In this document: positions 1 to 64,000 of the stretch, piece by piece
How positions within the stretch are numbered: the stretch's first letter is position 1
Layout: each line of letters begins with the position of its first letter
Source: a virus
Length of the DNA: 64,000 nt
IMG/VR virus record: IMGVR_UViG_3300009790_002068
Coordinates: 1-64,000 of that record
Direction: 5' to 3' (one strand)
The notes under the pieces: model-generated
What the model was told of the DNA's origin: nothing
The model's database searches: none
The model's input: the letters and a program-made list of their open reading frames with translations, nothing else
Made by a program: the position numbers and the translations under genes

Positions 1-2
1 AA

Positions 3-515
3 CCAGGCGATAAAATTATTAGCTTGATGCCTTCTGCTGAAAGAGAAACAACATTTAAAGAACCAAACTACCAGACAGAAGCTGACAACGACAGAGTAGT
101 ACACTTAACAGCAAGTGACTCTGGCTCACACAATAATTTAGATAGAATACAGTTTGTTTCATCATTAGTAGTTAAATCATTAGAGCAATACAGCAAAGAC
201 AAAGATGCCTACTTCTATGTATTCCAAGATCAAATTTGGGGTCATAAAGACGGGTATCATCATATACCATCTACAGAGTTAAGTAAGTTTAAAAGCATAG
301 ACTTTGTAGAAGATATAGACCCTAATACTGTAGGGCCTAATAATACAGATCCAGGGCTATCCCCTATGAATATGTGGCTATCACGTCTTAATAGCATACC
401 TTATAAAGAATTCCCCGTACACGCCAGCCCTCATACATTCACTGATATAGAAGGCAAAAGCCTTTTTACTAAAGCGATCCTAGATACATTACCCGAAGTC
501 TTTTTTACTAAATAG
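3..515 (+). CDS. Hypothetical protein, 5' end cut by window edge
   Basis: The reading frame is open from the first complete codon of the window, so the in-frame TTG/ATG at 24-29 is probably internal and this is the C-terminal part of a longer protein. The visible 170 residues are soluble and mixed charged, with no signal peptide or membrane segment. I do not recognise the family. It ends with TAG 19 bases before the next gene, which reads the same way. Confidence 0.6.
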   Translation, partial: PGDKIISLMPSAERETTFKEPNYQTEADNDRVVHLTASDSGSHNNLDRIQFVSSLVVKSLEQYSKDKDAYFYVFQDQIWGHKDGYHHIPSTELSKFKSIDFVEDIDPNTVGPNNTDPGLSPMNMWLSRLNSIPYKEFPVHASPHTFTDIEGKSLFTKAILDTLPEVFFTK

Positions 516-534
516 TATTAAAGGAAATAGACTT

Positions 535-810
535 ATGTGGGAAATGATAGAACGAATGGCATCAGATAGACTGTGGATCTACACAGCATTAGTAGGTTCT
601 TTATTTGGATTGGCATTCTCAACTTATTTTAAAGGCACACGAATAGGACTTTGGATGTACGGCTATTTTGATAGAATAGTTGACTTTCTAGTTGAACGTT
701 GGGGCTGGACTTGGTTCAAGCAAGATGAAGACGCTTGGCGTAAAAAGTATCCTTACGTTACTAAAAAAATAGACGAACTAGAAAAACGTATTAAGAAGTT
801 GGAGAAATAA
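535..810 (+). CDS. Small membrane protein with C-terminal coiled coil
   Basis: This 91-residue protein has one hydrophobic segment near the N-terminus (about residues 13-32), then an aromatic Trp/Phe-rich stretch, and ends in a Lys/Glu heptad-like helix (about residues 72-91). An upstream AAGGAAA supports the start. It is followed after one base by the MscS-like gene, so the two are probably co-translated. The architecture resembles phage membrane accessory proteins, but no specific function can be assigned. Confidence 0.6.
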   Translation: MWEMIERMASDRLWIYTALVGSLFGLAFSTYFKGTRIGLWMYGYFDRIVDFLVERWGWTWFKQDEDAWRKKYPYVTKKIDELEKRIKKLEK

Positions 811-811
811 T

Positions 812-1246
812 ATGGGTGAATTTGATCAACTAGGATTACAAATATCAGACTTTATAGGACCATGGATTGCTATACTAATTTCAATTAGTGCCGCTTTTTG
901 GTTTAAGGATTTTGCTATCAATATGATGCAAGGATTAAAATTTAAACTTAATCCTGCTTTCAATGAAGGCGATAGTGTTATACTAGATGGCAATGATGCT
1001 ATTATTGTTAAAATAGGTCTACGTGAAAGTGTGTTTGGCATTTACTCTGAAAAAGGGTATACATGGAGATATGTACCAAACAACAGAATTCCATTCTTAA
1101 AATTGGAAAAGATTGTGAACCCAGATTTACATTTGGATTCAACAGCTGAAAAGGGCAGACGCCTTCAAGCAATGATCGACCAAGCTCAATCAGAGCAAAT
1201 TCAAAATAATAGAAATGAAATACAAAAAATGAAGGGCAAGAAATAA
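812..1246 (+). CDS. MscS beta-domain-like membrane protein
   Basis: The 144-residue protein has one N-terminal transmembrane helix (about 17-37). It is followed by a stretch resembling the beta domain of small-conductance mechanosensitive channels: an F-x-EGD-x-V-x-L-DG turn near residues 50-60, an IGLRES strand near 68-73, and a VPNN-x-I motif near 88-93. The C-terminus is a charged helix. Full MscS proteins have three helices before this domain, so this is a reduced version. It sits between two other small membrane proteins. The beta-domain similarity is read from motifs; a channel or lysis-related role is inference. Confidence 0.6.
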   Translation: MGEFDQLGLQISDFIGPWIAILISISAAFWFKDFAINMMQGLKFKLNPAFNEGDSVILDGNDAIIVKIGLRESVFGIYSEKGYTWRYVPNNRIPFLKLEKIVNPDLHLDSTAEKGRRLQAMIDQAQSEQIQNNRNEIQKMKGKK

Positions 1247-1247
1247 C

Positions 1248-1481
1248 ATGAGTGATGGCGTAAACAAATATCAATGGTTCATTGATTTAGCAAAAGCAGT
1301 AGACAGTTGGAGAATCTTTCCAAGATTATTCATAACAACTTACATATACCTATTGTACAAAGTAGTAATTTGGTTCATGGCATTACCTACACCAAACTTT
1401 GAACAGTCAGGTTTAGTATCAATAGTAGTTGGTGCTGGAGCGGCCTGGTTTGGCCTATATGTAGGATCAGGCAAAAAATAG
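1248..1481 (+). CDS. Small two-helix membrane protein
   Basis: This 77-residue protein has two hydrophobic segments (about 26-45 and 54-73) separated by a short polar loop, and a Lys-Lys C-terminus. It starts one base after the MscS-like gene and is the last gene before a strong promoter. Its size and topology would fit a holin-like or accessory membrane protein, but no family motif is visible and no lysin gene is adjacent. Confidence 0.55.
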   Translation: MSDGVNKYQWFIDLAKAVDSWRIFPRLFITTYIYLLYKVVIWFMALPTPNFEQSGLVSIVVGAGAAWFGLYVGSGKK

Positions 1482-1483
1482 AC

Positions 1484-1512
1484 TTGACAGATAGTCTATA
1501 ATCCATTATAAT
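1484..1512 (+). promoter_or_regulatory. Sigma70-type promoter for dnaJ, start codon at +1
   Basis: A perfect TTGACA (1484-1489) is separated by 17 bases from a perfect TATAAT (1507-1512). The dnaJ ATG begins at 1519, six bases after the -10 box, where transcription would be expected to start. There is no room for a ribosome binding site, so the mRNA is probably leaderless. Confidence 0.75.
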
Positions 1513-1518
1513 ATACAC

Positions 1519-2352
1519 ATGAATCAAGACCCGTATCAAGTCTTGGGTGTATCTCCACAAGACGATGAAGCAACAATTAAAAAAGCCTACAAGAAATTGG
1601 CGTTGAAACATCACCCTGATCGTACGGGTGGTGACGAAACAAAAATGAAAGAAATAACTGAGGCTTATAATAGAATCAAAAAAGGTGATACAGGTCCTGG
1701 TGGCTTCTATGGTGATCAGCAGTTTTGGTCATCGTCAGGAATGAGTCAAGATGATTTAGCTGACATTTTTGGAAGTTTTGGAGATATCTTTAGTAGACAT
1801 TTTGGACAAGGACCTGGAACAGCAGGACACCACCCAGATAGAAAATACCGTAATACTAACAGAAAAGGAAAAGATATTTCTTTAGATTTGCCATTAACAT
1901 TTAGAGAAATGTGGTTTGGAAGTGAACAATTAGTACAACTAAACGGTAATACATTAAGCATTAAAACACCCCCAGGAATAAGAGATGGTGCTAAAATACG
2001 TTATAGCGGACATGGACTTCCGCCAAGCCAATTAGGCACTCCGGGCGATTTAATAATCACAGTTAGAATAAAGAAAGATAATAAGTATAGTATAGACGGT
2101 AATAAAGTTATAGCCAACCAAGAGATATCTGTATGGGACGCTATACTTGGCGACGATATAGAATACACACATATCGACGATAGAGTTCTTAAAATTTCAA
2201 TTAGCCCAGGAACACAAAATGGCCAGATGTTCCGAATACCAGGATACGGTATAAATGGAGGAGATTTGATGATTAAGATACACATAAAGATCCCTGATAA
2301 CTTGACAAAGGAACAAAAATCTGCTATACTCAAGTGGAAGAATAAAAAATAA
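1519..2352 (+). CDS. dnaJ: DnaJ/CbpA-type co-chaperone
   Basis: The N-terminal J domain (about residues 1-60) carries the HPD motif at 32-34 that stimulates DnaK ATPase. A Gly-rich linker follows (to about 105), then a two-part C-terminal substrate-binding region to residue 277. There is no CxxCxGxG zinc finger, so it is a type II (CbpA-like) J protein. It opens a cassette with peptide deformylase and ClpA, suggesting a role in recruiting host DnaK to phage proteins. The ATG coincides with the predicted transcription start, implying a leaderless message. Confidence 0.9.
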   Translation: MNQDPYQVLGVSPQDDEATIKKAYKKLALKHHPDRTGGDETKMKEITEAYNRIKKGDTGPGGFYGDQQFWSSSGMSQDDLADIFGSFGDIFSRHFGQGPGTAGHHPDRKYRNTNRKGKDISLDLPLTFREMWFGSEQLVQLNGNTLSIKTPPGIRDGAKIRYSGHGLPPSQLGTPGDLIITVRIKKDNKYSIDGNKVIANQEISVWDAILGDDIEYTHIDDRVLKISISPGTQNGQMFRIPGYGINGGDLMIKIHIKIPDNLTKEQKSAILKWKNKK

Positions 2353-2354
2353 TA

Positions 2355-2849
2355 ATGAGACTAGATCCCCAATTTTTACATACGCCTGGTAAAGTTTGTC
2401 TTTGGAACAAACTAGAAGAAGATAAAAAACGTTATCAAAGTATTAGTGCTGAAATGATACAGATAATGATAGACAACAGAGGTATAGGATTGGCGGCCAA
2501 CCAAGTAGGACTTAATTTACAAATGTTCGTTATGAAAAAACTATCGGGCGAATTTTTAACTTGTATTAATCCTAAACTAGTAAGCATAGGTAAAGACTGG
2601 CACGGTGATATACCTATGGCAACAGCAGAAGAAGGTTGTTTAAGTTATCCTGGTGTACATTATGAGATAGAGAGACCAAGAGAAGTAACTGTACAATGGA
2701 CTGACTATGCTTCTAACGATCATTCAGCTGACCTCGAAGGTATAGATGCTAGGTGTTGGTTACACGAATACGATCATTGTCAAGGAATTACATTTGATCA
2801 AAGATACAATGGAAATATAAAGGAAGAGATGTTATATGATAAAGCATAA
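2355..2849 (+). CDS. def: Peptide deformylase
   Basis: All three signature motifs of the family are present: GIGLAANQVG at 43-52, EEGCLSYPG at 92-100 with the metal-binding Cys95, and HEYDH at 137-141 with the two metal-binding histidines and catalytic Glu. It would remove the N-formyl group from nascent proteins using Fe2+ or a similar metal. The length (164 aa) is close to bacterial enzymes, so it is not the very short phage form. It starts two bases after dnaJ and overlaps clpA by 14 bases. Confidence 0.93.
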   Translation: MRLDPQFLHTPGKVCLWNKLEEDKKRYQSISAEMIQIMIDNRGIGLAANQVGLNLQMFVMKKLSGEFLTCINPKLVSIGKDWHGDIPMATAEEGCLSYPGVHYEIERPREVTVQWTDYASNDHSADLEGIDARCWLHEYDHCQGITFDQRYNGNIKEEMLYDKA

Positions 2850-5154
2850 CCCAGAAATGGATTTAATTTTAACAAAGGCTTATGAGTTTGCTAATAAACT
2901 TAATCACAAATACGTTACAATAGAACATTTAACATTAAGTTTAATTAACTATAAGAATTTTAAAATTATGCTTGAACAATTTGGCGTTGACCAAGAACAA
3001 CTAGCTTTAGAAATGAAGCACCATGTTGAGAAGCTACCTATTGCTTCTATGGCAGGGCCAGTAGAACCTAAAAAAACACACGGTTTAGATAGGGTATGTA
3101 ATAGAGCATTTACTCAAGTATTGTTTAGTGGTAGACAACACTTACAAACAATAGACTTATTCCATTCTATTATGGTTGAAGATCGTAGTTATTCTAGATA
3201 CTTGTTTTTAAAGTACGGAGTAACAAAAGAAGATTTAACTAACTTCTTTAACAAACATTACACAGGTGAAGACGAAGAAGAACTTCACATACAAATGGCA
3301 CACGAAACATTAGGCGAATACTGTACTAACTTAAACAGACGAGCTTCAGAGGGTAAGATAGATCCTGTTATAGGCAGAGAATCAGAGATTGAAGAAGTGT
3401 GTCAAGTATTAGCTAAAAGAAATAAATCAAACGTTTTATTAATAGGTGAACCAGGTGTAGGTAAAACAGCAATAGCTGAAGGATTAGCTTTAAGAATGAC
3501 AGAAGGACAAGTACCTGAATACTTAAAGAAAGCAAATCTATATACACTTGATGTTGGTAACTTAATCGCTGGAACAAAATACAGAGGTGAGTTTGAAGAA
3601 CGTTTAAAAGAAATCATTGCCGCGGCAAAACTATTGCCAGGTACAATCTTATTCATTGATGAAGCACATCAAATGAAGGGTGCCGGCGCCGGGGGAAACA
3701 GTGGACCAGATTTTATGCAGATGCTGAAACCAGCATTAGCAAAAGGAGAAGTAAAAGTAATTGCTTCAACAACTTGGGAAGAATATACTTCCAGCTTTGA
3801 GAAAGACAGAGCATTTATGAGAAGATTTTATAGACTAACAGTTGAAGAGCCCACACCAGAAGTAGCTAAAGAAATACTTACTGGTCTAAACAAATATTTT
3901 ATGGACTTTCATAAAGCGAAGATATTTCCAGAGGCAATCGATGCCGCTGTTGACCTTAGCGTCAGACATCAACCAGATAAAAAACTACCAGACAAAGCTA
4001 TTGACTTAATTGATAGTGCCTGTGCTAGACAACGTTTCTTAGGACACAAAAATTATAAGATTCGTAAACATAATATTATAGAAGAACTATCTAAAGCAAC
4101 TAGAATTCCTTTAGAACAACTAGACACAGAAGCAACTAAAAGTTTAGCTGATATTGATGCTCAAATTAAAACTAAATTGTACGGACAAGATCAAGTAATT
4201 GATACAGTAGTTAATAAAGTTATGGTTAGTAAAGCAGGACTAAAAAGTATTAACAAACCTATTGGTGTGTTTTTATTATTAGGACCAACAGGTTCAGGTA
4301 AAACTGAATTTGCTAAATTACTTGCTGAGAATAGCCAAGCAAAACTATTAAGATATGATATGAGTGAATACCAAGAGAAGCATACAGTCGCTAGACTTAT
4401 TGGTGCTCCTCCAGGCTATGTAGGATACGAAGATGGTAACCTAGGTGGTGGATTACTTGTAAGTGAAATAGAAAAGAATCCTCACTCTATTATATTATTT
4501 GATGAAATAGAAAAAGCACACCCTGATGTTAGTAACGTATTGTTACAACTAATGGACGAAGGATTTATTACTAGCACAAATGGTAAGAAAGCAGATGCTA
4601 GAAATACAGTTATCTTAATGACATCTAACTTAGGTGCTATGGATAATGAAATGAATAACATCGGCTTTAGCCAAGAACTTGAGAAAACAGGTGAAGAAGA
4701 TAAAGCAGTTAAAAACTTCTTTAAGCCTGAGTTTAGAAATAGACTAGATGGTGTATGTAAATTTAAACACTTAACAACCGACGTTGTTAGAAAAATTGTT
4801 GGTAAGTTTAAAGATGAGATTAATGACTTGTTATCAGAAAAAGGTCTCAAAATAGAGTTTATGGAAAAAGCAGTAACCAAATTAGCAGAGCTAGGATATG
4901 ATAAGAAAATGGGTGCTAGACCGTTAGGTAGAGTAATAGAAGATAGGATTAAAATTCCTTTATCTAAAAAGATTTTGTTTGAAAATATTCCTGAGAACTC
5001 GTTAATTACTATTGATTATATCAAGGATGAGTTTGATATTTCTATTAACAAAAATAATGAGATTAGCAATGAAGACTTACAAGCCGAACCTGATGCCGGG
5101 GTCGATGGATCCGGTCTTATCGTATTGGATCAATTTAAACCCCAGCCTAACTAG
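2836..5154 (+). CDS. clpA: ClpA-type AAA+ unfoldase
   Basis: The 772-residue protein has the full ClpA architecture: a Clp N domain (about 1-145), a first AAA+ module with Walker A GEPGVGKT from residue 204, and a second with GPTGSGKT from residue 483. There is no ClpB-type middle coiled coil. In the second module the tripeptide IGF at residues 609-611 sits exactly where ClpA has its ClpP-docking IGL loop, followed by the conserved PEFRNRLD. It can therefore be expected to dock on a ClpP, and the window encodes one at 36887. The start overlaps def; the C-terminal tail after about 740 is acidic. Confidence 0.93.
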   Translation: MIKHNPEMDLILTKAYEFANKLNHKYVTIEHLTLSLINYKNFKIMLEQFGVDQEQLALEMKHHVEKLPIASMAGPVEPKKTHGLDRVCNRAFTQVLFSGRQHLQTIDLFHSIMVEDRSYSRYLFLKYGVTKEDLTNFFNKHYTGEDEEELHIQMAHETLGEYCTNLNRRASEGKIDPVIGRESEIEEVCQVLAKRNKSNVLLIGEPGVGKTAIAEGLALRMTEGQVPEYLKKANLYTLDVGNLIAGTKYRGEFEERLKEIIAAAKLLPGTILFIDEAHQMKGAGAGGNSGPDFMQMLKPALAKGEVKVIASTTWEEYTSSFEKDRAFMRRFYRLTVEEPTPEVAKEILTGLNKYFMDFHKAKIFPEAIDAAVDLSVRHQPDKKLPDKAIDLIDSACARQRFLGHKNYKIRKHNIIEELSKATRIPLEQLDTEATKSLADIDAQIKTKLYGQDQVIDTVVNKVMVSKAGLKSINKPIGVFLLLGPTGSGKTEFAKLLAENSQAKLLRYDMSEYQEKHTVARLIGAPPGYVGYEDGNLGGGLLVSEIEKNPHSIILFDEIEKAHPDVSNVLLQLMDEGFITSTNGKKADARNTVILMTSNLGAMDNEMNNIGFSQELEKTGEEDKAVKNFFKPEFRNRLDGVCKFKHLTTDVVRKIVGKFKDEINDLLSEKGLKIEFMEKAVTKLAELGYDKKMGARPLGRVIEDRIKIPLSKKILFENIPENSLITIDYIKDEFDISINKNNEISNEDLQAEPDAGVDGSGLIVLDQFKPQPN

Positions 5155-5863
5155 ATTTTCAGCTAGAACAGTTATAGCTGATAAAAAGTTCTACAGTAAA
5201 TATCCAATTCGTATACGTTTTTATCCTGTACATCATTGGCGTTGGTTCTGGTCTAGACGTAATGACTGTACAACAACTTGGAAATACTTCCTAAAAACAC
5301 TTACTGATTACGATAAGAAGATACTCAAAAAGTTCTTTGAAGTAAATCATTATAGTAAAACTGGATACGGAAGTATAAACAACAAAGAGTATAGGGACAC
5401 TTATAAGTTAATACAATGGACAAACACTTTGGGTTCTCCAAAACTTCGTGTTGAAGGCAGAACATTAGATTTATATACTACCGAACCAACCATGTTTACC
5501 AAAATACTTAAAGTATCAAACCTAGTTCATGAAATATCATTAGTCAATCCTGCTCTTAAAACAGATGAAATAGAATGTTCCAAATTACCACTTGACAAAT
5601 ACAAATATCGTGTTATACTAAAAGAGGGTCGTGTGAACGAAAACTTACTACAGGTTTTACAGGACTTTAATAACGAGGGAATTATTAAGATTACCAAAAG
5701 AAGACTAGGTGATATTAAGACTTACCACAACAGTTATGGTGATTGGTTCTACGTTGGAACTGAACACGATTTAACATTAATAAATCTATCCTTTGGGGAC
5801 AAGATTCAAAGGGTACTAGAATATGTAGTTAGGAGAGATGATGAAGCAAGAACAATGGAATAA
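5093..5863 (+). CDS. Conserved phage hypothetical protein
   Basis: The frame is open further upstream, but that part lies entirely inside clpA; the ATG at 5093, or the one 12 bases later, gives a sensible protein of about 256 residues. The N-terminal third is basic and aromatic with several Trp residues; the C-terminal third looks like a compact alpha/beta domain. It overlaps clpA by 62 bases. I do not recognise the family and see no catalytic motif. Confidence 0.65.
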   Translation: MPGSMDPVLSYWINLNPSLTRFSARTVIADKKFYSKYPIRIRFYPVHHWRWFWSRRNDCTTTWKYFLKTLTDYDKKILKKFFEVNHYSKTGYGSINNKEYRDTYKLIQWTNTLGSPKLRVEGRTLDLYTTEPTMFTKILKVSNLVHEISLVNPALKTDEIECSKLPLDKYKYRVILKEGRVNENLLQVLQDFNNEGIIKITKRRLGDIKTYHNSYGDWFYVGTEHDLTLINLSFGDKIQRVLEYVVRRDDEARTME

Positions 5864-6107
5864 ATTTTTAGATAAGAATATAATTAGCCCAGGTGCTAGA
5901 GTATATGCTGAAGTTGAAACTTTTGGTATTGGAGGCGATCGAATTAAAGTAATGAAAGAATTAAGCGTAATTAACGTTAATCGCGGTGGCGGGATAGGTC
6001 ATTTTGTAAGAGATCATAGAGAAAATTACACATTTAACTATGAAACAGTACAACAAGTAGATAGTATGACGCCAGAACGATTAGCTAAAGCATACAACAT
6101 TAAATAA
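5841..6107 (+). CDS. Small hypothetical protein
   Basis: An 88-residue soluble protein overlapping the previous stop. Two adjacent ATGs exist; the second (5841) is better spaced from the AGGAG at 5831-5835. It contains a Gly-rich turn (NRGGGIGHF) near the middle. No known domain is recognisable. Confidence 0.6.
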   Translation: MKQEQWNKFLDKNIISPGARVYAEVETFGIGGDRIKVMKELSVINVNRGGGIGHFVRDHRENYTFNYETVQQVDSMTPERLAKAYNIK

Positions 6108-6110
6108 ATA
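6101..6110 (+). promoter_or_regulatory. Candidate T4-type late promoter
   Basis: The sequence TAAATAAATA overlaps the end of the preceding gene and lies 29 bases upstream of the ATG at 6140. It matches the core of the T4 late promoter (TATAAATA). The downstream gene looks structural, which suits late expression. Confidence 0.45.
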
Positions 6111-6139
6111 CATTGTATAATAAGGAATAGGACAAAGAT

Positions 6140-6535
6140 ATGCCAGCAACAGCAACAACACTAATAGCTTCTACAACACATGGTACAGCCACAGGCAACT
6201 ATGATGGTAGTTCTATTGATTTCCAAAGTGATTCAGCTAAAGGCGACGGTTACTATGGATATAGCGACGGTTTACATACAGTTAGTTGGCAAGTAACATC
6301 ATTTGTTGGAGATATAACAATCCAAGCAAGTCTAGTAGAAACACCTACAAGTACTGATTGGTTTGATGTAGCAATGACTGATTCAGCTGGTACAACGTAC
6401 ACTAGCCCATATGATGGCAGTACGGCTCAAACAGCTCACGTGGCATATAACTTTACAGGTAACTTTGTTAACGTAAGAGCTTCTGTTAAAAACTTTACAG
6501 CAGGAACTATTAACAAATTGAGGTTTAATTACTAA
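6140..6535 (+). CDS. Putative virion protein, beta-rich
   Basis: This 131-residue protein is rich in Ser, Thr, Gly, Asp and aromatic residues and short on Lys and Glu, a composition typical of beta-sandwich virion decoration or fibre proteins. Conserved-looking segments include SWQVTSFVGDITIQASL and a C-terminal NKLRFNY. It follows a late-type promoter sequence and its stop overlaps the next start. The structural assignment rests on composition and context only. Confidence 0.55.
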   Translation: MPATATTLIASTTHGTATGNYDGSSIDFQSDSAKGDGYYGYSDGLHTVSWQVTSFVGDITIQASLVETPTSTDWFDVAMTDSAGTTYTSPYDGSTAQTAHVAYNFTGNFVNVRASVKNFTAGTINKLRFNY

Positions 6536-6786
6536 TGGTAAATTGGATTAAATTAGATTTAGGACACGAACCTACAGTACAAGAACAAAGAATCTTTGCT
6601 GGTGCTATTGCTATGGTACTAGGTAAAGACTTAATTGAAAGCACAGACGATTGGTACATTGATGTACTAAAAGATAATGCTTTAGGTTGTACTTTTAAAA
6701 CAGCTCTTACAGATGAACAAGGCAATAGATTAGCTAACGTTCTAAGTAAAACTATTCCAGATCATACACTAGAAATATCAAAATAA
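6535..6786 (+). CDS. Small hypothetical protein
   Basis: An 83-residue soluble protein starting on the last base of the previous stop codon, so probably translationally coupled. It is alpha/beta-like with no recognised motif, and may form an expression unit with the virion-like protein upstream and the glycosyltransferase downstream. Confidence 0.6.
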   Translation: MVNWIKLDLGHEPTVQEQRIFAGAIAMVLGKDLIESTDDWYIDVLKDNALGCTFKTALTDEQGNRLANVLSKTIPDHTLEISK

Positions 6787-6798
6787 TTAGGTAACTCA

Positions 6799-7500
6799 AT
6801 GTTCACAGACGAACAAGCACAAAGAATCCAAGATTCATTTTTGTCTATATGTACACCTTGTTATGGTGGACAAATCACAGAAAAACATTATGTAAGTATG
6901 ATTTCATACACTATTGCTTGTATGAAAAACAATATGAAGTTTAGTATTGAAACAATGGCTAATGAAAGCCTTGTTACAAGAGCTAGGAATAATCTAGTAG
7001 CTAAAACAATGTTAAACCCTAAAGCAACTCATTTAATGTTTGTAGATGCTGACGTAGGCTTTGATGCTGAATCTATATATAAACTTATAGCACACGACAA
7101 AGACGTTGTTGGTGGTATATATCCTAAAAAAACATTTGAGCCTGAGTATGTTTTTAACCCTACAAAAGGTGCTGAACGTAATGGTAGTTTATTAGAAGTA
7201 GATGATATAGGAACAGGATTTTTACTAATCAAACGTAGTGTATTTGATACTATGATGAGCAAGTTTCCTAATTTAAAGTATAATAACAGTTTAAACCTAG
7301 AACCAGAATCAGAAAAGTTTATGTATGCTCTATTTGATACAAGTATTGACAAAGCAGGCAACTATTTAAGCGAAGACTATACGTTCTGTGATAGATGGAG
7401 AAACCTAGGCGGAAAGATATATGCTGATACATCAATTCAACTTACACATACAGGGTACTACCCATTCACGGGCGACATCACTCTACTCCAAAACAACTAA
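6799..7500 (+). CDS. GT-A fold glycosyltransferase
   Basis: The 233-residue protein has the pattern of a family A glycosyltransferase: an N-terminal nucleotide-sugar fold, a THLMFVDADVGF strand containing the D-x-D metal and sugar-nucleotide site near residue 80, and an acidic SEDYTFCDRW motif near 190 typical of the acceptor-base region. It would transfer a sugar from a nucleotide donor; the acceptor is unknown and could be a virion protein, surface glycan or DNA base. It follows a structural-like gene, which favours virion or surface decoration. Confidence 0.78.
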   Translation: MFTDEQAQRIQDSFLSICTPCYGGQITEKHYVSMISYTIACMKNNMKFSIETMANESLVTRARNNLVAKTMLNPKATHLMFVDADVGFDAESIYKLIAHDKDVVGGIYPKKTFEPEYVFNPTKGAERNGSLLEVDDIGTGFLLIKRSVFDTMMSKFPNLKYNNSLNLEPESEKFMYALFDTSIDKAGNYLSEDYTFCDRWRNLGGKIYADTSIQLTHTGYYPFTGDITLLQNN

Positions 7501-7503
7501 ATA
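7498..7503 (+). promoter_or_regulatory. Candidate T4-type late promoter
   Basis: CTAAATA, beginning inside the glycosyltransferase stop codon, lies 23 bases upstream of the ATG at 7527, with an AATGGAGAA ribosome site between. The same hexamer precedes several other genes in the window. Confidence 0.45.
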
Positions 7504-7526
7504 CATACATATAATGGAGAATATGT

Positions 7527-8840
7527 ATGGCTAACAACATTGTGGCGATCTATGCGGGGAGATTTCACCCGTTTCACAAAGGACATAAGGCAGTATACGA
7601 CAGTTTAGTCGGTAAATTTGGTGCTGACAAAGTGTTCATCGCTACTAGTGGAAAGCAAAACGACACAGATAGTCCTTTTAGCTTTAAAGAAAAAGCGGCC
7701 ATGATGATGCTTACAGGAGTTCCTGGAAAAGCTATTAGTCAAGAAACATCTCCATATAAGCCTGAGAATATACTTAAAAAGTTTTCAACAGATACAGCGG
7801 TTGTGTTTGCTGTAGGAAAAAAGGATATGGACGAGAGTCCAAGATTTAAGCCTGGTCTCAAAAAAGATGGGTCACCTACATATTACCAAACATTAGATGG
7901 TAAGAAAGTAGCTGACTTAGAAGGATACGAAAAGCACGGATATTTGATTGTAGCACCTACAGTAAAATTTACAGTACTAGGTGAGCCTGCTACTTCGGCC
8001 AGCGAACTAAGAGCAAGATATGGAAAACTAGACGACGAACAACGTGGTAAATTTATAGAAGATTTGTTTGGTAGTTATAATGATGTAATTCAGAAAGTTT
8101 TGGATACACGTCTAGGTGAAGTAACAGAAGCAACACAAAAACCATATGTATCTATGTATAGAGATAACAAAAACAAAATGGTTTATGATGTATTAGATAA
8201 ACACGGCAATTCAGCATTTAAATCTTATGATGAACGTGAAGCAACAGAATACTTCAAAAAGAATTATAAAAAAATGAGAGAAGCATATCCATATAAGCCT
8301 AAGATGCCTGAATTTGGTAATAGAGTATACGGTGGCGACAAAGGAATTATAGTAAAACAAATTAAACGTTTAGTTGAAGTAATTAAAGACTTAGGCGAGC
8401 TACAAAAGAACGGTAGTGTTGATACAGAAACTATGTCTATTATATTATCACAACTAGAACAAATTGGCGACTACTTAAAAGATACACCAGTTGAAGAGTC
8501 ATTTAGAAAGATGATGGAATCGTTATACAACTTAAACAAACAAGATCCTATGGATAGTGAAATTATAATTCAAGGATTAGGTAGAATGACTTTACAACAA
8601 GCCGTAAGAAGAGTAAAAGAATATGCTGATGAAATATCAGCAGTAGCATCAAAAGAGCCATGGATACATCAAAATAAACTAACACATCATATTGATATGT
8701 TGGGCCATTACAATAAAGCTGTTCAAGATGCTTATAAAGATTTAGCAAAGATTCGTAAAAAAGGCGGAACAAGAAGCAAAGGCATTGATCCTGATTTAAG
8801 TGAAGCAGTAACATTTGATACCGTTGAAGGCATTAAGTAA
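7527..8840 (+). CDS. Nucleotidyltransferase (HxGH) with helical C-terminal domain
   Basis: Residues 1-200 form a cytidylyl/adenylyltransferase-like domain with the signature AGRFHPFHKGH near residues 9-19 and a distal SASELRARY that matches the (I/S)SxxxR motif of NMN adenylyltransferases. The remaining 240 residues are mostly helical and charged and have no recognisable enzyme motif. Similar two-part proteins are annotated as cytidylyltransferases in marine T4-like phages. A role in NAD or CDP-compound metabolism is possible; the substrate cannot be told from sequence. The next gene follows directly. Confidence 0.8.
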   Translation: MANNIVAIYAGRFHPFHKGHKAVYDSLVGKFGADKVFIATSGKQNDTDSPFSFKEKAAMMMLTGVPGKAISQETSPYKPENILKKFSTDTAVVFAVGKKDMDESPRFKPGLKKDGSPTYYQTLDGKKVADLEGYEKHGYLIVAPTVKFTVLGEPATSASELRARYGKLDDEQRGKFIEDLFGSYNDVIQKVLDTRLGEVTEATQKPYVSMYRDNKNKMVYDVLDKHGNSAFKSYDEREATEYFKKNYKKMREAYPYKPKMPEFGNRVYGGDKGIIVKQIKRLVEVIKDLGELQKNGSVDTETMSIILSQLEQIGDYLKDTPVEESFRKMMESLYNLNKQDPMDSEIIIQGLGRMTLQQAVRRVKEYADEISAVASKEPWIHQNKLTHHIDMLGHYNKAVQDAYKDLAKIRKKGGTRSKGIDPDLSEAVTFDTVEGIK

Positions 8841-11273
8841 ATGGCAAAACTATCCGAGATTACAAAAAAAGACCCAGTCGTCTATGTAGACATGGACGGT
8901 GTCCTAGCAAACTTCTTTGGTGCTTGGGCTAAAATGGTAGGTGTTAAAACTTACAGAGATATCCCACAAGACAGAGTTAATGCTACACTTAATAAAATGA
9001 TTGGCACAGACTTCTTTGCTAGACTTCCAAAATTTCCTACAACTGACAAACTAATTCAATTAGTTATAAACAGATTTGGTGCTTACAGTATATGTTCTTC
9101 TCCATTAAGAAACGATCATGAAAATAGTAAAAAGCATAAGATAGATTGGATTGGTAGAAACTTAAAAATTAAACCTCAAGAAACTATTATTGTAGCAAAC
9201 AAAACAGGCTATGCTAAACAGTCAGATGGAACACCTAACATACTAATTGACGACAGAGGACTTAACATTGAAAACTGGCGTAAGGCAGGTGGCTATGGAA
9301 TTAAGTATCAAGCTGATGAAGATTCTTTAGAAGTAGTAGCAAACGGATTAGATGAGTACACACAAAAGTACTTAGGTGAGCGTGGTCCAATGGGCATTAA
9401 CGGATTAACATACGGCGGATTTAGAAGACCTTTAAAAGTAAAAAAGTCTACTCCAGGTAAACTAAGATACCCAAAACCTAAAGGTTCTAAGATGGGCTAC
9501 AGAGCTAGTTCAGGACACGGGTTAAGCTACAAAAAGTATGTAAGAAAAGTTTACGAAGATGTTACACCACAAGACTTAAAACAAATTGAAGCCTATGCTG
9601 ATAGACTATTTTCTAAAGTAGGCATTGATGTAGAATTTACTAGACATTTTTTAGATAGAGTAAATGATGTTAGAAATGAAAAGCCTATTACTCCAGCAGA
9701 ACTAACACGATTATTTAAACAAGAATACAAATACTGGGCAAGACCTATTGCTCAAATGGGACCTGATGCTGAAGCAGTAATGAAAGATATGAGGACAGAT
9801 GTTAATGTTCCTTTTGCTTTAGTATGGGATAAAAAGAATAAAGAATTAGATCTTATTGCTAAAACAGTAATGAGGAAAGCAGACTTTAAAACTTCTAACA
9901 AAGAATTTACTGTTGAGAATGAAGAACTAGATACAAAAGCATTCAATGAAATAATGAATCCAGCGTTAGAAAAATTGGATAGCGTATTCAAAAAGAACAA
10001 GTTTGAAATAAGAATAGTTGGAGGTGCTGTTAGAGATATTGCTTTAGGTAAAACACCTAAAGATATTGACTTGGCATCAGATGCCACACCAGACGAAATG
10101 ATTGCTATGCTAGACAAAGAAGGCATTAAACATAAACCTACTGGACTAGAACACGGAACTATTACAGCAATTATAGATGGCGAAGGATATGAAATTACAA
10201 CGTTAAGAGCAGACACTAATACAGATGGTAGACACGCTGAAGTAGAGTTTATTCGTAACTGGAAAGAAGATGCTAAACGTAGAGATTTAACTTACAATGC
10301 TATGAGCTTAGACTTCGATGGCAACTTGTATGATTACTTTGAAGGCATGGACGACTTACAAGATAAAGTTAGTAAGTTTGTTGGTGATCCAGTAGAACGT
10401 ATTAAAGAAGACTACTTAAGAATACTAAGATATTTTAGATTCCAAAGTAAATTAGAAAGTCCTACTTGGGATCAAGAAACATTAAATGCCATTAAAGATA
10501 ACACTAAAGGATTACCTCAAGTTTCTGTAGAAAGAATATGGCAAGAGATGGGTAAACTATTAGTAGGACATAGTGTAATTCAAACTTTATCTTATATGTC
10601 AGCAACAGGAGTTGACAACGTAATAGGATTAGATACAAACAAGATAGCAAGATTAAGAGATTTAAAAAACAATACAGATCCTGTAATAGCATTAGCTGTT
10701 TTAGTTGATGATACATCTATTGCTAACAAGTGGAAATTAAGTAATGCTGAAGCATACGATTTAAAATTCTATATTGCTTACAAAAATAAAAACTTAACTA
10801 AACAACAAGCTGAACATCTAGTTATAGACGGAAGAGAAAAGTCAAAAGTTATTAACTTATTAAAGATACAAGGACAAGATAGTTTAGCTGGACACATAGA
10901 ACAATTCCAAGTACCTGAGTTTCCTGTAACAGGAAATGATCTTATACAACACGGAATGAAGCCTGGTCCCAACCTAGGCACTATGTTAAACAAATTAAAA
11001 GACTTATGGAAAGATAATGACTACAACTTATCAGCTGATGAGTTATTAAGTGCTGTATCTACTGAGTCTAAAAAGTTTGCTGTTGAACGTATGAATAGTA
11101 TGCTCGACGTAAACGAAGGTGTAGGTATTATTACCAAACAAAACACCACAAAGGATGTTAAGCCAGGCGAAATACGCCGACAAGCAAATAAACTTGGCTT
11201 AATGCTAAACAAAGACGAATTACCTAATCGTCTTTATAGGAGTTGGAAAAATGAAAGAGCCAAAACAAAATGA
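8841..11273 (+). CDS. Fusion: HAD nucleotidase, unknown phage domain, CCA-adding enzyme
   Basis: This 810-residue protein joins at least three modules. Residues 1-180 are a HAD-type 5'(3')-deoxyribonucleotidase with VYVDMDGVLANF (motif I) and ILIDDRG (motif IV). A basic Gly/Lys linker leads to a domain at about 245-375. From about 385 there is a class II tRNA nucleotidyltransferase head: VGGAVRD, the DID metal pair, RRDLTYNAM and EDYLRILRYFRF. The C-terminal tail (after about 750) is a separate short basic module. All five tRNAs in the window encode CCA, so a repair role for the CCA module fits better than maturation. Each module is clear by motif; why they are fused is unknown. Confidence 0.85.
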   Translation: MAKLSEITKKDPVVYVDMDGVLANFFGAWAKMVGVKTYRDIPQDRVNATLNKMIGTDFFARLPKFPTTDKLIQLVINRFGAYSICSSPLRNDHENSKKHKIDWIGRNLKIKPQETIIVANKTGYAKQSDGTPNILIDDRGLNIENWRKAGGYGIKYQADEDSLEVVANGLDEYTQKYLGERGPMGINGLTYGGFRRPLKVKKSTPGKLRYPKPKGSKMGYRASSGHGLSYKKYVRKVYEDVTPQDLKQIEAYADRLFSKVGIDVEFTRHFLDRVNDVRNEKPITPAELTRLFKQEYKYWARPIAQMGPDAEAVMKDMRTDVNVPFALVWDKKNKELDLIAKTVMRKADFKTSNKEFTVENEELDTKAFNEIMNPALEKLDSVFKKNKFEIRIVGGAVRDIALGKTPKDIDLASDATPDEMIAMLDKEGIKHKPTGLEHGTITAIIDGEGYEITTLRADTNTDGRHAEVEFIRNWKEDAKRRDLTYNAMSLDFDGNLYDYFEGMDDLQDKVSKFVGDPVERIKEDYLRILRYFRFQSKLESPTWDQETLNAIKDNTKGLPQVSVERIWQEMGKLLVGHSVIQTLSYMSATGVDNVIGLDTNKIARLRDLKNNTDPVIALAVLVDDTSIANKWKLSNAEAYDLKFYIAYKNKNLTKQQAEHLVIDGREKSKVINLLKIQGQDSLAGHIEQFQVPEFPVTGNDLIQHGMKPGPNLGTMLNKLKDLWKDNDYNLSADELLSAVSTESKKFAVERMNSMLDVNEGVGIITKQNTTKDVKPGEIRRQANKLGLMLNKDELPNRLYRSWKNERAKTK

Positions 11274-11535
11274 TAAATTACAAAGCGTTATTAAAGAACT
11301 TGACAGTATACTTGAAAGTCTCAACCAGGCTCCAACACAAGGTAAAACTAATCTAAAAACTAAAGCTAGTCATTACCTTGGGATAGGTGATAACAAAGAG
11401 TTAACTCGAAAAGAACAAAAAGTACTTCGAGCTAAAGTAAACAAAATAAGAACTTCAGAAAAGAAAAAAACAAAAGCAGAAGGAATAGAACTGTTTAAAA
11501 AAGTTTCATTTGCTTACAACAAGCCTAAAAAGTAA
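11251..11535 (+). CDS. Small basic hypothetical protein
   Basis: A 94-residue, very Lys-rich protein whose start overlaps the end of the fusion gene by 23 bases. It is predicted helical with an ELTRKEQKVLRAKVNK segment near the centre. It could bind nucleic acid or act as an internal head protein, but there is no direct evidence. Confidence 0.6.
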   Translation: MKEPKQNDKLQSVIKELDSILESLNQAPTQGKTNLKTKASHYLGIGDNKELTRKEQKVLRAKVNKIRTSEKKKTKAEGIELFKKVSFAYNKPKK

Positions 11536-11550
11536 AATAACTATTAATAT

Positions 11551-12063
11551 ATGAAGATAGCCATTACAGGACATACGTCAGGTTTAGGGAAAGCCTGCTT
11601 CGATTATTATAACGACATACCTACTATTGGAGTAAAAGGTTTGAGTAGAACTTCTGGATTTGACATCACAGATCCAACTTCGATTGTAACTCATATTTCA
11701 AACTTCCATTACGATGTCTTTATTAATAATGCTTATGACGGCTTTGCTCAAGTAAACTTATTGTATGAGCTAATAAAAGATTTTAAGGGTAAGATAGTAA
11801 ACATATCTAGTAACAGTAGTGATGGTATTAAAAATAAAGTATGGCCGTATTCAGTACATAAATCAGCATTAGATAAAGCTAGTCAACAACTATTCCATAA
11901 CGGATATGATGTTACTAACATTAAATTTGGCTGGTTAGACACAGACAGAGTAAAGCACATTGACGAATCTAAAATAGACTTATTTGATGCTGTTAATACA
12001 ATAGATAATGTAATAAACAGTACTAGTAGAATTGAAACAATTACAGTGGCTCCTAGCAGGTAA
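11551..12063 (+). CDS. Short-chain dehydrogenase/reductase
   Basis: The 170-residue protein shows a Rossmann dinucleotide site TGHTSGLG (residues 6-13), an NNA motif near 70, a catalytic-type Ser in NISSNSS near 96, and the Y-x-x-x-K pair in YSVHK near 108. It is shorter than typical SDRs (about 250 aa) and lacks most of the C-terminal substrate-binding region. It would be an NAD(P)-dependent oxidoreductase; the substrate is unknown. Confidence 0.82.
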   Translation: MKIAITGHTSGLGKACFDYYNDIPTIGVKGLSRTSGFDITDPTSIVTHISNFHYDVFINNAYDGFAQVNLLYELIKDFKGKIVNISSNSSDGIKNKVWPYSVHKSALDKASQQLFHNGYDVTNIKFGWLDTDRVKHIDESKIDLFDAVNTIDNVINSTSRIETITVAPSR

Positions 12064-12071
12064 ATACTAGT

Positions 12072-12263
12072 ATGAGAGCAAAAGAGATATTAAAAGTTCC
12101 TAGTATTGAAATAGGAGATGAAATACTAGTTGGTAAGTTCAAAAACCGTAGAGCTACTATTACTGGCTTTACTAAAGATGAACACAATCAACCTGTATTA
12201 CTAACAAATAAGGGTAAACATAATCTATTCAAAGGTAGAATAGTAAAGTTGATGGACAAGTAA
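12072..12263 (+). CDS. Small protein with MRAKEI N-terminus
   Basis: A 63-residue basic protein beginning MRAKEIL, an N-terminal pattern repeated at 12263, 12551 and 13621. The rest looks like a small beta barrel. A TAAATA element ends six bases before the ATG, so the transcript could be leaderless if that is a late promoter. The last base of its stop codon starts the next gene. Confidence 0.6.
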   Translation: MRAKEILKVPSIEIGDEILVGKFKNRRATITGFTKDEHNQPVLLTNKGKHNLFKGRIVKLMDK

Positions 12264-12499
12264 TGAGAATAAAAGAGATAATTGAGGCCGCGACAGCAGG
12301 TGCTACAGCAAGTGGTAATGTAGCGTCAGTGGTTAATCCACACGTTGCTATAGGCAAAGATTTAAAGAAATACTCAGGAAAACCAGGTAAAATGGGCAAA
12401 ACGCCTAAACCACCTAAACCTAAGAAGCAAAAACCAACAGATAATGCCCTAGATATGAAGGGTACTAGCATATTTGGTGGTCCAATGCTGACACGATAA
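12263..12499 (+). CDS. Internal-head-protein-like basic peptide
   Basis: This 78-residue protein begins MRIKEIIEAATAG. That resembles the T4 capsid targeting sequence, which ends in a gp21 protease site of the form I/L-x-E before A or G. The rest is low-complexity, Lys/Pro/Gly-rich and strongly basic, as in T4 internal proteins, and ends FGGPMLTR. No enzyme motif is present. Packaging in the head is an inference from the N-terminus and composition. Confidence 0.6.
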   Translation: MRIKEIIEAATAGATASGNVASVVNPHVAIGKDLKKYSGKPGKMGKTPKPPKPKKQKPTDNALDMKGTSIFGGPMLTR

Positions 12500-12509
12500 T
12501 ATATTATTT

Positions 12510-12519
12510 TAAATAAATA
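12510..12519 (+). promoter_or_regulatory. Candidate T4-type late promoter
   Basis: TAAATAAATA in the 51-base gap before the gene at 12551 repeats the element seen at 6101. It lies about 31 bases before the ATG. Confidence 0.42.
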
Positions 12520-12550
12520 ACTTAAACAACTACAATTCGGGGTTAAACAA

Positions 12551-13039
12551 ATGAGAGCTAAACAAATAATCGTAAAAGAAGATTTATCCATGGACACTCG
12601 TGTAATGGAAACAGACCACGAAGTACAAATGGCTAGAGCTGATTTATTTAAACTAGCAAAGTACTCCGTTGAACTACACAAGATGCTTAAAAACGTATCT
12701 GAAGCTGAAGGCATTGAAGGTTGGGTACAGGCAAAAATTACTAAGGCCGCTGACTATATTTCAAGTGTAAAACATCATATGGAAGCAACACCAAGTGATA
12801 TTGAACTTGCTGTTAATGTTGGTCCAACTGATATGGAAGCTGAAAGTGTAACAGAATTAAAAAGTGAATTTACAGATGACGAAGTAAGAAAAGCTATTGC
12901 TATAGCTAACCATCCAGATTTTAAAGGTGGCAACTATACTGGAGCATCTGAGAAAATTAATAACATTAAACCTGGATTAGCTGATCATCCAAAAGTAGCA
13001 AGTGCTTTAAGAAAAGCTAACGAGAATAAAGGATCATAA
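12551..13039 (+). CDS. Helical phage protein with MRAKQI N-terminus
   Basis: The 162-residue protein begins MRAKQII, continuing the shared N-terminal pattern. It is mainly helical; the segment EGWVQAKITKAADYISSVKHH (about 56-76) is one I associate with marine T4-like phages, from memory. The C-terminal third is a separate small helical unit. Function unknown; candidate packaged or scaffold-associated protein. Confidence 0.65.
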   Translation: MRAKQIIVKEDLSMDTRVMETDHEVQMARADLFKLAKYSVELHKMLKNVSEAEGIEGWVQAKITKAADYISSVKHHMEATPSDIELAVNVGPTDMEAESVTELKSEFTDDEVRKAIAIANHPDFKGGNYTGASEKINNIKPGLADHPKVASALRKANENKGS

Positions 13040-13040
13040 T

Positions 13041-13634
13041 ATGGCAAACATAGACAATAATTCTTTTTCAAGTTTAGTAGCAAAGCTAAATGAGATGAGC
13101 GAAACAGATGAAAAAGCAAATAAACATAAAGAAATAAAAGTAATAAAAAAAGCAAAAGCTGAGCGTAAACATACCGACCCCCAAGTTAATGCTATGGCTA
13201 ACTTGCTTGAGTCAATTGATGAGACCAAGTCTAAAAAACCTAACCACTTAATAGGCAAAGAGAAAACAAAATCTGTCCCAGCAGGAGAAACAGATGGTAC
13301 AACGAAGAATCCCAACAAAGGTAAACTAGTTGGTGAGGCTGACCTTGATGAAGATTTAATTGCTTCTCTTTCAAATCAATTTAAAGACTTATTACACCCT
13401 AAAGAAGTAGCAACAGAAGAAGAACCTACACCAGAAGCAGTAGGTGAATTTGCTGAGCCAATTTATGCTTTATGTGATGAACTAGAATGTCCAGACCATC
13501 CTGTGTTTGATGATTTAGTTCGTTATTTGAGCGGTGATCAAATCAACGACTTTGTTGACGACTTTAGACGTAACCATGATATGGGAACACACGGCGAAAG
13601 CGTAGAAGAGAAGACCGACAATGAGAGCAACTGA
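13041..13634 (+). CDS. Charged scaffold-like hypothetical protein
   Basis: A 197-residue protein with a Lys-rich, low-complexity N-terminal half and a very acidic C-terminal half (about 100-197) containing a compact Cys-containing stretch CDELECPDHPVF. It overlaps the next gene by 14 bases. The charge pattern resembles head core or scaffold proteins, but no family is recognised. Confidence 0.6.
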   Translation: MANIDNNSFSSLVAKLNEMSETDEKANKHKEIKVIKKAKAERKHTDPQVNAMANLLESIDETKSKKPNHLIGKEKTKSVPAGETDGTTKNPNKGKLVGEADLDEDLIASLSNQFKDLLHPKEVATEEEPTPEAVGEFAEPIYALCDELECPDHPVFDDLVRYLSGDQINDFVDDFRRNHDMGTHGESVEEKTDNESN

Positions 13635-14505
13635 TTTACTAGATAGAAAACTTTCCAAAGGCGAAGAAAAAGAAAAAGAACGTATCGTAAAAGGTATGAA
13701 AAAGTCTAAAGGCGACTTTAAAGATCGTTATGGTAAAGATGCTGAAGCTGTTATGTATGCTACAGCAACTAAAATGGCTAAAGAAGGTTATCAAATTTTA
13801 GACCCTATTGATAGAGAAAAGTATCAACCACGTGACGGACTTGAAGGTCCCTTCCAAACAGTAGTAGGCAAAGTAGTTTACTACGATCCAAAAGAAGGCA
13901 AATACTACGACCCTGATACAGATATGTATTTGTCATATGATGAATGGAAAGCATTAGACGGATTAAATATGGATCCATCAAGTGGTAATAGAACTACTCC
14001 TACATCAGAACATTGGAGTCAAGAAGACGAAGAAGCATACATGGACGGTTTAGACTTAATGGCCAAGTATAAAGAAAATGAGAAGAACAACTATCATTCA
14101 GAAAACGATTTACTATTAGCAAAATCATTTGGTACAGAGAAAGAAGTACAAATGATGGAGTTAATTATTAAGAAAAATAAAAGACAAGGATATACATCTC
14201 CAGAAGACTCTAAATGGATGTATAACAACATAAACAAAAAATATTACCCTAAACTAGTTCAAGCATCATTAGAAGAGGGTTATGGTAAAAAAGAAGTACC
14301 TAATTGTGTTCCTGAAGATGGTTCATCACATACAAGTATGAACAAATACGGACTTTCAGCAAGAAACCACGAAGGAAAGTTTTATTCATACAGACATGGT
14401 AAGATGACAGGTGTTTTTGATACAATGGAAGAACTAGCAAAGCATCAAGAAGAACTAATTAAAAACGAATCTAACACATCTATATTTGACGAAAACTGGA
14501 ACTAA
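13621..14505 (+). CDS. Phage protein with MRATDLL N-terminus
   Basis: This 294-residue protein begins MRATDLL. It contains the segment KGMKKSKGDFKDRYGKDAEA followed by VMYATATKMA (about 24-53), which I recall as a recurrent module in marine phage proteins of unknown role. The centre has repeated YYDP elements; the C-terminus contains a CVPEDGSSHTSMNKYGLSAR stretch. The modular build and shared N-terminus with neighbours suggest a virion-packaged or core-associated protein, not an enzyme. The stop overlaps the next start by one base. Confidence 0.68.
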   Translation: MRATDLLDRKLSKGEEKEKERIVKGMKKSKGDFKDRYGKDAEAVMYATATKMAKEGYQILDPIDREKYQPRDGLEGPFQTVVGKVVYYDPKEGKYYDPDTDMYLSYDEWKALDGLNMDPSSGNRTTPTSEHWSQEDEEAYMDGLDLMAKYKENEKNNYHSENDLLLAKSFGTEKEVQMMELIIKKNKRQGYTSPEDSKWMYNNINKKYYPKLVQASLEEGYGKKEVPNCVPEDGSSHTSMNKYGLSARNHEGKFYSYRHGKMTGVFDTMEELAKHQEELIKNESNTSIFDENWN

Positions 14506-14843
14506 TGAAAAAGACTATACAAGAAGAACTTAAATCTTGGAGCAAGTTAGTAAGCGATAATATTATTGCTGTAAATGAACTTGAAGTCGACGGTGTTCAA
14601 ACAGACAAAGAAGATGTTAAACTAAAAGGTGGTGTAACACCACAACAAATCTCAAAAGAATTTCCCGGTGTACAAGATCAAAGAAACTTAATACAAGTTT
14701 TAATGAAAATGAAACGTGGCGATAAAAATTATTCAAGACCTCAAATGATTGCGGCGGCAGATGCCTTTAAAGAATTACTAGGAAAAGATCCTCAAGATAC
14801 TCAAAGACTGATGATGCTGTTAAAACGTATCAAGACTGAGTAG
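14505..14843 (+). CDS. Small helical hypothetical protein
   Basis: A 112-residue protein beginning MKKTIQEELKSW, loosely like a T4 capsid targeting sequence. It is helical, with a QISKEFPGVQDQRNLIQVL centre. It stops at TAG 14841-14843, and the same frame continues for 25 strongly hydrophobic codons to a second TAG at 14919. Confidence 0.65.
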   Translation: MKKTIQEELKSWSKLVSDNIIAVNELEVDGVQTDKEDVKLKGGVTPQQISKEFPGVQDQRNLIQVLMKMKRGDKNYSRPQMIAAADAFKELLGKDPQDTQRLMMLLKRIKTE

Positions 14844-14937
14844 TACACAATCACTATACTTTGGTTCATACTAATAGCTTTCTGTATATTAATTCAACTA
14901 ATACTACTAGCATTGATCTAGAACGATAACTATTAGT

Positions 14938-15621
14938 ATGAACCTAAACCACATTAAAGATCTTGTAGCAAGACAAAACTCTACAATTACTCCTCCATTT
15001 GTTTTAGACAGTCCAGAAAAATGTTTGCTTGGTGTTAAACATTGGAATCAACACGAATGGCAAAACTTTGATTACAAGTATAATAGTGATGGCTTTAGAA
15101 CAACTTATTATGATTCAGGTATTGTTGCTATAGGAGATAGTTTTACTGAAGGTTGGGGAGCACCAATAGAACAACAGTTTACAAAACACATAGGTAAAGA
15201 TGTTATTAACTTAGGTGTTGATGGTGCTGGTAATGATGCTATTGCTGATATAGTTAACTGGTCAGTTAATAAATTCAACCCTCATACTGTTATTGTTATG
15301 TATAGTTACTTCCATAGATACAATGGCGAAAAACAATTTCAAGCAGACTGTACAAACGATTATCAAAATGCTTTAAGATTTATTAAAGCTGTTAACAGCA
15401 TAAGAGAAACTTGTGATAAACATCATTCTCTGAACGCTAAAGTAAAGCTAATAGAAACTTGTATACCTGACGACTTATACCTTGAAGATGAAATCGATAT
15501 CATAGATAACATCATTCCTAATAGAGTAAGATACGAACAAATAGATACAGCCAGAGATGGTGCTCACTTCGGACCTAATACTGTAAAATTGATTGGGGAA
15601 GAATTAGCTAAATACTGTTAG
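14938..15621 (+). CDS. SGNH-family hydrolase
   Basis: The 227-residue protein has the SGNH hydrolase blocks: GDSFTEGW with the nucleophile Ser near residue 65, a Gly in INLGVDG, GAGND with the catalytic Asn, and a C-terminal DGAHFGPN with the Asp/His pair. It would hydrolyse an ester, perhaps an acyl or acetyl group on a glycan. No signal peptide is visible, so it acts in the cytoplasm or in the virion. It converges on the minus-strand gene at 15635. Confidence 0.82.
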   Translation: MNLNHIKDLVARQNSTITPPFVLDSPEKCLLGVKHWNQHEWQNFDYKYNSDGFRTTYYDSGIVAIGDSFTEGWGAPIEQQFTKHIGKDVINLGVDGAGNDAIADIVNWSVNKFNPHTVIVMYSYFHRYNGEKQFQADCTNDYQNALRFIKAVNSIRETCDKHHSLNAKVKLIETCIPDDLYLEDEIDIIDNIIPNRVRYEQIDTARDGAHFGPNTVKLIGEELAKYC

Positions 15622-15634
15622 CGGAGCAACGAAA

Positions 15635-16552
15635 TTAAGCTGTATCTGGATCTTTAATAAATTCAGGTACAGCTTTTTCTACCTTTTTATCCTGACGTAT
15701 ATGTGGCACATACAACGGTGCTGGTGATAAGTTTGTAATAAAACTATCTTTGTCTTTAATCATTTTACCAATTTGCTCACCCCAATACACTAGATCCGGT
15801 CTATGCTCTGTTATAGAATCTTTAACGTTAAAATTTGTAACACCTGTATCTAATATAATTTTACTTCCTGCTACCATTAGAGGTAAAATAAATTTAACTA
15901 ACTGTGATACTTGATTGCTTGTATCTAGTTCTAGGAAAGCAACAGCTGGAGGAGTAATAGCAACTTCTTTACCTTTTTCAGTTTTCTTAACTAATAAGGA
16001 TTTGATTAATTCGTTTATTTCTGACTTTTTATATTTGTGTAGTTTAGTATCGCTATGTTCAATTAAAATACTATCTTTAGACCCATTACTCATAGTTTCA
16101 TCTGAGTATGTAAATGGCTCGTCGTTACCTCTAAAGCGTCTAGTAAACAAAAGTCTAACACAATTAGGACCACTAGTATATCTGCTACCTTCAAATGATA
16201 AATCATCTTCGCCAACCATTAAAATATCTGGTTTGACTTTATTATACCATTCTTCGGTTAAGTTATTAGCATTATCAAAGTATAAAGTGTGTCCACACTT
16301 TACAGAAGCAAATAGGATAGCAAGTGTATTAATACAAGTATGTCCTTTGATTACAATCTTTTTTGGAGAATGGTCAAATTTTACATTTGGTTTATCGCCT
16401 GCTTTGTGTATAATAGCACCTTCTAATACAGTCATTGTTGAAAAATAACGACCCCAATAATCTACTATTGCTCCAAACCTTTTTCGGTCGACCCAATTAC
16501 CATCGTCTTGGATTATCTTAAACTTTCCAAAACTTTCAAAATTTAAATCCAT
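15635..16552 (-). CDS. Possible degenerate ANL (AMP-binding) N-terminal domain
   Basis: The 305-residue protein resembles the N-terminal part of adenylating enzymes: a KIVIKGHTCINTLAILFASV strand-helix with a following KCGHTLYFDNANN, then a KPDILMVGEDD strand. The usual Ser/Thr/Gly P-loop is not recognisable, and the C-terminal domain is absent. It is alone on the minus strand between plus-strand genes, with an AAAGGAG ribosome site, like a moron insertion. The ANL call is tentative; two clearer ANL proteins occur at 49427 and 56416. Confidence 0.45.
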   Translation of the reverse strand: MDLNFESFGKFKIIQDDGNWVDRKRFGAIVDYWGRYFSTMTVLEGAIIHKAGDKPNVKFDHSPKKIVIKGHTCINTLAILFASVKCGHTLYFDNANNLTEEWYNKVKPDILMVGEDDLSFEGSRYTSGPNCVRLLFTRRFRGNDEPFTYSDETMSNGSKDSILIEHSDTKLHKYKKSEINELIKSLLVKKTEKGKEVAITPPAVAFLELDTSNQVSQLVKFILPLMVAGSKIILDTGVTNFNVKDSITEHRPDLVYWGEQIGKMIKDKDSFITNLSPAPLYVPHIRQDKKVEKAVPEFIKDPDTA

Positions 16553-16595
16553 TTATGTCTCCTTTAATTATATTAGTATGTATCCAGAAAAGAAC

Positions 16596-16624
16596 TTGAC
16601 TTCTACAGAAAGTGGTAGTATAAT
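16596..16624 (+). promoter_or_regulatory. Sigma70-type promoter before the DsbA-like gene
   Basis: TTGACT (16596-16601), a 17-base spacer and TATAAT (16619-16624). The expected leader is about 30 bases with AAAGGAG before the ATG at 16661. It starts the replication gene block. Confidence 0.7.
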
Positions 16625-16660
16625 GTAAAGAATAATATTAAAAACGAAAGGAGATCCTTC

Positions 16661-16918
16661 ATGAGTGACAAAGTATTCAATCAAGATGAAAAATTAAAAC
16701 TTACCCAAATTATCAATGAGGGTATGACCGTAATGCAGGAAGTCGAGGACTTAAACGCCGGCTTGGCAGAAACAGTAAAAGCTATTTCTGAGGAAATGGA
16801 AATTAAGCCAGGCGTACTGAAAAAAGCAATCCGAACAGCACACAAAGGAAACTTTGGGGAGATTACATCAGACCAAGAATTGTTAGAAACTATCTTGGCC
16901 ACTGTTGGGAAAATATAA
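16661..16918 (+). CDS. Small DNA-binding-like protein, possibly DsbA-like
   Basis: An 85-residue, fully helical protein with an N-terminal coiled-coil-like half and a C-terminal KPGVLKKAIRTAHKGNFGE segment that looks like a helix-turn-helix. T4-like phages encode a protein of this size (DsbA, a double-stranded DNA binding protein helping late transcription) near replication genes. Size, layout and context fit; sequence identity to DsbA could not be tested. Confidence 0.5.
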   Translation: MSDKVFNQDEKLKLTQIINEGMTVMQEVEDLNAGLAETVKAISEEMEIKPGVLKKAIRTAHKGNFGEITSDQELLETILATVGKI

Positions 16919-17199
16919 TGAATGCTATCGTCCAATTTTGGGCGAATTCATATAGAAGTGATAAAGTAGCATTTGGCTTTGAATTAACAAGTTTTGTTTT
17001 TACAGTACTTGCTAGTTCAATGTTGGCCGTAAATGCTGTCGATCCAGACTTAAGAATAATTTATCCATTCTTTTTTATTGGATCAACGACTCAATGTTAT
17101 GCCGCCTATAGAAGAGGAGCGGCATGGGTAATGTTATTAACTGCCTGGTTTGTTTGTGTAAACGTGTTAGGCTTTTTAGTGGCGATGGGATGGATTTAG
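16918..17199 (+). CDS. Three-helix membrane protein
   Basis: A 93-residue protein with three hydrophobic segments (about 20-40, 46-62 and 70-90). It begins at the last base of the previous stop codon. The pattern of short loops and a YRRGAAW motif before the last helix resembles small phage inner-membrane proteins, but there is no assignable function. Confidence 0.6.
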   Translation: MNAIVQFWANSYRSDKVAFGFELTSFVFTVLASSMLAVNAVDPDLRIIYPFFFIGSTTQCYAAYRRGAAWVMLLTAWFVCVNVLGFLVAMGWI

Positions 17200-17230
17200 A
17201 TAACTATTATTATAGGACACATAATCGAAT

Positions 17231-19882
17231 ATGTATGTAGACGCTTTCTTTGATCGTCAACGTGATAGAATTCACATAGTTGAACGAGACAAAAACCAAA
17301 ACAGACAATACCAAGAACATCAAGCAAAGTATGTAATGTACTATGATGACCCCAAGGGTAAGTTCAAAAGTATATATGGTAATCCTGTAAGTAGGATTCA
17401 ATGTCGAAGTAGTAAAGACTTTAGACGTGAGAAAGCTCTCCATGTGAATGTAAAAACATATGAAAGTGATATGAATCCTGTGTTTAGGTGTTTAGAAGAA
17501 AACTATCTTGGACAGGATGCTCCTAAACTACAAGTAGCATTTTTTGATATTGAGGTTGACTTTGATAAAGACAAAGGTTTTAGTCCACCTGAAGATCCAT
17601 TTAATCCAGTAACAGCAATTTCAGTATATCTACAATGGTGTGATCAACTTGTAACACTATTAACTCCGCCAAGACAAATGGCTAAAGAAGAAGTAGATAG
17701 AATATCTAGTAAGTTTGACAATACATTTGTATTTGAAAAAGAAGCAGACTTGTTAAAAACTTTCTTAGACTTAATTGAAGATGCTGATGTATTAAGTGGT
17801 TGGAATAGTGAAGGTTATGATATTCCTTATATGGTTAATCGTGTTACTCGTGTATTAAGCAAAGACGATACAAGACGTTTTTGTTTGTTTGGACAGTTTC
17901 CTAGAGAACGTAAGTTTGAAAGATTTGGTAAAGAACAAATTACATTTGACTTACTAGGTCGTGTACATATGGACTATATGCAACTGTATCGAAAATACAC
18001 CTACCATGAGATGCATTCTTATTCGTTAGATGCCATCAGTGAATATGAACTAGGTGAAACTAAAGTAGCTTATGAAGGAACATTAGATCAACTGTTTAAC
18101 AATGACTGGGAAAAGTTTATTGAATATTCTAGACAGGATACAATGCTACTTGATAAGCTAGATAAAAAATTAAGGTTTGCTGATTTAAGTAATGAACTTG
18201 CTCACTCTAATACTGTATTACTACAAACAACTATGGGTGCTGTGGCTGTTACAGAACAAGCAATTATTAATGAAGCACACGAACAAGGCTTTGTAGTTCC
18301 AGATAGAAAGAAGCACGAAGGCAATACACAGGCCGCTGGTGCTTATGTGGCATATCCTAAGAAGGGGTTACACGACTGGATTGGTGCTATTGATATTAAT
18401 TCACTATATCCAAGTGCCATTAGAGCATTGAATATGGACCCAGCAACTATTGTAGGGCAATTAAGACCAGACTATAGTGATGCTAATGTTAATGAAGCAA
18501 TGGGCAATAAGAAATCATTTGCTGAGGCTTGGGAAGGCAAGTTTGGTAGCACAGAATACCAAATGGTTATGGACCAAGACAAAGTAGATGAAATTGTTGT
18601 TGAATGGGAAAATGCTCCAAATGAAATATTAACAGGTGCTGAAATCTATAAGAAAATATTCTTAGGTAATGAGAAGTGGATGTTAAGTGCTAATGGTACA
18701 ATATTTACATACGAAACAAAAGGTATTATTCCAGGACTACTTGAACGTTGGTATAAAGAACGTCAAATAATGCAGAAAACAAAAAGCGAACAAACAACAC
18801 CAGAAGGTAAAGCATTCTGGGATAAAAGACAGCTAGTTAAAAAGATTAACCTAAATAGTTTATATGGTGCTATTCTTAATCCAGGTTGTAGATTCTTTGA
18901 TAAACGTATTGGACAAAGTACAACATTAACAGGTAGAACTATTGCTAAATTTATGAGTGCTAAAGTTAATGAAATTGTAACAGGTAAGTTTGATCACAGA
19001 GGTGAAAGTATTATATATGGTGATACAGACTCTGTGTATTTTAGTGCTTGGCCAGTAGTTAAAGATGCTGTAGAAAAGAAAGAAATGGAATGGGATAAAG
19101 ACGTTTGTGTTAAACTTTATGATAATATCTCAGATCAAATTAATGTAGCATTTCCAGAACATATGAAAGATGCTTTTCATTGTCCAAAAGAGAATGGTTT
19201 AATTATTCAAGGTGGTAGAGAGATTGTTGCTATTAAAGGTTTGTATATAACTAAGAAACGTTATGCCGCTTTGATATATGATTTAGAAGGTTCTCGTTTA
19301 GATCGTAATGGTCCAGGTAAAGTAAAAGCTATGGGATTAGATCTTAAACGTAGTGATACACCTAAAGTAATACAAGAGTTTTTAAGTGACATATTGTTAG
19401 GCGTATTAACAGGTGATGAAAGAGATACTGTAATTGAAAAGATTAGAAACTTCAAACAAGACTTTAAACACAGACCTGCTTGGGAAAAAGGTTCACCAAA
19501 ACGTTGTAACAACTTAACAAAGTTTACTGAAGCAGAAAGACGTGAGGGTAAAACAAATATGCCTGGACACGTTAGAGCAAGTATGAATTGGAATACATTG
19601 TGTAAAATGAATCACGACAAGTATAGTGGTGAAATTATGGATGGACAGAAAGTTATTGTTTGTAAGTTAAGACCAAATCCATTAGGAATGAAAAGTGTAG
19701 CATATCCAACAGATCAATTACACTTACCTAAATGGTTTAAAGAATTACCATTTGATGATAGTGAAATGGAACAAACAGTAATAAGCAACAAAGTAGACAA
19801 CTTATTAGGTGTACTTGATTGGGATTTAGTTAGTGATACTGATACCTCAACTACATTTGATGATTTGTTTAGCTTTAATTAG
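17231..19882 (+). CDS. 43: Family B DNA polymerase, T4 gp43 type
   Basis: The 883-residue protein is full length for a T4 gp43 homologue. The N-terminal 3'-5' exonuclease has FFDIEVDF with D106 and E108. The polymerase domain has motif A DINSLYPSAI from D388, motif B KKINLNSLYGA, and motif C YGDTDSVYF with D598 and D600. It replicates the phage genome together with the clamp encoded at 21459. No intein or frameshift is seen. A short AT-rich gap with no strong promoter precedes it. Confidence 0.96.
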   Translation: MYVDAFFDRQRDRIHIVERDKNQNRQYQEHQAKYVMYYDDPKGKFKSIYGNPVSRIQCRSSKDFRREKALHVNVKTYESDMNPVFRCLEENYLGQDAPKLQVAFFDIEVDFDKDKGFSPPEDPFNPVTAISVYLQWCDQLVTLLTPPRQMAKEEVDRISSKFDNTFVFEKEADLLKTFLDLIEDADVLSGWNSEGYDIPYMVNRVTRVLSKDDTRRFCLFGQFPRERKFERFGKEQITFDLLGRVHMDYMQLYRKYTYHEMHSYSLDAISEYELGETKVAYEGTLDQLFNNDWEKFIEYSRQDTMLLDKLDKKLRFADLSNELAHSNTVLLQTTMGAVAVTEQAIINEAHEQGFVVPDRKKHEGNTQAAGAYVAYPKKGLHDWIGAIDINSLYPSAIRALNMDPATIVGQLRPDYSDANVNEAMGNKKSFAEAWEGKFGSTEYQMVMDQDKVDEIVVEWENAPNEILTGAEIYKKIFLGNEKWMLSANGTIFTYETKGIIPGLLERWYKERQIMQKTKSEQTTPEGKAFWDKRQLVKKINLNSLYGAILNPGCRFFDKRIGQSTTLTGRTIAKFMSAKVNEIVTGKFDHRGESIIYGDTDSVYFSAWPVVKDAVEKKEMEWDKDVCVKLYDNISDQINVAFPEHMKDAFHCPKENGLIIQGGREIVAIKGLYITKKRYAALIYDLEGSRLDRNGPGKVKAMGLDLKRSDTPKVIQEFLSDILLGVLTGDERDTVIEKIRNFKQDFKHRPAWEKGSPKRCNNLTKFTEAERREGKTNMPGHVRASMNWNTLCKMNHDKYSGEIMDGQKVIVCKLRPNPLGMKSVAYPTDQLHLPKWFKELPFDDSEMEQTVISNKVDNLLGVLDWDLVSDTDTSTTFDDLFSFN

Positions 19883-19889
19883 GAGATAT

Positions 19890-20621
19890 ATGAAAGTAAG
19901 TGTAACAGGTAGTAGAGGATTTATAGGCAGTAGGCTTGTAGAACTCTTAAAAGAATCTGGACACGAAGTAGTAGAATGGGACAAGCTAATTAGCGAAGAT
20001 CATGATATAGCTAATTGGAGACCCGAAGACTGTGACGTGTTAATTCATTTGGCAGGATTAGCCAATGTAAGAAAAAGTTTAGAACAACCTGAGGAATACT
20101 GGTATACAAATGTTGAGTTAAGTAAGAGCTTATTCTTTTTAGCATTGTCAAGTAATATGAGAGTAATATATGCTAGTAGCTCTTGTGCTAAACGTTGGTG
20201 GTTATCTCCTTACGGTACAAGTAAGAAAGCAATGGAATCGATAGCACCGCCTAGAAGTTTAGGTATGAGATTTACAACTGTATACGGACCTGGTAGTAGA
20301 AAAGATATGTTAATAGGTCGTATAAGAGATAACAAGTTAGAATATGTTACAGATCATACTAGGGACTTTATTCACGTAGATGATGTGTGTAGTGCTATTA
20401 TAAAAAACCTAAATAACACTATACTATCTGGTGTAATTGATGTAGGTACTGGTGTTGGTACTAGTGTTCAAGAACTATCACAAATAGCTGGAATGGAAGT
20501 TCCATTAAAAGAAGGCGAACCTTGTGAAGCATCAGAAAATGTAGCAGATACAAGACCTTTACTTGCTACAGGCTGGAAGCCTAAATACAATGTAAAGGAT
20601 TATGTGGAATCAATAATATGA
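19890..20621 (+). CDS. NAD-dependent epimerase/dehydratase (extended SDR)
   Basis: I chose the ATG at 19890, just after TAGGAGATAT, because the upstream open frame lies inside the polymerase gene. The 243-residue product starts MKVSVTGSRGFIGSRL, the NAD-binding Rossmann motif, has a VLIHLAG strand near 55, and carries the catalytic Y-x-x-x-K in SPYGTSK. It resembles UDP-sugar epimerases but is shorter. It is followed with a four-base overlap by a UDP-sugar dehydrogenase-like gene, so the pair probably modifies one nucleotide sugar. Confidence 0.85.
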   Translation: MKVSVTGSRGFIGSRLVELLKESGHEVVEWDKLISEDHDIANWRPEDCDVLIHLAGLANVRKSLEQPEEYWYTNVELSKSLFFLALSSNMRVIYASSSCAKRWWLSPYGTSKKAMESIAPPRSLGMRFTTVYGPGSRKDMLIGRIRDNKLEYVTDHTRDFIHVDDVCSAIIKNLNNTILSGVIDVGTGVGTSVQELSQIAGMEVPLKEGEPCEASENVADTRPLLATGWKPKYNVKDYVESII

Positions 20622-21409
20622 AATTTATAGTAGCAGGATATGGATTTGTTGGAAGTGCTATAGGTGATTTACTAGCTAAAAATCACGAAGTAATTCCAGT
20701 TGATCCTAGACTTAATAAAAATAAAATAGAAGATCACATACACAGTTCCGATGGATTGATAATTGCTGTTAGCACACCAGAAGGAACAGATGGTAAGTGT
20801 GATGTATCAAATGTTTGGAATGTTTTACAACAAGTTCGTTGGCCAAAAGACTATGAAGCTAACTTTGAATATCAAATTCCAATATTAATTAAAAGTACAG
20901 TACCTTGGACAGAGTTGGCTAATATGGAAAGGTTTAAGGTAACATACTATCCAGAGTTTTTGAGAGAAGCAACGGCTAAAGAAGATTTTGTTAACCAGAA
21001 GTATTGTATACTTGGAGGTGAGGACACAACGTTTTGGACTGACTTACTTTACAAATCTTTACCTTTAGTCAAACATATTCACAACTGTACAATAGAAGAA
21101 GCAAGTATTGTAAAGTATATGGCTAATAGTTTTCTAGCAACAAAGCTAACGTTCTTTAATGAACTGTTTGAACTATGTAGCAAAACAGGAGCCAATTACG
21201 ATACAGTAAGCAACTTATTGGGATTGGATACAAGAATTGGAACAGGTCATACTACAGTACCTGGGCCAGACGGCAAATATGGTTGGGGAGGTCATTGTTT
21301 TCCAAAAGACACCCAAGCATTACTAACTGTAGCGAAAGATTTAGATGTCAATCTTTCGTTATTAAAATCGGCGATTGAATCGAATAAAAATCACCGAAAA
21401 AAGACTTGA
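20618..21409 (+). CDS. UDP-glucose dehydrogenase-like protein lacking C-terminal domain
   Basis: The 263-residue protein has the N-terminal NAD-binding GYGFVGSA motif, a KYMANSFLATKLTFFNE central helix with the conserved Lys and Asn, and the catalytic Cys in GWGGHCFPKDT near residue 228. It ends about 35 residues later, whereas UDP-glucose and GDP-mannose dehydrogenases normally continue with a third domain of 120 or more residues. The catalytic chemistry may be intact, but nucleotide binding through the missing domain would have to be replaced. It overlaps the SDR gene by ATGA. Confidence 0.83.
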   Translation: MKFIVAGYGFVGSAIGDLLAKNHEVIPVDPRLNKNKIEDHIHSSDGLIIAVSTPEGTDGKCDVSNVWNVLQQVRWPKDYEANFEYQIPILIKSTVPWTELANMERFKVTYYPEFLREATAKEDFVNQKYCILGGEDTTFWTDLLYKSLPLVKHIHNCTIEEASIVKYMANSFLATKLTFFNELFELCSKTGANYDTVSNLLGLDTRIGTGHTTVPGPDGKYGWGGHCFPKDTQALLTVAKDLDVNLSLLKSAIESNKNHRKKT

Positions 21410-21435
21410 CATATAGGCATGGTTTAAGTTATAAT
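21406..21435 (+). promoter_or_regulatory. Sigma70-type promoter for clamp; start codon of a minigene at +1
   Basis: TTGACA (21406-21411), an 18-base spacer and TATAAT (21430-21435). The first ATG is at 21442, six bases after the -10 box. It opens a six-codon frame (MNGENQ) whose TGA at 21460-21462 overlaps the clamp ATG at 21459. A GGAG inside the minigene also serves the clamp. Confidence 0.72.
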
Positions 21436-21458
21436 ATAGGCATGAATGGAGAAAATCA

Positions 21459-22190
21459 ATGAAAGATTATTTACAAGATATAGTGTTACATACACACGGA
21501 CTAGGTTTTATTGATCTAGTTAAGATTGAAGGCACTGACGAGGCAACAACATTAGAAGGTTTAGCAGAAGACCGTAGTGTTATTGTTAAAGCAACCTTTA
21601 AAAATACAGTAGCAGAGTTTATAGGTACGTTTGGTATGCCAAACTTAAACAAGTTAGACTTGCTATTGAAAATACCAGTTTACAAAGATAAAGCTAAACT
21701 AGAATTGTTACGTCAAGAACGTAATGGTACAGATGTTCCAGTAGGAATTCATTTTGAAAACGAAACAGGTGACTTTAAAAATGATTATCGTTTTATGACA
21801 AGCGAGATTATTAATGAGAAACTAAAGTCAGTTAAGTTTAAAGGTGTTGAATGGAATGTAACTGTACAGCCAACTGTAGCATCAATACAACGTTTGGCAT
21901 ATCAGGCTCAAGTTCATGCTGAAGAAACAACATTTATTGCTAAAACAGAAGATGGACATCTTAAGTTTTACTTTGGTGATCATTCTACTCATGCTGGTAA
22001 CTTTGTATTCCAACCAGATGTAGAAGGTAAAATGACACATGGTTGGGCATGGCCTGTATTACAATTACAACAAATTCTAAAACTGCCAGGTGATAAAACT
22101 ATGATGTTTAGTGATCAGGGTGCCGCTCAAATTAATGTTGATAGTGGTATTGCTGTTTACGAATATATTCTTCCAGCACAGAGCAAGTAA
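21459..22190 (+). CDS. 45: Sliding clamp, T4 gp45 type
   Basis: The 243-residue protein matches the length and beta/alpha layout of T4 gp45 (228 aa), including an N-terminal DYLQDIVLHTHGLGF helix-strand and a central HAEETTFIAKTEDG strand resembling clamp repeats. It tethers DNA polymerase to DNA and, in T4, also activates late transcription. Its place after the polymerase block and just before DpdA fits a replication cluster. It has its own promoter. Confidence 0.82.
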   Translation: MKDYLQDIVLHTHGLGFIDLVKIEGTDEATTLEGLAEDRSVIVKATFKNTVAEFIGTFGMPNLNKLDLLLKIPVYKDKAKLELLRQERNGTDVPVGIHFENETGDFKNDYRFMTSEIINEKLKSVKFKGVEWNVTVQPTVASIQRLAYQAQVHAEETTFIAKTEDGHLKFYFGDHSTHAGNFVFQPDVEGKMTHGWAWPVLQLQQILKLPGDKTMMFSDQGAAQINVDSGIAVYEYILPAQSK

Positions 22191-22195
22191 GTACT

Positions 22196-23659
22196 ATGAG
22201 TGACTTACCCACTAATCTAACAGAATCACAAAAAGATTATGCTATCTTTTTGCCTGCTTTAAGCTCGTTTTATTCTACGTTTGTTGGTAAGCAACGTTAC
22301 GAAGAATACACAGCCAACAATAGAATTCCATCTAATATGAATGGACTTGTTGAAAGTGGCAACTGGTTAGAACCAGCGGCCGGCTTATGGCAATATAAAT
22401 GGAGCCTATACTCGGCAGGACACGCCAATTTAGATATTGGACAAGTACCAAAAGAAGATATGACCAGGAACAGAGACCGTGACAACAGTTGGTTGTTAGG
22501 TGACTCAGGTGGCTTCCAAATTGGTAAAGGTAAGTGGGAAGGTGACTGGAGAGCTAATAGCGGTTGTGCTAAAGCACAAAAGAAACGTGAACAAGTGTTG
22601 GCATGGATGGACGAGTACATGGACTATGGAATGGTACTTGATATTCCAGCCTGGGTATCACGTTCTCCAGAAGGTGCTAAAGCTAGTAATATTAGTTCCT
22701 ATCAAGAGGCTGTAGAAGGCACAAAATTTAATAACGAATACTTTATTAAAAATCGTAACGGTAACTGTAAGTTCTTAAATGTATTACAAGGTGAGAACTT
22801 TGCTCAAGCAGATGACTGGTACGAACAAATGAAACACTTCAGTGATCCTAAAGTTTATCCAGACAATCATTTTAATGGTTGGTCAATGGGTGGACAGAAT
22901 ATGTGTGATATACATCTAGCATTGAAACGTTTAGTAACATTACGTTTTGATGGTTTACTTGAACAAGGTAAACAAGACTTCATGCATTTCTTAGGAACTT
23001 CTAAATTAGAATGGGGTGTTATGTTAACTGCCGTCCAACGAGCTGTACGAAAATATCACAATCCAAGTTTTACAATAACTTATGATTGTGCTTCTCCGTT
23101 CTTATGTACAGCTAATGGACAGCAATATACTAATTGGCGTTTGGATCACAAAGGTAAATGGTCTTACATTATGGAGCCTGCTCCAGATGATAAAGGCTTT
23201 GCTCAAGATACAAGACCTTGGGATGAAGAGTGTGAGAAACATCATACAAACTGGTTTCCTAGCCCACTATCAGAGGGACTGAAAGTTAATGATGTTTGTA
23301 TATATGCTCCAGGTGATACAAACAAAAATAATAAAGAAGGCAAGACAAGTTGGGATAGCTTTAGCTATTTCTTAATGATGAATCATAATGTGTACACACA
23401 TATTAGATCAGTACAAGAAGGCAATAAAGCAATGGACTCTGGTTCATATCCTGCTTGGCTTGTTAATGAAACGATCACACGTGAATCAGTAGCAGAAGCA
23501 ATAGATCAAGTATTTGCTATTGACAATCGTGACGAGGCATTAGCCTTTATAGATCACAATACAAAACTTTGGATGAGAGTTCCTGGTACAAGAGGTGCTA
23601 TAGGTAAGAAGACAATTAATGCTTCATCTCAATTCAATGCTTTATTCGAGGAGGAATAA
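22196..23659 (+). CDS. dpdA: DpdA-type DNA guanine transglycosylase
   Basis: The 487-residue protein carries the tRNA-guanine transglycosylase signature DSGGFQIGKG near residue 102, a VLDIPAWV strand, and a KFLNVLQGEN / NGWSMGGQ pair matching the V-Q-G and G-G base-recognition segments of TGT. It lacks the four-cysteine zinc site of bacterial TGT and has long insertions, as in phage DpdA proteins that exchange guanine in DNA for a 7-deazaguanine. It starts five bases after the clamp gene. FolE, QueD, QueE and a YhhQ-type transporter elsewhere in the window could feed it. Confidence 0.87.
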   Translation: MSDLPTNLTESQKDYAIFLPALSSFYSTFVGKQRYEEYTANNRIPSNMNGLVESGNWLEPAAGLWQYKWSLYSAGHANLDIGQVPKEDMTRNRDRDNSWLLGDSGGFQIGKGKWEGDWRANSGCAKAQKKREQVLAWMDEYMDYGMVLDIPAWVSRSPEGAKASNISSYQEAVEGTKFNNEYFIKNRNGNCKFLNVLQGENFAQADDWYEQMKHFSDPKVYPDNHFNGWSMGGQNMCDIHLALKRLVTLRFDGLLEQGKQDFMHFLGTSKLEWGVMLTAVQRAVRKYHNPSFTITYDCASPFLCTANGQQYTNWRLDHKGKWSYIMEPAPDDKGFAQDTRPWDEECEKHHTNWFPSPLSEGLKVNDVCIYAPGDTNKNNKEGKTSWDSFSYFLMMNHNVYTHIRSVQEGNKAMDSGSYPAWLVNETITRESVAEAIDQVFAIDNRDEALAFIDHNTKLWMRVPGTRGAIGKKTINASSQFNALFEEE

Positions 23660-23856
23660 TGATAATGGCAACTGGCAGAAACACTAAAAAAGCTAAAAAG
23701 TTATCAGCAGTTTTTGATCACTTTAGTAAAAAAGAAATAGACAATATGACTACTGAAAAGAAAGATCAGTGGAATCGCTATTTTGAGAAAGGTGGTAAAA
23801 TTGAAAAACTACCTTCTCATATAACAAAAGATATGTTAGAAAAATGGAAGTTTTAA
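23659..23856 (+). CDS. Small basic hypothetical protein
   Basis: A 65-residue Lys-rich protein overlapping the dpdA stop by one base, with GAGGAGG upstream. A second in-frame ATG at 23665 is also well spaced. It is probably helical; its fixed position after dpdA hints at an accessory role, without further evidence. Confidence 0.6.
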   Translation: MIMATGRNTKKAKKLSAVFDHFSKKEIDNMTTEKKDQWNRYFEKGGKIEKLPSHITKDMLEKWKF

Positions 23857-24378
23857 GTGAAACGTGAGTATTCAGGTACAGTTAAAAACAATGTAAACCT
23901 TTTTGTAGGCACAGAAGTTGAAAAGACTATTGCTTATGAAAAACGTACATTATTTGTAGTTGGTATTCAAAATATTGATTATCTAGAGAAAGTATACGAA
24001 CAAGAAAAGTGTGAACACATATTCTTTGGTGCTAACCATTCTTTAAGATCACGTGATGGTGACTGGGAAAGGTGGGAATCAATGATTACACATTTTCTTA
24101 AGAAAGGTATATTATGTTCTCTAGATATTCCATACGAAGGTTCAAGTTATATACTTGATACGGCAGTAGTTAAGTATGATAATTTCATTCCACAATTAAG
24201 AGTACCTATTCCACACATTCAAGAATGGCCTGCTAATACTATGGTTAAGATTGATGATATAGGTTATGACCAAACTAATCCCGGTGTATGGTGTCACAGT
24301 TTAGAAGACTTAATGGATGGCAACAAATTTACTTGTTGGGACAGATACACTAAAGACAAGGAGATTGAAAATGAGTAA
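23857..24378 (+). CDS. Hypothetical alpha/beta protein
   Basis: A 173-residue protein with a GTG start directly after the previous stop. It has alternating strands and helices (for example RTLFVVGIQNID and EHIFFGANHSL), suggesting a compact alpha/beta fold. I see no catalytic signature. Its location between dpdA and the YdcH-like gene leaves a link to DNA modification possible but unproven. Confidence 0.65.
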   Translation: MKREYSGTVKNNVNLFVGTEVEKTIAYEKRTLFVVGIQNIDYLEKVYEQEKCEHIFFGANHSLRSRDGDWERWESMITHFLKKGILCSLDIPYEGSSYILDTAVVKYDNFIPQLRVPIPHIQEWPANTMVKIDDIGYDQTNPGVWCHSLEDLMDGNKFTCWDRYTKDKEIENE

Positions 24379-24568
24379 AGTAAAAACTCGAATTAGAAGT
24401 TTACAAGAAAAGCATAAAGAACTTGATCGTCTAACAACAGACGCTGAACAAGAACGTAATGCTGATCGATCAACTAAAGGCAAATGGAATTTAGTAGAAC
24501 TTAAAAAAGAAAAGTTGGCAATTAGAGACGAAATTAATCGTTTAAGATTATCGGAGAAAGACGACTAG
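24371..24568 (+). CDS. YdcH-like (DUF465) coiled-coil protein
   Basis: I use the ATG at 24371 because it follows AAGGAGATTGAAA; the longer open frame lies inside the previous gene. The 65-residue product is one helical hairpin, with RIRSLQEKHKELDRLT and KLAIRDEINRLR halves that match the small DUF465 family. Function of the family is unknown. Confidence 0.6.
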   Translation: MSKVKTRIRSLQEKHKELDRLTTDAEQERNADRSTKGKWNLVELKKEKLAIRDEINRLRLSEKDD

Positions 24569-24576
24569 GTACATAA

Positions 24577-24882
24577 ATGAGTATGTATATGAAAGTCCGT
24601 AAGATAGATAATCGTAACAAACTATACGGCGAGTTTGACTATCAAATAAGAGTTCCAGTAAATATGTTTTTAGAAATTAGAGCTTGGTGTTGGGAAACTT
24701 GGGGACCTTCAATAGAATACTTTTGGTATAATGATTACCGAAGAAGTTATGAATGTAATAGTAGTTGGTGCTTTGATACAGGATATTCAAACACTAGATT
24801 AAGAACAGGTATAATATACCTAGCAACTGACGTAGAAATAAATCTATTCTATTTAAAGTTTGGAAACAGAAAGAATAGATGA
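24577..24882 (+). CDS. Aromatic-rich hypothetical protein
   Basis: A 101-residue soluble protein unusually rich in Trp, Tyr and Cys (EIRAWCWETWGPSIEYFWYN). It may be a small alpha/beta domain. No known family is recognised. It overlaps the next gene by four bases. Confidence 0.6.
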   Translation: MSMYMKVRKIDNRNKLYGEFDYQIRVPVNMFLEIRAWCWETWGPSIEYFWYNDYRRSYECNSSWCFDTGYSNTRLRTGIIYLATDVEINLFYLKFGNRKNR

Positions 24883-25217
24883 GCTGTTTATCTTTATTAG
24901 TAGCATTGTCGTTACACGTCGGCCTTGAAGGAAATTACAATAATTTTCACCCTCACGCCAGATGTCAAGTAGACAATCAATTATATGGAGTATACTATAA
25001 TAGTGAAGAAACAATTTCAGCTTATGGTGGATTGGAATTTAATGCTCCATTTGAAAGTACACTTGAGGTTGGTTTGGTAACAGGTTACTCTGGAGCACCG
25101 GTTGTTCCAATGGCACGATTAACTAAAGACAATTGGTTTGTTGCTCCGTCATATGAAGTAGCACCTGGTGATAATAATTGGGGGATAACTTTTGGATATG
25201 AATTCAAAATATGGTAA
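24879..25217 (+). CDS. Secreted beta-barrel-like outer membrane protein
   Basis: The 112-residue protein begins with a short hydrophobic signal-like segment (MSCLSLLVALSLHVGLEG). It then shows alternating polar and hydrophobic strands and ends in GYEFKIW, an aromatic terminus as in outer-membrane beta barrels. Phage proteins of this kind may alter the host surface, for example for superinfection exclusion. The barrel idea rests on pattern only. Confidence 0.55.
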   Translation: MSCLSLLVALSLHVGLEGNYNNFHPHARCQVDNQLYGVYYNSEETISAYGGLEFNAPFESTLEVGLVTGYSGAPVVPMARLTKDNWFVAPSYEVAPGDNNWGITFGYEFKIW

Positions 25218-25225
25218 CATAAAGG

Positions 25226-25254
25226 TTGACATTTGTATTACAATTTAGTATACT
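25226..25254 (+). promoter_or_regulatory. Sigma70-type promoter, start codon at about +1
   Basis: TTGACA (25226-25231), a 17-base spacer and TATACT (25249-25254). The ATG of the next small gene is at 25262, seven bases after the -10 box, leaving no leader or ribosome site. Confidence 0.7.
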
Positions 25255-25261
25255 ATAGACA

Positions 25262-25435
25262 ATGAAACGTAAAGTATCAAAAAAAGAAACAACTCAAGAA
25301 CAATGGCTTAAAGGCTATTGGAAATGGAAAAATAAGAATTTAATACACATAGCAGATGACGGAACAGTAGTTGAACACAAAGATTGGGTTTGGTTACAAG
25401 AACATAAAAAGAAAAACAAAAAGCGAGGGAAATAA
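25262..25435 (+). CDS. 57-residue basic protein, leaderless
   Basis: This small gene encodes a 57-residue Lys- and Trp-rich protein (MKRKVSKKETTQEQ at the start, KKKNKKRGK at the end). Its ATG lies at the expected transcription start of the promoter at 25226. Its TAA shares a base with the next ATG (TAATG), so it may also couple translation of the 25435 gene. The central WLKGYWKWKNKNLIHIADDG looks like a small beta hairpin. Function unknown. Confidence 0.65.
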   Translation: MKRKVSKKETTQEQWLKGYWKWKNKNLIHIADDGTVVEHKDWVWLQEHKKKNKKRGK

Positions 25436-25911
25436 TGGAATCACAGATGAGACAAGTAGCAATGGCAGAAACCAGTAGCGACATTAAACAAAAAGCTAAA
25501 AAAATGGTCTGGGTTACGTTTAAAAAGGAAGGTATTCATAAATACCCTGCGGCATTGGACGATCCAAAGCTGGCAACAGGAGATTGGGACGATGTATCGT
25601 TTCTTGGCTATCCTCACCGTCATATTTTTCATTTCAGGGTGTGGATCGAAGTGTTCCACGACGATAGAGATATCGAATTCATCCAGTTCAAAAGATGGCT
25701 CGAAAGACTCTACTCTACAGGAACAAGTAGTAACGGAGATAAAGGAGAGGGCTCAGCCGACTCTGAAGTGCTCCTACTAGACTACAAATCATGTGAAATG
25801 ATTTCAGACGAACTTTTTGACAAAATTACTGAACGCTATCCAGGTCGTTCAGTTTGGATCGAAGTCTCCGAAGATGGAGAGAACGGTTCTTTTATTCCTT
25901 ACAACATATGA
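25435..25911 (+). CDS. Conserved hypothetical protein containing an out-of-frame lipoprotein ORF
   Basis: A 158-residue soluble protein. The segment VWVTFKKEGIHKYPAALDDP and the following VSFLGYPHRHIFHF look strongly constrained and I associate them with a family in marine T4-like phages, from memory. No enzyme motif is evident. A second plus-strand frame at 25592-25780 lies wholly inside it and encodes a lipoprotein-like peptide. Confidence 0.7.
   Translation: MESQMRQVAMAETSSDIKQKAKKMVWVTFKKEGIHKYPAALDDPKLATGDWDDVSFLGYPHRHIFHFRVWIEVFHDDRDIEFIQFKRWLERLYSTGTSSNGDKGEGSADSEVLLLDYKSCEMISDELFDKITERYPGRSVWIEVSEDGENGSFIPYNI
25592..25780 (+). CDS. Embedded lipoprotein, possible Rz1-like
   Basis: This 62-codon frame lies inside the 25435 gene in another reading frame. 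It starts MYRFLAILTVIFFISGC: a short positive end, a hydrophobic core and a textbook lipobox (ISGC), followed by a Ser-rich linker and a polar tail. AGGAG lies eight to ten bases before its ATG. Lambda Rz1, the outer-membrane spanin, is encoded the same way inside Rz. Against this, the host frame is not an inner-membrane spanin, and the hydrophobic run could be a by-product of its codons. Confidence 0.4.
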   Translation: MYRFLAILTVIFFISGCGSKCSTTIEISNSSSSKDGSKDSTLQEQVVTEIKERAQPTLKCSY

Positions 25912-25930
25912 TAGACAAAGGATTTAAAAA

Positions 25931-26149
25931 ATGGAAAAGCAAGTTGAACAGGTCTTCAGTGACCTCGATGGATACAAACGATTCTGTATTCAATTTGGCT
26001 GGGTATTTAACGAAGCAGACTTGTACAATAGTAACAAAAAGTCTTACAAAAGCTATATGGACTTTAAAGAAGGTAAAAGGGTTCCTAACAACTGGGTTAA
26101 GGACCAAAAAAACATTGGTAAACGTAAATGGATTATAAAAAAGAAATAG
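25931..26149 (+). CDS. Small hypothetical protein
   Basis: A 72-residue protein with AAGGA before the ATG and a basic C-terminus. The centre (GYKRFCIQFGWVFNEADLYN) is compact and aromatic. The overlapping 94-codon frame in another phase looks like a by-product. It overlaps the next gene by 22 bases. Confidence 0.6.
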   Translation: MEKQVEQVFSDLDGYKRFCIQFGWVFNEADLYNSNKKSYKSYMDFKEGKRVPNNWVKDQKNIGKRKWIIKKK

Positions 26150-26412
26150 TGCTGGATATTTCTAAATACAGTAATAGACATCCATGGAATACAGATGCCC
26201 AAGGTAATAGCATTGAGGGAGGTGCCCTTAATGCCAATTATACATTAGTTGATGCTGTTGGTAACGTATGTAACCAACTAGGTAAACATGGTTATACATA
26301 TGGCAAAGACTTTGTATGGGACGATAATGCTTGGACAGATGATATGGACGATGCTATATCAGTCAAGTATAATGATCCTAAAATAGAAACTTTATTAGGT
26401 ATAAAAGGATGA
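26128..26412 (+). CDS. Small hypothetical protein
   Basis: A 94-residue acidic protein of unknown family. It contains NANYTLVDAVGNVCNQLGKH, probably one helix, and an aspartate-rich WDDNAWTDDMDD stretch. It overlaps the following glycosyltransferase gene by four bases (ATGA), so the two are likely coupled. Confidence 0.6.
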   Translation: MDYKKEIVLDISKYSNRHPWNTDAQGNSIEGGALNANYTLVDAVGNVCNQLGKHGYTYGKDFVWDDNAWTDDMDDAISVKYNDPKIETLLGIKG

Positions 26413-27476
26413 CAGTATACATTGTAGACATTGAGGCTGTAGATACTCGTTACACTAAACAGTGGAAAGAGCATTTACCTAAACAACTAGGTGAACACTA
26501 TAACGGCGGCGATGTTGTAGTAATTAGTGGAGGAGAAACTCCACAAGCAACTACACCAGGTGCTTTTTTAAACTTTGGTGGAACAAATGTTTACAAGTCT
26601 AATCAATTAGAACAAATTGGTACTATGTTTTGTGAAGGTAAAATCAAAGATGGTGATTACTTTTTATATACAGATGCTTGGAATCCTACAGTAATACAGT
26701 TAAAGTATATGGCGTCATTACTTGGTGTTGATATTAGAATTGGTGGTATGTGGCACGCCGGCAGTTATGATCCACAAGACTTCTTAGGTAGACTAATTGG
26801 AGATGCTTCGTGGGTTAGAAATGCTGAAATGAGTATGTATGAATGTTATGATGATAATTTCTTTGCTACAAAGTTTCATATTGATTTATTTACAAATACA
26901 TTTTGGAATGATGACAGAGATATAGATAGACAACTGTTACACAGTATTAAACAAGTTGGTTGGCCTATGGAGTATTTAAAAGAAACTCTTGAGCCATATA
27001 AAGGTGCTCCAAAATATAATACTATTGTATTCCCACACAGAGTAGCACCAGAAAAACAACCAGAAATTTTTAAAGATTTGGCAGAGAGTATGCCACAATA
27101 TAATTGGGTAATAGCACAAGACAAGCAATTATCTAAAGATGAATACCATAAACTACTAGCTACAAGTAAATTAGTCTTTAGTGCTAATTTACAAGAAACA
27201 TTAGGTATAAGCTGGTACGAGGGTTCTTTGGTAGGTACACTACCATTAGTACCCGACAGGTTAAGTTACAGTGAAATGGCGACACCTGATGTATTATATC
27301 CTAGCGAATGGACAGAGTCGTGGGATAGTTACATAAAACATAAAGACAAGCTAATAGCACATATTGATAAAATGATGACACTAAATGATTATGAATCAGT
27401 ATGTGATCAATTAGCAAAGAAAGTAGATAAGTTTTTTGATGGCAAAAGACTTTATGAAGCAACAGAAACCTTTTAA
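26409..27476 (+). CDS. GT-B fold glycosyltransferase
   Basis: The 355-residue protein has two Rossmann-like halves. The C-terminal half has the retaining GT4-type signature FSANLQETLGISWYEGSLVG, in which the E-x-x-x-x-x-x-E pattern binds the nucleotide sugar, followed by a PLVPDRLSY loop. Phage GT-B enzymes include DNA base glucosyltransferases such as T4 alpha-GT. Its position between dpdA and folE makes a nucleic-acid acceptor worth considering, but a glycan or protein acceptor is equally possible. Confidence 0.75.
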   Translation: MTVYIVDIEAVDTRYTKQWKEHLPKQLGEHYNGGDVVVISGGETPQATTPGAFLNFGGTNVYKSNQLEQIGTMFCEGKIKDGDYFLYTDAWNPTVIQLKYMASLLGVDIRIGGMWHAGSYDPQDFLGRLIGDASWVRNAEMSMYECYDDNFFATKFHIDLFTNTFWNDDRDIDRQLLHSIKQVGWPMEYLKETLEPYKGAPKYNTIVFPHRVAPEKQPEIFKDLAESMPQYNWVIAQDKQLSKDEYHKLLATSKLVFSANLQETLGISWYEGSLVGTLPLVPDRLSYSEMATPDVLYPSEWTESWDSYIKHKDKLIAHIDKMMTLNDYESVCDQLAKKVDKFFDGKRLYEATETF

Positions 27477-27509
27477 TGGCAATCCACTGCCTTAACATCG
27501 GAGTAATAA

Positions 27510-28196
27510 ATGAAGAAAAGTGAAGAAATAAAACAAAGACTAAAAGACTCAAATACAAAATTTTGGGCTGGCGACAATATTAGTGAACATTTAGAAGAAG
27601 GAGATAAACAAGCTCTTATCGAAGAGGCAACTGTAGCCTTTGAAAATGTTTTAGACAGTTTAGTAATTGATCGTGAAAACGATCCAAACAGTATGGACAC
27701 TGGAAGACGTATGGCTAAGATGTATATCAATGAGATTATGTCTGGTCGTTATAATCCAATGCCAAATCCGAATTCCTTTCCTAACTATGTAGAAGATGGT
27801 TATGAAGGAATGTTAGTAGTAAGAAGTGAACTAAAAAGTCTTTGTTCACATCACCACCAACCAGTACAAGGTGTAGCTTATATTGGTATTATTGCTGGAC
27901 CTAAATTATTAGGGTTAAGCAAGTATACTAGAATAGCTCAATGGTGTGCTATGAGGGGGACATTACAAGAAGAACTTAATGTAATGATCGCTAACGAAAT
28001 ACAAAAGCATACAGGTTCAAAAGACGTGGGTGTTTATGTACAAGCAACACATGGCTGTTGTGAAAATAGAGGAATAAGAGCTAAAAGTAGTTTAACCCAA
28101 ACTACGGTTCTTAGAGGCGACTTTAAAGATGTTTCAGCTACTAAAAAAGAATTTATGGATAACATCAAATTACAACAAGAGTTTGCCAAAGACTAA
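27510..28196 (+). CDS. folE: GTP cyclohydrolase I
   Basis: The 228-residue protein matches FolE: SLCSHHHQPVQGVAYIGI contains the zinc-binding Cys and His, GLSKYTRIAQW is the conserved helix start, and THGCCENRGI holds the second zinc Cys. It converts GTP to dihydroneopterin triphosphate, the first step of both folate and 7-deazaguanine synthesis. With QueD, QueE and DpdA in the window, a 7-deazaguanine role is most likely. A GGAG precedes the ATG, and a membrane transporter of the same pathway follows. Confidence 0.93.
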   Translation: MKKSEEIKQRLKDSNTKFWAGDNISEHLEEGDKQALIEEATVAFENVLDSLVIDRENDPNSMDTGRRMAKMYINEIMSGRYNPMPNPNSFPNYVEDGYEGMLVVRSELKSLCSHHHQPVQGVAYIGIIAGPKLLGLSKYTRIAQWCAMRGTLQEELNVMIANEIQKHTGSKDVGVYVQATHGCCENRGIRAKSSLTQTTVLRGDFKDVSATKKEFMDNIKLQQEFAKD

Positions 28197-28213
28197 ACCA
28201 AAAAGGAGGAATG

Positions 28214-28858
28214 ATGATAAAATCATTATTAGAAGGTGTTGATACTAAACTAGTTAGAAATTTAGTAATCTTACACACATTAGTAATTGCTGTTAGTAAT
28301 TACTTGGTTACCATCCGGTTCAATTTATTTCCGGGTGCCGACTTACCATTGTTTGGTGAGTTTCCACTGGCGGCGGCGGCATTTACGTTTCCGATCGTTG
28401 TGGTAGCAACTGACCTAACAGTTAGGCTAGTTGGTAAAGAAGCAGGAAGAGCCGTTGTAGCAATGGCTATTATTCCGGCTATTATTGCCTCGGTGCTTGT
28501 ATTATTGGCACTAGGTGATGAACACGCCTACAGAGTAGGTTTAGCAAGTGGTACGGCTTATGCTATTGGTACTATGCTTGACGTGTACGTTTTCCAATAT
28601 ATTAGAGAGAAGTATACTGATATGTGGTGGGCGGCACCGGCTATTTCAACTATCGCGGCCAACATCATTGACACTTATGCTTTCTTCTTTACAGCATTCG
28701 CTGGTTCAACAGATGCTGAAGGAAACTTAACGTGGATAGGCGAAAACTGGCATATAGTGGCACAAAACAACACACTAACTAAAATTGTAGTTGGTTTAAT
28801 TGTGTTCCTACCAGCTTATGGCGTATTACTCAATTACTTAAAAAATAGAGTAAAATAA
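28214..28858 (+). CDS. yhhQ: YhhQ/QueT-type queuosine precursor transporter
   Basis: The 214-residue protein has about six hydrophobic segments and the family motifs VVVATDLTVRLVGKEAGRA and MLDVYVFQYIRE. YhhQ proteins import 7-deazaguanine bases (preQ0/preQ1). It follows folE by 17 bases. GGAGG lies too close to the ATG at 28211, so the next ATG at 28214 is preferred. Its Ala-rich segments use GCG and GCC codons heavily (for example 28370-28381). Confidence 0.85.
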   Translation: MIKSLLEGVDTKLVRNLVILHTLVIAVSNYLVTIRFNLFPGADLPLFGEFPLAAAAFTFPIVVVATDLTVRLVGKEAGRAVVAMAIIPAIIASVLVLLALGDEHAYRVGLASGTAYAIGTMLDVYVFQYIREKYTDMWWAAPAISTIAANIIDTYAFFFTAFAGSTDAEGNLTWIGENWHIVAQNNTLTKIVVGLIVFLPAYGVLLNYLKNRVK

Positions 28859-28871
28859 TATACACAGATAA

Positions 28872-28897
28872 GAATAGGGGGCTTTAGCCCCTTATTC
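28872..28897 (+). terminator. Hairpin after the transporter gene
   Basis: A near-perfect 12-base stem (GAATAGGGGGCT pairing with AGCCCCTTATTC) with a very short loop just after the yhhQ stop. There is no T-run on either side, so it may be a transcript-end stabiliser or a factor-assisted terminator. Confidence 0.5.
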
Positions 28898-28899
28898 AA

Positions 28900-28906
28900 C
28901 TAAATA
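28900..28906 (+). promoter_or_regulatory. Candidate T4-type late promoter
   Basis: CTAAATA lies 35 bases upstream of the peroxiredoxin ATG, directly after the hairpin that closes the folE-yhhQ unit. A GGAG ribosome site lies between. Confidence 0.42.
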
Positions 28907-28941
28907 CAGTTATAATAAAATGACAATCCGGAGAGTTAACA

Positions 28942-29490
28942 ATGGCACATAAAGAAGGACATAACGTTCCTTTCATTCAGTGGAAGATGAGAACAGACGG
29001 TGAGTGGGATTCAGTAGATTCAGATTTTTGGTTTAAGGATAAGACAGTAGTAGTATTCAGTTTACCAGGAGCATTTACTCCAACTTGCTCAACTCAGCAA
29101 CTTCCAGGATACGAAGATAGATATCAAGAGTTTCTTGACGAAGGAATAGACGATATCTACTGTATATCAGTAAACGATGCTTTCGTTATGAATGCTTGGG
29201 CAAAAGACCTTGGCATTGAAAACGTTAAGATGTTACCAGATGGTAACGGTATGTTTACTAAACGTATGGAACAGTTAGTAGATAAACAAGATAAAGGTTT
29301 TGGACCAAGATCATGGCGATATGCTATGGTAGTTAAAAACCAAAAAATTATTAAACAATGGGTAGAAGAAGGTAAAACGGATAACACACCAAACGATCCG
29401 TATTCAAACACAGACCCTGGTACTTGTATCAATTGGATCAAAGGTCCATATGGTCAAGACAAGTTGAATAAAGAAGAAGATAAAGAGTAA
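28942..29490 (+). CDS. Peroxiredoxin, Prx5-like
   Basis: The 182-residue protein has the thioredoxin-like fold signature LPGAFTPTCSTQQLPGY, with the peroxidatic Cys in P-x-x-x-T-x-x-C near residue 48, and the conserved Arg in GPRSWRYAMVV. It would reduce hydrogen peroxide or organic peroxides in the host cytoplasm, possibly easing oxidative stress in infection. A hairpin and a late-type promoter separate it from yhhQ; a strong terminator follows. Confidence 0.9.
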   Translation: MAHKEGHNVPFIQWKMRTDGEWDSVDSDFWFKDKTVVVFSLPGAFTPTCSTQQLPGYEDRYQEFLDEGIDDIYCISVNDAFVMNAWAKDLGIENVKMLPDGNGMFTKRMEQLVDKQDKGFGPRSWRYAMVVKNQKIIKQWVEEGKTDNTPNDPYSNTDPGTCINWIKGPYGQDKLNKEEDKE

Positions 29491-29529
29491 AACACTTTAC
29501 CAAACCTACCAAATGATGAACAAATTGAT

Positions 29530-29557
29530 AAGGGCGATTAATTCGCCCTTTCTTTTT
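29530..29557 (+). terminator. Rho-independent terminator
   Basis: An eight-base GC-rich stem (AAGGGCGA with TCGCCCTT), a five-base loop and a downstream TCTTTTT run. It closes the peroxiredoxin transcript. Confidence 0.85.
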
Positions 29558-29572
29558 GGAGAAATTTCTCCA
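29557..29572. repeat. 16-bp perfect palindrome
   Basis: TGGAGAAATTTCTCCA directly follows the terminator and precedes the promoter at 29591. It could be an operator for a dimeric regulator or a second weak hairpin. Confidence 0.5.
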
Positions 29573-29590
29573 ATCTTTCCGTATAAAAGG

Positions 29591-29619
29591 TTGACCTTAG
29601 GTTTAAAGTTTGCTATAAT
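29591..29619 (+). promoter_or_regulatory. Sigma70-type promoter before HTH gene
   Basis: TTGACC (29591-29596), a 17-base spacer and TATAAT (29614-29619), with TG shortly before the -10 box. It drives the HTH-like gene with a leader of about 70 bases. Confidence 0.72.
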
Positions 29620-29694
29620 GTATGGACTATGTTAGAAATGTTTTCTTTACATAATATTAGTAAACTATATAAAAACCTATGGAGGGTAATAACA

Positions 29695-29949
29695 ATGGCT
29701 AATACAAAAACAATCAATCAAAGAGTTCTAGAAGCTTTCGAAAAGGGACAAGAACTTACAAGTGCTCAAATCAAATCTAGATTTGGTGCTGGTAACCCAC
29801 AATCAGTAGTACAATCACTAAGATTTGCTGGCTACCCAATTTATCTTAATTCTAAGAAAACTGGTGCTAGTAAGTACAGATTAGGTACTGCTTCACGTAG
29901 AATTATTTCTGCTGGTTACAAAGCAATGGCTTCAGGAATTGATGCCTAA
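29695..29949 (+). CDS. Winged-helix-like DNA-binding protein
   Basis: The ATG at 29695 follows GGAGGGTAATAACA and is preferred over the upstream in-frame ATG at 29629. The 84-residue product is basic, and residues about 5-55 (VLEAFEKGQELTSAQIKSRF, then SVVQSLRFAGYPIY) look like a winged helix-turn-helix. It may be a transcription regulator of the phage. Its strong promoter and early-type position support regulation, but targets are unknown. Confidence 0.65.
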   Translation: MANTKTINQRVLEAFEKGQELTSAQIKSRFGAGNPQSVVQSLRFAGYPIYLNSKKTGASKYRLGTASRRIISAGYKAMASGIDA

Positions 29950-30271
29950 GGCTGAAAAGTCAAGAACTATTAAAGGTAAAGCGGTTTCGGCCGCTTTACC
30001 TGATTTTCACCTTCCGGTAAAAGAGTTCGACTACTATGTATGCTACTGGAAGGATATTGAGTCAGATCCTAGCTGGCGTGAGTTGAAGGAAATTCAAGCG
30101 TCAAAGCCTGCGACTTGTATAAGTACAGGATGGCTAGTAAAGAAAGATAAAGACGTTCATGTTTTCATGAGTGACTTTAATTTTAACAAAGAAGGGCTAA
30201 TAGGTGAAGGTGGATCAAGTACGGTAATACCTACTTCTTGTATCCTTAAACTTATTAAGGTAAAAATTTAA
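29942..30271 (+). CDS. Conserved hypothetical protein
   Basis: A 109-residue protein overlapping the previous gene by eight bases. The PDFHLPVKEFDYYVCYWKDI stretch and a beta-rich C-terminus suggest one compact domain. No motif identifies a function. The next gene starts on its stop codon. Confidence 0.6.
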   Translation: MPKAEKSRTIKGKAVSAALPDFHLPVKEFDYYVCYWKDIESDPSWRELKEIQASKPATCISTGWLVKKDKDVHVFMSDFNFNKEGLIGEGGSSTVIPTSCILKLIKVKI

Positions 30272-30543
30272 TGAAAGAATTCATTACTTTTGCGACGGCT
30301 TTCAGAACAATAGTTTTAGGACTATTGATCTACATCAGTGTTGTCATGACTGATATGAGGCATAAAATACATGACTTAGAATCGTATTTAGATTCGTTAT
30401 ATTTAGAAGTTAACATTTTATCAAATGAACTTGAACATCAAATTGACGACGCTAACTACTCAACAAGATTCTTGTTTGATCTATTACAACAAACGTATAG
30501 ATTGGAACAAGAAGAACAACTAAACGAACAAGGAACAGAATGA
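30271..30543 (+). CDS. Membrane-anchored coiled-coil protein
   Basis: A 90-residue protein with one N-terminal transmembrane helix (about 8-26) and a long acidic coiled coil (about 30-85). It sits in a chain of overlapping genes ending with the cold-shock gene. The topology is that of an inner-membrane protein with a helical stalk; function unknown. Confidence 0.6.
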   Translation: MKEFITFATAFRTIVLGLLIYISVVMTDMRHKIHDLESYLDSLYLEVNILSNELEHQIDDANYSTRFLFDLLQQTYRLEQEEQLNEQGTE

Positions 30544-30743
30544 ACACAGGAAAAATAAAATGGTTTAACCCTACTAAAGGGTTCGGTTTTATTGAAACTG
30601 GCGAAGAAGGTAAAGACTTGTTCTTACACATTTCAGCTTTACAAGAAGCTAATATTGATCAGATCACAGAAGGTGAATCTGTATCGTATGAAATAGGTGA
30701 GAATAAAGGTAAGCCAATCGCTATCAATATCAAAAAACTATAA
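30540..30743 (+). CDS. Cold-shock domain protein
   Basis: The 67-residue protein is a complete cold-shock domain, with RNP1 in KWFNPTKGFGFIE and RNP2 in DLFLHIS. It would bind single-stranded RNA or DNA as an RNA chaperone. It overlaps the preceding gene by ATGA. Confidence 0.92.
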   Translation: MNTGKIKWFNPTKGFGFIETGEEGKDLFLHISALQEANIDQITEGESVSYEIGENKGKPIAINIKKL

Positions 30744-30768
30744 TATATAAAAAACTTTAATAAAGTGG

Positions 30769-30796
30769 TTGACTTTTGGCTTTAAGATGCTATACT
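30769..30796 (+). promoter_or_regulatory. Early-type promoter
   Basis: TTGACT (30769-30774), a 16-base spacer and TATACT (30791-30796). The region is nearly identical to the one at 43135, including TTTTGGC after the -35 box and TATATGTATAGTTA after the -10 box. Confidence 0.72.
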
Positions 30797-30826
30797 ATAT
30801 GTATAGTTAATAAAAAGGAGCAAAAG

Positions 30827-31198
30827 ATGGCATACATTAATAAAGAAGACGTTCAAGCAATTCGTAAAGAACTTAAAGCAACATTTCCAAAATGTAAGTT
30901 CGGAGTTCGTAAAGATCATAGCTCATCTGTGAGTGTTACACTTAAACAGAGTCCGTTTAGTTTTAATGAAGATTACATACAAGTAAATCAATACTGGATA
31001 GATCAACATCATCCAGATCACAAATCATTTTTTAATAAGGTTATTGAAATAATCAAAACAGCACCAATCCGTGGAGATGGTTATAATAAAAACGGTTGGT
31101 ATGACAATAGTGATGCTATGACTGATTATTTCGATACTGCTTATTACTTCAATTTCAATGTTGGTTCATGGAATCAACCTCATATCCAATCTAGTTAG
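30827..31198 (+). CDS. LPD29-like domain protein
   Basis: AAAGGAG before the ATG at 30827 fixes the start. The 123-residue protein begins with INKEDVQAIRKELKATFPKC and KFGVRKDHSSSVSVTL, resembling the small LPD29 domain found in polyvalent phage and plasmid proteins. The remainder is aromatic and polar. The role of the domain is not known. Confidence 0.6.
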   Translation: MAYINKEDVQAIRKELKATFPKCKFGVRKDHSSSVSVTLKQSPFSFNEDYIQVNQYWIDQHHPDHKSFFNKVIEIIKTAPIRGDGYNKNGWYDNSDAMTDYFDTAYYFNFNVGSWNQPHIQSS

Positions 31199-31212
31199 AA
31201 AAGGAATACATT

Positions 31213-31308
31213 ATGGAAGTTTTACTTACTCTGTGGGTCGCCGAATGGATCTTAGCTAACATAAGTCAGGAATTATTGTACGTCTGTGTCACAGGCTGTA
31301 CTTCTTAA
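31213..31308 (+). CDS. 31-residue hydrophobic peptide
   Basis: A short frame (MEVLLTLWVAEWILANISQE and 11 more residues) with AAAGGAATACATT before its ATG, lying between the LPD29-like gene and the tRNA cluster. It is largely hydrophobic and might be a membrane peptide. Short length makes it uncertain. Confidence 0.35.
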   Translation: MEVLLTLWVAEWILANISQELLYVCVTGCTS

Positions 31309-31313
31309 CAATA

Positions 31314-31400
31314 GCCCTCGTGGTGAAATAGGTAAACACAACGGACTTAAAATCCGTCGCCGAATTAGGCTTGCCAGTTCGATTCTGGCCGAGGGCACCA
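31314..31400 (+). tRNA. trnL-UAA: tRNA-Leu (UAA)
   Basis: An 87-base cloverleaf with a GCCCTCG/CGAGGGC acceptor stem, anticodon TAA in the loop CTTAAAA, a long variable arm as expected for leucine, a TTCGATT T loop and an encoded CCA end. Confidence 0.93.
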
Positions 31401-31402
31401 AT

Positions 31403-31477
31403 ATGGGTGTGGTGCTAATGGTAACACAGCGGTCTCCAAAACCGAAGATGAGGGTTCGATTCCTTCCACCTGTGCCA
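31403..31477 (+). tRNA. trnW-CCA: tRNA-Trp (CCA)
   Basis: A 75-base cloverleaf with anticodon CCA in the loop CTCCAAA and a TTCGATT T loop. The acceptor stem has two G-T pairs, with discriminator G and an encoded CCA end. Two bases separate it from tRNA-Leu. Confidence 0.9.
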
Positions 31478-31484
31478 AAAAAGA

Positions 31485-31562
31485 CTGCCCGTAGCTCAGC
31501 AGGATTAGAGCAACAGTCTTCTAAACTGTAGGTCGTAGGTTCGAATCCTACCGGGCAGGCCA
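31485..31562 (+). tRNA. trnR-UCU: tRNA-Arg (UCU)
   Basis: A 78-base cloverleaf with a CTGCCCG/CGGGCAG acceptor stem, anticodon TCT in the loop CTTCTAA, a TTCGAAT T loop and an encoded CCA end. It reads AGA codons, which are common in this AT-rich genome. Confidence 0.93.
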
Positions 31563-31571
31563 ATATGTAGC

Positions 31572-31622
31572 AAAAATAGGCTTAAAATGTCGCTGTTTTA
31601 TTGACGTTTTTTGCCTATTTTT
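31572..31622 (+). terminator. Composite hairpin after the tRNA cluster
   Basis: AAAAATAGGC (31572-31581) pairs perfectly with GCCTATTTTT (31613-31622). Inside, AAAATGTC can pair with GACGTTTT. The T-run on the right arm and further T-rich sequence make it a likely terminator. Confidence 0.65.
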
Positions 31623-31636
31623 CTACTATTTTTTGG

Positions 31637-31664
31637 TTGACATATTCTGTAAAGATGTTATTAT
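31637..31664 (+). promoter_or_regulatory. Early-type promoter
   Basis: TTGACA (31637-31642), a 16-base spacer and TATTAT (31659-31664). The region from AAAGATG through TATTATAATAGTATA is repeated before the VWA gene at 44951. Confidence 0.68.
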
Positions 31665-31699
31665 AATAGTATAAAGTTAACAAAAAGGAGCAAAAAACT

Positions 31700-31876
31700 A
31701 TGAAAACTACAATTTACGGAGTTTTATTTTTAATGTGTATGATATTTGCCGTTGGTTCAATTGACGGTCCTACAGGTTATGAAAGCAATAACTGGTTAGG
31801 TTGTTTAGGATTTGCCATTGCTGGTATTTTCTTTGGACTACTTACACTAAAATCACAAGTTAACGAAACTGAATAA
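31700..31876 (+). CDS. 58-residue two-helix membrane protein
   Basis: The gene has AAAGGAG before its ATG. The product has an N-terminal hydrophobic helix (about 4-20), a polar loop DGPTGYESNNW, and a second helix (about 33-50), ending in a short polar tail. It lies between a promoter and the serine protease gene, so both are probably transcribed together. Confidence 0.65.
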   Translation: MKTTIYGVLFLMCMIFAVGSIDGPTGYESNNWLGCLGFAIAGIFFGLLTLKSQVNETE

Positions 31877-31895
31877 TTTATTAGGAGGTTATACT

Positions 31896-34800
31896 ATGTT
31901 TAAATTTAAATCAATTTTAATAATAGGTCTAGTATTTCTTTTAACTGCCTGTGGAGGCGGTGGTGGTGGAACACCTAGTGGTGTTTCTATTAGTCCTAAT
32001 AACACAACAGTATTAAGTACAAACATTCAAAACAATATAAGTGCTATTGACCATGCCTTAGAAACTTTAACAAGTGTAAATGGTATTAGTGCTACAAGTG
32101 TTGATAAATCAAAATTCAAATCAATGAAAGATGGCTTTGATGCTATCAAAAGTTTAAAGACAGAGTACGATAGTTTAAGTAGTGCTGATAAACTTATACT
32201 AGCAAACGTTATGGTTCAAGTAGACCTTGCTGGTTGTAAAACAGGAAGTGGTGCTCAAACATCTTGTCAGAAGTCAATGGCATTAAGTGAAGTTATAGAT
32301 TTTGGTTATAATATGTATACTAGATATTACGAGCCATATCAAAACTTTTGGACTGACGGTGCTACTACAGGTTATGTAGATGAAACATCATCAGAGTTTG
32401 CTAGTATTAAAGCAAGAGTAGAAGCTGACGAATTAAAAAGTAGAGATGATTTAGTATATAATGTTAACGAAGGAAGTGATCCTGTTAAGACAGGTGATCC
32501 TGAACACGTTATAGTAGAATATACAGAAGATAAAAAAATTGTAGTAAGTACAGGTTCAACTAGAACTGTTACAATTAAAACTGAAACAGTAACTTATAGT
32601 GCTGGTACAGTTTCTGATTATTGGCCAACAGACTTTGACGAAACAACTGCTTCAGGATGTAACTGTTCTAAAACATATACAAACAAGTATACGGCAACTG
32701 AAACTTATAATACTCATAGAATAGATACAATCACTTATAAAAGAACTGATACAAAACATACTTGGACTGATGGAAAGGTTACAACTGAATATGGTGAGCC
32801 AACAGTAACTAAAACTGTAACAGGTGACGTTGTAGAAACAGATGTTGTTCAATCAAACTTTAATACAACTTCTACACTTCAAAATACAACTAGTAATGCC
32901 GTAACTGAAACAAGTCAAGAAAGTATAGTAGTTCCAAATTATGATGTTGTAGAAAAGGTAATTATTTCTACAGATGGTACAAGAATTAAATCAACATATG
33001 ATTCAACTGTAGTTGAAGTAACTGGTACTGTTACTAAAACATATACAGACACATACCAAATCACAACAACTTATAGTTCATATAGAGAAGATACAGTAAC
33101 TTATAAAAGAACTGATACAAAAATTAATTATAGCGACGGAACAAGTAAAACTATAACTGGTACTGCTGAAAAGGTTAGTACTGTAACAGGTAACGTAGTA
33201 GAACATGACGTAACTGACAGTGAGCCTGTTAGAACTGCTAGGGTATTAATATCAACAGTTGATTCGAATAGTGTTGCTTATACAGACTCAGATGAAAACT
33301 TAGGTACTAAAACAATAGGCTATTCAAATAATGCTAATGACTTTTTAGATAGTGAAACAAGAGCATATTGTGGTAGTTCATATAGTGCTTGTTCATTAGA
33401 TAGTTTAACAGTTTTCACAGATGACAATCTTGCTAACGGTACAGGTACAAGTTTTCAACATATAGCAGAAGCAGGTATTAATGATGCTTGGGCTAGAGGT
33501 TGGACTGGTAAAGGTGTTAATGTAGGTATTATTGATACAGGTGTTAATATTCATCACGATGAATTAGATGGACAAATAGGCGGTGTATACAATAACGGTT
33601 CAACAGACTGGGACGGACACGGTTCACACGTTGCTGGTACTATTGTTGCTAAAAAAGATGGCAAAGGTACAGTAGGTGTAGCATTTGATTCTAAATTGTA
33701 TGTTGTTAGAGAAACAGGTTTGAATTACAATAAAGAAGAGTATTGGAATTACTTTAAAGAAAATAACGTTGATGTAGTTAACGTTAGTATAAATGGAAGA
33801 TGGGACTATAATGTTACATTCGACGACAGTTATGTTGTTGGTAGTGATGTTAATAATCAAAACGACACTTATAAATCATTATCACTTATTGATGGTAATA
33901 AAAACTTATACAAGTGGAACAAGACATTATTCCAAAACGGTTCATACCACAATGTTAATACAAAGATAGCAATGGATGATGACGGAAACATACTTTACGG
34001 AGGCATAGACAGTATAGAAGCATTGAGTACATTTATGTCAGGAAGTGAAATTATATTTGTTAATAGTGCTGGTAACCAAGGTTATAGTGTGGCGGCGACT
34101 CCGGGTTGGTATGCTACTGTAACAGACGACAATGGCGATTTAATGCTAGACGGAAGAATGATTATAGTTGGTTCATATGATCCTGCTAGTGGTACAAACA
34201 ATAGCTATTCAAATGGTGCTGGACATATTTGTAGAGAAGTAGTAAATGATGTTTGTCAAGATGATTATACAGTAAGTGACTTTTATATTAGAGCACCAGA
34301 GGCGTTTACATCATTAGATAATGTTGGTAATGGATATATTGATATGTCAGGTACTAGTATGGCGGCTCCTGTTGTAACAGGTAGTATTGCTTTAGTTAGA
34401 CAGATGTGGCCACATATGACAGGTGAGAACACAGTTAAATTAATTTTACAAACTGCTGATAAAAGTTATGACGGATATGATGTAGGTGTAGACGGACAAG
34501 GTAGATTAGATATGGACAAAGCTACACAGCCAGTAGGTGCTACAGGTATTCCAACAGATGGTAGAACAACTGGTAATACTATTAGTTCAACAGGATACAT
34601 AGCAGGTGGTAGTTCAATACCAAATGAAGTTAGTTCGTTGATTGTAGAAATTGATGAAGCTAGTTTTAATAGAGAATGGTTAGTGCCAATTGCTGAAGCT
34701 CACGTTAATATAGATACTGCTTTCCATAGCTTTACAAATTATGCTGGTATGACTGCTATTGGTACAAATGACTTTGCTTTACATTTAACTGAAAATGATA

Positions 34801-35351
34801 CAAACAAAATTGCTGTCACATTAGACGGTACTACATTTGGTTATATCAAAGAAGAAGGACAGTATCTAGGAAAATACTTTAATGGTATGTTTGATATTGG
34901 TGAAACACAAACGGCTTTCTTACAAAAAGGTAATACTTGGCAGACAGGTAACAATACTTGGTTAAGTGCTAATGTAAATTTAGGATATACTCAAGTTGAA
35001 ACAGTAGGACATTCGCTAATTAACAGTTCAGATGATTTATTAAGTTACGGTTGGAGTACTCAAGTTAATCATAATGTTGATGAGAATTGGTCACTTACAA
35101 GCTTCTTAGCACAGCCTGTTAGTGTTGTTTCCGGAGACATGAACATTAATGCTCCTACAAGTAGAAATGGTGATACAGTAAGCTATACAGATACAACGTA
35201 TAGTCAAAAGGTTCAAACAGAAACTGATATTGGTATTACTGCTAAATTTGTAAAAGAAAACTTTAACTTTAGTATTGGTGGTGTTAGTAGATTTAATACA
35301 GTAAATGGCGACACTTATAACGTAACTACTTCCGTTGGTTGGAAGTTTTAA
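31896..35351 (+). CDS. Lipoprotein subtilisin-like serine protease with autotransporter-like C-terminus
   Basis: The 1151-residue protein begins with a lipoprotein signal (LLTAC, lipidated Cys19) and a Gly linker. Residues about 260-320 and 381-441 are a divergent tandem repeat (TYKRTDTK in each). A subtilase (S8) domain follows with the triad Asp547 in GIIDTGVN, His575 in GHGSHVAGT and Ser821 in GTSMAAP. After about residue 900 the sequence is beta-rich and ends VGWKF, as in autotransporter barrels. It would act on the cell surface. Such a protein is unusual in a phage; surface proteolysis or receptor processing is inference. Confidence 0.85.
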   Translation: MFKFKSILIIGLVFLLTACGGGGGGTPSGVSISPNNTTVLSTNIQNNISAIDHALETLTSVNGISATSVDKSKFKSMKDGFDAIKSLKTEYDSLSSADKLILANVMVQVDLAGCKTGSGAQTSCQKSMALSEVIDFGYNMYTRYYEPYQNFWTDGATTGYVDETSSEFASIKARVEADELKSRDDLVYNVNEGSDPVKTGDPEHVIVEYTEDKKIVVSTGSTRTVTIKTETVTYSAGTVSDYWPTDFDETTASGCNCSKTYTNKYTATETYNTHRIDTITYKRTDTKHTWTDGKVTTEYGEPTVTKTVTGDVVETDVVQSNFNTTSTLQNTTSNAVTETSQESIVVPNYDVVEKVIISTDGTRIKSTYDSTVVEVTGTVTKTYTDTYQITTTYSSYREDTVTYKRTDTKINYSDGTSKTITGTAEKVSTVTGNVVEHDVTDSEPVRTARVLISTVDSNSVAYTDSDENLGTKTIGYSNNANDFLDSETRAYCGSSYSACSLDSLTVFTDDNLANGTGTSFQHIAEAGINDAWARGWTGKGVNVGIIDTGVNIHHDELDGQIGGVYNNGSTDWDGHGSHVAGTIVAKKDGKGTVGVAFDSKLYVVRETGLNYNKEEYWNYFKENNVDVVNVSINGRWDYNVTFDDSYVVGSDVNNQNDTYKSLSLIDGNKNLYKWNKTLFQNGSYHNVNTKIAMDDDGNILYGGIDSIEALSTFMSGSEIIFVNSAGNQGYSVAATPGWYATVTDDNGDLMLDGRMIIVGSYDPASGTNNSYSNGAGHICREVVNDVCQDDYTVSDFYIRAPEAFTSLDNVGNGYIDMSGTSMAAPVVTGSIALVRQMWPHMTGENTVKLILQTADKSYDGYDVGVDGQGRLDMDKATQPVGATGIPTDGRTTGNTISSTGYIAGGSSIPNEVSSLIVEIDEASFNREWLVPIAEAHVNIDTAFHSFTNYAGMTAIGTNDFALHLTENDTNKIAVTLDGTTFGYIKEEGQYLGKYFNGMFDIGETQTAFLQKGNTWQTGNNTWLSANVNLGYTQVETVGHSLINSSDDLLSYGWSTQVNHNVDENWSLTSFLAQPVSVVSGDMNINAPTSRNGDTVSYTDTTYSQKVQTETDIGITAKFVKENFNFSIGGVSRFNTVNGDTYNVTTSVGWKF

Positions 35352-35364
35352 TTAAGGAGAAAAA

Positions 35365-35559
35365 ATGGATTGGTATACAACTGGATGGCTACTTGCTGTT
35401 TATACTATAGGAACATTATTTGGTTATAGAATGGCTTATAGAAAGAACTTTGTTATTATTTCAGAAACTATAGACGGCCTAAGACGTGCTGGCTTTCTAA
35501 AAGTTAAAGAAACAGGTGATGACAATTATGAAATATTAAAGGTAAAACAAAATGATTAA
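35365..35559 (+). CDS. Small membrane protein
   Basis: A 64-residue protein with one N-terminal transmembrane helix (about 5-24) and a basic then mixed tail. AAGGAG precedes its ATG. It overlaps the PRTase gene by eight bases. Confidence 0.6.
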   Translation: MDWYTTGWLLAVYTIGTLFGYRMAYRKNFVIISETIDGLRRAGFLKVKETGDDNYEILKVKQND

Positions 35560-36031
35560 GAAGAAAATTTATACTTGGCGTGACGTTGAAAAAATGTGTT
35601 CACAATTACTTGTACAACTTTACAATAGTGAATGGAGACCTGACTACATTGTAGGTATTACACGTGGCGGTAATGTACCTGCTACAATTTTAAGTAATAT
35701 GACAGGTATTAGATGTGAGGCTGTTAAGGTTGCTTTACGTGATGGCGAAACAGGTAAGTCTGGGGACAGTATTGCTTGGATGGCCGAAGATGCTAAACTA
35801 GGCAAAAATATTTTAGTAGTAGATGATATAAATGACACTGGTGCTACATTTGAATGGTTATCAAAGGACTGGGGTCTTAACGGTGGCGACAATGTTCGTT
35901 TTGCTACACTAACTGAAAACTTATCAAGTAATTTCGACGGTGTTGATTATTACTGTGATGAAGTTAACAAAGCTGAAGAAGATGTTTGGCTTGTTTATCC
36001 TTGGGAAAATGTAGGAGAATACAATGGATAA
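35552..36031 (+). CDS. Phosphoribosyltransferase-like protein
   Basis: The 159-residue protein has the PRPP-binding signature ILVVDDINDTGATFE near residues 89-103, and an N-terminal DYIVGITRGGNVPATIL strand-loop typical of purine phosphoribosyltransferases such as Gpt. It would couple a base with PRPP, perhaps for purine salvage. It stands near the queD-queE operon; a link to deazapurine salvage is only a thought. Confidence 0.82.
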   Translation: MIKKKIYTWRDVEKMCSQLLVQLYNSEWRPDYIVGITRGGNVPATILSNMTGIRCEAVKVALRDGETGKSGDSIAWMAEDAKLGKNILVVDDINDTGATFEWLSKDWGLNGGDNVRFATLTENLSSNFDGVDYYCDEVNKAEEDVWLVYPWENVGEYNG

Positions 36032-36284
36032 GACTCAATACAAAACTTACACTTGTACATATAAAGTAGAATGGCCTATAGATGAATTTGGTCGAATTGG
36101 TGGTATGTACAGTTTAGCCGACTTGCCAATCGCTGGCTATGTCGAAATGGAACGAAAGGGTACTTTGCTATCCCAAGATTCTAAACGTGAAATGTATCAA
36201 GTACAAGATTCAGAAAGAATGTTTGTTAAAAGAGTAGTTCCTTTTGACAAGGTCACAGATATTAAAGAGTTGGAAAATGGGTAG
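36024..36284 (+). CDS. Small hypothetical protein
   Basis: An 86-residue, beta-rich soluble protein overlapping the PRTase gene by eight bases, with AGGAG before its ATG. No family is recognised. It ends just before the promoter of the queD operon. Confidence 0.58.
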   Translation: MDKTQYKTYTCTYKVEWPIDEFGRIGGMYSLADLPIAGYVEMERKGTLLSQDSKREMYQVQDSERMFVKRVVPFDKVTDIKELENG

Positions 36285-36294
36285 GATAAATATA

Positions 36295-36324
36295 TTGACA
36301 ACCCCCCATATTATCTGTTATAAT
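36295..36324 (+). promoter_or_regulatory. Sigma70-type promoter of the queD-clpP-queE operon; ATG at +1
   Basis: TTGACA (36295-36300), an 18-base spacer and TATAAT (36319-36324). An ATG starts at 36331, six bases after the -10 box. ATAAATA at 36286-36292 just upstream could serve as a late promoter. Confidence 0.72.
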
Positions 36325-36330
36325 AATGAC

Positions 36331-36402
36331 ATGAAACTAGACGTCTACAATGGGATCATCCGTCTTAAAAAATTCTGCTCCTTAATTAGAGAGGAAAAAT
36401 AA
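36331..36402 (+). CDS. 23-residue leader ORF before queD
   Basis: A 24-codon frame (MKLDVYNGIIRLKKFCSLIR followed by EEK) begins at the expected transcription start and ends with a TAA that shares its last base with the queD ATG. It contains the GAGAGGAAAA ribosome site for queD. It could be a leader peptide that couples or regulates queD translation; it may also be chance. Confidence 0.4.
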   Translation: MKLDVYNGIIRLKKFCSLIREEK

Positions 36403-36887
36403 TGGCTTATCAAAGTACAAAAACATATGGTAATGACAGAGGCTTTTCATGTGCTTTTAGGCAATGGAGTGCTGACAGTCATTGTAATTTAATTCACGGA
36501 TACTCATTAGGGTTTAAATTTATATTTGAAGCTGAAGAGCTAGACGAACGTAATTGGGTTTACGATTTTGGCAACTGTAAATGGATCAAAGAATGGATAG
36601 AAGATACATTCGATCATAAAACGGCTGTTGATATTAACGATCCTTATATTGAAACTTTTAGAGAACTAAACAAAGCAGGACTAATTGATTTAAGAGAAAT
36701 GGATGGTGCTGGTTGTGAGAAATTTGCTGAACATACTTTTTCATTTGTTGCTCCTAAAGTATTAGAAGGCACAGGCGGTCGTGTAAGACTAAAGAGTGTA
36801 GAAGTATTTGAACACGGAGCCAATAGTGCTGTCGTAGAAGATTTAATTCTACCAGAACATATTAACGAAAGTAGAGAGGTACATTAA
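36402..36887 (+). CDS. queD: QueD-like 6-carboxytetrahydropterin synthase
   Basis: The 161-residue protein keeps the catalytic Cys and zinc-site region in [15 protein letters not shown], the FDHKTAV motif and the VFEHGANSA motif of the 6-pyruvoyl-tetrahydropterin synthase family. Two positions that bind zinc in E. coli QueD differ: AAH becomes CAF, and HGH becomes HGY. As I recall, the same FRQW-x-ADSHC pattern occurs in an alphaproteobacterial subfamily, so this is probably a variant and not a dead enzyme. It makes the CPH4 intermediate of 7-deazaguanines. It overlaps clpP by TAATG. Confidence 0.87.
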
Positions 36888-37471
36888 TGGCATTAATTCC
36901 AATAGTTATTGAACAAACAAGTAAAGGTGAAAGAAGTTATGATATCTATTCACGTTTAATGAAAGATAGAATTATAATGTTAAGTGGTGTTGTAGAAGAA
37001 AACATGGCTAACATTATAACTGCTCAACTTTTATTTTTAGAGAGTCAAGACCCTGATAAAGATATTACACTTTATATTAATTCACCAGGCGGTAGTGTAA
37101 CTGATGGAATGAGTATGCTTGATACTATGAACTTTGTTAAATGTGATATATCAACAGTAGTAATGGGCCAGGCTTGTTCAATGGGTTCATTGTTAGCAAG
37201 TTCAGGTACTAAAGGCAAACGTTTTATGTTACCTAATGCTAGGCACATGATACATCAACCTTTAGGTGGGTTTAGTGGTCAAGCTACTGACGTAGAAATT
37301 AGAGCAAACGAATTGTTACGTTGGAAGAAAGTATTAACTGAAGTGTATGTTACTAACACAGGTAAAGACTTTGATACGTTATCTAAGGATATGGATAGAG
37401 ATAACTTTATGACAGCAGAAGAGGCCGTAGCTTACGGACTTGCTGATAAAATTGTTGAGGAGAGAACATAA
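36887..37471 (+). CDS. clpP: ClpP serine protease subunit
   Basis: The 194-residue protein is a complete Clp[11 protein letters not shown] with nucleophile Ser98, [11 protein letters not shown] with His123, and MDRDNFMTA with Asp172. The N-terminus [10 protein letters not shown] corresponds to the first residues of mature E. coli ClpP, so the 14-residue propeptide is absent. It should form the tetradecameric barrel that works with ClpA (2836) or host ClpX. It lies between queD and a small membrane protein gene with shared stop/start codons on both sides. Confidence 0.95.
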
Positions 37472-37710
37472 TGCCAATACCAGAAAAAGTAATTATGCCA
37501 GCAAGTAAAGACCCAGGTAAAGGACACTTTTACGTTAGTTTAATAAAGAGTGCTATTAGAATTGGTGCTGGTGTAGGACTAATACTAGCCGGTATGGCAT
37601 TTAGTAGTCATAATGGAGACCTTTGGCCTGATATTGCTTATTGGTTAAAGTTTGCTGGTGCTGGCTTTATACTTGCTGAAGCATTAGGAATTTTAGAAGA
37701 GATTGTTTAA
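37471..37710 (+). CDS. Two-helix membrane protein
   Basis: A 79-residue protein with two hydrophobic segments (about 24-45 and 58-75). Both ends share a base with neighbouring genes (clpP and queE) as TAATG, so it is part of the coupled operon. Function unknown; membrane location near ClpP or the pathway transporter is possible. Confidence 0.65.
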   Translation: MPIPEKVIMPASKDPGKGHFYVSLIKSAIRIGAGVGLILAGMAFSSHNGDLWPDIAYWLKFAGAGFILAEALGILEEIV

Positions 37711-38639
37711 TGGCAAATTTTGCTCAACATGATTTTAGTAAGACAGTAGAAAAGAAGTTTTATTACTCTGAAATATTTCACAGTATTCAAGGTGAAGGAC
37801 ATTATACAGGTGTGCCTACTGCTTGGATTAGATTCTTTCTATGTAACTTACAATGTAATGGCTTTGGACAAATAGATCCAACTAACCCAGACACATATGA
37901 ACTACCATTTGAGGACTTTGATGTTAGTTCTGTAAAGCGAGTTGAAGACTTGCCTGTATGGGATAAAGGCTGTGATAGTTCTTATACTTGGGCGAAGAAG
38001 TTTAAAGACCTTATGGGACAAGAAACTCCTACTGCTATGGCAAATAAAATTGTTAATATAATGAAATGTGATAGCAACCCAGATGGATTATTTTTACATC
38101 CAATAAGTAAAATGAAGCAACACTTATGTTTTACAGGTGGCGAACCTTTAATGGTAACAGGGCAGACAGCTAGTGTTGGAATATATAAAGAATTAGAAAG
38201 ACAAGGTAACTTACCAAGTTCAATGACATTTGAAACTAATGGTACACAAAAACTAAGACCTGAATTTATAGACTGGGCAAGTAGTATACCAGAAGAAGTA
38301 TTCTTTTCTTGTAGTCCTAAACTGTTTACAGTATCTGGAGAGAAACCAGAGAAAGCTATTAAACCTGAGATAGTAGGTGAATATAGAAAAGCATCTGCTA
38401 AAGGACAATTAAAATTTGTTGTTGGCGATAAAGATCGCGAATGGGACGAAATGGAATCAGCAATAGCTAAATTTAGAGATGCTGGTGTTGATTGGCCTGT
38501 ATGGGTTATGCCTACAGGAGCAAGGGAAGAAGAACAAACTGCTGGTGCTGGCAAAGTGGCGGAACGAGCATTTAAACGAGGATATAATGTGGCGGCTAGA
38601 GTACACGTTTATCTATTTGGTAATGCTATAGGAACTTAA
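37710..38639 (+). CDS. queE: QueE, 7-carboxy-7-deazaguanine synthase
   Basis: The 309-residue radical SAM protein has an N-terminal SEIFHSIQGEGHYTG substrate motif, the first two cluster cysteines in FFLCNLQCNGFG, and the third probably in KGCDSSYTW about 37 residues later, giving an unusual C-x3-C-x(~37)-C spacing. FTGGEPLM and FETNGTQ motifs follow. It converts CPH4 to 7-carboxy-7-deazaguanine. It is longer than the common enzyme (about 220 aa) owing to insertions. Confidence 0.9.
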   Translation: MANFAQHDFSKTVEKKFYYSEIFHSIQGEGHYTGVPTAWIRFFLCNLQCNGFGQIDPTNPDTYELPFEDFDVSSVKRVEDLPVWDKGCDSSYTWAKKFKDLMGQETPTAMANKIVNIMKCDSNPDGLFLHPISKMKQHLCFTGGEPLMVTGQTASVGIYKELERQGNLPSSMTFETNGTQKLRPEFIDWASSIPEEVFFSCSPKLFTVSGEKPEKAIKPEIVGEYRKASAKGQLKFVVGDKDREWDEMESAIAKFRDAGVDWPVWVMPTGAREEEQTAGAGKVAERAFKRGYNVAARVHVYLFGNAIGT

Positions 38640-38642
38640 ATT

Positions 38643-38954
38643 ATGGACTTAAAAACTATTTGGTTTTCGGCAGAGGAGATCGCTTTAAAATTTACTCAAC
38701 AATCCTTTTTAAAAAATACAGCCGAACTACTAATCAAAGTATTACATACAATTATTTTATTTGTTTTATGTGTATGTGTGTTTACATTTCTTATACTTAA
38801 ATCTTGTTATGAGATGATAAGAGATAGGAGTAAAACAAATGTCGAAGAGGATGAGCCAATGGAACACGAACCTTTACCTTACAAACTGAAAGGTAAACAC
38901 GAAGAAGATGGCGATCCTGAATTTGTTAAACGATTAAGAGATAGAGGAATATAG
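38643..38954 (+). CDS. Membrane protein with charged tail
   Basis: A 103-residue protein with one strong transmembrane helix (about 32-53, Leu/Val/Cys-rich) and an acidic cytoplasmic tail ending EFVKRLRDRGI. It starts four bases after queE. No family is recognised. Confidence 0.6.
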   Translation: MDLKTIWFSAEEIALKFTQQSFLKNTAELLIKVLHTIILFVLCVCVFTFLILKSCYEMIRDRSKTNVEEDEPMEHEPLPYKLKGKHEEDGDPEFVKRLRDRGI

Positions 38955-38962
38955 GAGAAGTT

Positions 38963-39328
38963 ATGGAAAACCCATTTAAAAAACTTTTTAGTAAAGAGAG
39001 TAAAGCAAAGACTAAAAAAGAACATAAGTCTGATAAAGATCTTGCTACTGAAAAAGAGTTACCCTATGTTAACGTTATTGGATTTGATTTAGATAAAAAT
39101 AATCCAAGCCAAGGTGCTTTCGAATTAGATTGGAACATTTATTTTATAAACCAATTAAGAGGCGAAGGTTATCAAGGAAAAACAGATGAAGATGTTGTAG
39201 ACAACTGGTTTCAAAAAGTATGTAAGAATGTAGCTTTAGAAACTTGGGAAAACTATGACGCTGATCCTGATAATAGAACAACTGTTAACAAGGTTAAACG
39301 TGACGATGGCAAGACTGAGGTTAGTTAA
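38963..39328 (+). CDS. Hypothetical protein
   Basis: A 121-residue protein with a Lys-rich flexible N-terminus (about 1-33) followed by a compact domain (ELPYVNVIGFDLDKNNPSQG onward). AGGAG lies before its ATG. The stop overlaps the next start. Function unknown. Confidence 0.6.
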   Translation: MENPFKKLFSKESKAKTKKEHKSDKDLATEKELPYVNVIGFDLDKNNPSQGAFELDWNIYFINQLRGEGYQGKTDEDVVDNWFQKVCKNVALETWENYDADPDNRTTVNKVKRDDGKTEVS

Positions 39329-40314
39329 TGTTTTTTCTTAATTTTGGAAATGGACAACCTGGTGGTGTAGGTACTGTTACTAATTACAGAACTGCTGATG
39401 AAGATGGTGCTTGGGTTGGTATGGAACGTTATGTACACCCCACAGACGCTCAATACTCGTGGATAAATAGATTAGCTGAGCTTTATTCAGCTAGAACTAA
39501 AAACTTCTGTAGACACGAAGCAACTACAGACAGAATCTTACAAGAAGTTAGAGAAAATTTAAACACATACAACTTTGATGAATGTTATGTTTTTATAGCA
39601 TTATCGGGTGTAAGCCCTAGACTGTTTTCTATATATGGAGACTGGGGTAGTGCTAAAGACAGCCACTGGAGTAAGTATTATGACGAGTGGGGCATAGAGT
39701 GTAGAATGGACGGTACTGATTTCGACTACAAAAGAGGTAGAGAACTAATCTTTAATGTACTAAAAACAAATGGCGTTAAAAAAGGCGACACTACATTTAC
39801 ATCTTACGTTGATCAACATTTTAGAGGCTTCTTAAACGAAGAAGGACTAAATTTAAACGATACTGACAATCCTTTAAATTCCTTTCATCCTGATAATGCT
39901 ATCTATACTGACATTATTAATAAATGGTTAGAACTAAAAGAAAAAGATTACTTAAAAGAATGTAAGAGAATTGATTCTATGAAAGAAACTGCTGAAAGGC
40001 ACGAATGGTATCAAGATGAACTTAAAGAAACTATGAAAGCTATTAAAGGATCAGAACATAAGTTTTTCTTTTACTGGTCAGATGATATGCCTGGACAAGG
40101 TAACATACCCGAAAATGTTGGTTTGGGCGATTTGGACGATAAGGTAAAAATTGATCAACCCAATACATATTGGTTTTGGGGAATTAGTATGTCAAACTTT
40201 TTTAATAACATGAATATATCTCCAAGATTTTTAAAGTACTTTCAACACGAAGCTCATTTTGAATTTTACAAATATATGAGAAATAAGTTGACAGACTCTA
40301 AATTGATGCTATAA
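39328..40314 (+). CDS. Hypothetical protein, 328 residues
   Basis: A soluble 328-residue protein with an N-terminal FFLNFGNGQPGGVGT region and a central ECYVFIALSGVSPRLFSIYG stretch. The C-terminal half is helical and charged. A distant SGNH/GSCFA-like relation is possible from the strand-loop layout, but I see no convincing catalytic set. The 3' end contains the promoter for the exonuclease gene. Confidence 0.65.
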   Translation: MFFLNFGNGQPGGVGTVTNYRTADEDGAWVGMERYVHPTDAQYSWINRLAELYSARTKNFCRHEATTDRILQEVRENLNTYNFDECYVFIALSGVSPRLFSIYGDWGSAKDSHWSKYYDEWGIECRMDGTDFDYKRGRELIFNVLKTNGVKKGDTTFTSYVDQHFRGFLNEEGLNLNDTDNPLNSFHPDNAIYTDIINKWLELKEKDYLKECKRIDSMKETAERHEWYQDELKETMKAIKGSEHKFFFYWSDDMPGQGNIPENVGLGDLDDKVKIDQPNTYWFWGISMSNFFNNMNISPRFLKYFQHEAHFEFYKYMRNKLTDSKLML

Positions 40315-40315
40315 T
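40288..40315 (+). promoter_or_regulatory. Early-type promoter for the exonuclease gene
   Basis: TTGACA (40288-40293), a 16-base spacer ending GATGC, and TATAAT (40310-40315). It overlaps the end of the preceding gene and matches the 30769/43135 promoter class. Confidence 0.7.
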
Positions 40316-40342
40316 GTATATAATATTTGAACGAGGAACAGA

Positions 40343-41329
40343 ATGAAGTATTTAATTGTAGACACAGCCAATACATTTTTCCGTGCTAGGCACGTTGCCT
40401 TTCGTGGTGCTAATTTAGATGAGAAGGTAGGCCTTAGTATTCATATTACTATGAATAGTGTTAATAAGGTGTATCGTAAGTTTCAAGCAGACCATGTAGT
40501 ATTTTGTTTAGAAGGTCGTAGTTGGCGTAAAGACTTCTATGATCCTTACAAAAAGAATCGTGTAGTAGCTCGTCAGGCTTTAACAGAAGCAGAACAAGAA
40601 GAAGATAAAGTATTTTGGGAAACATTTGATGATTTGTGTACATTCTTAAGAGATAAAAGTAATTGTACAGTTATTCGTAATGAAATAGCAGAAGCAGATG
40701 ATTTAATTGCTAGGTTTATACACCAACACCCAGATGATGAACATTATATTATTAGTAGTGATACAGACTTTCATCAACTGTTAGATAACAACGTACATCA
40801 GTACAATGGTATTACAAATGAATTACATACTATTGAAGGTATATTCGACGACAAAGGTAAGGCTGTAATAGATAAGAAAACAAAAGAACCTAAAGCAATA
40901 CCTGACCCTAAATGGTTACTATTTGAGAAATGTATGAGAGGCGATACTAGTGATAATGTCTTTAGTGCTTTCCCTGGTGTTCGTAAAAAAGGTACAAAAA
41001 ACAAAGTAGGATTACTAGAAGCTTTTGAAGATAAAGATCGTAAAGGTTTCAATTGGAATAATATGATGCTACAACGTTGGGTTGATCACAATGAAGTAGA
41101 ACACAGAGTATTAGATGATTATCAACGTAATGTTACATTAATAGATCTTACAGCTCAACCAGATGAGATTAAAGATTTTATCGACGAAACTATTAAATCA
41201 ATTAACAGTAAAAACAATCCCATGGTAGGTGCCCAGTTCTTAAAATTTTGTGGCAAATACGACTTACAAAAGATTAGTGAACATATAGAAAGTTATGCTC
41301 ACTTCTTACAGTCAGGATATAAGGAGTAA
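40343..41329 (+). CDS. rnh: T4 RNase H-type 5'-3' exonuclease
   Basis: The 328-residue protein is a FEN/PIN-type nuclease: the N-terminal LIVDTANTFFRAR has the first metal Asp, AEADDLIARF and ISSDTDFHQLL carry the central acidic cluster, and CMRGDTSDNVFSAFPGV is the helix-hairpin-helix-like DNA motif with further Asp residues. It matches T4 RNase H (305 aa) in length and would remove RNA primers and flaps at the replication fork. GAACGAGGAA precedes the ATG. Confidence 0.9.
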   Translation: MKYLIVDTANTFFRARHVAFRGANLDEKVGLSIHITMNSVNKVYRKFQADHVVFCLEGRSWRKDFYDPYKKNRVVARQALTEAEQEEDKVFWETFDDLCTFLRDKSNCTVIRNEIAEADDLIARFIHQHPDDEHYIISSDTDFHQLLDNNVHQYNGITNELHTIEGIFDDKGKAVIDKKTKEPKAIPDPKWLLFEKCMRGDTSDNVFSAFPGVRKKGTKNKVGLLEAFEDKDRKGFNWNNMMLQRWVDHNEVEHRVLDDYQRNVTLIDLTAQPDEIKDFIDETIKSINSKNNPMVGAQFLKFCGKYDLQKISEHIESYAHFLQSGYKE

Positions 41330-41331
41330 AT

Positions 41332-41829
41332 ATGACAGTTAAACTCAAAACAATAATTAAAAATAACTTTTGGATTATGGAAGAAGACGGAACCAAAGTA
41401 GGTACTGTAAATAAAATGGACCAAAAGAACTATCAAATTTTTAGTAGACATTCTGAACGCCCTGTAAAATATACAATGAATGAAATTATTACCAAGTGGG
41501 GCGAAGATTGTTTTAAAGATCCAGTAGAAGTTGATGTAGCTCAAAATATTACCAAAGATGGTAATCAATATATGTTATTTGGATATCCGTGTGCTAACGA
41601 GCCAACTAACGAAATGTATGAAGTACAAAGAAAGCTACCTTTGTATACTAAAAACAATAAATCAAATAGTGTTCATTCAGCAGGATATTATATTGTAGAA
41701 TATCCAAGCAACGGTTGGACTAGAAGTTTTTGTCCTAAACTAGTAACACTAGAACGTTATCCATATAGAGGGCCATTTAAAACAAAGGCTGATATGGCAA
41801 TGGCACTTAAACAAAGCAGAGTTAAATGA
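41332..41829 (+). CDS. Conserved hypothetical protein
   Basis: A 165-residue protein starting two bases after the exonuclease. The N-terminal half is beta-rich, reading as a small barrel (VKLKTIIKNNFWIMEEDG), and the C-terminal half contains HSAGYYIVEYPSNGWTRSFC. I do not recognise a named family. It overlaps the next gene by four bases. Confidence 0.62.
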   Translation: MTVKLKTIIKNNFWIMEEDGTKVGTVNKMDQKNYQIFSRHSERPVKYTMNEIITKWGEDCFKDPVEVDVAQNITKDGNQYMLFGYPCANEPTNEMYEVQRKLPLYTKNNKSNSVHSAGYYIVEYPSNGWTRSFCPKLVTLERYPYRGPFKTKADMAMALKQSRVK

Positions 41830-42053
41830 GTATACACATAGAAAACTTTAGAGCATTAGTACAAGCAAACCAACAGAAAAATGCTTCTACGACGACCTTA
41901 GAGACCTCTGTAGCGTCGAATGTTGTTCATAGTATAACACAACTCCAGAACAAATTAATAGACGTACAAGAACAACTGATACAAGCTCAACGTAAAATTA
42001 TAGAGCAACAAACTGTTGAAGTTGAAATGGATGGCGAAAACTGGTCCAGTTAA
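41826..42053 (+). CDS. Small coiled-coil protein
   Basis: A 75-residue Gln-rich helical protein with a regular heptad stretch (about 32-64). It overlaps the previous gene by ATGA. Likely an oligomerisation or accessory factor; no family recognised. Confidence 0.58.
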   Translation: MSIHIENFRALVQANQQKNASTTTLETSVASNVVHSITQLQNKLIDVQEQLIQAQRKIIEQQTVEVEMDGENWSS

Positions 42054-42092
42054 AGCATCATATAAAAACCATTAACTACTCATAGAAAGAAG

Positions 42093-42099
42093 ATAAATA
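42093..42099 (+). promoter_or_regulatory. Candidate T4-type late promoter
   Basis: ATAAATA lies 22 bases before the GTG start at 42122, with AGGAG between. It fills the 68-base gap between the coiled-coil gene and the next gene. Confidence 0.5.
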
Positions 42100-42121
42100 C
42101 TCATAGAACAGGAGTATCGAA

Positions 42122-42409
42122 GTGAGTAGACCTAAACCAGTAATACTGTTGGAAAAGACAGATAACAAAAGTTACCAGACAGATCAAGTCTTGGCCAGTG
42201 AAGGCATATGGGCCGTGTACTATGAGGATCGTCCGATCAACTTGAAAACATTTAATATGCTAGTAAGTTATCCAGGACCTAAGTATAAGAAAGTATCATT
42301 TTCCAATCCAGGCCATGCTATCAACCTAGCAAAGAAATTAAATTCTAAATATGCTACTGATAGATTTACTGTAGTTAAACTAGACCGTGGCGAAAACGTT
42401 CCCCTCTAA
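42122..42409 (+). CDS. Small hypothetical protein with GTG start
   Basis: A 95-residue protein starting with GTG after ACAGGAGTATCGAA. It is basic, with a VSFSNPGHAINLAKKLNSKY stretch that looks like a loop and helix. It overlaps the next gene by 23 bases. No family recognised. Confidence 0.6.
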   Translation: MSRPKPVILLEKTDNKSYQTDQVLASEGIWAVYYEDRPINLKTFNMLVSYPGPKYKKVSFSNPGHAINLAKKLNSKYATDRFTVVKLDRGENVPL

Positions 42410-42773
42410 TAAAATTGAGATTACAAATTCTCTCGTAAAGCATCTTGACAATACAACTGAAGAAGAAGCGATTTCCACTTGGTGGCGTAACACTAGAGCA
42501 CATTCAGGTTTACGATTAACAGAAGAAGGATTTAAAGCATTTACTCAGCAACTGTTCGTTAAACGATACACAATATCCATACAAGAATCAGTTAAGGCAA
42601 TAAAACATAATCCTAGATTGTTATTACAACTAGATCATCATATAACTTGCCCATACTACTTTCCACCTAGAAAACAATCAATAATCGTATTTGGTGAACA
42701 AGAAGCTAATATGATTTCCTTATATAATGGTGACCTCAAATTATATATGGCTAATACCGACGCTTGGTATTAA
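42387..42773 (+). CDS. Hypothetical protein with GTG start
   Basis: A 128-residue protein, likely starting at the GTG inside the previous gene. It contains STWWRNTRAHSGLRLTEEGF, an aromatic helix-turn segment, and a CPYYFPPRKQSIIVFGE strand. Function unknown. Confidence 0.58.
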   Translation: MAKTFPSNKIEITNSLVKHLDNTTEEEAISTWWRNTRAHSGLRLTEEGFKAFTQQLFVKRYTISIQESVKAIKHNPRLLLQLDHHITCPYYFPPRKQSIIVFGEQEANMISLYNGDLKLYMANTDAWY

Positions 42774-42778
42774 TTCGG

Positions 42779-42807
42779 TTGACAAACACCACTAGATATA
42801 GTATACT
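42779..42807 (+). promoter_or_regulatory. Sigma70-type promoter with leader hairpin
   Basis: TTGACA (42779-42784), a 17-base spacer and TATACT (42802-42807). The leader then carries the hairpin at 42821-42838 and AGGAG before the ATG at 42858. Confidence 0.72.
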
Positions 42808-42820
42808 GTACACATAATAA

Positions 42821-42838
42821 GACACTACATCTAGTGTC
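42821..42838 (+). promoter_or_regulatory. Leader hairpin
   Basis: A perfect seven-base stem (GACACTA with TAGTGTC) and a four-base loop, located near the 5' end of the transcript from the promoter at 42779. It may stabilise the message. Confidence 0.55.
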
Positions 42839-42857
42839 ATAACACAGGAGAAAACAC

Positions 42858-43100
42858 ATGAATACACTTTTTATTAAGAGATTTGCTATTAATATTGGCA
42901 TTGTACTAGCAAGTATGGCCGGAATAATGATATTATACACAGGAGGAGAATACTTCTTTTCCAATGGTGCCTATGGAATTATGGCTGGTTTGGTAGCATA
43001 TTTGCTATTTTGGATAGTAGATATGAGCTATTTTCAAGCGAAATCTGAGTACTATGATAAGCAATATGACGAGATCTCTAAGAAACATGGCATAAAATAA
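42858..43100 (+). CDS. Two-helix membrane protein
   Basis: An 80-residue protein with two transmembrane segments (about 9-30 and 37-57) and a charged C-terminal helix. It has its own promoter and a good ribosome site, so it is probably well expressed. Function unknown. Confidence 0.65.
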   Translation: MNTLFIKRFAINIGIVLASMAGIMILYTGGEYFFSNGAYGIMAGLVAYLLFWIVDMSYFQAKSEYYDKQYDEISKKHGIK

Positions 43101-43116
43101 AGCAAAAAAAGATGAA

Positions 43117-43132
43117 AAAAAGACGTCTTTTT
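43117..43132 (+). terminator. Palindrome with T-run, probable terminator
   Basis: AAAAAGACGTCTTTTT is a 16-base perfect palindrome that ends two bases before the -35 box of the next promoter. The right arm supplies a T-run. The hairpin loop would be very tight, so termination strength is uncertain. Confidence 0.45.
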
Positions 43133-43134
43133 GG

Positions 43135-43162
43135 TTGACTTTTGGCCTTATGATGCTATACT
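43135..43162 (+). promoter_or_regulatory. Early-type promoter for the MoxR gene
   Basis: TTGACT (43135-43140), a 16-base spacer and TATACT (43157-43162). Near copy of the promoter at 30769, including flanking bases. Confidence 0.72.
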
Positions 43163-43218
43163 ATATGTATAGTTAGAAAAAGATGAGTAATAATTTAAAC
43201 AACGAAACGGAGAAAAAT

Positions 43219-44331
43219 ATGTCCTCAACAATTACAGAACACCGTACAGTAACTTCAGAAGGAGCTCGTAGGAGCATTGTTAAGGCGTTTGCTAAAAAAC
43301 GTCCTATCTTCCTTTGGGGTCCTCCCGGTATTGGTAAATCAGAATTAGCACAAGGGATCACTGATTCAGGTGATATTGGTAATGCCTTGTTAATCGATCT
43401 ACGTATGGCACTTATGGAGCCTACAGATATTAAGGGTATTCCTTATTATAATAAAGAAACAGGTACAATGGACTGGGCACCACCAGTTGATTTGCCAACT
43501 GAAGAACTTGCTAAACAATATGACACTATTGTCGTATTTTTAGATGAGCTTAACTCGGCTCCTCCAAGTACACAGGCGGCGGCCTACCAATTAGTTCTTA
43601 ACCGTAAGGTAGGTAATTATACATTACCCGAAAACGTTGTTATTATCGCGGCTGGTAACCGTGAAACTGATAAGGGTGTTACTTACAGAATGCCGGCACC
43701 ATTGGCTAACAGATTCCTACATTTGGAAATGAGAGTTGATTACGAAAGCTGGTTAGATTGGGCTGTTAACAATAATATCCATTCAGATGTTATTGGACAC
43801 ATTACAGTTCATAAACAAGATTTATATGACTTTGATCCAAAAGGTTCAAGTCGTTCATTTGCTACTCCACGTTCGTGGACATTTGTTTCAGAGCTAATCT
43901 CAGATGATGATTTAGACGATGAAACATTTACTGATTTAGTATCAGGAGCCGTTGGTGAAGGTATTGCCGTTAAGTTTATGGCAACTAGGAAGGCTAGAAA
44001 TAAACTTCCTAATCCAACAGAGATCTTAGAAGGTAAGATTAAAACGTTAGATGCTCAAGTTGAAATGAGTGGTAGGTACTCACTTACTATGTCAATGTGT
44101 TATGAGCTACGTGAAAAAGCTGAAAAGAATAAAGCTGGTTCACAGAAGTACGTTGAAAACTTCCTAAGGTTTATGATGGATAACTTCGATGCTGAACTTA
44201 CAGTTATGGGAGCTCAGACTGCCATAGTAAGATATGGTATAGCGGTTAAGCCAAAAGAATTAAAGAGCTTTAATGAGTTCCATGAGAGATTTGGCAAGTA
44301 CATTAGAAAAGCTCGTTCATTGGATTCGTAG
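43219..44331 (+). CDS. MoxR-type AAA+ ATPase
   Basis: CGGAGAAAAAT places the start at 43219; an in-frame ATG at 43183 would add 12 polar residues. The 370-residue protein has Walker A GPPGIGKSE, Walker B VVFLDELNSAP, a sensor in IIAAGNRETD and an arginine-finger region in MPAPLANRF, as in the MoxR/RavA family. These ATPases remodel partner proteins together with VWA-domain proteins, and such a partner follows at 45010. A hairpin (44328-44345) lies at the stop. Confidence 0.9.
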   Translation: MSSTITEHRTVTSEGARRSIVKAFAKKRPIFLWGPPGIGKSELAQGITDSGDIGNALLIDLRMALMEPTDIKGIPYYNKETGTMDWAPPVDLPTEELAKQYDTIVVFLDELNSAPPSTQAAAYQLVLNRKVGNYTLPENVVIIAAGNRETDKGVTYRMPAPLANRFLHLEMRVDYESWLDWAVNNNIHSDVIGHITVHKQDLYDFDPKGSSRSFATPRSWTFVSELISDDDLDDETFTDLVSGAVGEGIAVKFMATRKARNKLPNPTEILEGKIKTLDAQVEMSGRYSLTMSMCYELREKAEKNKAGSQKYVENFLRFMMDNFDAELTVMGAQTAIVRYGIAVKPKELKSFNEFHERFGKYIRKARSLDS

Positions 44332-44345
44332 GACTTAGGTCCTAC
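44328..44345 (+). other. Hairpin at the end of the MoxR gene
   Basis: GTAGGAC and GTCCTAC form a perfect seven-base stem with a TTAG loop overlapping the stop codon. No T-run follows, so a role in RNA processing or stability is more likely than simple termination. Confidence 0.5.
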
Positions 44346-44355
44346 TAACCAGGGG

Positions 44356-44361
44356 TAAATA
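44356..44361 (+). promoter_or_regulatory. Possible late promoter element
   Basis: TAAATA ends only five bases before the ATG at 44367. If used, the message would be leaderless. No ribosome site lies just before this ATG except AGGGG at 44351-44355. Confidence 0.35.
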
Positions 44362-44366
44362 TTTTT

Positions 44367-44954
44367 ATGAGCCACTTTAAGCAATTACATTTTCCGAAAT
44401 TTGACCTAGCTGATGCTTGGTCGAATACCACAGACTTGACTTTTGGGAGAGAGGACACTCCCGGAGGTCAGGTTTGTATTAATACTGTAAAGGGTCATGA
44501 AGATGATCCTTTTTACGGTTATGGTGGGTTATGGAAAGATTGGGCTAATAAGAAAACTATTACCTACGACAATGGTACTAAAGAAACTATTGTACCATGG
44601 AGAGCTGAAGGTTTAAAAGAAGAAGAATTTACAGAAGTTTGTACTCAATTTAAAGGTACTGTATTTGAAGAAGCTTATAATGTTTTAAATGATAAGTTTG
44701 TATTAGGTCGTGTTAGGGTAATGACTTTAGAGAGCAAAAAATGTCTTACTTGGCATTGTGATACTAGTCCTAGAATACATTATCCAATGATTACTGATAT
44801 AGGTAATCTTATGGTAATTGAAGATGAAGTTAAACACTTGCCAAAACATACTTGGTGGTTAACAGATACTACCAAAAACCATACCGCCCTAAACGGAGAT
44901 ACCAAATCTAGGGTACATTTAGTGGCAGTAATACTGGATAAAAAAAGTGGTTGA
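44367..44954 (+). CDS. Aspartyl/asparaginyl hydroxylase-like Fe/2OG dioxygenase
   Basis: The 195-residue protein has the cupin motif of the aspartyl/asparaginyl beta-hydroxylase family: WHCDTSPRIHYPM gives the His-x-Asp iron ligands and the Arg-x-His of the 2-oxoglutarate site, and HTALNGDTKSRVHLVAVI gives the distal His and the Arg. It would hydroxylate a protein or amino acid side chain using O2 and 2-oxoglutarate. It lies between MoxR and VWA genes, so one of these or their target may be the substrate. Its end contains the next promoter. Confidence 0.8.
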   Translation: MSHFKQLHFPKFDLADAWSNTTDLTFGREDTPGGQVCINTVKGHEDDPFYGYGGLWKDWANKKTITYDNGTKETIVPWRAEGLKEEEFTEVCTQFKGTVFEEAYNVLNDKFVLGRVRVMTLESKKCLTWHCDTSPRIHYPMITDIGNLMVIEDEVKHLPKHTWWLTDTTKNHTALNGDTKSRVHLVAVILDKKSG

Positions 44955-44978
44955 CTTTTTGGCTAAAGATGTTATTAT
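44951..44978 (+). promoter_or_regulatory. Early-type promoter for the VWA gene
   Basis: TTGACT (44951-44956), a 16-base spacer and TATTAT (44973-44978), followed by AAAAGGAG before the ATG at 45010. Repeats the element at 31637. Confidence 0.68.
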
Positions 44979-45009
44979 AATAGTATAGTAATTAAGAAAA
45001 GGAGCAAAA

Positions 45010-46317
45010 ATGGCACAGACAAATACAGCAGATAAAAAAATCCAAGCAGGTTGTGAAGTTGGATTTAAGACTGATTCTGCTTTAGATCTACAATGTCGAG
45101 AAAGGCTAATTCAAGCTAGAATTGGACTTCTTATTTTACATCCTTTTTACGGAAATCTTGCTTTAAGGCTTCAGCTTGTTAATGCTGATGCTTGGTGTCC
45201 AACCGCGGCCACTAACGGTAAGAACTTCTTTTACAATACAAAATTTATTGAAAGACTATCAGACGGAGAACTATTGTTCTTGTTTGGTCATGAATTACTT
45301 CACGTTGTTTATGATCACTTAGGTCGTAATGATGGTAGAAATGCTATGTTGGCTAATATTGCCGCCGACTATTGTGTTAACGGAGATTTAGTACAAAATA
45401 AAGTTGGTACTCCTATTCAGGTTGTTCCTATTTTACACGAAACAAAATATTATGGTTGGTCATTTGAAAAAGTATATGATGACCTTTATGAGCAAGTCGA
45501 AAAGAAATATGTTGATATGGACGACTTGATGGACAAAATTTTAGACGAACATTTAGATGAAGATGGTTCAGGTCAAGGTGATGCTAACGGAGAACAGGAA
45601 CTAGACGAAAATGGTAATCCTGTTAGTAAGAGCAAACCTAAAATGACTGAAAAAGAACGTAGAGCTCTTAAAGACGAAATGAAAGAAGCTGTCTTAAATG
45701 CCGCTCAGGCGGCGGGTGGTGCTCAAGCTGGAAATATGCCAGCTGGTATTAAACGTTTAATTGAGCAATGGACTCAACCTAAGATGGATTGGAGAGAGTT
45801 ACTTCAACAACAAATTCAGTCAACAATTAAAAATGATTTTACTTTTATGAAACCAAATCGTAGAAGTTGGCACATGGACGCCGTTCTTCCAGGTATGGAT
45901 TTTGATGAAAAAATTGATATTAGTCTTTGTGTTGATATGTCAGGTTCAATCAGCAATAAAATGATTAAAGACTTCTTTAGTGAAGTTAAAGGTATTACTG
46001 ATATGTACGAAGATTACAGGATTCAAATTTGGACTTTTGATACAGCCGTATATGGTTACAAAGTATTTGATCCTACAAACATTGATGAGTTAATGGACTA
46101 CGAACCTATGGGAGGCGGGGGAACCGACTTTGATGTTAATTGGGAGTTCATGAAAGAAAATGAAATTGAACCTAAGAAGTTTATTATGTTTACAGATGGT
46201 TACCCTTGGGGTTCATGGGGTGATGAAAACTACTGTGATACAGTTTTTATTATTCACGGTGATAAGAGTATTAAAGCACCATTTGGTGTTACTGCTCATT
46301 ACGAGGAGGCGGCATGA
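45010..46317 (+). CDS. VWA-domain protein with metallopeptidase-like N-terminus
   Basis: The 435-residue protein has an N-terminal zinc-protease-like motif HELLHVVYDH (94-103), an acidic low-complexity linker (about 180-230), and a C-terminal VWA domain with the MIDAS motif DMSGS from residue 309 and GGGGTDF further on. This matches the DUF2201-type partner of MoxR ATPases. MoxR (43219) and this protein probably act as one remodelling machine. The HExxH could give proteolysis, but this has not been shown for the family as far as I know. Confidence 0.88.
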   Translation: MAQTNTADKKIQAGCEVGFKTDSALDLQCRERLIQARIGLLILHPFYGNLALRLQLVNADAWCPTAATNGKNFFYNTKFIERLSDGELLFLFGHELLHVVYDHLGRNDGRNAMLANIAADYCVNGDLVQNKVGTPIQVVPILHETKYYGWSFEKVYDDLYEQVEKKYVDMDDLMDKILDEHLDEDGSGQGDANGEQELDENGNPVSKSKPKMTEKERRALKDEMKEAVLNAAQAAGGAQAGNMPAGIKRLIEQWTQPKMDWRELLQQQIQSTIKNDFTFMKPNRRSWHMDAVLPGMDFDEKIDISLCVDMSGSISNKMIKDFFSEVKGITDMYEDYRIQIWTFDTAVYGYKVFDPTNIDELMDYEPMGGGGTDFDVNWEFMKENEIEPKKFIMFTDGYPWGSWGDENYCDTVFIIHGDKSIKAPFGVTAHYEEAA

Positions 46318-46391
46318 TCTTAACTGGAATCATTTATAGTTTTTTAATATTAATAGCTTATTTGGTATCGGAAACTGAATATGGAAATTAA
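46314..46391 (+). CDS. 25-residue membrane peptide
   Basis: This short frame overlaps the VWA stop by ATGA and the next gene's start by 11 bases. The product (ILTGIIYSFLILIAYLV core) is one transmembrane helix with a short polar tail. The overlaps on both sides favour a real coupled gene, but its size leaves doubt. Confidence 0.45.
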   Translation: MILTGIIYSFLILIAYLVSETEYGN

Positions 46392-46680
46392 TCCACTCAA
46401 TGCTTTAAACAAAAGAATAGTAGATATTCTTCCACCACATTTTGAAAAAATTGTTCTGCCTGTTCATTCGAGTTGGGCTATGAACGAAAATATTAGACGT
46501 ATGAAATATTGGATTTTAAAGAACTTAGAAAATAGGTTTTTTATATCCGAAAGTGAAAACTCTATATCAACCTTTACTAATCCAGATGCTAGTATAGTAG
46601 TAGGCTTCGAAGATCACTCCGAAGCCACATATTTTAGTATAGCATATCAGGATAATTCAACCGAAGAAGAACCTTTTTAA
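46381..46680 (+). CDS. Small hypothetical protein
   Basis: A 99-residue soluble protein with a helical N-terminal half and beta-rich C-terminal half. No catalytic motif. It converges on and overlaps by four bases the minus-strand gene at 46677. Confidence 0.6.
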   Translation: MEINPLNALNKRIVDILPPHFEKIVLPVHSSWAMNENIRRMKYWILKNLENRFFISESENSISTFTNPDASIVVGFEDHSEATYFSIAYQDNSTEEEPF

Positions 46681-47309
46681 AGGTCTGTTGAACCTGGATT
46701 AGAATCCAAAGTTTTTCTCCAACCTGATTGTTTTACAAAACAATCCGAAGTCCATTTTGCTAATGTCATTACAAACTGTTCAGGTGGGGTTTGAGCATGA
46801 CTCATCCAAAAATTATTCCATATTTTAGAATAAACCTTATAATCTTCTTGTTCTAAAATGGCAATTATCTCTGCCCTGTCCTCTTCTGAATATTCAGCTT
46901 CTGGTACTGCTAACTCTTTAAGATCAGATAATATTACTGTTAATCCTTCAAATGAATTAGTTAGATAAGTCCTGTAATCATTGACAGTTTTATCCAATTT
47001 TTCCGATTCAGCTGGATCAGATGATAACCCAAATAATTTGTTAGTGTAAATTACGTCTAATAATATACGATCTTGTACTGTATATGTCGCTTGACATCCA
47101 ATTACAGGATATGCTAATTGGAAATACATATCAGGATCTATCTTATTAGGTGCTTCTAGCTTTGGTTCTTTATCTAAATTATCTTCCGTTGGAGTACTAG
47201 CGAACAAAATGTCCCTAGCAATAACGGTACCTGGAGTACTAGCAAAGACGTAGAAAGGAAATAATGTCAGAAATATAATTAAATAAATCTTTTTATAGTA
47301 AATAAACAT
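46677..47309 (-). CDS. Secreted protein with signal peptide
   Basis: The 210-residue protein starts with a clear Sec signal (KKIYLIIFLTLFPFYVFAS), with cleavage likely after FAS. The mature part is mainly helical and has two cysteines (about 72 and 191) that could form a disulfide in the periplasm. It is a lone minus-strand gene among plus-strand genes, with AAAGGAG before its ATG, like a moron. The family is not recognised; periplasmic or outer-surface action is inferred. Confidence 0.7.
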   Translation of the reverse strand: MFIYYKKIYLIIFLTLFPFYVFASTPGTVIARDILFASTPTEDNLDKEPKLEAPNKIDPDMYFQLAYPVIGCQATYTVQDRILLDVIYTNKLFGLSSDPAESEKLDKTVNDYRTYLTNSFEGLTVILSDLKELAVPEAEYSEEDRAEIIAILEQEDYKVYSKIWNNFWMSHAQTPPEQFVMTLAKWTSDCFVKQSGWRKTLDSNPGSTDL

Positions 47310-47371
47310 AGTATATAATGACTCCTTTCTTAATGGTCATATATGTACTTATCATAAGGAGATATCACAAA

Positions 47372-47749
47372 ATGACAACTGAAGAAACAAATAAAGACAA
47401 TGTGAACACAGAAGCACCGGCAACTGATGCCACTGCTTCTACAACTACTGCCCCAAAAGAAGGACAGCCAGGCGCTGGACAGGCGGCAGGATTAACTATT
47501 GGCGATTTACGTTTAATGGCTAGACTTGTACAAATATCTAGTGAACGTGGAGCCATTAGAGCAGACGAAATGGCAACTGTAGGAGACTTGTATAACAGAC
47601 TATCACAATTCTTAAATACAGTAGCACCTGTGGCACCTGCTCCACAACCAGCTGACAGTACAGCACCAGAATCAACTGATGCTCCAGCTGAAACAAATGA
47701 GGAATCTGTAGAAGGTACTGAAAGTACAGAAGGCTCTCAAGGAGAATAG
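47372..47749 (+). CDS. Low-complexity phage protein
   Basis: AAGGAGATATCACAAA sets the ATG at 47372. The 125-residue protein has Thr/Ala/Glu-rich flexible ends and a conserved-looking core LTIGDLRLMARLVQISSERG with RADEMATVGDLYNRL (about 43-80) that I recall from marine T4-like phages. Function unknown; possibly a virion or DNA-associated factor. Confidence 0.68.
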   Translation: MTTEETNKDNVNTEAPATDATASTTTAPKEGQPGAGQAAGLTIGDLRLMARLVQISSERGAIRADEMATVGDLYNRLSQFLNTVAPVAPAPQPADSTAPESTDAPAETNEESVEGTESTEGSQGE

Positions 47750-47751
47750 TA

Positions 47752-48387
47752 ATGGCCGTAAGTGTAAAACACGTAGGTACTCACAATGGTAAAAAAATTG
47801 TAGTCCTATTTAGACAGACTCCAAACGAAGATCATATGGCGTTGGTTGTATACTCAGATAGTATGCCATCAATAGTTCATGATGCCGTAATGGAATCTGT
47901 ACAAAGTGATGTAGGTCAACAAGCTGAAAATCTTGCTGATGCTCTTCAAAGAAAAACTATGCCTGATGGTAGAGTAGCTTTAACAGTACTACACCAAGAA
48001 GGGTATATTAAAAAAGTACAGACTAATCAAGTTATAATGACACCAAATGCTAAATCTACAGTAAGATTAGATGAGCTAAATGATGTTGTTAATAAATTAA
48101 AAGCAGGCGGTGAAGCCGCTGATAAAATGAGAGAACTAGATCAAAATGCTGGTATGGTCTCGCCACAACCTCGTGGTAGAGATGTAGGTGAACCGTCAAA
48201 CGTTCCATCTGCTTCAAATAACCAAGCACTAGACGACTCTCAATTGGCTGATAGTTTACTAAACCAGGCTAAAGGATTTGAAGATGAGGCGGTGAAGTTA
48301 AGAGAACAGGCGTATGATTTAAACCCTGACCTTAGACCACGTCGCGGTCGACCAAGTAAGAAGACCACGTCTGATGCCACAGCCTAA
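47752..48387 (+). CDS. Phage hypothetical protein with AT-hook-like tail
   Basis: A 211-residue protein with an N-terminal alpha/beta domain (VSVKHVGTHNGKKIVVLFRQ), a long flexible Gln/Asp/Ser linker, and a C-terminal RPRRGRPSKK, which resembles an AT-hook for the DNA minor groove. It starts two bases after the previous gene and overlaps the next. The AT-hook call rests on the short R-G-R-P core. Confidence 0.66.
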   Translation: MAVSVKHVGTHNGKKIVVLFRQTPNEDHMALVVYSDSMPSIVHDAVMESVQSDVGQQAENLADALQRKTMPDGRVALTVLHQEGYIKKVQTNQVIMTPNAKSTVRLDELNDVVNKLKAGGEAADKMRELDQNAGMVSPQPRGRDVGEPSNVPSASNNQALDDSQLADSLLNQAKGFEDEAVKLREQAYDLNPDLRPRRGRPSKKTTSDATA

Positions 48388-48700
48388 CGAAGATAAGAAC
48401 TACGATAAAATAGTTCAAAGCCAGTGGGACCTACTTCTAAAAGAAGTATCTATGGAAGATGTGCCATTGGAATTGCTGAACCAAGTTTTAATACATTTTA
48501 AAGATGGTACAGTTAAGTCAGTTGATATTTCCAAAATTGCTGACTCTAAAACAGACTATCGTAAATTAGAGTCAGCACTTCAACGGCAACTTGATAAGAT
48601 GTCACACAAGATTACTCACGTAGATTGGTTAATGGATAGTAAAAAGATTATTGACCAAGTTGAGTCAGCTAAAGACGAATTGTTTAAAGACAGAAAGTAG
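48374..48700 (+). CDS. Small hypothetical protein
   Basis: A 108-residue charged, mainly helical protein overlapping the previous gene by 14 bases. It contains VLIHFKDGTVKSVDISKIAD, a beta hairpin plus helix. No family recognised. Confidence 0.6.
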   Translation: MPQPNEDKNYDKIVQSQWDLLLKEVSMEDVPLELLNQVLIHFKDGTVKSVDISKIADSKTDYRKLESALQRQLDKMSHKITHVDWLMDSKKIIDQVESAKDELFKDRK

Positions 48701-48734
48701 GGCTACAACTCCGGAGCGGGAGACGTACAACTAT

Positions 48735-49268
48735 ATGAAATCGAAATCACAAACTATTAGATTAAATGATCCAAATGTCTTAAAAGACTTTTTAGAGCTT
48801 TGTAGGCACATGGGCTTCTTAAACAATTCTAGTTTATCAGCAATTAAATGGCAATGGTTATTAGACAACGGTGGTAGTTGGTGGGCTACACAGGTTGGCG
48901 ATCATATAGCATCTATTAGTGGTATCCATCCTTTCAAAGATGGTTACAGAGCTTTGTTTAGAGGCGTTCAAACATACCAAAGGCCAGCAGGATTAAATAA
49001 ATATCATATGTCAAGTTATCCGTTTGCTGAGCATTTACCTTTACAAATGGAATGGGCCGAAATAATGACAGACAATTCGGAAGTTCCAATATATATTACA
49101 ACTAATGTAGAAAATGATGCTAGTGGTAAAATGCTAAGAATCAATAAAGTATTCCATTTACTAGAAAAGTCAAAAATAGTTGACTTTGTAGGTGAAGAGG
49201 ATGTATACTATACTAAACAATCAATATGGAAGGTAAACAAAGAAGAATATCATGGACATAGATCTTAA
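48735..49268 (+). CDS. GNAT-like protein
   Basis: I chose the ATG at 48735 because the longer frame runs through the previous gene. The 177-residue product has a WWATQVGDHIASISGIHPF beta-hairpin and an IYITTNVENDASGKMLRINK strand-helix reminiscent of the GNAT acetyltransferase fold, without a clear acetyl-CoA loop. It overlaps the next gene by 17 bases. Fold guess only. Confidence 0.55.
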   Translation: MKSKSQTIRLNDPNVLKDFLELCRHMGFLNNSSLSAIKWQWLLDNGGSWWATQVGDHIASISGIHPFKDGYRALFRGVQTYQRPAGLNKYHMSSYPFAEHLPLQMEWAEIMTDNSEVPIYITTNVENDASGKMLRINKVFHLLEKSKIVDFVGEEDVYYTKQSIWKVNKEEYHGHRS

Positions 49269-49479
49269 ACATTTAAAGAAAATTAAATCAGGATATTTTA
49301 AGCATTTTGCTTATGCTACCTATTATAATTTTTTAGCACTATTAGTTTTTATTACAGGAACTATTCATAGTATCTTTCCGTTTATGTTTGCCCTTACACC
49401 TTATAAACTAGCAAAGATGATAACAGATGGAACTGAAAGAAACTTTATCAAACATTCTAAAGAACGGGACGACTCTTAA
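49252..49479 (+). CDS. DUF6356-like membrane protein
   Basis: The 75-residue protein has a SGYFKHFAYATYYNFLALLV segment, an IHSIFPFMFAL motif and one to two transmembrane helices, matching the small DUF6356 family known from alphaproteobacteria and marine phages. Function unknown. The following ANL-like gene starts inside it. Confidence 0.65.
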   Translation: MDIDLKHLKKIKSGYFKHFAYATYYNFLALLVFITGTIHSIFPFMFALTPYKLAKMITDGTERNFIKHSKERDDS

Positions 49480-50137
49480 GAGTTCTGGAACTACCGGTCC
49501 CCAAAAAGAAATTTTCCAATCTCCTGAAAAGTTATACCATGCTAATGCTATAGCCGTTAACTCTCAGAACATAACAGAAAAATCTAAAATTTATACCGTG
49601 TGTAAAATGGCTCATGCCGGAGGACTACTTGCCCAAACATTACCAGCATTTTCTATTGGTGCTAGTGTGACCGTCGTAGACTTTAATGCTTACAAGTTTT
49701 TAAAAGATATAACAAACTATACCCACACACATTTAACACCAACACACGGGCGTATTTTAGCCCTTACAAAGGGTTTTAAACACCTCGACTTAACAGGTAT
49801 CCATGTTACTTGTGGTAGTGATCCTGTGCCTTGGGAAATGATAGAATCATTTGTTTCTAAAGGTGCTACGTTTACTACTAATTGGGGAATGACAGAAATA
49901 GGACCATGTGCTATTAATACTACCTTTACTAGTTTGGAACAAATTGAAGATTATAAATCTAGAGAACTAGTAGGTGCTACATTTTTGGGCGATCGAACGT
50001 ATTGTTATGTAGATATTAAAGACGGCGAATTATATGTCAAAGGAGACATAAGTGTATACGGTAATGAATGGTTTGCTACAGGAGACAATGTCGCTGTAAA
50101 CAGCAACGGCGAGTTTTATTACTATGGACGAATCTAA
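49427..50137 (+). CDS. Minimal ANL adenylation core
   Basis: The 236-residue protein holds the central part of the AMP-forming ligase family: the phosphate loop KSSGTTGPQKE (about 18-28), the NWGMTEIGP aromatic/TE motif, and FATGDNV with the ribose-binding Asp. It stops at YYYGRI, which corresponds to the hinge motif (A8), so the mobile C-terminal domain with the catalytic Lys is absent, as is about the first third of the family. It may need a partner, work as an adenylate-binding protein, or be a remnant. It overlaps the genes on both sides. Confidence 0.82.
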   Translation: MELKETLSNILKNGTTLKSSGTTGPQKEIFQSPEKLYHANAIAVNSQNITEKSKIYTVCKMAHAGGLLAQTLPAFSIGASVTVVDFNAYKFLKDITNYTHTHLTPTHGRILALTKGFKHLDLTGIHVTCGSDPVPWEMIESFVSKGATFTTNWGMTEIGPCAINTTFTSLEQIEDYKSRELVGATFLGDRTYCYVDIKDGELYVKGDISVYGNEWFATGDNVAVNSNGEFYYYGRI

Positions 50138-50891
50138 ATTAATCTTTGTAAGTTTTGAACAATCCACTGGCGGATACGGAATAGCTAGAACTATTTGTTC
50201 CTTGCCAGATGTGTATTGGTATAGTCATCCAGATAACGGAAAACAACCCTGGAATATTCATTTGGATATGGATACATTTTACGATTCAGACACTTATGTT
50301 AAACAAAGACTAGTAACTCCAAGACACTTTGATCGCTGGATAAATGGTGTTAAATTACCCCCAACTTGGGACTATGTAAAAGACTATTTTCCTGATCATG
50401 AAGGTTATTTAAGAGCCATCTTTTTTCCTGCCATTGAAAAAGCACAGCGACAGACGTCTAAGAAGCTGGTTTTTACCACACATTTAAGCACTTTTCAGTT
50501 AAGGCAGTACTTTGGTACTAGTGCCTGCTTAAACGTGCTGTACGACCCTTTAAAAGCGTTTAAACGCCATATTTTAACCACTAGTAAGTTCTTAGCATAT
50601 AACGTAATGCCTGGTTTAGCAGACCCTAATAACGAATATGTTAAATTTTTGGAAACCATAAGAACCAAAAAACCAGACTTTAATAATGCTGATGTTTGGG
50701 CTATGAAAAAGCACTATGAACTATATGATGACGAGAAACATAGAGCACAATATCATGCTGAAATTTTAGAAGAAAAAGAAACCCGATTAGCTGTAAGAAA
50801 AATATTGGGTGAAAAGGATAATACTATCTGTACTATCCATCAAGATAAAGTAGATTGGAAAAAAGTTAAGACTTATTTGAATTCGTTATAG
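50124..50891 (+). CDS. Hypothetical protein, weakly sulfotransferase-like
   Basis: A 255-residue protein with an N-terminal LIFVSFEQSTGGYGIARTIC strand-loop-helix that could be a P-loop of the sulfotransferase type, then a helical body. The match is weak. It is coupled to the ANL core gene by a 14-base overlap and converges on uvdE with a 19-base overlap. Confidence 0.5.
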   Translation: MDESKLIFVSFEQSTGGYGIARTICSLPDVYWYSHPDNGKQPWNIHLDMDTFYDSDTYVKQRLVTPRHFDRWINGVKLPPTWDYVKDYFPDHEGYLRAIFFPAIEKAQRQTSKKLVFTTHLSTFQLRQYFGTSACLNVLYDPLKAFKRHILTTSKFLAYNVMPGLADPNNEYVKFLETIRTKKPDFNNADVWAMKKHYELYDDEKHRAQYHAEILEEKETRLAVRKILGEKDNTICTIHQDKVDWKKVKTYLNSL

Positions 50892-51883
50892 AATTTAATA
50901 CTAGCAAGATTTTTCATTTTGCTTTCACACATAATATCAAAATCTTTAGTAAATGTCCAAGCCCATTCATTAACAGGCTTGTTCCAATAGTAATCAGAAT
51001 GGCCACGTAACTTGCCTTTCTTGTAACCACTTTCAAGTAGTTTATTATAATCGGGTTTTACGTCGATCGGATGATCGATAATATAGTTTTCACGACTAAT
51101 GCTATAATGGCAAACAGGCCGAACGCCACGCCAAGAATCAATAACACGTCTAATCCTGTCGTCGCTTGGAGTAATATATTCTCCGGCACTATGAACCCAG
51201 TGGTGGTGTATGTCGACAACTAATGCTACCTCCTTTTCAAGTTCGAGTGAGGCGTCGAGGCCCCACGAGTTTTCATCGTTTTCAATAGTAAGTGTGTTTC
51301 GTGCTTCTGTAGACAATCTTGGAAGGACGGCTTTGATACCGGCTGGACCTTGTCTGCCTGAGATGTGGACGTTACACTTGAAGTCCTGCCAGTTTTTACC
51401 GTAACCCATGTACCTGATGAGATCCGCATGATATTCAAACTCCTCTATACTTCTATTTACTATATCTGGATTGTCACTTGCTAATACTGTAAATTGTCCA
51501 GGATGAAATGACAATCGAACATTGTGTTTTCTAGCTAGGTCGCCTACCTTAATAAGATGTTTCTGACAATAAGCAATTACATCTGGCTTGGTCCAATAGT
51601 AAGACCAATCAGGATGTGTATATACAGGAAGACAATCTGAGCCTAAACGTACCATTCTAAGTTCTGGCTCTAGTGTTGTAACATACTCTACAAGATTGTA
51701 ATACGATTGGATATTATGTACCATAATATCCCACAGACGGTCTTCAGCAACTTCTTTAGTTTGCCTATTAAGCCATTGTACGGTTGTAGATCTAGTATTC
51801 AACGGACGCTGAATATCTTCTAGTAGTTTTTTCTTTTGTGATTGATCTGGGTGTAAATATTTACAAGCAAAGCCTATCTTCAT
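50873..51883 (-). CDS. uvsE: UV damage endonuclease (UvdE/UvsE)
   Basis: The 336-residue TIM-barrel protein has the family motifs VRLSFHPGQFTVLAS, TIENDENSWG and ALVVDIHHHWVH, which supply the metal-binding His, Glu and Asp residues. It nicks DNA 5' to pyrimidine dimers, starting an excision pathway independent of UvrABC and useful for a phage in sunlit water. It has its own promoter at 51912-51940. Confidence 0.92.
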   Translation of the reverse strand: MKIGFACKYLHPDQSQKKKLLEDIQRPLNTRSTTVQWLNRQTKEVAEDRLWDIMVHNIQSYYNLVEYVTTLEPELRMVRLGSDCLPVYTHPDWSYYWTKPDVIAYCQKHLIKVGDLARKHNVRLSFHPGQFTVLASDNPDIVNRSIEEFEYHADLIRYMGYGKNWQDFKCNVHISGRQGPAGIKAVLPRLSTEARNTLTIENDENSWGLDASLELEKEVALVVDIHHHWVHSAGEYITPSDDRIRRVIDSWRGVRPVCHYSISRENYIIDHPIDVKPDYNKLLESGYKKGKLRGHSDYYWNKPVNEWAWTFTKDFDIMCESKMKNLASIKFYNEFK

Positions 51884-51911
51884 TAGTATACCTAACTTAA
51901 ATTATAGTAAA

Positions 51912-51940
51912 ATTATACTACAATTAAATAGGATAGTCAA
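51912..51940 (-). promoter_or_regulatory. Sigma70-type promoter for uvsE
   Basis: On the minus strand, TTGACT (51940-51935), a 17-base spacer and TATAAT (51917-51912), located 29 bases before the ATG at 51883 and overlapping the end of the neighbouring gene. Confidence 0.72.
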
Positions 51941-52550
51941 CCAAAAATGATTCTAAGCCTTCGTATGTATCTTTACTCCAATTTGTATATTTGTCCCACT
52001 CTTCTGGTGATTTCCATTCTGGAGAATTAATAAAAACAAATTGTGTTTCTGGAAAATGCTCAAATAGTTTAGCACTATGGTAAATCCAAAACTGTGGATC
52101 TACAGCATCATCTGATTTTTTCTTATACCCATTTGTATCTGAGTATATATTGTTTTGTTCGTTATGGGCGTTGCCCCATAAATCAAAACCTAAGTGTATA
52201 ATAATTTCGTGTCCTTTTAAACAGGCTAATAAAGCCGAATAATGTCCACTTCCCCAATGCTCTGGTTTGTCTGCTTTGTTTGGACCTAAGTAAGGTAAGT
52301 CAGGAACAACTTGAATTGAAGGATCGTTATTATTTTCCTTCCATCTAGCCCTAGTATGTAAGAAGCTAGTTTTTTCTACTCTCCGACTAACAGCTTCCCC
52401 CAACATAATCTTATCACAACAAACAAGATAGTCAACGTGCTGTTCTCTATGAATAGCATTAGAGCCATATGTAACTCCTGCTACATTTAAGCGTCTAATA
52501 TCAAATCCTATTCTACTTCTTCCGTTACCTATTACGAATCCAGGTCTCAT
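51924..52550 (-). CDS. Hypothetical protein, possible nucleotide- or sugar-binding
   Basis: A 208-residue protein beginning RPGFVIGNGRSRIGFDIRRL, a Gly-rich strand-loop like the DUF115-type proteins, then VDYLVCCDKIMLGEA and HEIIIHLGFDLWG strands. The pattern is that of a Rossmann-like domain. It is the last gene of a tightly packed minus-strand operon that includes the fibre gene. Function unknown. Confidence 0.6.
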   Translation of the reverse strand: MRPGFVIGNGRSRIGFDIRRLNVAGVTYGSNAIHREQHVDYLVCCDKIMLGEAVSRRVEKTSFLHTRARWKENNNDPSIQVVPDLPYLGPNKADKPEHWGSGHYSALLACLKGHEIIIHLGFDLWGNAHNEQNNIYSDTNGYKKKSDDAVDPQFWIYHSAKLFEHFPETQFVFINSPEWKSPEEWDKYTNWSKDTYEGLESFLVDYPI

Positions 52551-52742
52551 TTACTCTCCAAATGTTGACATTAAAGCAGGCCCAAATGTTGTAAAAGCAT
52601 ACGTCAAAGCTACGATTGTTATTACACCAAATATTAACCATTTCATTTTAAAATCATCAACTACCATTTTAAAACCTATAAGTTCGTTACCTAATACTCT
52701 TACAGACATTTCAATTTTGCCTTCATCTTCTTTATTACTCAT
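52551..52742 (-). CDS. Small membrane protein
   Basis: A 63-residue protein with one C-terminal transmembrane helix (about 35-52) and an acidic N-terminus. It abuts the genes on both sides, overlapping the 46-residue gene upstream by eight bases. Function unknown. Confidence 0.6.
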   Translation of the reverse strand: MSNKEDEGKIEMSVRVLGNELIGFKMVVDDFKMKWLIFGVITIVALTYAFTTFGPALMSTFGE

Positions 52743-52875
52743 CTACTTCATCCTCGGTTAATATATTTCCATAGTTTGGCCATCCATAATCATCAGGACT
52801 TTCGCCAACGTATCTCCAACGGATTACTCCGGTGTCTGGATTACGTTCATAAATTTTTTCTCTCTCATCAATCAT
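52735..52875 (-). CDS. 46-residue acidic protein
   Basis: A short frame (MIDEREKIYERNPDTGVIRW onward) that fills the gap between the fibre gene and the small membrane protein gene. It overlaps the fibre stop by eight bases and the next start by eight bases, so it is part of the same coupled chain. The VIRWRYVGE strand suggests a small beta fold. The gap-filling position supports it. Confidence 0.6.
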   Translation of the reverse strand: MIDEREKIYERNPDTGVIRWRYVGESPDDYGWPNYGNILTEDEVDE

Positions 52876-54319
52876 CTTCTACTACTCCAAATTTAGCCCA
52901 TCTACTGTTTTCTAAACATATCCACCCAACAGGTTCGCCTATTGAAGGTTTAGAATTCCAATGAATGTCACCAAAGACTCCACTATGTCCTGGGACCGAA
53001 GGTCCGTCTGTGTAAGTTCTACTATTTAGAACTGGATTTTTAATAATAGTTTGAGAAGGAGTAATAGTAACTTTAGTTTCTTTATTAACTCCTATCTCTA
53101 AATTGTGATCTCTATTAGTTCCAAGCCAACCTGTACGATTCTTGTTCTTCCCAACTGTAACTTGGACCTCTTCATCCCATATATCTAATGGTGCTGTGGG
53201 TTCGTCGGTATTAACACCTATTCGACCTAATGGTGAAAAGTATATAGTATTTGCTAGTCTACTTTCTCCAGCAACTTCTAATTCTCTTAAAGTTCCTACT
53301 TTTCTTAAATTACTTGATATAACTGTACCACCTAAAGTATTTTCATCTAGAACAGTTCTTTTTCCTATTTGTATACTTCCGCCTTCTGGAATTATACTTT
53401 CTAAATTTACTCTAGTATTCATATATTCTACTAAATGGTCTTTTAATGTGTCAGGAATAACCATATTACCTCTAACTTCTAAACCATCTAATACAGTTAG
53501 CTTACCATGAACATCTACGTTCTTTCCTGCTAACACGTTATTGTGTAATTCTGTTTGTCCTTTTAGTATAGTTTCGTTTTCAACTTGTAAACTATCTGAA
53601 CTTGATTTGCCATGAACTGAAATACTAGTACCTTCAATTTTTCTTGCTGAAAAATTATCAGATGTTATAGATGTCTGTTCATTGTTAACAGTAATTCTTG
53701 TTTCACTAGCATTATCTGTTATACCTTGGCTTTTAAATTCTTTTAATGGACCAGGTTGAATTTGATCTTGTGGGATTTGGAATCCTGACCAGTCAATAGC
53801 ACCATGTGGTATTTGACTAGGATTAAATTCTACTTCAATTCCTCTAGAAAACTTTGCTGGACCTTTAAATTCTGTTGGACCTATAAATTCGTTATCGCCT
53901 TTAGTAGTTAACTTACCAAGCATAAGTGTATCACCACTTAATAAAGACGAGCCAACAATGTCTAATATTTTTGCTCGTAATTGTTTGCCTGCTTCTATGC
54001 TATCTGCTACTTTAATGTTTTTAGATGTAAGATTGTTTTCAACTACTACGTTATCTTTTGAAACTCTAAGCTGTAAGTTTTCACTAGTATCTTCTATGCC
54101 CGTTGACATAAAATCTCTAAAACTATATGCTGAAAAGTTTACCTTATTTGCCGGAATATAACCATTATTATAAATGTCATCAAGTTCTCTTTTAGGAATC
54201 TGCTCTTTGATAATGTTTTGAACAGTTTCTTGAAAATTAATACTTCTAAGGGCTACTAATACCGCACTTTTAACCGACTTGGATACCGTTTCCTCTACTA
54301 GTTCTTCTGTTGTTTTCAT
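52868..54319 (-). CDS. Tail fibre-like virion protein
   Basis: The 483-residue protein has a helical N-terminus (about 1-45), a long repetitive beta region made of strands with regular Val/Leu/Gly spacing and repeated 'G-x-L/T-x-x-x-G' turns, and a motif LGRIGVNTDEPTAPLDIW (about 368-385) as found in fibre proteins near the chaperone-cleavable tip. The C-terminus ends with a compact HSGVFGDIHWNSKPSIGEP domain. It is probably a late virion protein, expressed with the small genes that follow. Confidence 0.72.
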   Translation of the reverse strand: MKTTEELVEETVSKSVKSAVLVALRSINFQETVQNIIKEQIPKRELDDIYNNGYIPANKVNFSAYSFRDFMSTGIEDTSENLQLRVSKDNVVVENNLTSKNIKVADSIEAGKQLRAKILDIVGSSLLSGDTLMLGKLTTKGDNEFIGPTEFKGPAKFSRGIEVEFNPSQIPHGAIDWSGFQIPQDQIQPGPLKEFKSQGITDNASETRITVNNEQTSITSDNFSARKIEGTSISVHGKSSSDSLQVENETILKGQTELHNNVLAGKNVDVHGKLTVLDGLEVRGNMVIPDTLKDHLVEYMNTRVNLESIIPEGGSIQIGKRTVLDENTLGGTVISSNLRKVGTLRELEVAGESRLANTIYFSPLGRIGVNTDEPTAPLDIWDEEVQVTVGKNKNRTGWLGTNRDHNLEIGVNKETKVTITPSQTIIKNPVLNSRTYTDGPSVPGHSGVFGDIHWNSKPSIGEPVGWICLENSRWAKFGVVEDD

Positions 54320-54327
54320 TGATTTTC

Positions 54328-55098
54328 CTATTCATAATTAATTGAAATAACGTGTTCAAATGTTTTATTAATTAGCGGTTTATAAAACACACTCTTATGG
54401 ATCGTGAATCCCGTTGATCCAGCATCTGTGCTAAATTTCGCTAATTGTTTAAAGAACATCGTTCTCCTTGCTGTTGTACAACTATTAACCAAATTAGATT
54501 CTTCTAAATGAACCCAGTGATTTATGTACGTTTGTCTGTCCATCATTCCCCAGCTTCTGTGATTGATAAACAAATTCTGTTTTCCATTAATATTAATTGT
54601 TAAAGGTAAGTCTGACATTCTGCTTTGGCTTGATTGATTTTTATAATCAACTAAACTAGTAACAAATCTGCCTTTAGTTACTTTAGCAATCATTCCTATA
54701 AACTGTCTTTGCTCTTCTTCGGTATTAAAGTATGTTAGTATTTGATCTAAACCTAATACAACGTCATATGTATTGCCATTTGCTACTTCTTTTTCTAAAC
54801 CATCTTCGTCCATGTTTATTGAAAGATTGAGGTCTTTAAAAGTAGTAGAATATACTTCGTCACAAACATCAGTACATAATATAGCTTTAACGTTATGGCC
54901 TCTTTGAGCTAAACCCATTGTAACTAAATTACAGCCTAAACTTAAAACATTATAAATTTTAGGATGTGTTCCTTTAGCATAACCCAATACAGAGTCTATT
55001 ATCTGGGTTTTGACTTCAGCTATTTCTAGTGTTTTCTTAGGGTTCGCTTCTATAACTCTTTTTAATGCTTTGTTATAGACTTTATCAGGTATGTTCAT
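54328..55098 (-). CDS. Divergent SAM methyltransferase-like protein
   Basis: The 256-residue protein has a Rossmann-type strand-loop NVLSLGCNLVTMGLAQRGHN followed by an acidic ILCTDVCD strand and a DVVLGLDQILTYF strand, the layout of class I methyltransferases, but with a degenerate Gly-rich loop. It lies just upstream of the fibre gene. It may modify the fibre or a small metabolite; the enzyme activity is uncertain. Confidence 0.55.
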   Translation of the reverse strand: MNIPDKVYNKALKRVIEANPKKTLEIAEVKTQIIDSVLGYAKGTHPKIYNVLSLGCNLVTMGLAQRGHNVKAILCTDVCDEVYSTTFKDLNLSINMDEDGLEKEVANGNTYDVVLGLDQILTYFNTEEEQRQFIGMIAKVTKGRFVTSLVDYKNQSSQSRMSDLPLTININGKQNLFINHRSWGMMDRQTYINHWVHLEESNLVNSCTTARRTMFFKQLAKFSTDAGSTGFTIHKSVFYKPLINKTFEHVISINYE

Positions 55099-55134
55099 AT
55101 TTTTATCTTTTTCTTGAGTTAACTTTATATAATA

Positions 55135-55737
55135 TTATTTATCTGATTTTGGCTTTCTAAATACAATCATATTGTGGTATTGTTTCTCGCCCTCAGGCGT
55201 TGTTAAACTGTGAACAGGCTGGATTGTAACAACTTCTAAGTCTTTTTGTGAACTCCAACCACCATCAAAGAACCAATCACCATCGTGTTTAGTCATGCTA
55301 CAATAAAGCAACCCATCATCAGTTAAACTATCAGCTATATTCTTTGAAGCACTAGCATCAACGTGGCCTTTTGTTAATACACCAATAGCTGTTATACATT
55401 TGTACTTTTTAGGAAGTGGTGCTTTAGTTATATCGTGTATTTGTGTTGATCTATAATTTTGTGCTATAAATCTATCAAGCATTGGTTGATTAATATCGTA
55501 CCCGTCTAATAGGTAAAGTCCTTGATTTATAGCAAATCCTACTTGTCCGTTACCACAGCCAATGTCAGCTACTTCTGTACCGTGTGGAAAGTTATTAATA
55601 ATCCATTCAGATGCTAATGTATGGCACTTCCAACCTAGTTCTTCAATCACTTGTTCGTTATAGTTTACCCAGTTATCGTATAACTCGCTGTTGGTTTTAC
55701 CATATACTTCATCTAACCATTTTTCATTATCACTCAT
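55135..55737 (-). CDS. Class I SAM-dependent methyltransferase
   Basis: The 200-residue protein has an intact motif I, TEVADIGCGNGQVGF (about residues 54-68), a GYDINQPML acidic strand, and an LTDDGLLYCSMTK strand near 142. It belongs to the UbiG/type 11 class, which methylates small molecules. It overlaps the nitroreductase gene by eight bases, so the two and the ANL ligase form one coupled set. Confidence 0.86.
   Translation of the reverse strand: MSDNEKWLDEVYGKTNSELYDNWVNYNEQVIEELGWKCHTLASEWIINNFPHGTEVADIGCGNGQVGFAINQGLYLLDGYDINQPMLDRFIAQNYRSTQIHDITKAPLPKKYKCITAIGVLTKGHVDASASKNIADSLTDDGLLYCSMTKHDGDWFFDGGWSSQKDLEVVTIQPVHSLTTPEGEKQYHNMIVFRKPKSDK
55136..55142 (-). promoter_or_regulatory. Candidate T4-type late promoter
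   Basis: ATAAATA on the minus strand overlaps the methyltransferase stop codon and lies 37 bases before the ATG at 55098. It would start the late fibre transcript. Confidence 0.48.
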
Positions 55738-56419
55738 AATATCTAACCATTTTGTTAAGGGCTTGTCTTTGTGTTCTATACTTATTGATTATATTCTTAG
55801 TATCTTCATACCCAATACTCATACCACATAATACTATTTTATCTTTGTACTCAGGTAGTTCTTGTCTTACAATATCAGCATATTCTCCTAACGAACCCTG
55901 TGGGCAGGTTGCTAATCCTTTTTCTGTTGCTAATAGCATAATAGATTGTAAAAACATTCCATAATCTACATACGAACCTTTTCCTAGTTCTTTGTCAATA
56001 AAAAATAACAGCATAGCTGGAGCATCAAAGGCTCTATAATTTTTAGCATATAACAAACTTTTACGCTCTGTCATTTCTCTAGTAATACCTAGTTGGTTAT
56101 ATAAAGCTAACCCACAAGCCTTTCTATTTTCTTTATATGAGCCAAACCATTCTGTTTCTTTTTCACTGTTTTTATATTGAGGATAATATTCATAGTCCAT
56201 AGCAGGTTCTATACCAGAACGAAATGCTTCTTCTAACTTGCTACACAAATTCTTTTTTGCTTCACCTGTTAATACTGCTATTTGCCAAGGTTGATGATTA
56301 TCTCCACTAGGTGCCTTTTTGGCTTGTTCTAAAATAGAGTTTATAATATCAATTGAAACTGGATTCTTTAAAAAAGCTCTAGTTGACTTACGTTTTTCTA
56401 AAGCGTCACTAACGATCAT
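55730..56419 (-). CDS. Nitroreductase-family flavoprotein
   Basis: The 229-residue protein matches the nitroreductase family: SDALEKRKSTRAFLKNPVS at the N-terminus and APSGDNHQPWQIAVL for FMN binding, then a GLATCPQGSLGEY motif and a C-terminal SIGYEDTK. It would oxidise or reduce a small substrate with FMN and NAD(P)H. It overlaps the methyltransferase (8 bases) and the ANL ligase (4 bases). In some pathways such enzymes act on aryl or heterocyclic groups loaded by an ANL enzyme; that use here is inference. Confidence 0.9.
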   Translation of the reverse strand: MIVSDALEKRKSTRAFLKNPVSIDIINSILEQAKKAPSGDNHQPWQIAVLTGEAKKNLCSKLEEAFRSGIEPAMDYEYYPQYKNSEKETEWFGSYKENRKACGLALYNQLGITREMTERKSLLYAKNYRAFDAPAMLLFFIDKELGKGSYVDYGMFLQSIMLLATEKGLATCPQGSLGEYADIVRQELPEYKDKIVLCGMSIGYEDTKNIINKYRTQRQALNKMVRYYE

Positions 56420-57834
56420 ACCCTTGAATGATCCTTTATAGTAACTTTACCTATAATATGAGGAGGGCTACTAGCTTGGACAATGTCTGGTAGTTTACTT
56501 TTTTGTAATTTGTTTGGTCCTGAAAAATATAACTGCTCTGTAACGTGATATATGTCATGGGGTCTTTTAGATTCTTGAGCTTCTTCTATGTAATGTTTAG
56601 CAACTTCATTTATGTTTGCTGTTCCTGTATAAATCAAGTGATGTATTTCACCTTTTTCACAACTAGCAACATTTTCAACTCCCTCAACTTCAAGTGCCAA
56701 TGCTTCAACTAGTCTTGTAAAAATTTTAACACCACCTTTCATAAAAATAACGTCATCAAATGCTCTACCCTGGAAATACCACATACCATTTTTGTTTTCA
56801 AATTTGTCACCATCTGTGTGCCAGTCTAGTGTTCCGTATTTGTACCAAAGAATACCTCTTTCGTCTAGTTTAAGCTCACCGTTATATATTCTGTGTTTAA
56901 ATCCATAAAAGTTTTCTGTCGGATCACCTCGTCTATACTCTGCCCTTGAATGACAATCTGCTTCTGTACTTGCCATCATATTGTATATTACTTTAAACTT
57001 AAATTTCTGCTCAATAGACTTAAGAACTACTTCAGGTGTATGACCTCCCGAACATTCCCAATAGTCAATTGTCCAATTAAAATCATCTGGGCAAGAGTCT
57101 ACTATCTTTTTAATAGCATTTGGATAAGAAATACAACAATTAGGTTTTGCTTTTTGTATTTCTCCTGGTATATCATCACCGTAGTTTAAGAAATGTAAAC
57201 TACCACCTATATAATACATTCTAAGTAAATTATAAGGATTGTAAGTTGATGTAAATCCGTGTGTACAAAGTACTTTAGGTCTTTCTGTTCCTTTATTAAA
57301 CTCTGGTGCAACAGCAAACAAATGATTTGTGGAGGCGTGTGCTGTACAGCCTAATAATGTTTCACCGTTTACAATAGCATTTTCATGATCTTCGTAATCC
57401 CAAAAGAAAGGATACATTTCAAAAATTTCTTTAACAGTAGTTCCGCTTGTTTGGCCTCTGAATATTTCTAATGGGTGTAAAATTGTTGGTCCTGTTTCAG
57501 CAGGATCAGTTAACATTTCTATTTTGTTTGAACGTATAATACAAGTTGGTTTACAAGTAGCAATTAAACTATCTAATTCTAATTTAGATTGTCTAGCTTC
57601 TGCGTTTGTTGCCGAGCCACCATTTTTAATACTAGCTAATACCCACAGATAGTCGTCTATTGTAACTTGGTCTTCTGTTAAGATAAAAACAACGTGCTGG
57701 CCAATGCCATGTTCTTTTAACTTTTCTACTTTAGCGTCTAAATTGGCGTGAAGTTCGCCCCACGTAATTTGTTCTGTTGATGAACTTAAAAATACTTGAT
57801 TGCTATCTAATGGTTCTTGATATTGCTTTAACAT
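56416..57834 (-). CDS. ANL superfamily AMP-forming ligase
   Basis: The 472-residue protein is full length for the family: phosphate loop RGQTSGTTVKE (about 150), MMASTEADCH as the TE motif, WHTDGDKF with the ribose Asp, the hinge GRAFDDVIFMKGG and a C-terminal GPNKLQKSKLP with the catalytic Lys. It would activate a carboxylic acid as an acyl-adenylate and pass it to a thiol or amine. The substrate is unknown. Neighbours are a nitroreductase, a methyltransferase and a dioxygenase, so it may be the loading step of a small-molecule pathway. Confidence 0.87.
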   Translation of the reverse strand: MLKQYQEPLDSNQVFLSSSTEQITWGELHANLDAKVEKLKEHGIGQHVVFILTEDQVTIDDYLWVLASIKNGGSATNAEARQSKLELDSLIATCKPTCIIRSNKIEMLTDPAETGPTILHPLEIFRGQTSGTTVKEIFEMYPFFWDYEDHENAIVNGETLLGCTAHASTNHLFAVAPEFNKGTERPKVLCTHGFTSTYNPYNLLRMYYIGGSLHFLNYGDDIPGEIQKAKPNCCISYPNAIKKIVDSCPDDFNWTIDYWECSGGHTPEVVLKSIEQKFKFKVIYNMMASTEADCHSRAEYRRGDPTENFYGFKHRIYNGELKLDERGILWYKYGTLDWHTDGDKFENKNGMWYFQGRAFDDVIFMKGGVKIFTRLVEALALEVEGVENVASCEKGEIHHLIYTGTANINEVAKHYIEEAQESKRPHDIYHVTEQLYFSGPNKLQKSKLPDIVQASSPPHIIGKVTIKDHSRV

Positions 57835-57846
57835 AATATTACTTAT

Positions 57847-58662
57847 TTAACTGTAATCAAAGACCTTAGTATAATCGAATGCTACACGCCAAAGCAACCG
57901 TGATTTATTCACTACTGGCGAACGTCTGTGTAACGTAGATAACTGATCCATGATTAAGATATCTCCTTTTTTAAATACAAAATGTTTTTGATAAATTGAT
58001 CTATCTAATGTAGCTTTGAGTTTTTCTTTAATTTCTTCTACATCAGTAGGCTCGCCATCTTTCCATGCTTTTTCTATTAATGGTGGTTGCCAGTATAAGA
58101 ATTTTTTGCCATCTACTGGGTGGCTATTTACTACAGGCATTCTGTCATCACCTTCATGACGATCCATTTGTACATATTCATCTAAGCTACCTTCTGCTTG
58201 TGGCTGTGCTTCACCATATATACCTGTACCTAAATTGTTTAGCTGTATATCAATAGTACTCCAATAATCTTTTTCACGAGAATCAAGGTCATCATATGCT
58301 TGTTTACAATTTAATATACTGAATACTGTATCAACACATTCGTTTTCACAATATAAAGCTATTAGTATTTCTTTAAACTCACCAATATGAAATACTGTAC
58401 CATTACTATGCCAATGTAAATCACTGTGTCCAAAAAGTCCTGTAGGTCCCGGTGTTACTCTAGTTACATCTGGATTTTCTTTAGGATTAAAAGCCATATA
58501 CCCTAGCTTATCGTCATCTGTATTACCTATACGTCTACAATAATCTACAACCTCAAACTGATCCATATCTTGTTCATGATGTAATGTATAACCATCATCT
58601 AGAATCTTTTGTGCTTCTTGTTTTATTTGGGTATCTGTGAAATTTTTTACTTGAATAGTCAT
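57847..58662 (-). CDS. TauD/TfdA-family Fe/2OG dioxygenase
   Basis: The 271-residue protein has the iron-binding His-x-Asp in LFGHSDLHWH (His79, Asp81), the distal His in LSTLHRRSP and the 2OG-binding Arg in LLWRVAFDY. It resembles taurine and gamma-butyrobetaine dioxygenases and would hydroxylate or desaturate a small acid. It follows tRNA-Ala on the same strand and is 12 bases before the ANL ligase gene, suggesting co-transcription. Confidence 0.86.
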   Translation of the reverse strand: MTIQVKNFTDTQIKQEAQKILDDGYTLHHEQDMDQFEVVDYCRRIGNTDDDKLGYMAFNPKENPDVTRVTPGPTGLFGHSDLHWHSNGTVFHIGEFKEILIALYCENECVDTVFSILNCKQAYDDLDSREKDYWSTIDIQLNNLGTGIYGEAQPQAEGSLDEYVQMDRHEGDDRMPVVNSHPVDGKKFLYWQPPLIEKAWKDGEPTDVEEIKEKLKATLDRSIYQKHFVFKKGDILIMDQLSTLHRRSPVVNKSRLLWRVAFDYTKVFDYS

Positions 58663-58680
58663 CTATATTACTTTTCTTTT

Positions 58681-58756
58681 TGGTGGAGGATAGCAGGATC
58701 GAACTGCTGACCTCCTGAATGCAAATCAGGCGCTCTCCCGGCTGAGCTAATCCCCC
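58681..58756 (-). tRNA. trnA-UGC: tRNA-Ala (UGC)
   Basis: A 76-base cloverleaf on the minus strand with a GGGGGAT acceptor strand, anticodon TGC in the loop TTTGCAT, a TTCGATC T loop and an encoded CCA end. It closely follows the bacterial tRNA-Ala pattern. Confidence 0.93.
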
Positions 58757-58771
58757 ATAGGATTATAATGA

Positions 58772-58778
58772 TATTTAT
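58772..58778 (-). promoter_or_regulatory. Possible late promoter before tRNA-Ala
   Basis: ATAAATA on the minus strand lies 15 bases before the tRNA-Ala 5' end. It could start a transcript through the tRNA into the dioxygenase-ligase operon. Confidence 0.4.
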
Positions 58779-58786
58779 TTTTTGAT

Positions 58787-58808
58787 CAGAAGCTAACCGT
58801 GGCTTCTG
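58787..58808 (-). terminator. Hairpin after speD
   Basis: A perfect seven-base stem (CAGAAGC with GCTTCTG) and an eight-base loop between the speD stop and tRNA-Ala. It lacks a T-run on the minus strand, so it may be a weak or factor-assisted terminator. Confidence 0.45.
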
Positions 58809-58840
58809 GCGTGTGTATTAGGTCACAACCCCATTGAGTA

Positions 58841-59218
58841 CTAATTGTCTAGTTTTATTTCTGTAAGATCGTTCTCACGGTCAATAAACTTGTACTCTAA
58901 TTTCGTAGGTTCAAACTGTTTTAGTTCTTCAAATATGACTTCAGGATTTAGCTCTGAACAAGTGTATACGTCTAACTGTAACAATCCTGGGTCCATTTCG
59001 TCCCAACAATGTAGAGCTATATGACTTGTTTCAATGATAACTAAACCAGTGAGTCCTTTATTGCCTGGCATATCCACATACGTTGTGATGGGGCCTTGGC
59101 ATATTTTCATCTCTATTTTTTGAACTAGTTCAGTTAACCATCTATGACACCAACTTTGAGATTTAGGAGTCTTTTTAGTCTCCGCTCTAATAATTAAGTG
59201 TTTGTGCCTACTAGTCAT
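58841..59218 (-). CDS. speD: SpeD-like pyruvoyl decarboxylase
   Basis: The 125-residue protein matches the short S-adenosylmethionine decarboxylase family: the self-cleavage region IETSHIALHCWDE (Ser gives the pyruvoyl group) and QLDVYTCSELNP with the conserved Cys. The residue before the Ser is Thr, whereas typical bacterial SpeD has Glu-Ser-His. SpeD homologues are known to have changed specificity to arginine or ornithine in some lineages, so the substrate is open. An amidinotransferase and a radical SAM enzyme lie upstream on the same strand. Confidence 0.85.
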   Translation of the reverse strand: MTSRHKHLIIRAETKKTPKSQSWCHRWLTELVQKIEMKICQGPITTYVDMPGNKGLTGLVIIETSHIALHCWDEMDPGLLQLDVYTCSELNPEVIFEELKQFEPTKLEYKFIDRENDLTEIKLDN

Positions 59219-59243
59219 ATTACCCTTTGGCTTTACTTATACT

Positions 59244-59459
59244 TTACTGGAAGAATCTCTTTAGAACGTCAATTCTGTCCATGTGTGTTGCTATAATATC
59301 TAATTCTTTTTGTACTGTTTCTAAAATATCTGAATGCTCTCCAATGCCTACTGTCTTTGATAGATATACTTCTACGTTAGTTTTATGTAGAGCAATTTCA
59401 CCTTCAGCATGAGCGATCAATCCAGCTACAATTTTCTCTCTCATTTCTATTTCTGACAT
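59244..59459 (-). CDS. Small conserved helical protein
   Basis: I use the ATG at 59459, after GAGAGGGAAT; the longer frame would run into tRNA-Thr. The 71-residue product is helical, with REKIVAGLIAHAEGEIALHK and VGIGEHSDILETVQKELD stretches that I recall from marine T4-like phages. Function unknown. Confidence 0.65.
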   Translation of the reverse strand: MSEIEMREKIVAGLIAHAEGEIALHKTNVEVYLSKTVGIGEHSDILETVQKELDIIATHMDRIDVLKRFFQ

Positions 59460-59475
59460 ATTCCCTCTCCTATAA

Positions 59476-59551
59476 TGGTGCCGCTTCACGGATTCGAACC
59501 GCGCACCTACTGATTACAAATCAGTTGCTCTACCAAATGAGCTAAAGCGGC
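59476..59551 (-). tRNA. trnT-UGU: tRNA-Thr (UGU)
   Basis: A 76-base cloverleaf on the minus strand with a GCCGCTT/AAGCGGC acceptor stem, anticodon TGT in the loop TTTGTAA, a TTCGAAT T loop and an encoded CCA end. Confidence 0.93.
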
Positions 59552-59572
59552 CTTCATTACTTACTTATTAAG

Positions 59573-60139
59573 CTAAATTAATTCCTTTAAAATGTCTGGT
59601 AGACTTTTATCTATTTTAGCAATCCAAGTATCAATACTATAGCATTCATTTTCTCTTTTGTCAAGAGTTCTTTTGTCAGCATATTTAAAATCAAAGGCTT
59701 TTATTTTGCCATTCTCATTGCCACATATATTAGCCATAGCATTATTAAATTTGTATACATTTTTTTCCTTAAAAAACAAAAAGAGGTCGGTTATTTGCTC
59801 TTTTATATTGGGGAAGTGGGTATGTAATGTACCATTCGAATAGTATTCAAGCAACGTAGGGCCACCATATTCTTGTATACAGTAGAATCCTTCTTCGTCT
59901 TTTAGCTTACCATGTTCATATAACCTTACTACTTTGTCAGACTGTAAACGATATAACCATTTACACTCATTAGTATACATAGTTTCTATTTCTTTTATGT
60001 CTTGGAATAATGGAGGTTTGTTTTTAATTGTTATTCCTGTTGGCTTGTATATTTTTTTAACTAGTTTAGCTTCTTCGTCTATCCAAACTTCTGCTAGAGA
60101 TCCTCTAGAACTATTGTCGTTAAGATATAGCTGGTACAC
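59573..60139 (-). CDS. Protein-kinase-like fold protein
   Basis: The 188-residue protein looks like a compact kinase fold: SLAEVWIDEEAKLVKKIYKP for the nucleotide-binding strands and Lys, FYCIQEYGGPTLLEYY for the hinge, and NAMANICGNENGKIKAFDFK for the catalytic and metal-binding loops. The usual catalytic Asp before the Asn appears to be Asn, so activity may be low or altered. It overlaps the sulfotransferase-like gene by 20 bases. Confidence 0.6.
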   Translation of the reverse strand: MYQLYLNDNSSRGSLAEVWIDEEAKLVKKIYKPTGITIKNKPPLFQDIKEIETMYTNECKWLYRLQSDKVVRLYEHGKLKDEEGFYCIQEYGGPTLLEYYSNGTLHTHFPNIKEQITDLFLFFKEKNVYKFNNAMANICGNENGKIKAFDFKYADKRTLDKRENECYSIDTWIAKIDKSLPDILKELI

Positions 60140-60818
60140 TTTTTACCTCTCTATAATACTCTAACAATAGTAATTCAGCTTTAATAGTTTTGCTTTCGTC
60201 GAAGTCTTTACCAAGATGTTTTCTAAACCAATCTATAATTTCGTTTGTCTTTTTATTAACTAGCATATTACAAAAATCTACACTTATTTCACACTCTGCT
60301 GTATTCCAACTATCAAGATGTTTATCCCAATCATTATTTGGATAAAATTTCTCTGCTCTATTACGTTGATACTCACAACTCTCCCACGTTTTAGATTGTA
60401 ATACTATTCTTTTAATATTTTTATGTACTGTCTGCCAAGGTATTTCGTTCCAGCTATGTAAATGATAAACTATCCTGTTGTTCTCTACAGGTGAATTCCA
60501 AGTAGGATAAAATTCTGTATTGTTACCACACCAAAACAATTCCATTTGCCTACAAGCTAATAATGTTGTTCCTAAGAATTCAAAGAAAGTATTGTAGTCT
60601 TGATCTTTAGGTTTATTTTGTTCTAGAAAAAAGTTTACAATACGTTTAGGCAACATTGTATCATAATAAACTTCTCCGTTTTCTCTCATAGTTCTTTCAT
60701 CATCATAGTTTTGGTGCTTATCTAACTCACACCAAAGTCGAGAAAAAAACTGGCCACTAGAGCCAGGTATGTAATCTATTATTACTAGTTCATTGTTATC
60801 TAAAAATTTATATTCCAT
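60120..60818 (-). CDS. Sulfotransferase-like P-loop protein
   Basis: The 232-residue protein has an N-terminal LVIIDYIPGSSGQFFSRLW strand-loop-helix, like the 5'-phosphosulfate-binding loop of sulfotransferases, and later YHLHSWNEIPWQTV and RIVLQSKTWESCEYQRNRA segments. It lies between the kinase-like gene and the radical SAM gene, overlapping both. The substrate is unknown. A general P-loop role cannot be excluded. Confidence 0.6.
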   Translation of the reverse strand: MEYKFLDNNELVIIDYIPGSSGQFFSRLWCELDKHQNYDDERTMRENGEVYYDTMLPKRIVNFFLEQNKPKDQDYNTFFEFLGTTLLACRQMELFWCGNNTEFYPTWNSPVENNRIVYHLHSWNEIPWQTVHKNIKRIVLQSKTWESCEYQRNRAEKFYPNNDWDKHLDSWNTAECEISVDFCNMLVNKKTNEIIDWFRKHLGKDFDESKTIKAELLLLEYYREVKSVPAIS

Positions 60819-61968
60819 GCTCTAAATATTCCATATACAATTCTACATCTTCATCTAAGTCTTGTATATTAACTCCTCTTATTGTATTACATTGTTTGAT
60901 CCAGCCTAAGGTTTTTCTGAGTTTTCTTTCTTCATCTTCTTGTGTATAATTTGTAAGTGAACTAACAAACGATAACTTATCTTCATGGGTACAAAACTCT
61001 GAAATGTCTAACTCTTTAATTTCGCTTATAGTATCTCTTAATAACTCGTGTGGTATATTTTTAATAGAACAGTAGTCAGGTCCGTGTACAAAATTATTAA
61101 GTTTAATCTTTGTTTTACTACCCCATTCCTTTGATAATAACCATCTTAACAAGTTTGGTATTTGCCAAACATTAAACACACTAAACACAGGCATTATTAT
61201 AAGCTGAATACCGGCGTCTTTTAGCTTCATTAAGTTATCTTCTACAGTATTAAAGTTATAGTTCCTAATGTAACTATACATAGGTCCTACAGCGTCAATA
61301 CTAGGGCAAATATGAACGTTTAGCTTCTTAACTACGTCTACAATCGAGTCTGTTATAATCGTACAATTACTAGTCATAGCTACTTCGTTCGGCATATTAT
61401 TTTCAGCCATTTGCTCAAGTAAGTAGACTCCTTCTCTGTTAAAAAATGGCTCTCCGCCAATTAGCTCTATCTTTAACGAGGGATTAATTTTCATCTTACT
61501 TAATAGATCGTCTATAAATGGCCTATCAATTTTAAAGTTTATCTTTAGTAACTCTTTTCTATCAGCAAACATTTCAGGCATTTGCTTATCATACTGTCGC
61601 CAGCCAGTAGAAAAATCACTACCACAAGTAACACAGGCAACATTACATTGATTGCCTAATGCTAACTCTACAAATTTTGGTGATATATTTTTTTTGGTAA
61701 AAAGTTGACTAGCATTGTTTAAGTTATACTTTTCTCTTTTAGATCTATTGCCTAAATCTTCTTGTTCCCAACAAGAACGGCATCCTGGATGTTGTAAATC
61801 TTTATCAAAAGAATCAATAACTTCTTTTCTAAAATCTGATTCCCAATATTCTGAAATAGTTTTGTGATTGCCTGCTTTAGTATTATCAAAAGCACAACAG
61901 GGTATAAGATTACCCATTGAGGATACAGCTACAGCTTCATATGGCATCCTACAAAACTTGGAAGGCAC
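60808..61968 (-). CDS. Radical SAM protein with extra N-terminal cysteine cluster
   Basis: The 386-residue protein has the radical SAM CxxxCxxC in GNQCNVACVTCGSDFS (about residues 106-121) and the GGEPF motif (about 172) that contacts SAM. Before it, an N-terminal segment with CRMPYEAVAV, GNLIPCCAFDN and GCRSCWEQ resembles a SPASM/twitch domain placed ahead of the barrel, likely binding a second iron-sulfur cluster. Such enzymes act on peptides or small molecules. It overlaps the next gene by 11 bases and follows the amidinotransferase by three. Confidence 0.85.
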   Translation of the reverse strand: MPSKFCRMPYEAVAVSSMGNLIPCCAFDNTKAGNHKTISEYWESDFRKEVIDSFDKDLQHPGCRSCWEQEDLGNRSKREKYNLNNASQLFTKKNISPKFVELALGNQCNVACVTCGSDFSTGWRQYDKQMPEMFADRKELLKINFKIDRPFIDDLLSKMKINPSLKIELIGGEPFFNREGVYLLEQMAENNMPNEVAMTSNCTIITDSIVDVVKKLNVHICPSIDAVGPMYSYIRNYNFNTVEDNLMKLKDAGIQLIIMPVFSVFNVWQIPNLLRWLLSKEWGSKTKIKLNNFVHGPDYCSIKNIPHELLRDTISEIKELDISEFCTHEDKLSFVSSLTNYTQEDEERKLRKTLGWIKQCNTIRGVNIQDLDEDVELYMEYLEHGI

Positions 61969-61971
61969 AAT

Positions 61972-63156
61972 TTAAACTCCGTAATCTTCTTGTCCACCTT
62001 CACGTTCAATATCTAATGTAATACAATGCCATCCAGCGTCCCAGAAATGTCTGTGTCTGTTTGGTACATGGATCATCTCAATTCCTTGAGCATTAAACTT
62101 TTTCTCAAGTTCGGCATTCTCGGCGTTTACTATTGCTGTCTTTTCATCAAGCATTAATAAGTTTACATCAAATACTGTTTCTTCTACAAATCCTACCCAA
62201 TCTTCTAACCAAGTTTCAACAAAGTCAGTAAACTCGTTGTTATCTTCTTCACCTGGCATCCACCATTTTCCTTCATTATGTCTTTTAATTTCTAAGAAAG
62301 GTCTTACTTGGTTTAAATTACTATCAGGGAGATAAATTTTCTCCCATCCTGGGAACGATTCAGCATAGTGGCCAATATCTTCTGTTGTTAATAATACTCC
62401 TGGCTTTAATACATTGAATACAGCATCATTATGACCTCCGATGAATACTCCTTTGTAATTAAATTGAGGATATGCTAGTTCCATATAATCAGCAATATCT
62501 ACAGCTTGTTGAGTATCACAAAAACAAGTCTTACCTACTCTTGTTAACTCTGGGGCACAAAATCCTGTCATCCTATCTTGTGTATGCTGTTCAGCTTCAA
62601 GCTCTAATAATGTATCAATGTCACTATCTTTAACACCTAGTCTACCTAATCTGTTTCTATGATTAGCTGTAGTTCTAGTAAATTTCTTTTTATCTCTGAC
62701 AATACTCCAATCAAATTTGTCACCAAACCATTTTTCAAAAAGAGGAACCCAAGGTTTAGATTCAAAAGCACTTCCTGTCATTACTACTTGGTTACCCATA
62801 GTAACAAAATCATCACGCGGATTAAGAGGAGGTACAGGAAGCTGATTACGACCTTTTTCGTGTTGACCATGCTTATCGCTACCCATTCCCATTTTGCCTT
62901 CGTCATCTAGGTAGTCCATAATGCTAGTTTTATACCCTAGCTCTTCTGTAGTTGAAGTATAAGTTTTTACGCCTTTATCTTCACATACTTTTTTAAGGTT
63001 GTCAAGGTCTTCAAGTGTTTCACTTGCTATACGTTGGAGGCAGTCTCTGGCTTTAGGGTTCTTTACATCTTCAAAGAACTCTGGAGGGTAAGTAGTGCCA
63101 ATTACTAACTGCTTTAATGGTTGGAATTCACTCCAGGAATTTACATTATTTGTCAT
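61972..63156 (-). CDS. Amidinotransferase-like enzyme
   Basis: The 394-residue protein resembles glycine/inosamine amidinotransferases: PLNPRDDFVTMGNQVV for the Arg-Asp substrate motif, FIGGHNDAVFNVLKPG for the catalytic His/Asp region, and a C-terminal FWDAGWHCITLDIER with the nucleophile Cys378. It would move the amidino group of arginine to an amine acceptor. The acceptor is not known. It is coupled to the DUF6614-like gene upstream (11-base overlap) and followed by the radical SAM gene. Confidence 0.87.
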   Translation of the reverse strand: MTNNVNSWSEFQPLKQLVIGTTYPPEFFEDVKNPKARDCLQRIASETLEDLDNLKKVCEDKGVKTYTSTTEELGYKTSIMDYLDDEGKMGMGSDKHGQHEKGRNQLPVPPLNPRDDFVTMGNQVVMTGSAFESKPWVPLFEKWFGDKFDWSIVRDKKKFTRTTANHRNRLGRLGVKDSDIDTLLELEAEQHTQDRMTGFCAPELTRVGKTCFCDTQQAVDIADYMELAYPQFNYKGVFIGGHNDAVFNVLKPGVLLTTEDIGHYAESFPGWEKIYLPDSNLNQVRPFLEIKRHNEGKWWMPGEEDNNEFTDFVETWLEDWVGFVEETVFDVNLLMLDEKTAIVNAENAELEKKFNAQGIEMIHVPNRHRHFWDAGWHCITLDIEREGGQEDYGV

Positions 63157-63508
63157 TTATATTCTCTTTATGTTCATTAATATTATCAGGGAAATCTCTA
63201 TAAAGGAAATGCTGAATTGTTTCAACATCAACTAGTTGGTTAAAGCCAACATGGTCTTTTTCTATGTTCTTTTCATTTGTTACTACACTTGACATAGCAT
63301 TATCTAACTGTGTCATGTTTTTAAACTCCATATCAATACGGAATTCTGGTAAATCCATACTTCTAAAACCTAGCTTCATTCTTGTAATTCTATAAGTTTC
63401 CATTCTACCTAGTTCAACCATATGATCTAGGAACTTACTCATATTTTTTACGAAGGCAAAAGCATTAGTGTCTTCAGTATGATCAGCGTAAATTGTATAA
63501 ATGTCCAT
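63146..63508 (-). CDS. DUF6614-like hypothetical protein
   Basis: A 120-residue protein whose KNMSKFLDHMVELGRMETYR and MKLGFRSMDLPEFRIDMEFK stretches resemble a small ferredoxin-like-fold family (DUF6614) seen in alphaproteobacteria. AAAAGGAGG precedes its ATG. As the first gene of the minus-strand operon with the amidinotransferase, it may be an accessory of that pathway. Function unknown. Confidence 0.62.
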   Translation of the reverse strand: MDIYTIYADHTEDTNAFAFVKNMSKFLDHMVELGRMETYRITRMKLGFRSMDLPEFRIDMEFKNMTQLDNAMSSVVTNEKNIEKDHVGFNQLVDVETIQHFLYRDFPDNINEHKENINDK

Positions 63509-63524
63509 CCAGGACCTCCTTTTA

Positions 63525-63532
63525 TATAAATA
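63525..63532 (+). promoter_or_regulatory. T4-type late promoter
   Basis: A perfect TATAAATA, the T4 late promoter consensus, 32 bases before the ATG at 63565. It lies in the divergent gap between the minus-strand operon and the plus-strand gene at the right edge. Confidence 0.65.
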
Positions 63533-63564
63533 ATTATCATAGCATATAACTCGAAAGTTAATTC

Positions 63565-64000
63565 ATGAAAATATACTACGATCACGTTTATGGTACAATG
63601 GAAAAACTTGATATCCGTTGTTCCGAAATTCTAGCAAAACACGTTAAACCAGAAGAGGAATTAAAAGCCCTCGACATGGGTTTCCTATGGCATAGCGTAG
63701 AAGGTGATTACGACATATGGTATAATTCACGTTCTGTTAGGGTTGATTTAAGCACTTGGAAAACCAAAAGGAAAAAACCTGTATGGCATAACGTGAAAGA
63801 ACTTAAACGTAACGACCCTCGTTGGCTTCCTATGTACAGCAAGTACATAAAAAGCAAAAACTTATACCCGTATCCAGGAGATGATGAAGTACACAAAGAA
63901 AACAAACTGCTAGGATACTTTGACGATAGCGACAAACTAATAGGCATCTCTAAAATTCGCGAATACGTTGGTGCTTGGGAAACTTGTATATTTGCCCACG
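63565..64000 (+). CDS. Partial GNAT-like protein, cut by window edge
   Basis: The frame runs from ATG 63565 off the right edge with no stop (145 residues visible). It begins MKIYYDHVYGTMEKLDIRCS and contains EELKALDMGFLWH, SRSVRVDLSTW and GYFDDSDKLIGISKIREYVG, the last resembling a GNAT-type beta strand and loop. It follows a perfect late promoter. The acetyltransferase/aminoacyl-transferase-like fold is a guess. Confidence 0.65.
   Translation, partial: MKIYYDHVYGTMEKLDIRCSEILAKHVKPEEELKALDMGFLWHSVEGDYDIWYNSRSVRVDLSTWKTKRKKPVWHNVKELKRNDPRWLPMYSKYIKSKNLYPYPGDDEVHKENKLLGYFDDSDKLIGISKIREYVGAWETCIFAH

Follow-up and report, generated by a model that had tools for sequence, protein, structure and literature searches.

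A single open reading frame at positions 8841-11273 (+) of the window (the whole stretch of viral DNA analysed, 64,000 nt) runs from ATG to stop and encodes an 810-residue protein in which a HAD nucleotidase, a middle domain (MID) and a CCA-adding enzyme are fused in the order HAD-MID-CCA, and it is virtually certain that this fusion exists as read. What might such a chain do for its phage? The mechanism that we favour, at even chances of being right, is a polyvalent enzyme kit that would be packaged in the phage head, possibly processed, and injected into the host. Module shuffling, a capsid-targeting-like N-terminus, prohead-protease-like motifs and a cluster of tagged genes were not noticed in the original prediction, which had been made from the window alone.

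Open reading frames of HAD-MID-CCA layout are also present in three further contigs, L002 (99% identity, 810 aa), L003 (86%, 810 aa) and L004 (77%, 805 aa); the counterpart in L005 lacks only the middle domain and that in L006 lacks only the CCA module. All three modules are under purifying selection, because dN/dS is 0.04-0.19 in each (window versus L003 or L004), and the recurrence of the layout together with this selection means that the fusion is real and maintained. The three-part fusion originally proposed therefore stands, its reading frame open throughout, and the label "giant" holds only in a relative sense, since fusions related to it are up to 1425 aa long. Between the window and L003, dS is uneven by module (MID 0.19, CCA 0.39, HAD 1.13), and this contrast within one pair suggests exchange at module boundaries. 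For the whole chain AlphaFold gave a poor model (pLDDT 59, from a thin alignment), and we accordingly make no claim on how the domains are arranged. The peptide that ends the protein is portable: GVGIITxQNTTxDVxPGE..RQA recurs in unrelated open reading frames (L095, L098, L127, L143 and others) at N-termini, in the middle as linkers, or at C-termini, following tags or xE and usually directly after [hydrophobic]xE.

Table 1. Features of the fusion protein and its neighbours in the window (a slash marks a putative cut).
Feature	Residues or size	Coordinates (strand)	Basis or remark
NMN-adenylyltransferase-like N-terminal domain, upstream neighbour	437 aa	7527..8840 (+)	PF01467, E 6e-6
N-terminal tag MAKLSE/IT, T4 capsid-targeting/prohead-protease-like	1-8	8841..8864 (+)	putative cut after LSE-6
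HAD module, NT5C-like 5'(3')-deoxyribonucleotidase	9-178	8865..9374 (+)	Pfam and phrog_2643
Putative prohead-protease sites LDE-172, LGE-180, at HAD end		9348..9380 (+)	[LI]xE motif
Basic linker	179-235	9375..9545 (+)	low model confidence; confined to closest relatives
MID module, predicted RegB-like RNase fold	236-356	9546..9908 (+)	AlphaFold, Foldseek, hhalign
CCA module, class II CCA-adding enzyme	365-740	9933..11060 (+)	TRNT1 homology and motifs
C-terminal portable peptide module (VNE/GVGIITKQNTTKDVKPGE...)	757-810	11109..11270 (+)	
Tagged protein (MRAKEIL...)	63 aa	12072..12263 (+)	tag-like start
Tagged protein MRIKEIIE/AATAGATASGNVAS	78 aa	12263..12499 (+)	orthologues in L002-L006
Tagged protein (MRAKQII...)	162 aa	12551..13039 (+)	tag-like start, conserved in L002-L006
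Tagged protein (MRATDLL...)	294 aa	13621..14505 (+)	tag-like start, conserved in L004, L006

The two outer modules are very probably active enzymes, judged by their conserved motifs. Pfam NT5C (PF06941) matches residues 12-148 with E 7e-7, above the Pfam cut-off, and phrog_2643 matches the HAD module with E 8e-23; the motifs DxDG(V/T) and DD are present in 67 of 67 homologues and S/T-S-P in 61 of them, in agreement with the nucleotide phosphatase first envisaged. In the CCA module, Pfam recognizes a PolyA_pol head at 390-510 (E 1e-33), PolyA_pol_RNAbd at 544-591 and, weakly, tRNA_NucTran2_2, and human TRNT1 (4x4w/1ou5) aligns over its full length with residues about 362-740 (E about 1e-83 to 4e-83), so that the C-terminal neck, body and tail of a class II enzyme are present. 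The motifs GG..RD, DxD, the flexible loop DGRHAEVEF, RRD and EDxxR occur in all 26 CCA homologues, this protein included; the core that had been called complete-looking is thus borne out, and the loss of catalytic residues looked for by alignment was found in neither HAD nor CCA. Among class II enzymes, the flexible loop is lost in CC-adding types, and its intactness here favours addition of the full CCA rather than CC. ARAGORN finds five tRNA genes in the window, and CCA, read directly, is encoded in five of five, as had been stated. Because the phage tRNAs already carry CCA, the module would serve repair of tRNA 3' ends and not maturation, a preference of the original prediction that is plausible. 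Its further suggestion, that the HAD domain locally supplies nucleotides, found no support: HAD frequently stands as a gene of its own, and the fused proteins are possibly cut apart.

The middle domain had been described as of unknown role. It indeed has no Pfam match, either in a scan of the 810 residues or, apart from merely weak and unrelated matches, on its own, and the PHROGs families that cover it, phrog_23027 (E 5e-17) and phrog_14518, are of unknown function. By prediction, on the other hand, it is likely to have an RNase fold of the RegB-like, RelE/BECR type. Structure prediction, which had been proposed as a check and which did poorly for the full-length chain, gave a confident MID model from 40 sequences (pLDDT 93.7), with helices followed by a small beta sheet. 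In Foldseek, this model matches the predicted structure of a phage RegB-type RNA endonuclease (E 4.9e-6, TM 0.62); solved structures match weakly, the RelE-family HigB2 among them (E 0.3). Local profile-profile alignment of MID with a RegB profile in hhalign gave P 4.5e-4 and a probability of 33%, with a score above 80 of 80 column shuffles, and the best-aligned part is the catalytic segment (YSQHLLDR against FTRHFLDR); hhalign of MID against the T4 RegB sequence alone gave no match. H269 and R273 of MID are invariant and T342 nearly so, and the histidine motif and a K[TS][VI]M motif are present in 65 of 65 MID-bearing open reading frames of the fetched loci. RegB has two catalytic histidines, H48 and H68. 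The invariant H269 aligns with H48, and a lysine occupies the position of H68 in MID, which is why the domain is named RegB-like and not RegB. H48 has been reported as catalytic (PMC3014915), and the helix histidine plus late-strand T/S of MID also agrees with the PBECR pattern that Iyer et al. describe (PMC5512222).

The source is a large marine virus of bacteria, a T4-related jumbo phage that is probably like RaK2 and Atu_ph07. Its DNA polymerase is closest to those of the jumbo phages Phosso (49%) and Atu_ph07 (45%), and the genes DnaJ-ClpA-w5838-w6140 just upstream of the fusion are syntenic with Atu_ph07 gp293-gp290. These lie inside Atu_ph07 CDS 284-329, one of three clusters rich in virion proteins by mass spectrometry (PMC6102473); that cluster contains no counterpart of the fusion gene. 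Genes for gp21, gp23 and a T4-type portal are present in related contigs, the gp21-type protease in G007 and G011, and all three are absent from the phage's own record (83 kb, a fragment) and from its nearest relatives L003-L005. No canonical T4 late promoter TATAAATA stands upstream of or near the fusion gene, and this sequence is strongly avoided across window positions 1-64000 (1 copy versus 11.8 expected); the sole copy, at 63525, lies just ahead of an open reading frame at 63565. The variant TAAATAC, which is not enriched in the window, ends 22 nt ahead of the 7527 gene. Elsewhere the window encodes a 1151-aa protein (31896-35351) that starts like a lipoprotein (MFKFKSILIIGLVFLLTACGGGG) and matches the phrog_3677 "protease", a homologue of the UV-endonuclease UvdE (50873-51883, -), and metabolic genes for a nitroreductase, an AMP-binding enzyme and a radical SAM/SPASM protein (55730-57834, -, and 60808-61968, -).

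T4 internal proteins are packaged by means of a 10-residue N-terminal tag (PMC9026906), and the T4 protease gp21 removes such propeptides, cutting Alt at ITE-6 (PMC5694885). The N-terminus of T4 IPII is MKTYQEFIAEA, and the start of the fusion protein resembles such tags: relatives L002-L006 conserve [LI]xE[VI] with varying flanks (MKLSEV, MNIGEV, MKLGEV, MAKINEI). Just four [LI]xE occur in the 810 residues; LSE-6, LDE-172 and LGE-180 fall at a module edge or beyond the conserved modules, and IKE-523 lies inside the catalytic EDxxR motif of CCA. The L-x-E at position 180 recurs in L003-L005 as LNE, LGE and LTE, and no exact [LI]xE is present where MID joins CCA. The [LI]xE motif is nearly threefold enriched just upstream of modules (69 observed versus 24.7 +/- 4.4 shuffled, an excess that in part includes the tag itself), nearly threefold depleted inside them (66 versus 186) and unenriched downstream (33 versus 34.7), figures for a short motif in module sequences related by descent.

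Tag-like starts cluster around the fusion. Only 5 of the 93 window genes have one, all in an 8-gene run at 8841-14505, a 5.7-kb cluster (hypergeometric P 1e-6, an optimistic value, since the tag pattern was defined after seeing these sequences). As a control, the pattern occurs at 1 of 465 internal Met positions; in the related loci a tag pattern is found in 35% of module genes versus 6.6% of others. The 78-aa protein of the cluster contains EAATAGATASGNVAS, which matches the capsid-protein pattern L[NAS]E/SATAG[AS]TxAGN and is nearly the stretch that would come after the putative cut of major capsid proteins from related T4-like phages (LNE/SATAGATQAGN). Upstream, the stop codon of the NMN-adenylyltransferase-like gene abuts the fusion start, an order kept in L002-L005, with one gene intervening in L004.

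The modules are shuffled. In the fetched loci, HAD-MID-CCA is found in 4 open reading frames, CCA-HAD in 8, MID-HAD in 5, and HAD-MID, HAD-CCA and MID-CCA in 1 each; every module also occurs in single-module open reading frames, and modular ones carry in addition SpoT-like HD (HD_4), Zeta-toxin-like kinase and IrrE-like peptidase domains. As far as predicted architectures go, this is the pattern of the polyvalent proteins of phages and conjugative elements (Iyer et al. 2017, PMC5512222). MID is almost confined to phage contigs, the isolates including Methylophilales phage Melnitz, Sinorhizobium phage phiM12 and immuto, and is nearly absent from cellular genomes (3 MAG contigs). In phiM12 gp159 (L172 6540-8348, 602 aa), MID stands at the end, and to the eye the beginning resembles a degenerate nucleotidyltransferase, an echo of the NMNAT-like gene beside the window fusion. 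Two more short modules recur in many modular open reading frames, ENFADGKVKGKSRPGRVKRxGASC and KYKKSINCSNPKGFSQKAHCAGKKK (L031, L096, L098, L111, L120, L131, L153, L156, L159; L023, L030, L125, L132, L143, L145, L152).

According to the mechanism that we favour, the N-terminal tag MAKLSE would bring the 810-aa protein into the core of the prohead; there a gp21-type prohead protease would remove the tag and possibly cleave the chain between modules as well, at [LI]xE-like sites. A nucleotidase, a RegB/RelE-type endoribonuclease and a CCA-adding enzyme would result and would enter the host together with the ejected DNA; host mRNA or other RNA would be the substrate of the endoribonuclease and the CCA-adding enzyme would restore tRNA 3' ends, so that the kit would work ahead of phage gene expression, inactivating host messages and protecting the tRNA pool. 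Its parts differ in likelihood. Packaging in the head is somewhat more likely than not; cutting between modules is a possibility that we rate slightly short of evenly balanced. We infer injection with the DNA from tags, motifs and gene position, and the benefit would be early RNA attack with tRNA 3'-end repair.

What else might account for these observations? That separate genes were joined by chance or in assembly, with no joint meaning, is extremely improbable: several relatives (L007, L014, L015 and L017) do have HAD and CCA as two genes close to each other, but the identical layout stands in four independent contigs at 77-99% identity and under purifying selection, and fusions are repeated in other module orders. 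The sequencing artefact against which the original prediction had warned is ruled out by the independent contigs. An unlikely reading, yet a weightier one, is that of an ordinary fusion enzyme inside the cell, produced early and left out of the head, whose N-terminal resemblance to capsid-targeting tags would be incidental and whose roles would be nucleotide salvage, mRNA decay and the CCA repair of tRNAs that host nucleases have damaged. It would fit with the stand-alone CCA-adding enzymes of many jumbo phages, interpreted as tRNA repair (PMC7824862), such as Atu_ph07 gp18, and with the production of T4 RegB early from a typical early promoter (PMC3014915). It accounts poorly for the conserved, clustered tags of the fusion and neighbouring genes, the depletion of [LI]xE inside modules, the capsid-protein-like segment in a cluster gene and the adjoining segment syntenic with a virion-protein cluster.

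It is also unlikely, in our estimation, that the protein is packaged and MID is non-catalytic, an RNA-binding domain or a head or scaffold tether carrying varied enzymes as cargo. Many proteins with nothing else in common have MID immediately after the tag, which fits targeting or tethering, the second RegB histidine is replaced, and the head protein MuF of phage Mu has been described as containing an inactive BECR domain (PMC5512222). Against this, H, R and T are very strongly conserved in a BECR-like arrangement, and MID also occurs in mid-protein or C-terminal positions and is missing from many tagged proteins.

More broadly, T4-related jumbo and marine phages could, with a probability somewhat below even, share a protease-cut polyprotein format: a capsid tag followed by interchangeable modules (RNase, tRNA CCA repair, nucleotidase, SpoT-like HD, ParB-like, kinase) joined by prohead-protease sites. 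One chain would be packed in the head, cut as the head matures and injected, and the resulting kit would destroy host RNA and repair tRNAs. The present findings offer a likely fold and function for a widespread phage domain family of unknown role (phrog_23027/phrog_14518) and connect the polyvalent proteins with head targeting as well studied in T4; they lead to the prediction that infection may begin with the joint injection of an RNase and a tRNA-repair enzyme. A search of open-licence papers turned up no description of a CCA enzyme in a capsid-targeted fusion. Melnitz and phiM12 are cultured phages with the RNase-like module, so that parts of the proposal are directly testable.

Several known systems come close. 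The HAD module shares family and motifs with phage NT5C-type deoxyribonucleotidases (phrog_2643), here fused and tagged, and the CCA module is homologous over its full length, with all motifs in common, to the class II enzymes human TRNT1 and Atu_ph07 gp18, the latter a separate gene, unlike the fused and tagged module here. T4 RegB (PDB 2hx6) is alike in predicted fold, with equivalents of H48/R52 in MID (HFLDR, HLLDR), and differs in that pairwise sequence homology is undetectable and that RegB is an early stand-alone protein whereas MID is a module within larger proteins. T4 internal head proteins and Alt have the same kind of short N-terminal tag with an [LI]xE cut site (MKTYQEFIAE/A; ITE-6), but the cargo here is a multi-enzyme chain with putative internal cuts. 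There is also a likeness to the polyvalent proteins (PMC5512222), which also join unlike enzymatic domains in one chain with extensive shuffling, have RNase (PBECR), RelA-SpoT, ParB-like and metallopeptidase partners, and have been proposed to be injected with DNA. CCA enzymes go unmentioned in the main text of that survey, and, unlike the proteins it describes, the modules here follow capsid tags of the T4 type, are accompanied by putative prohead-protease sites and belong to T4-related phages.
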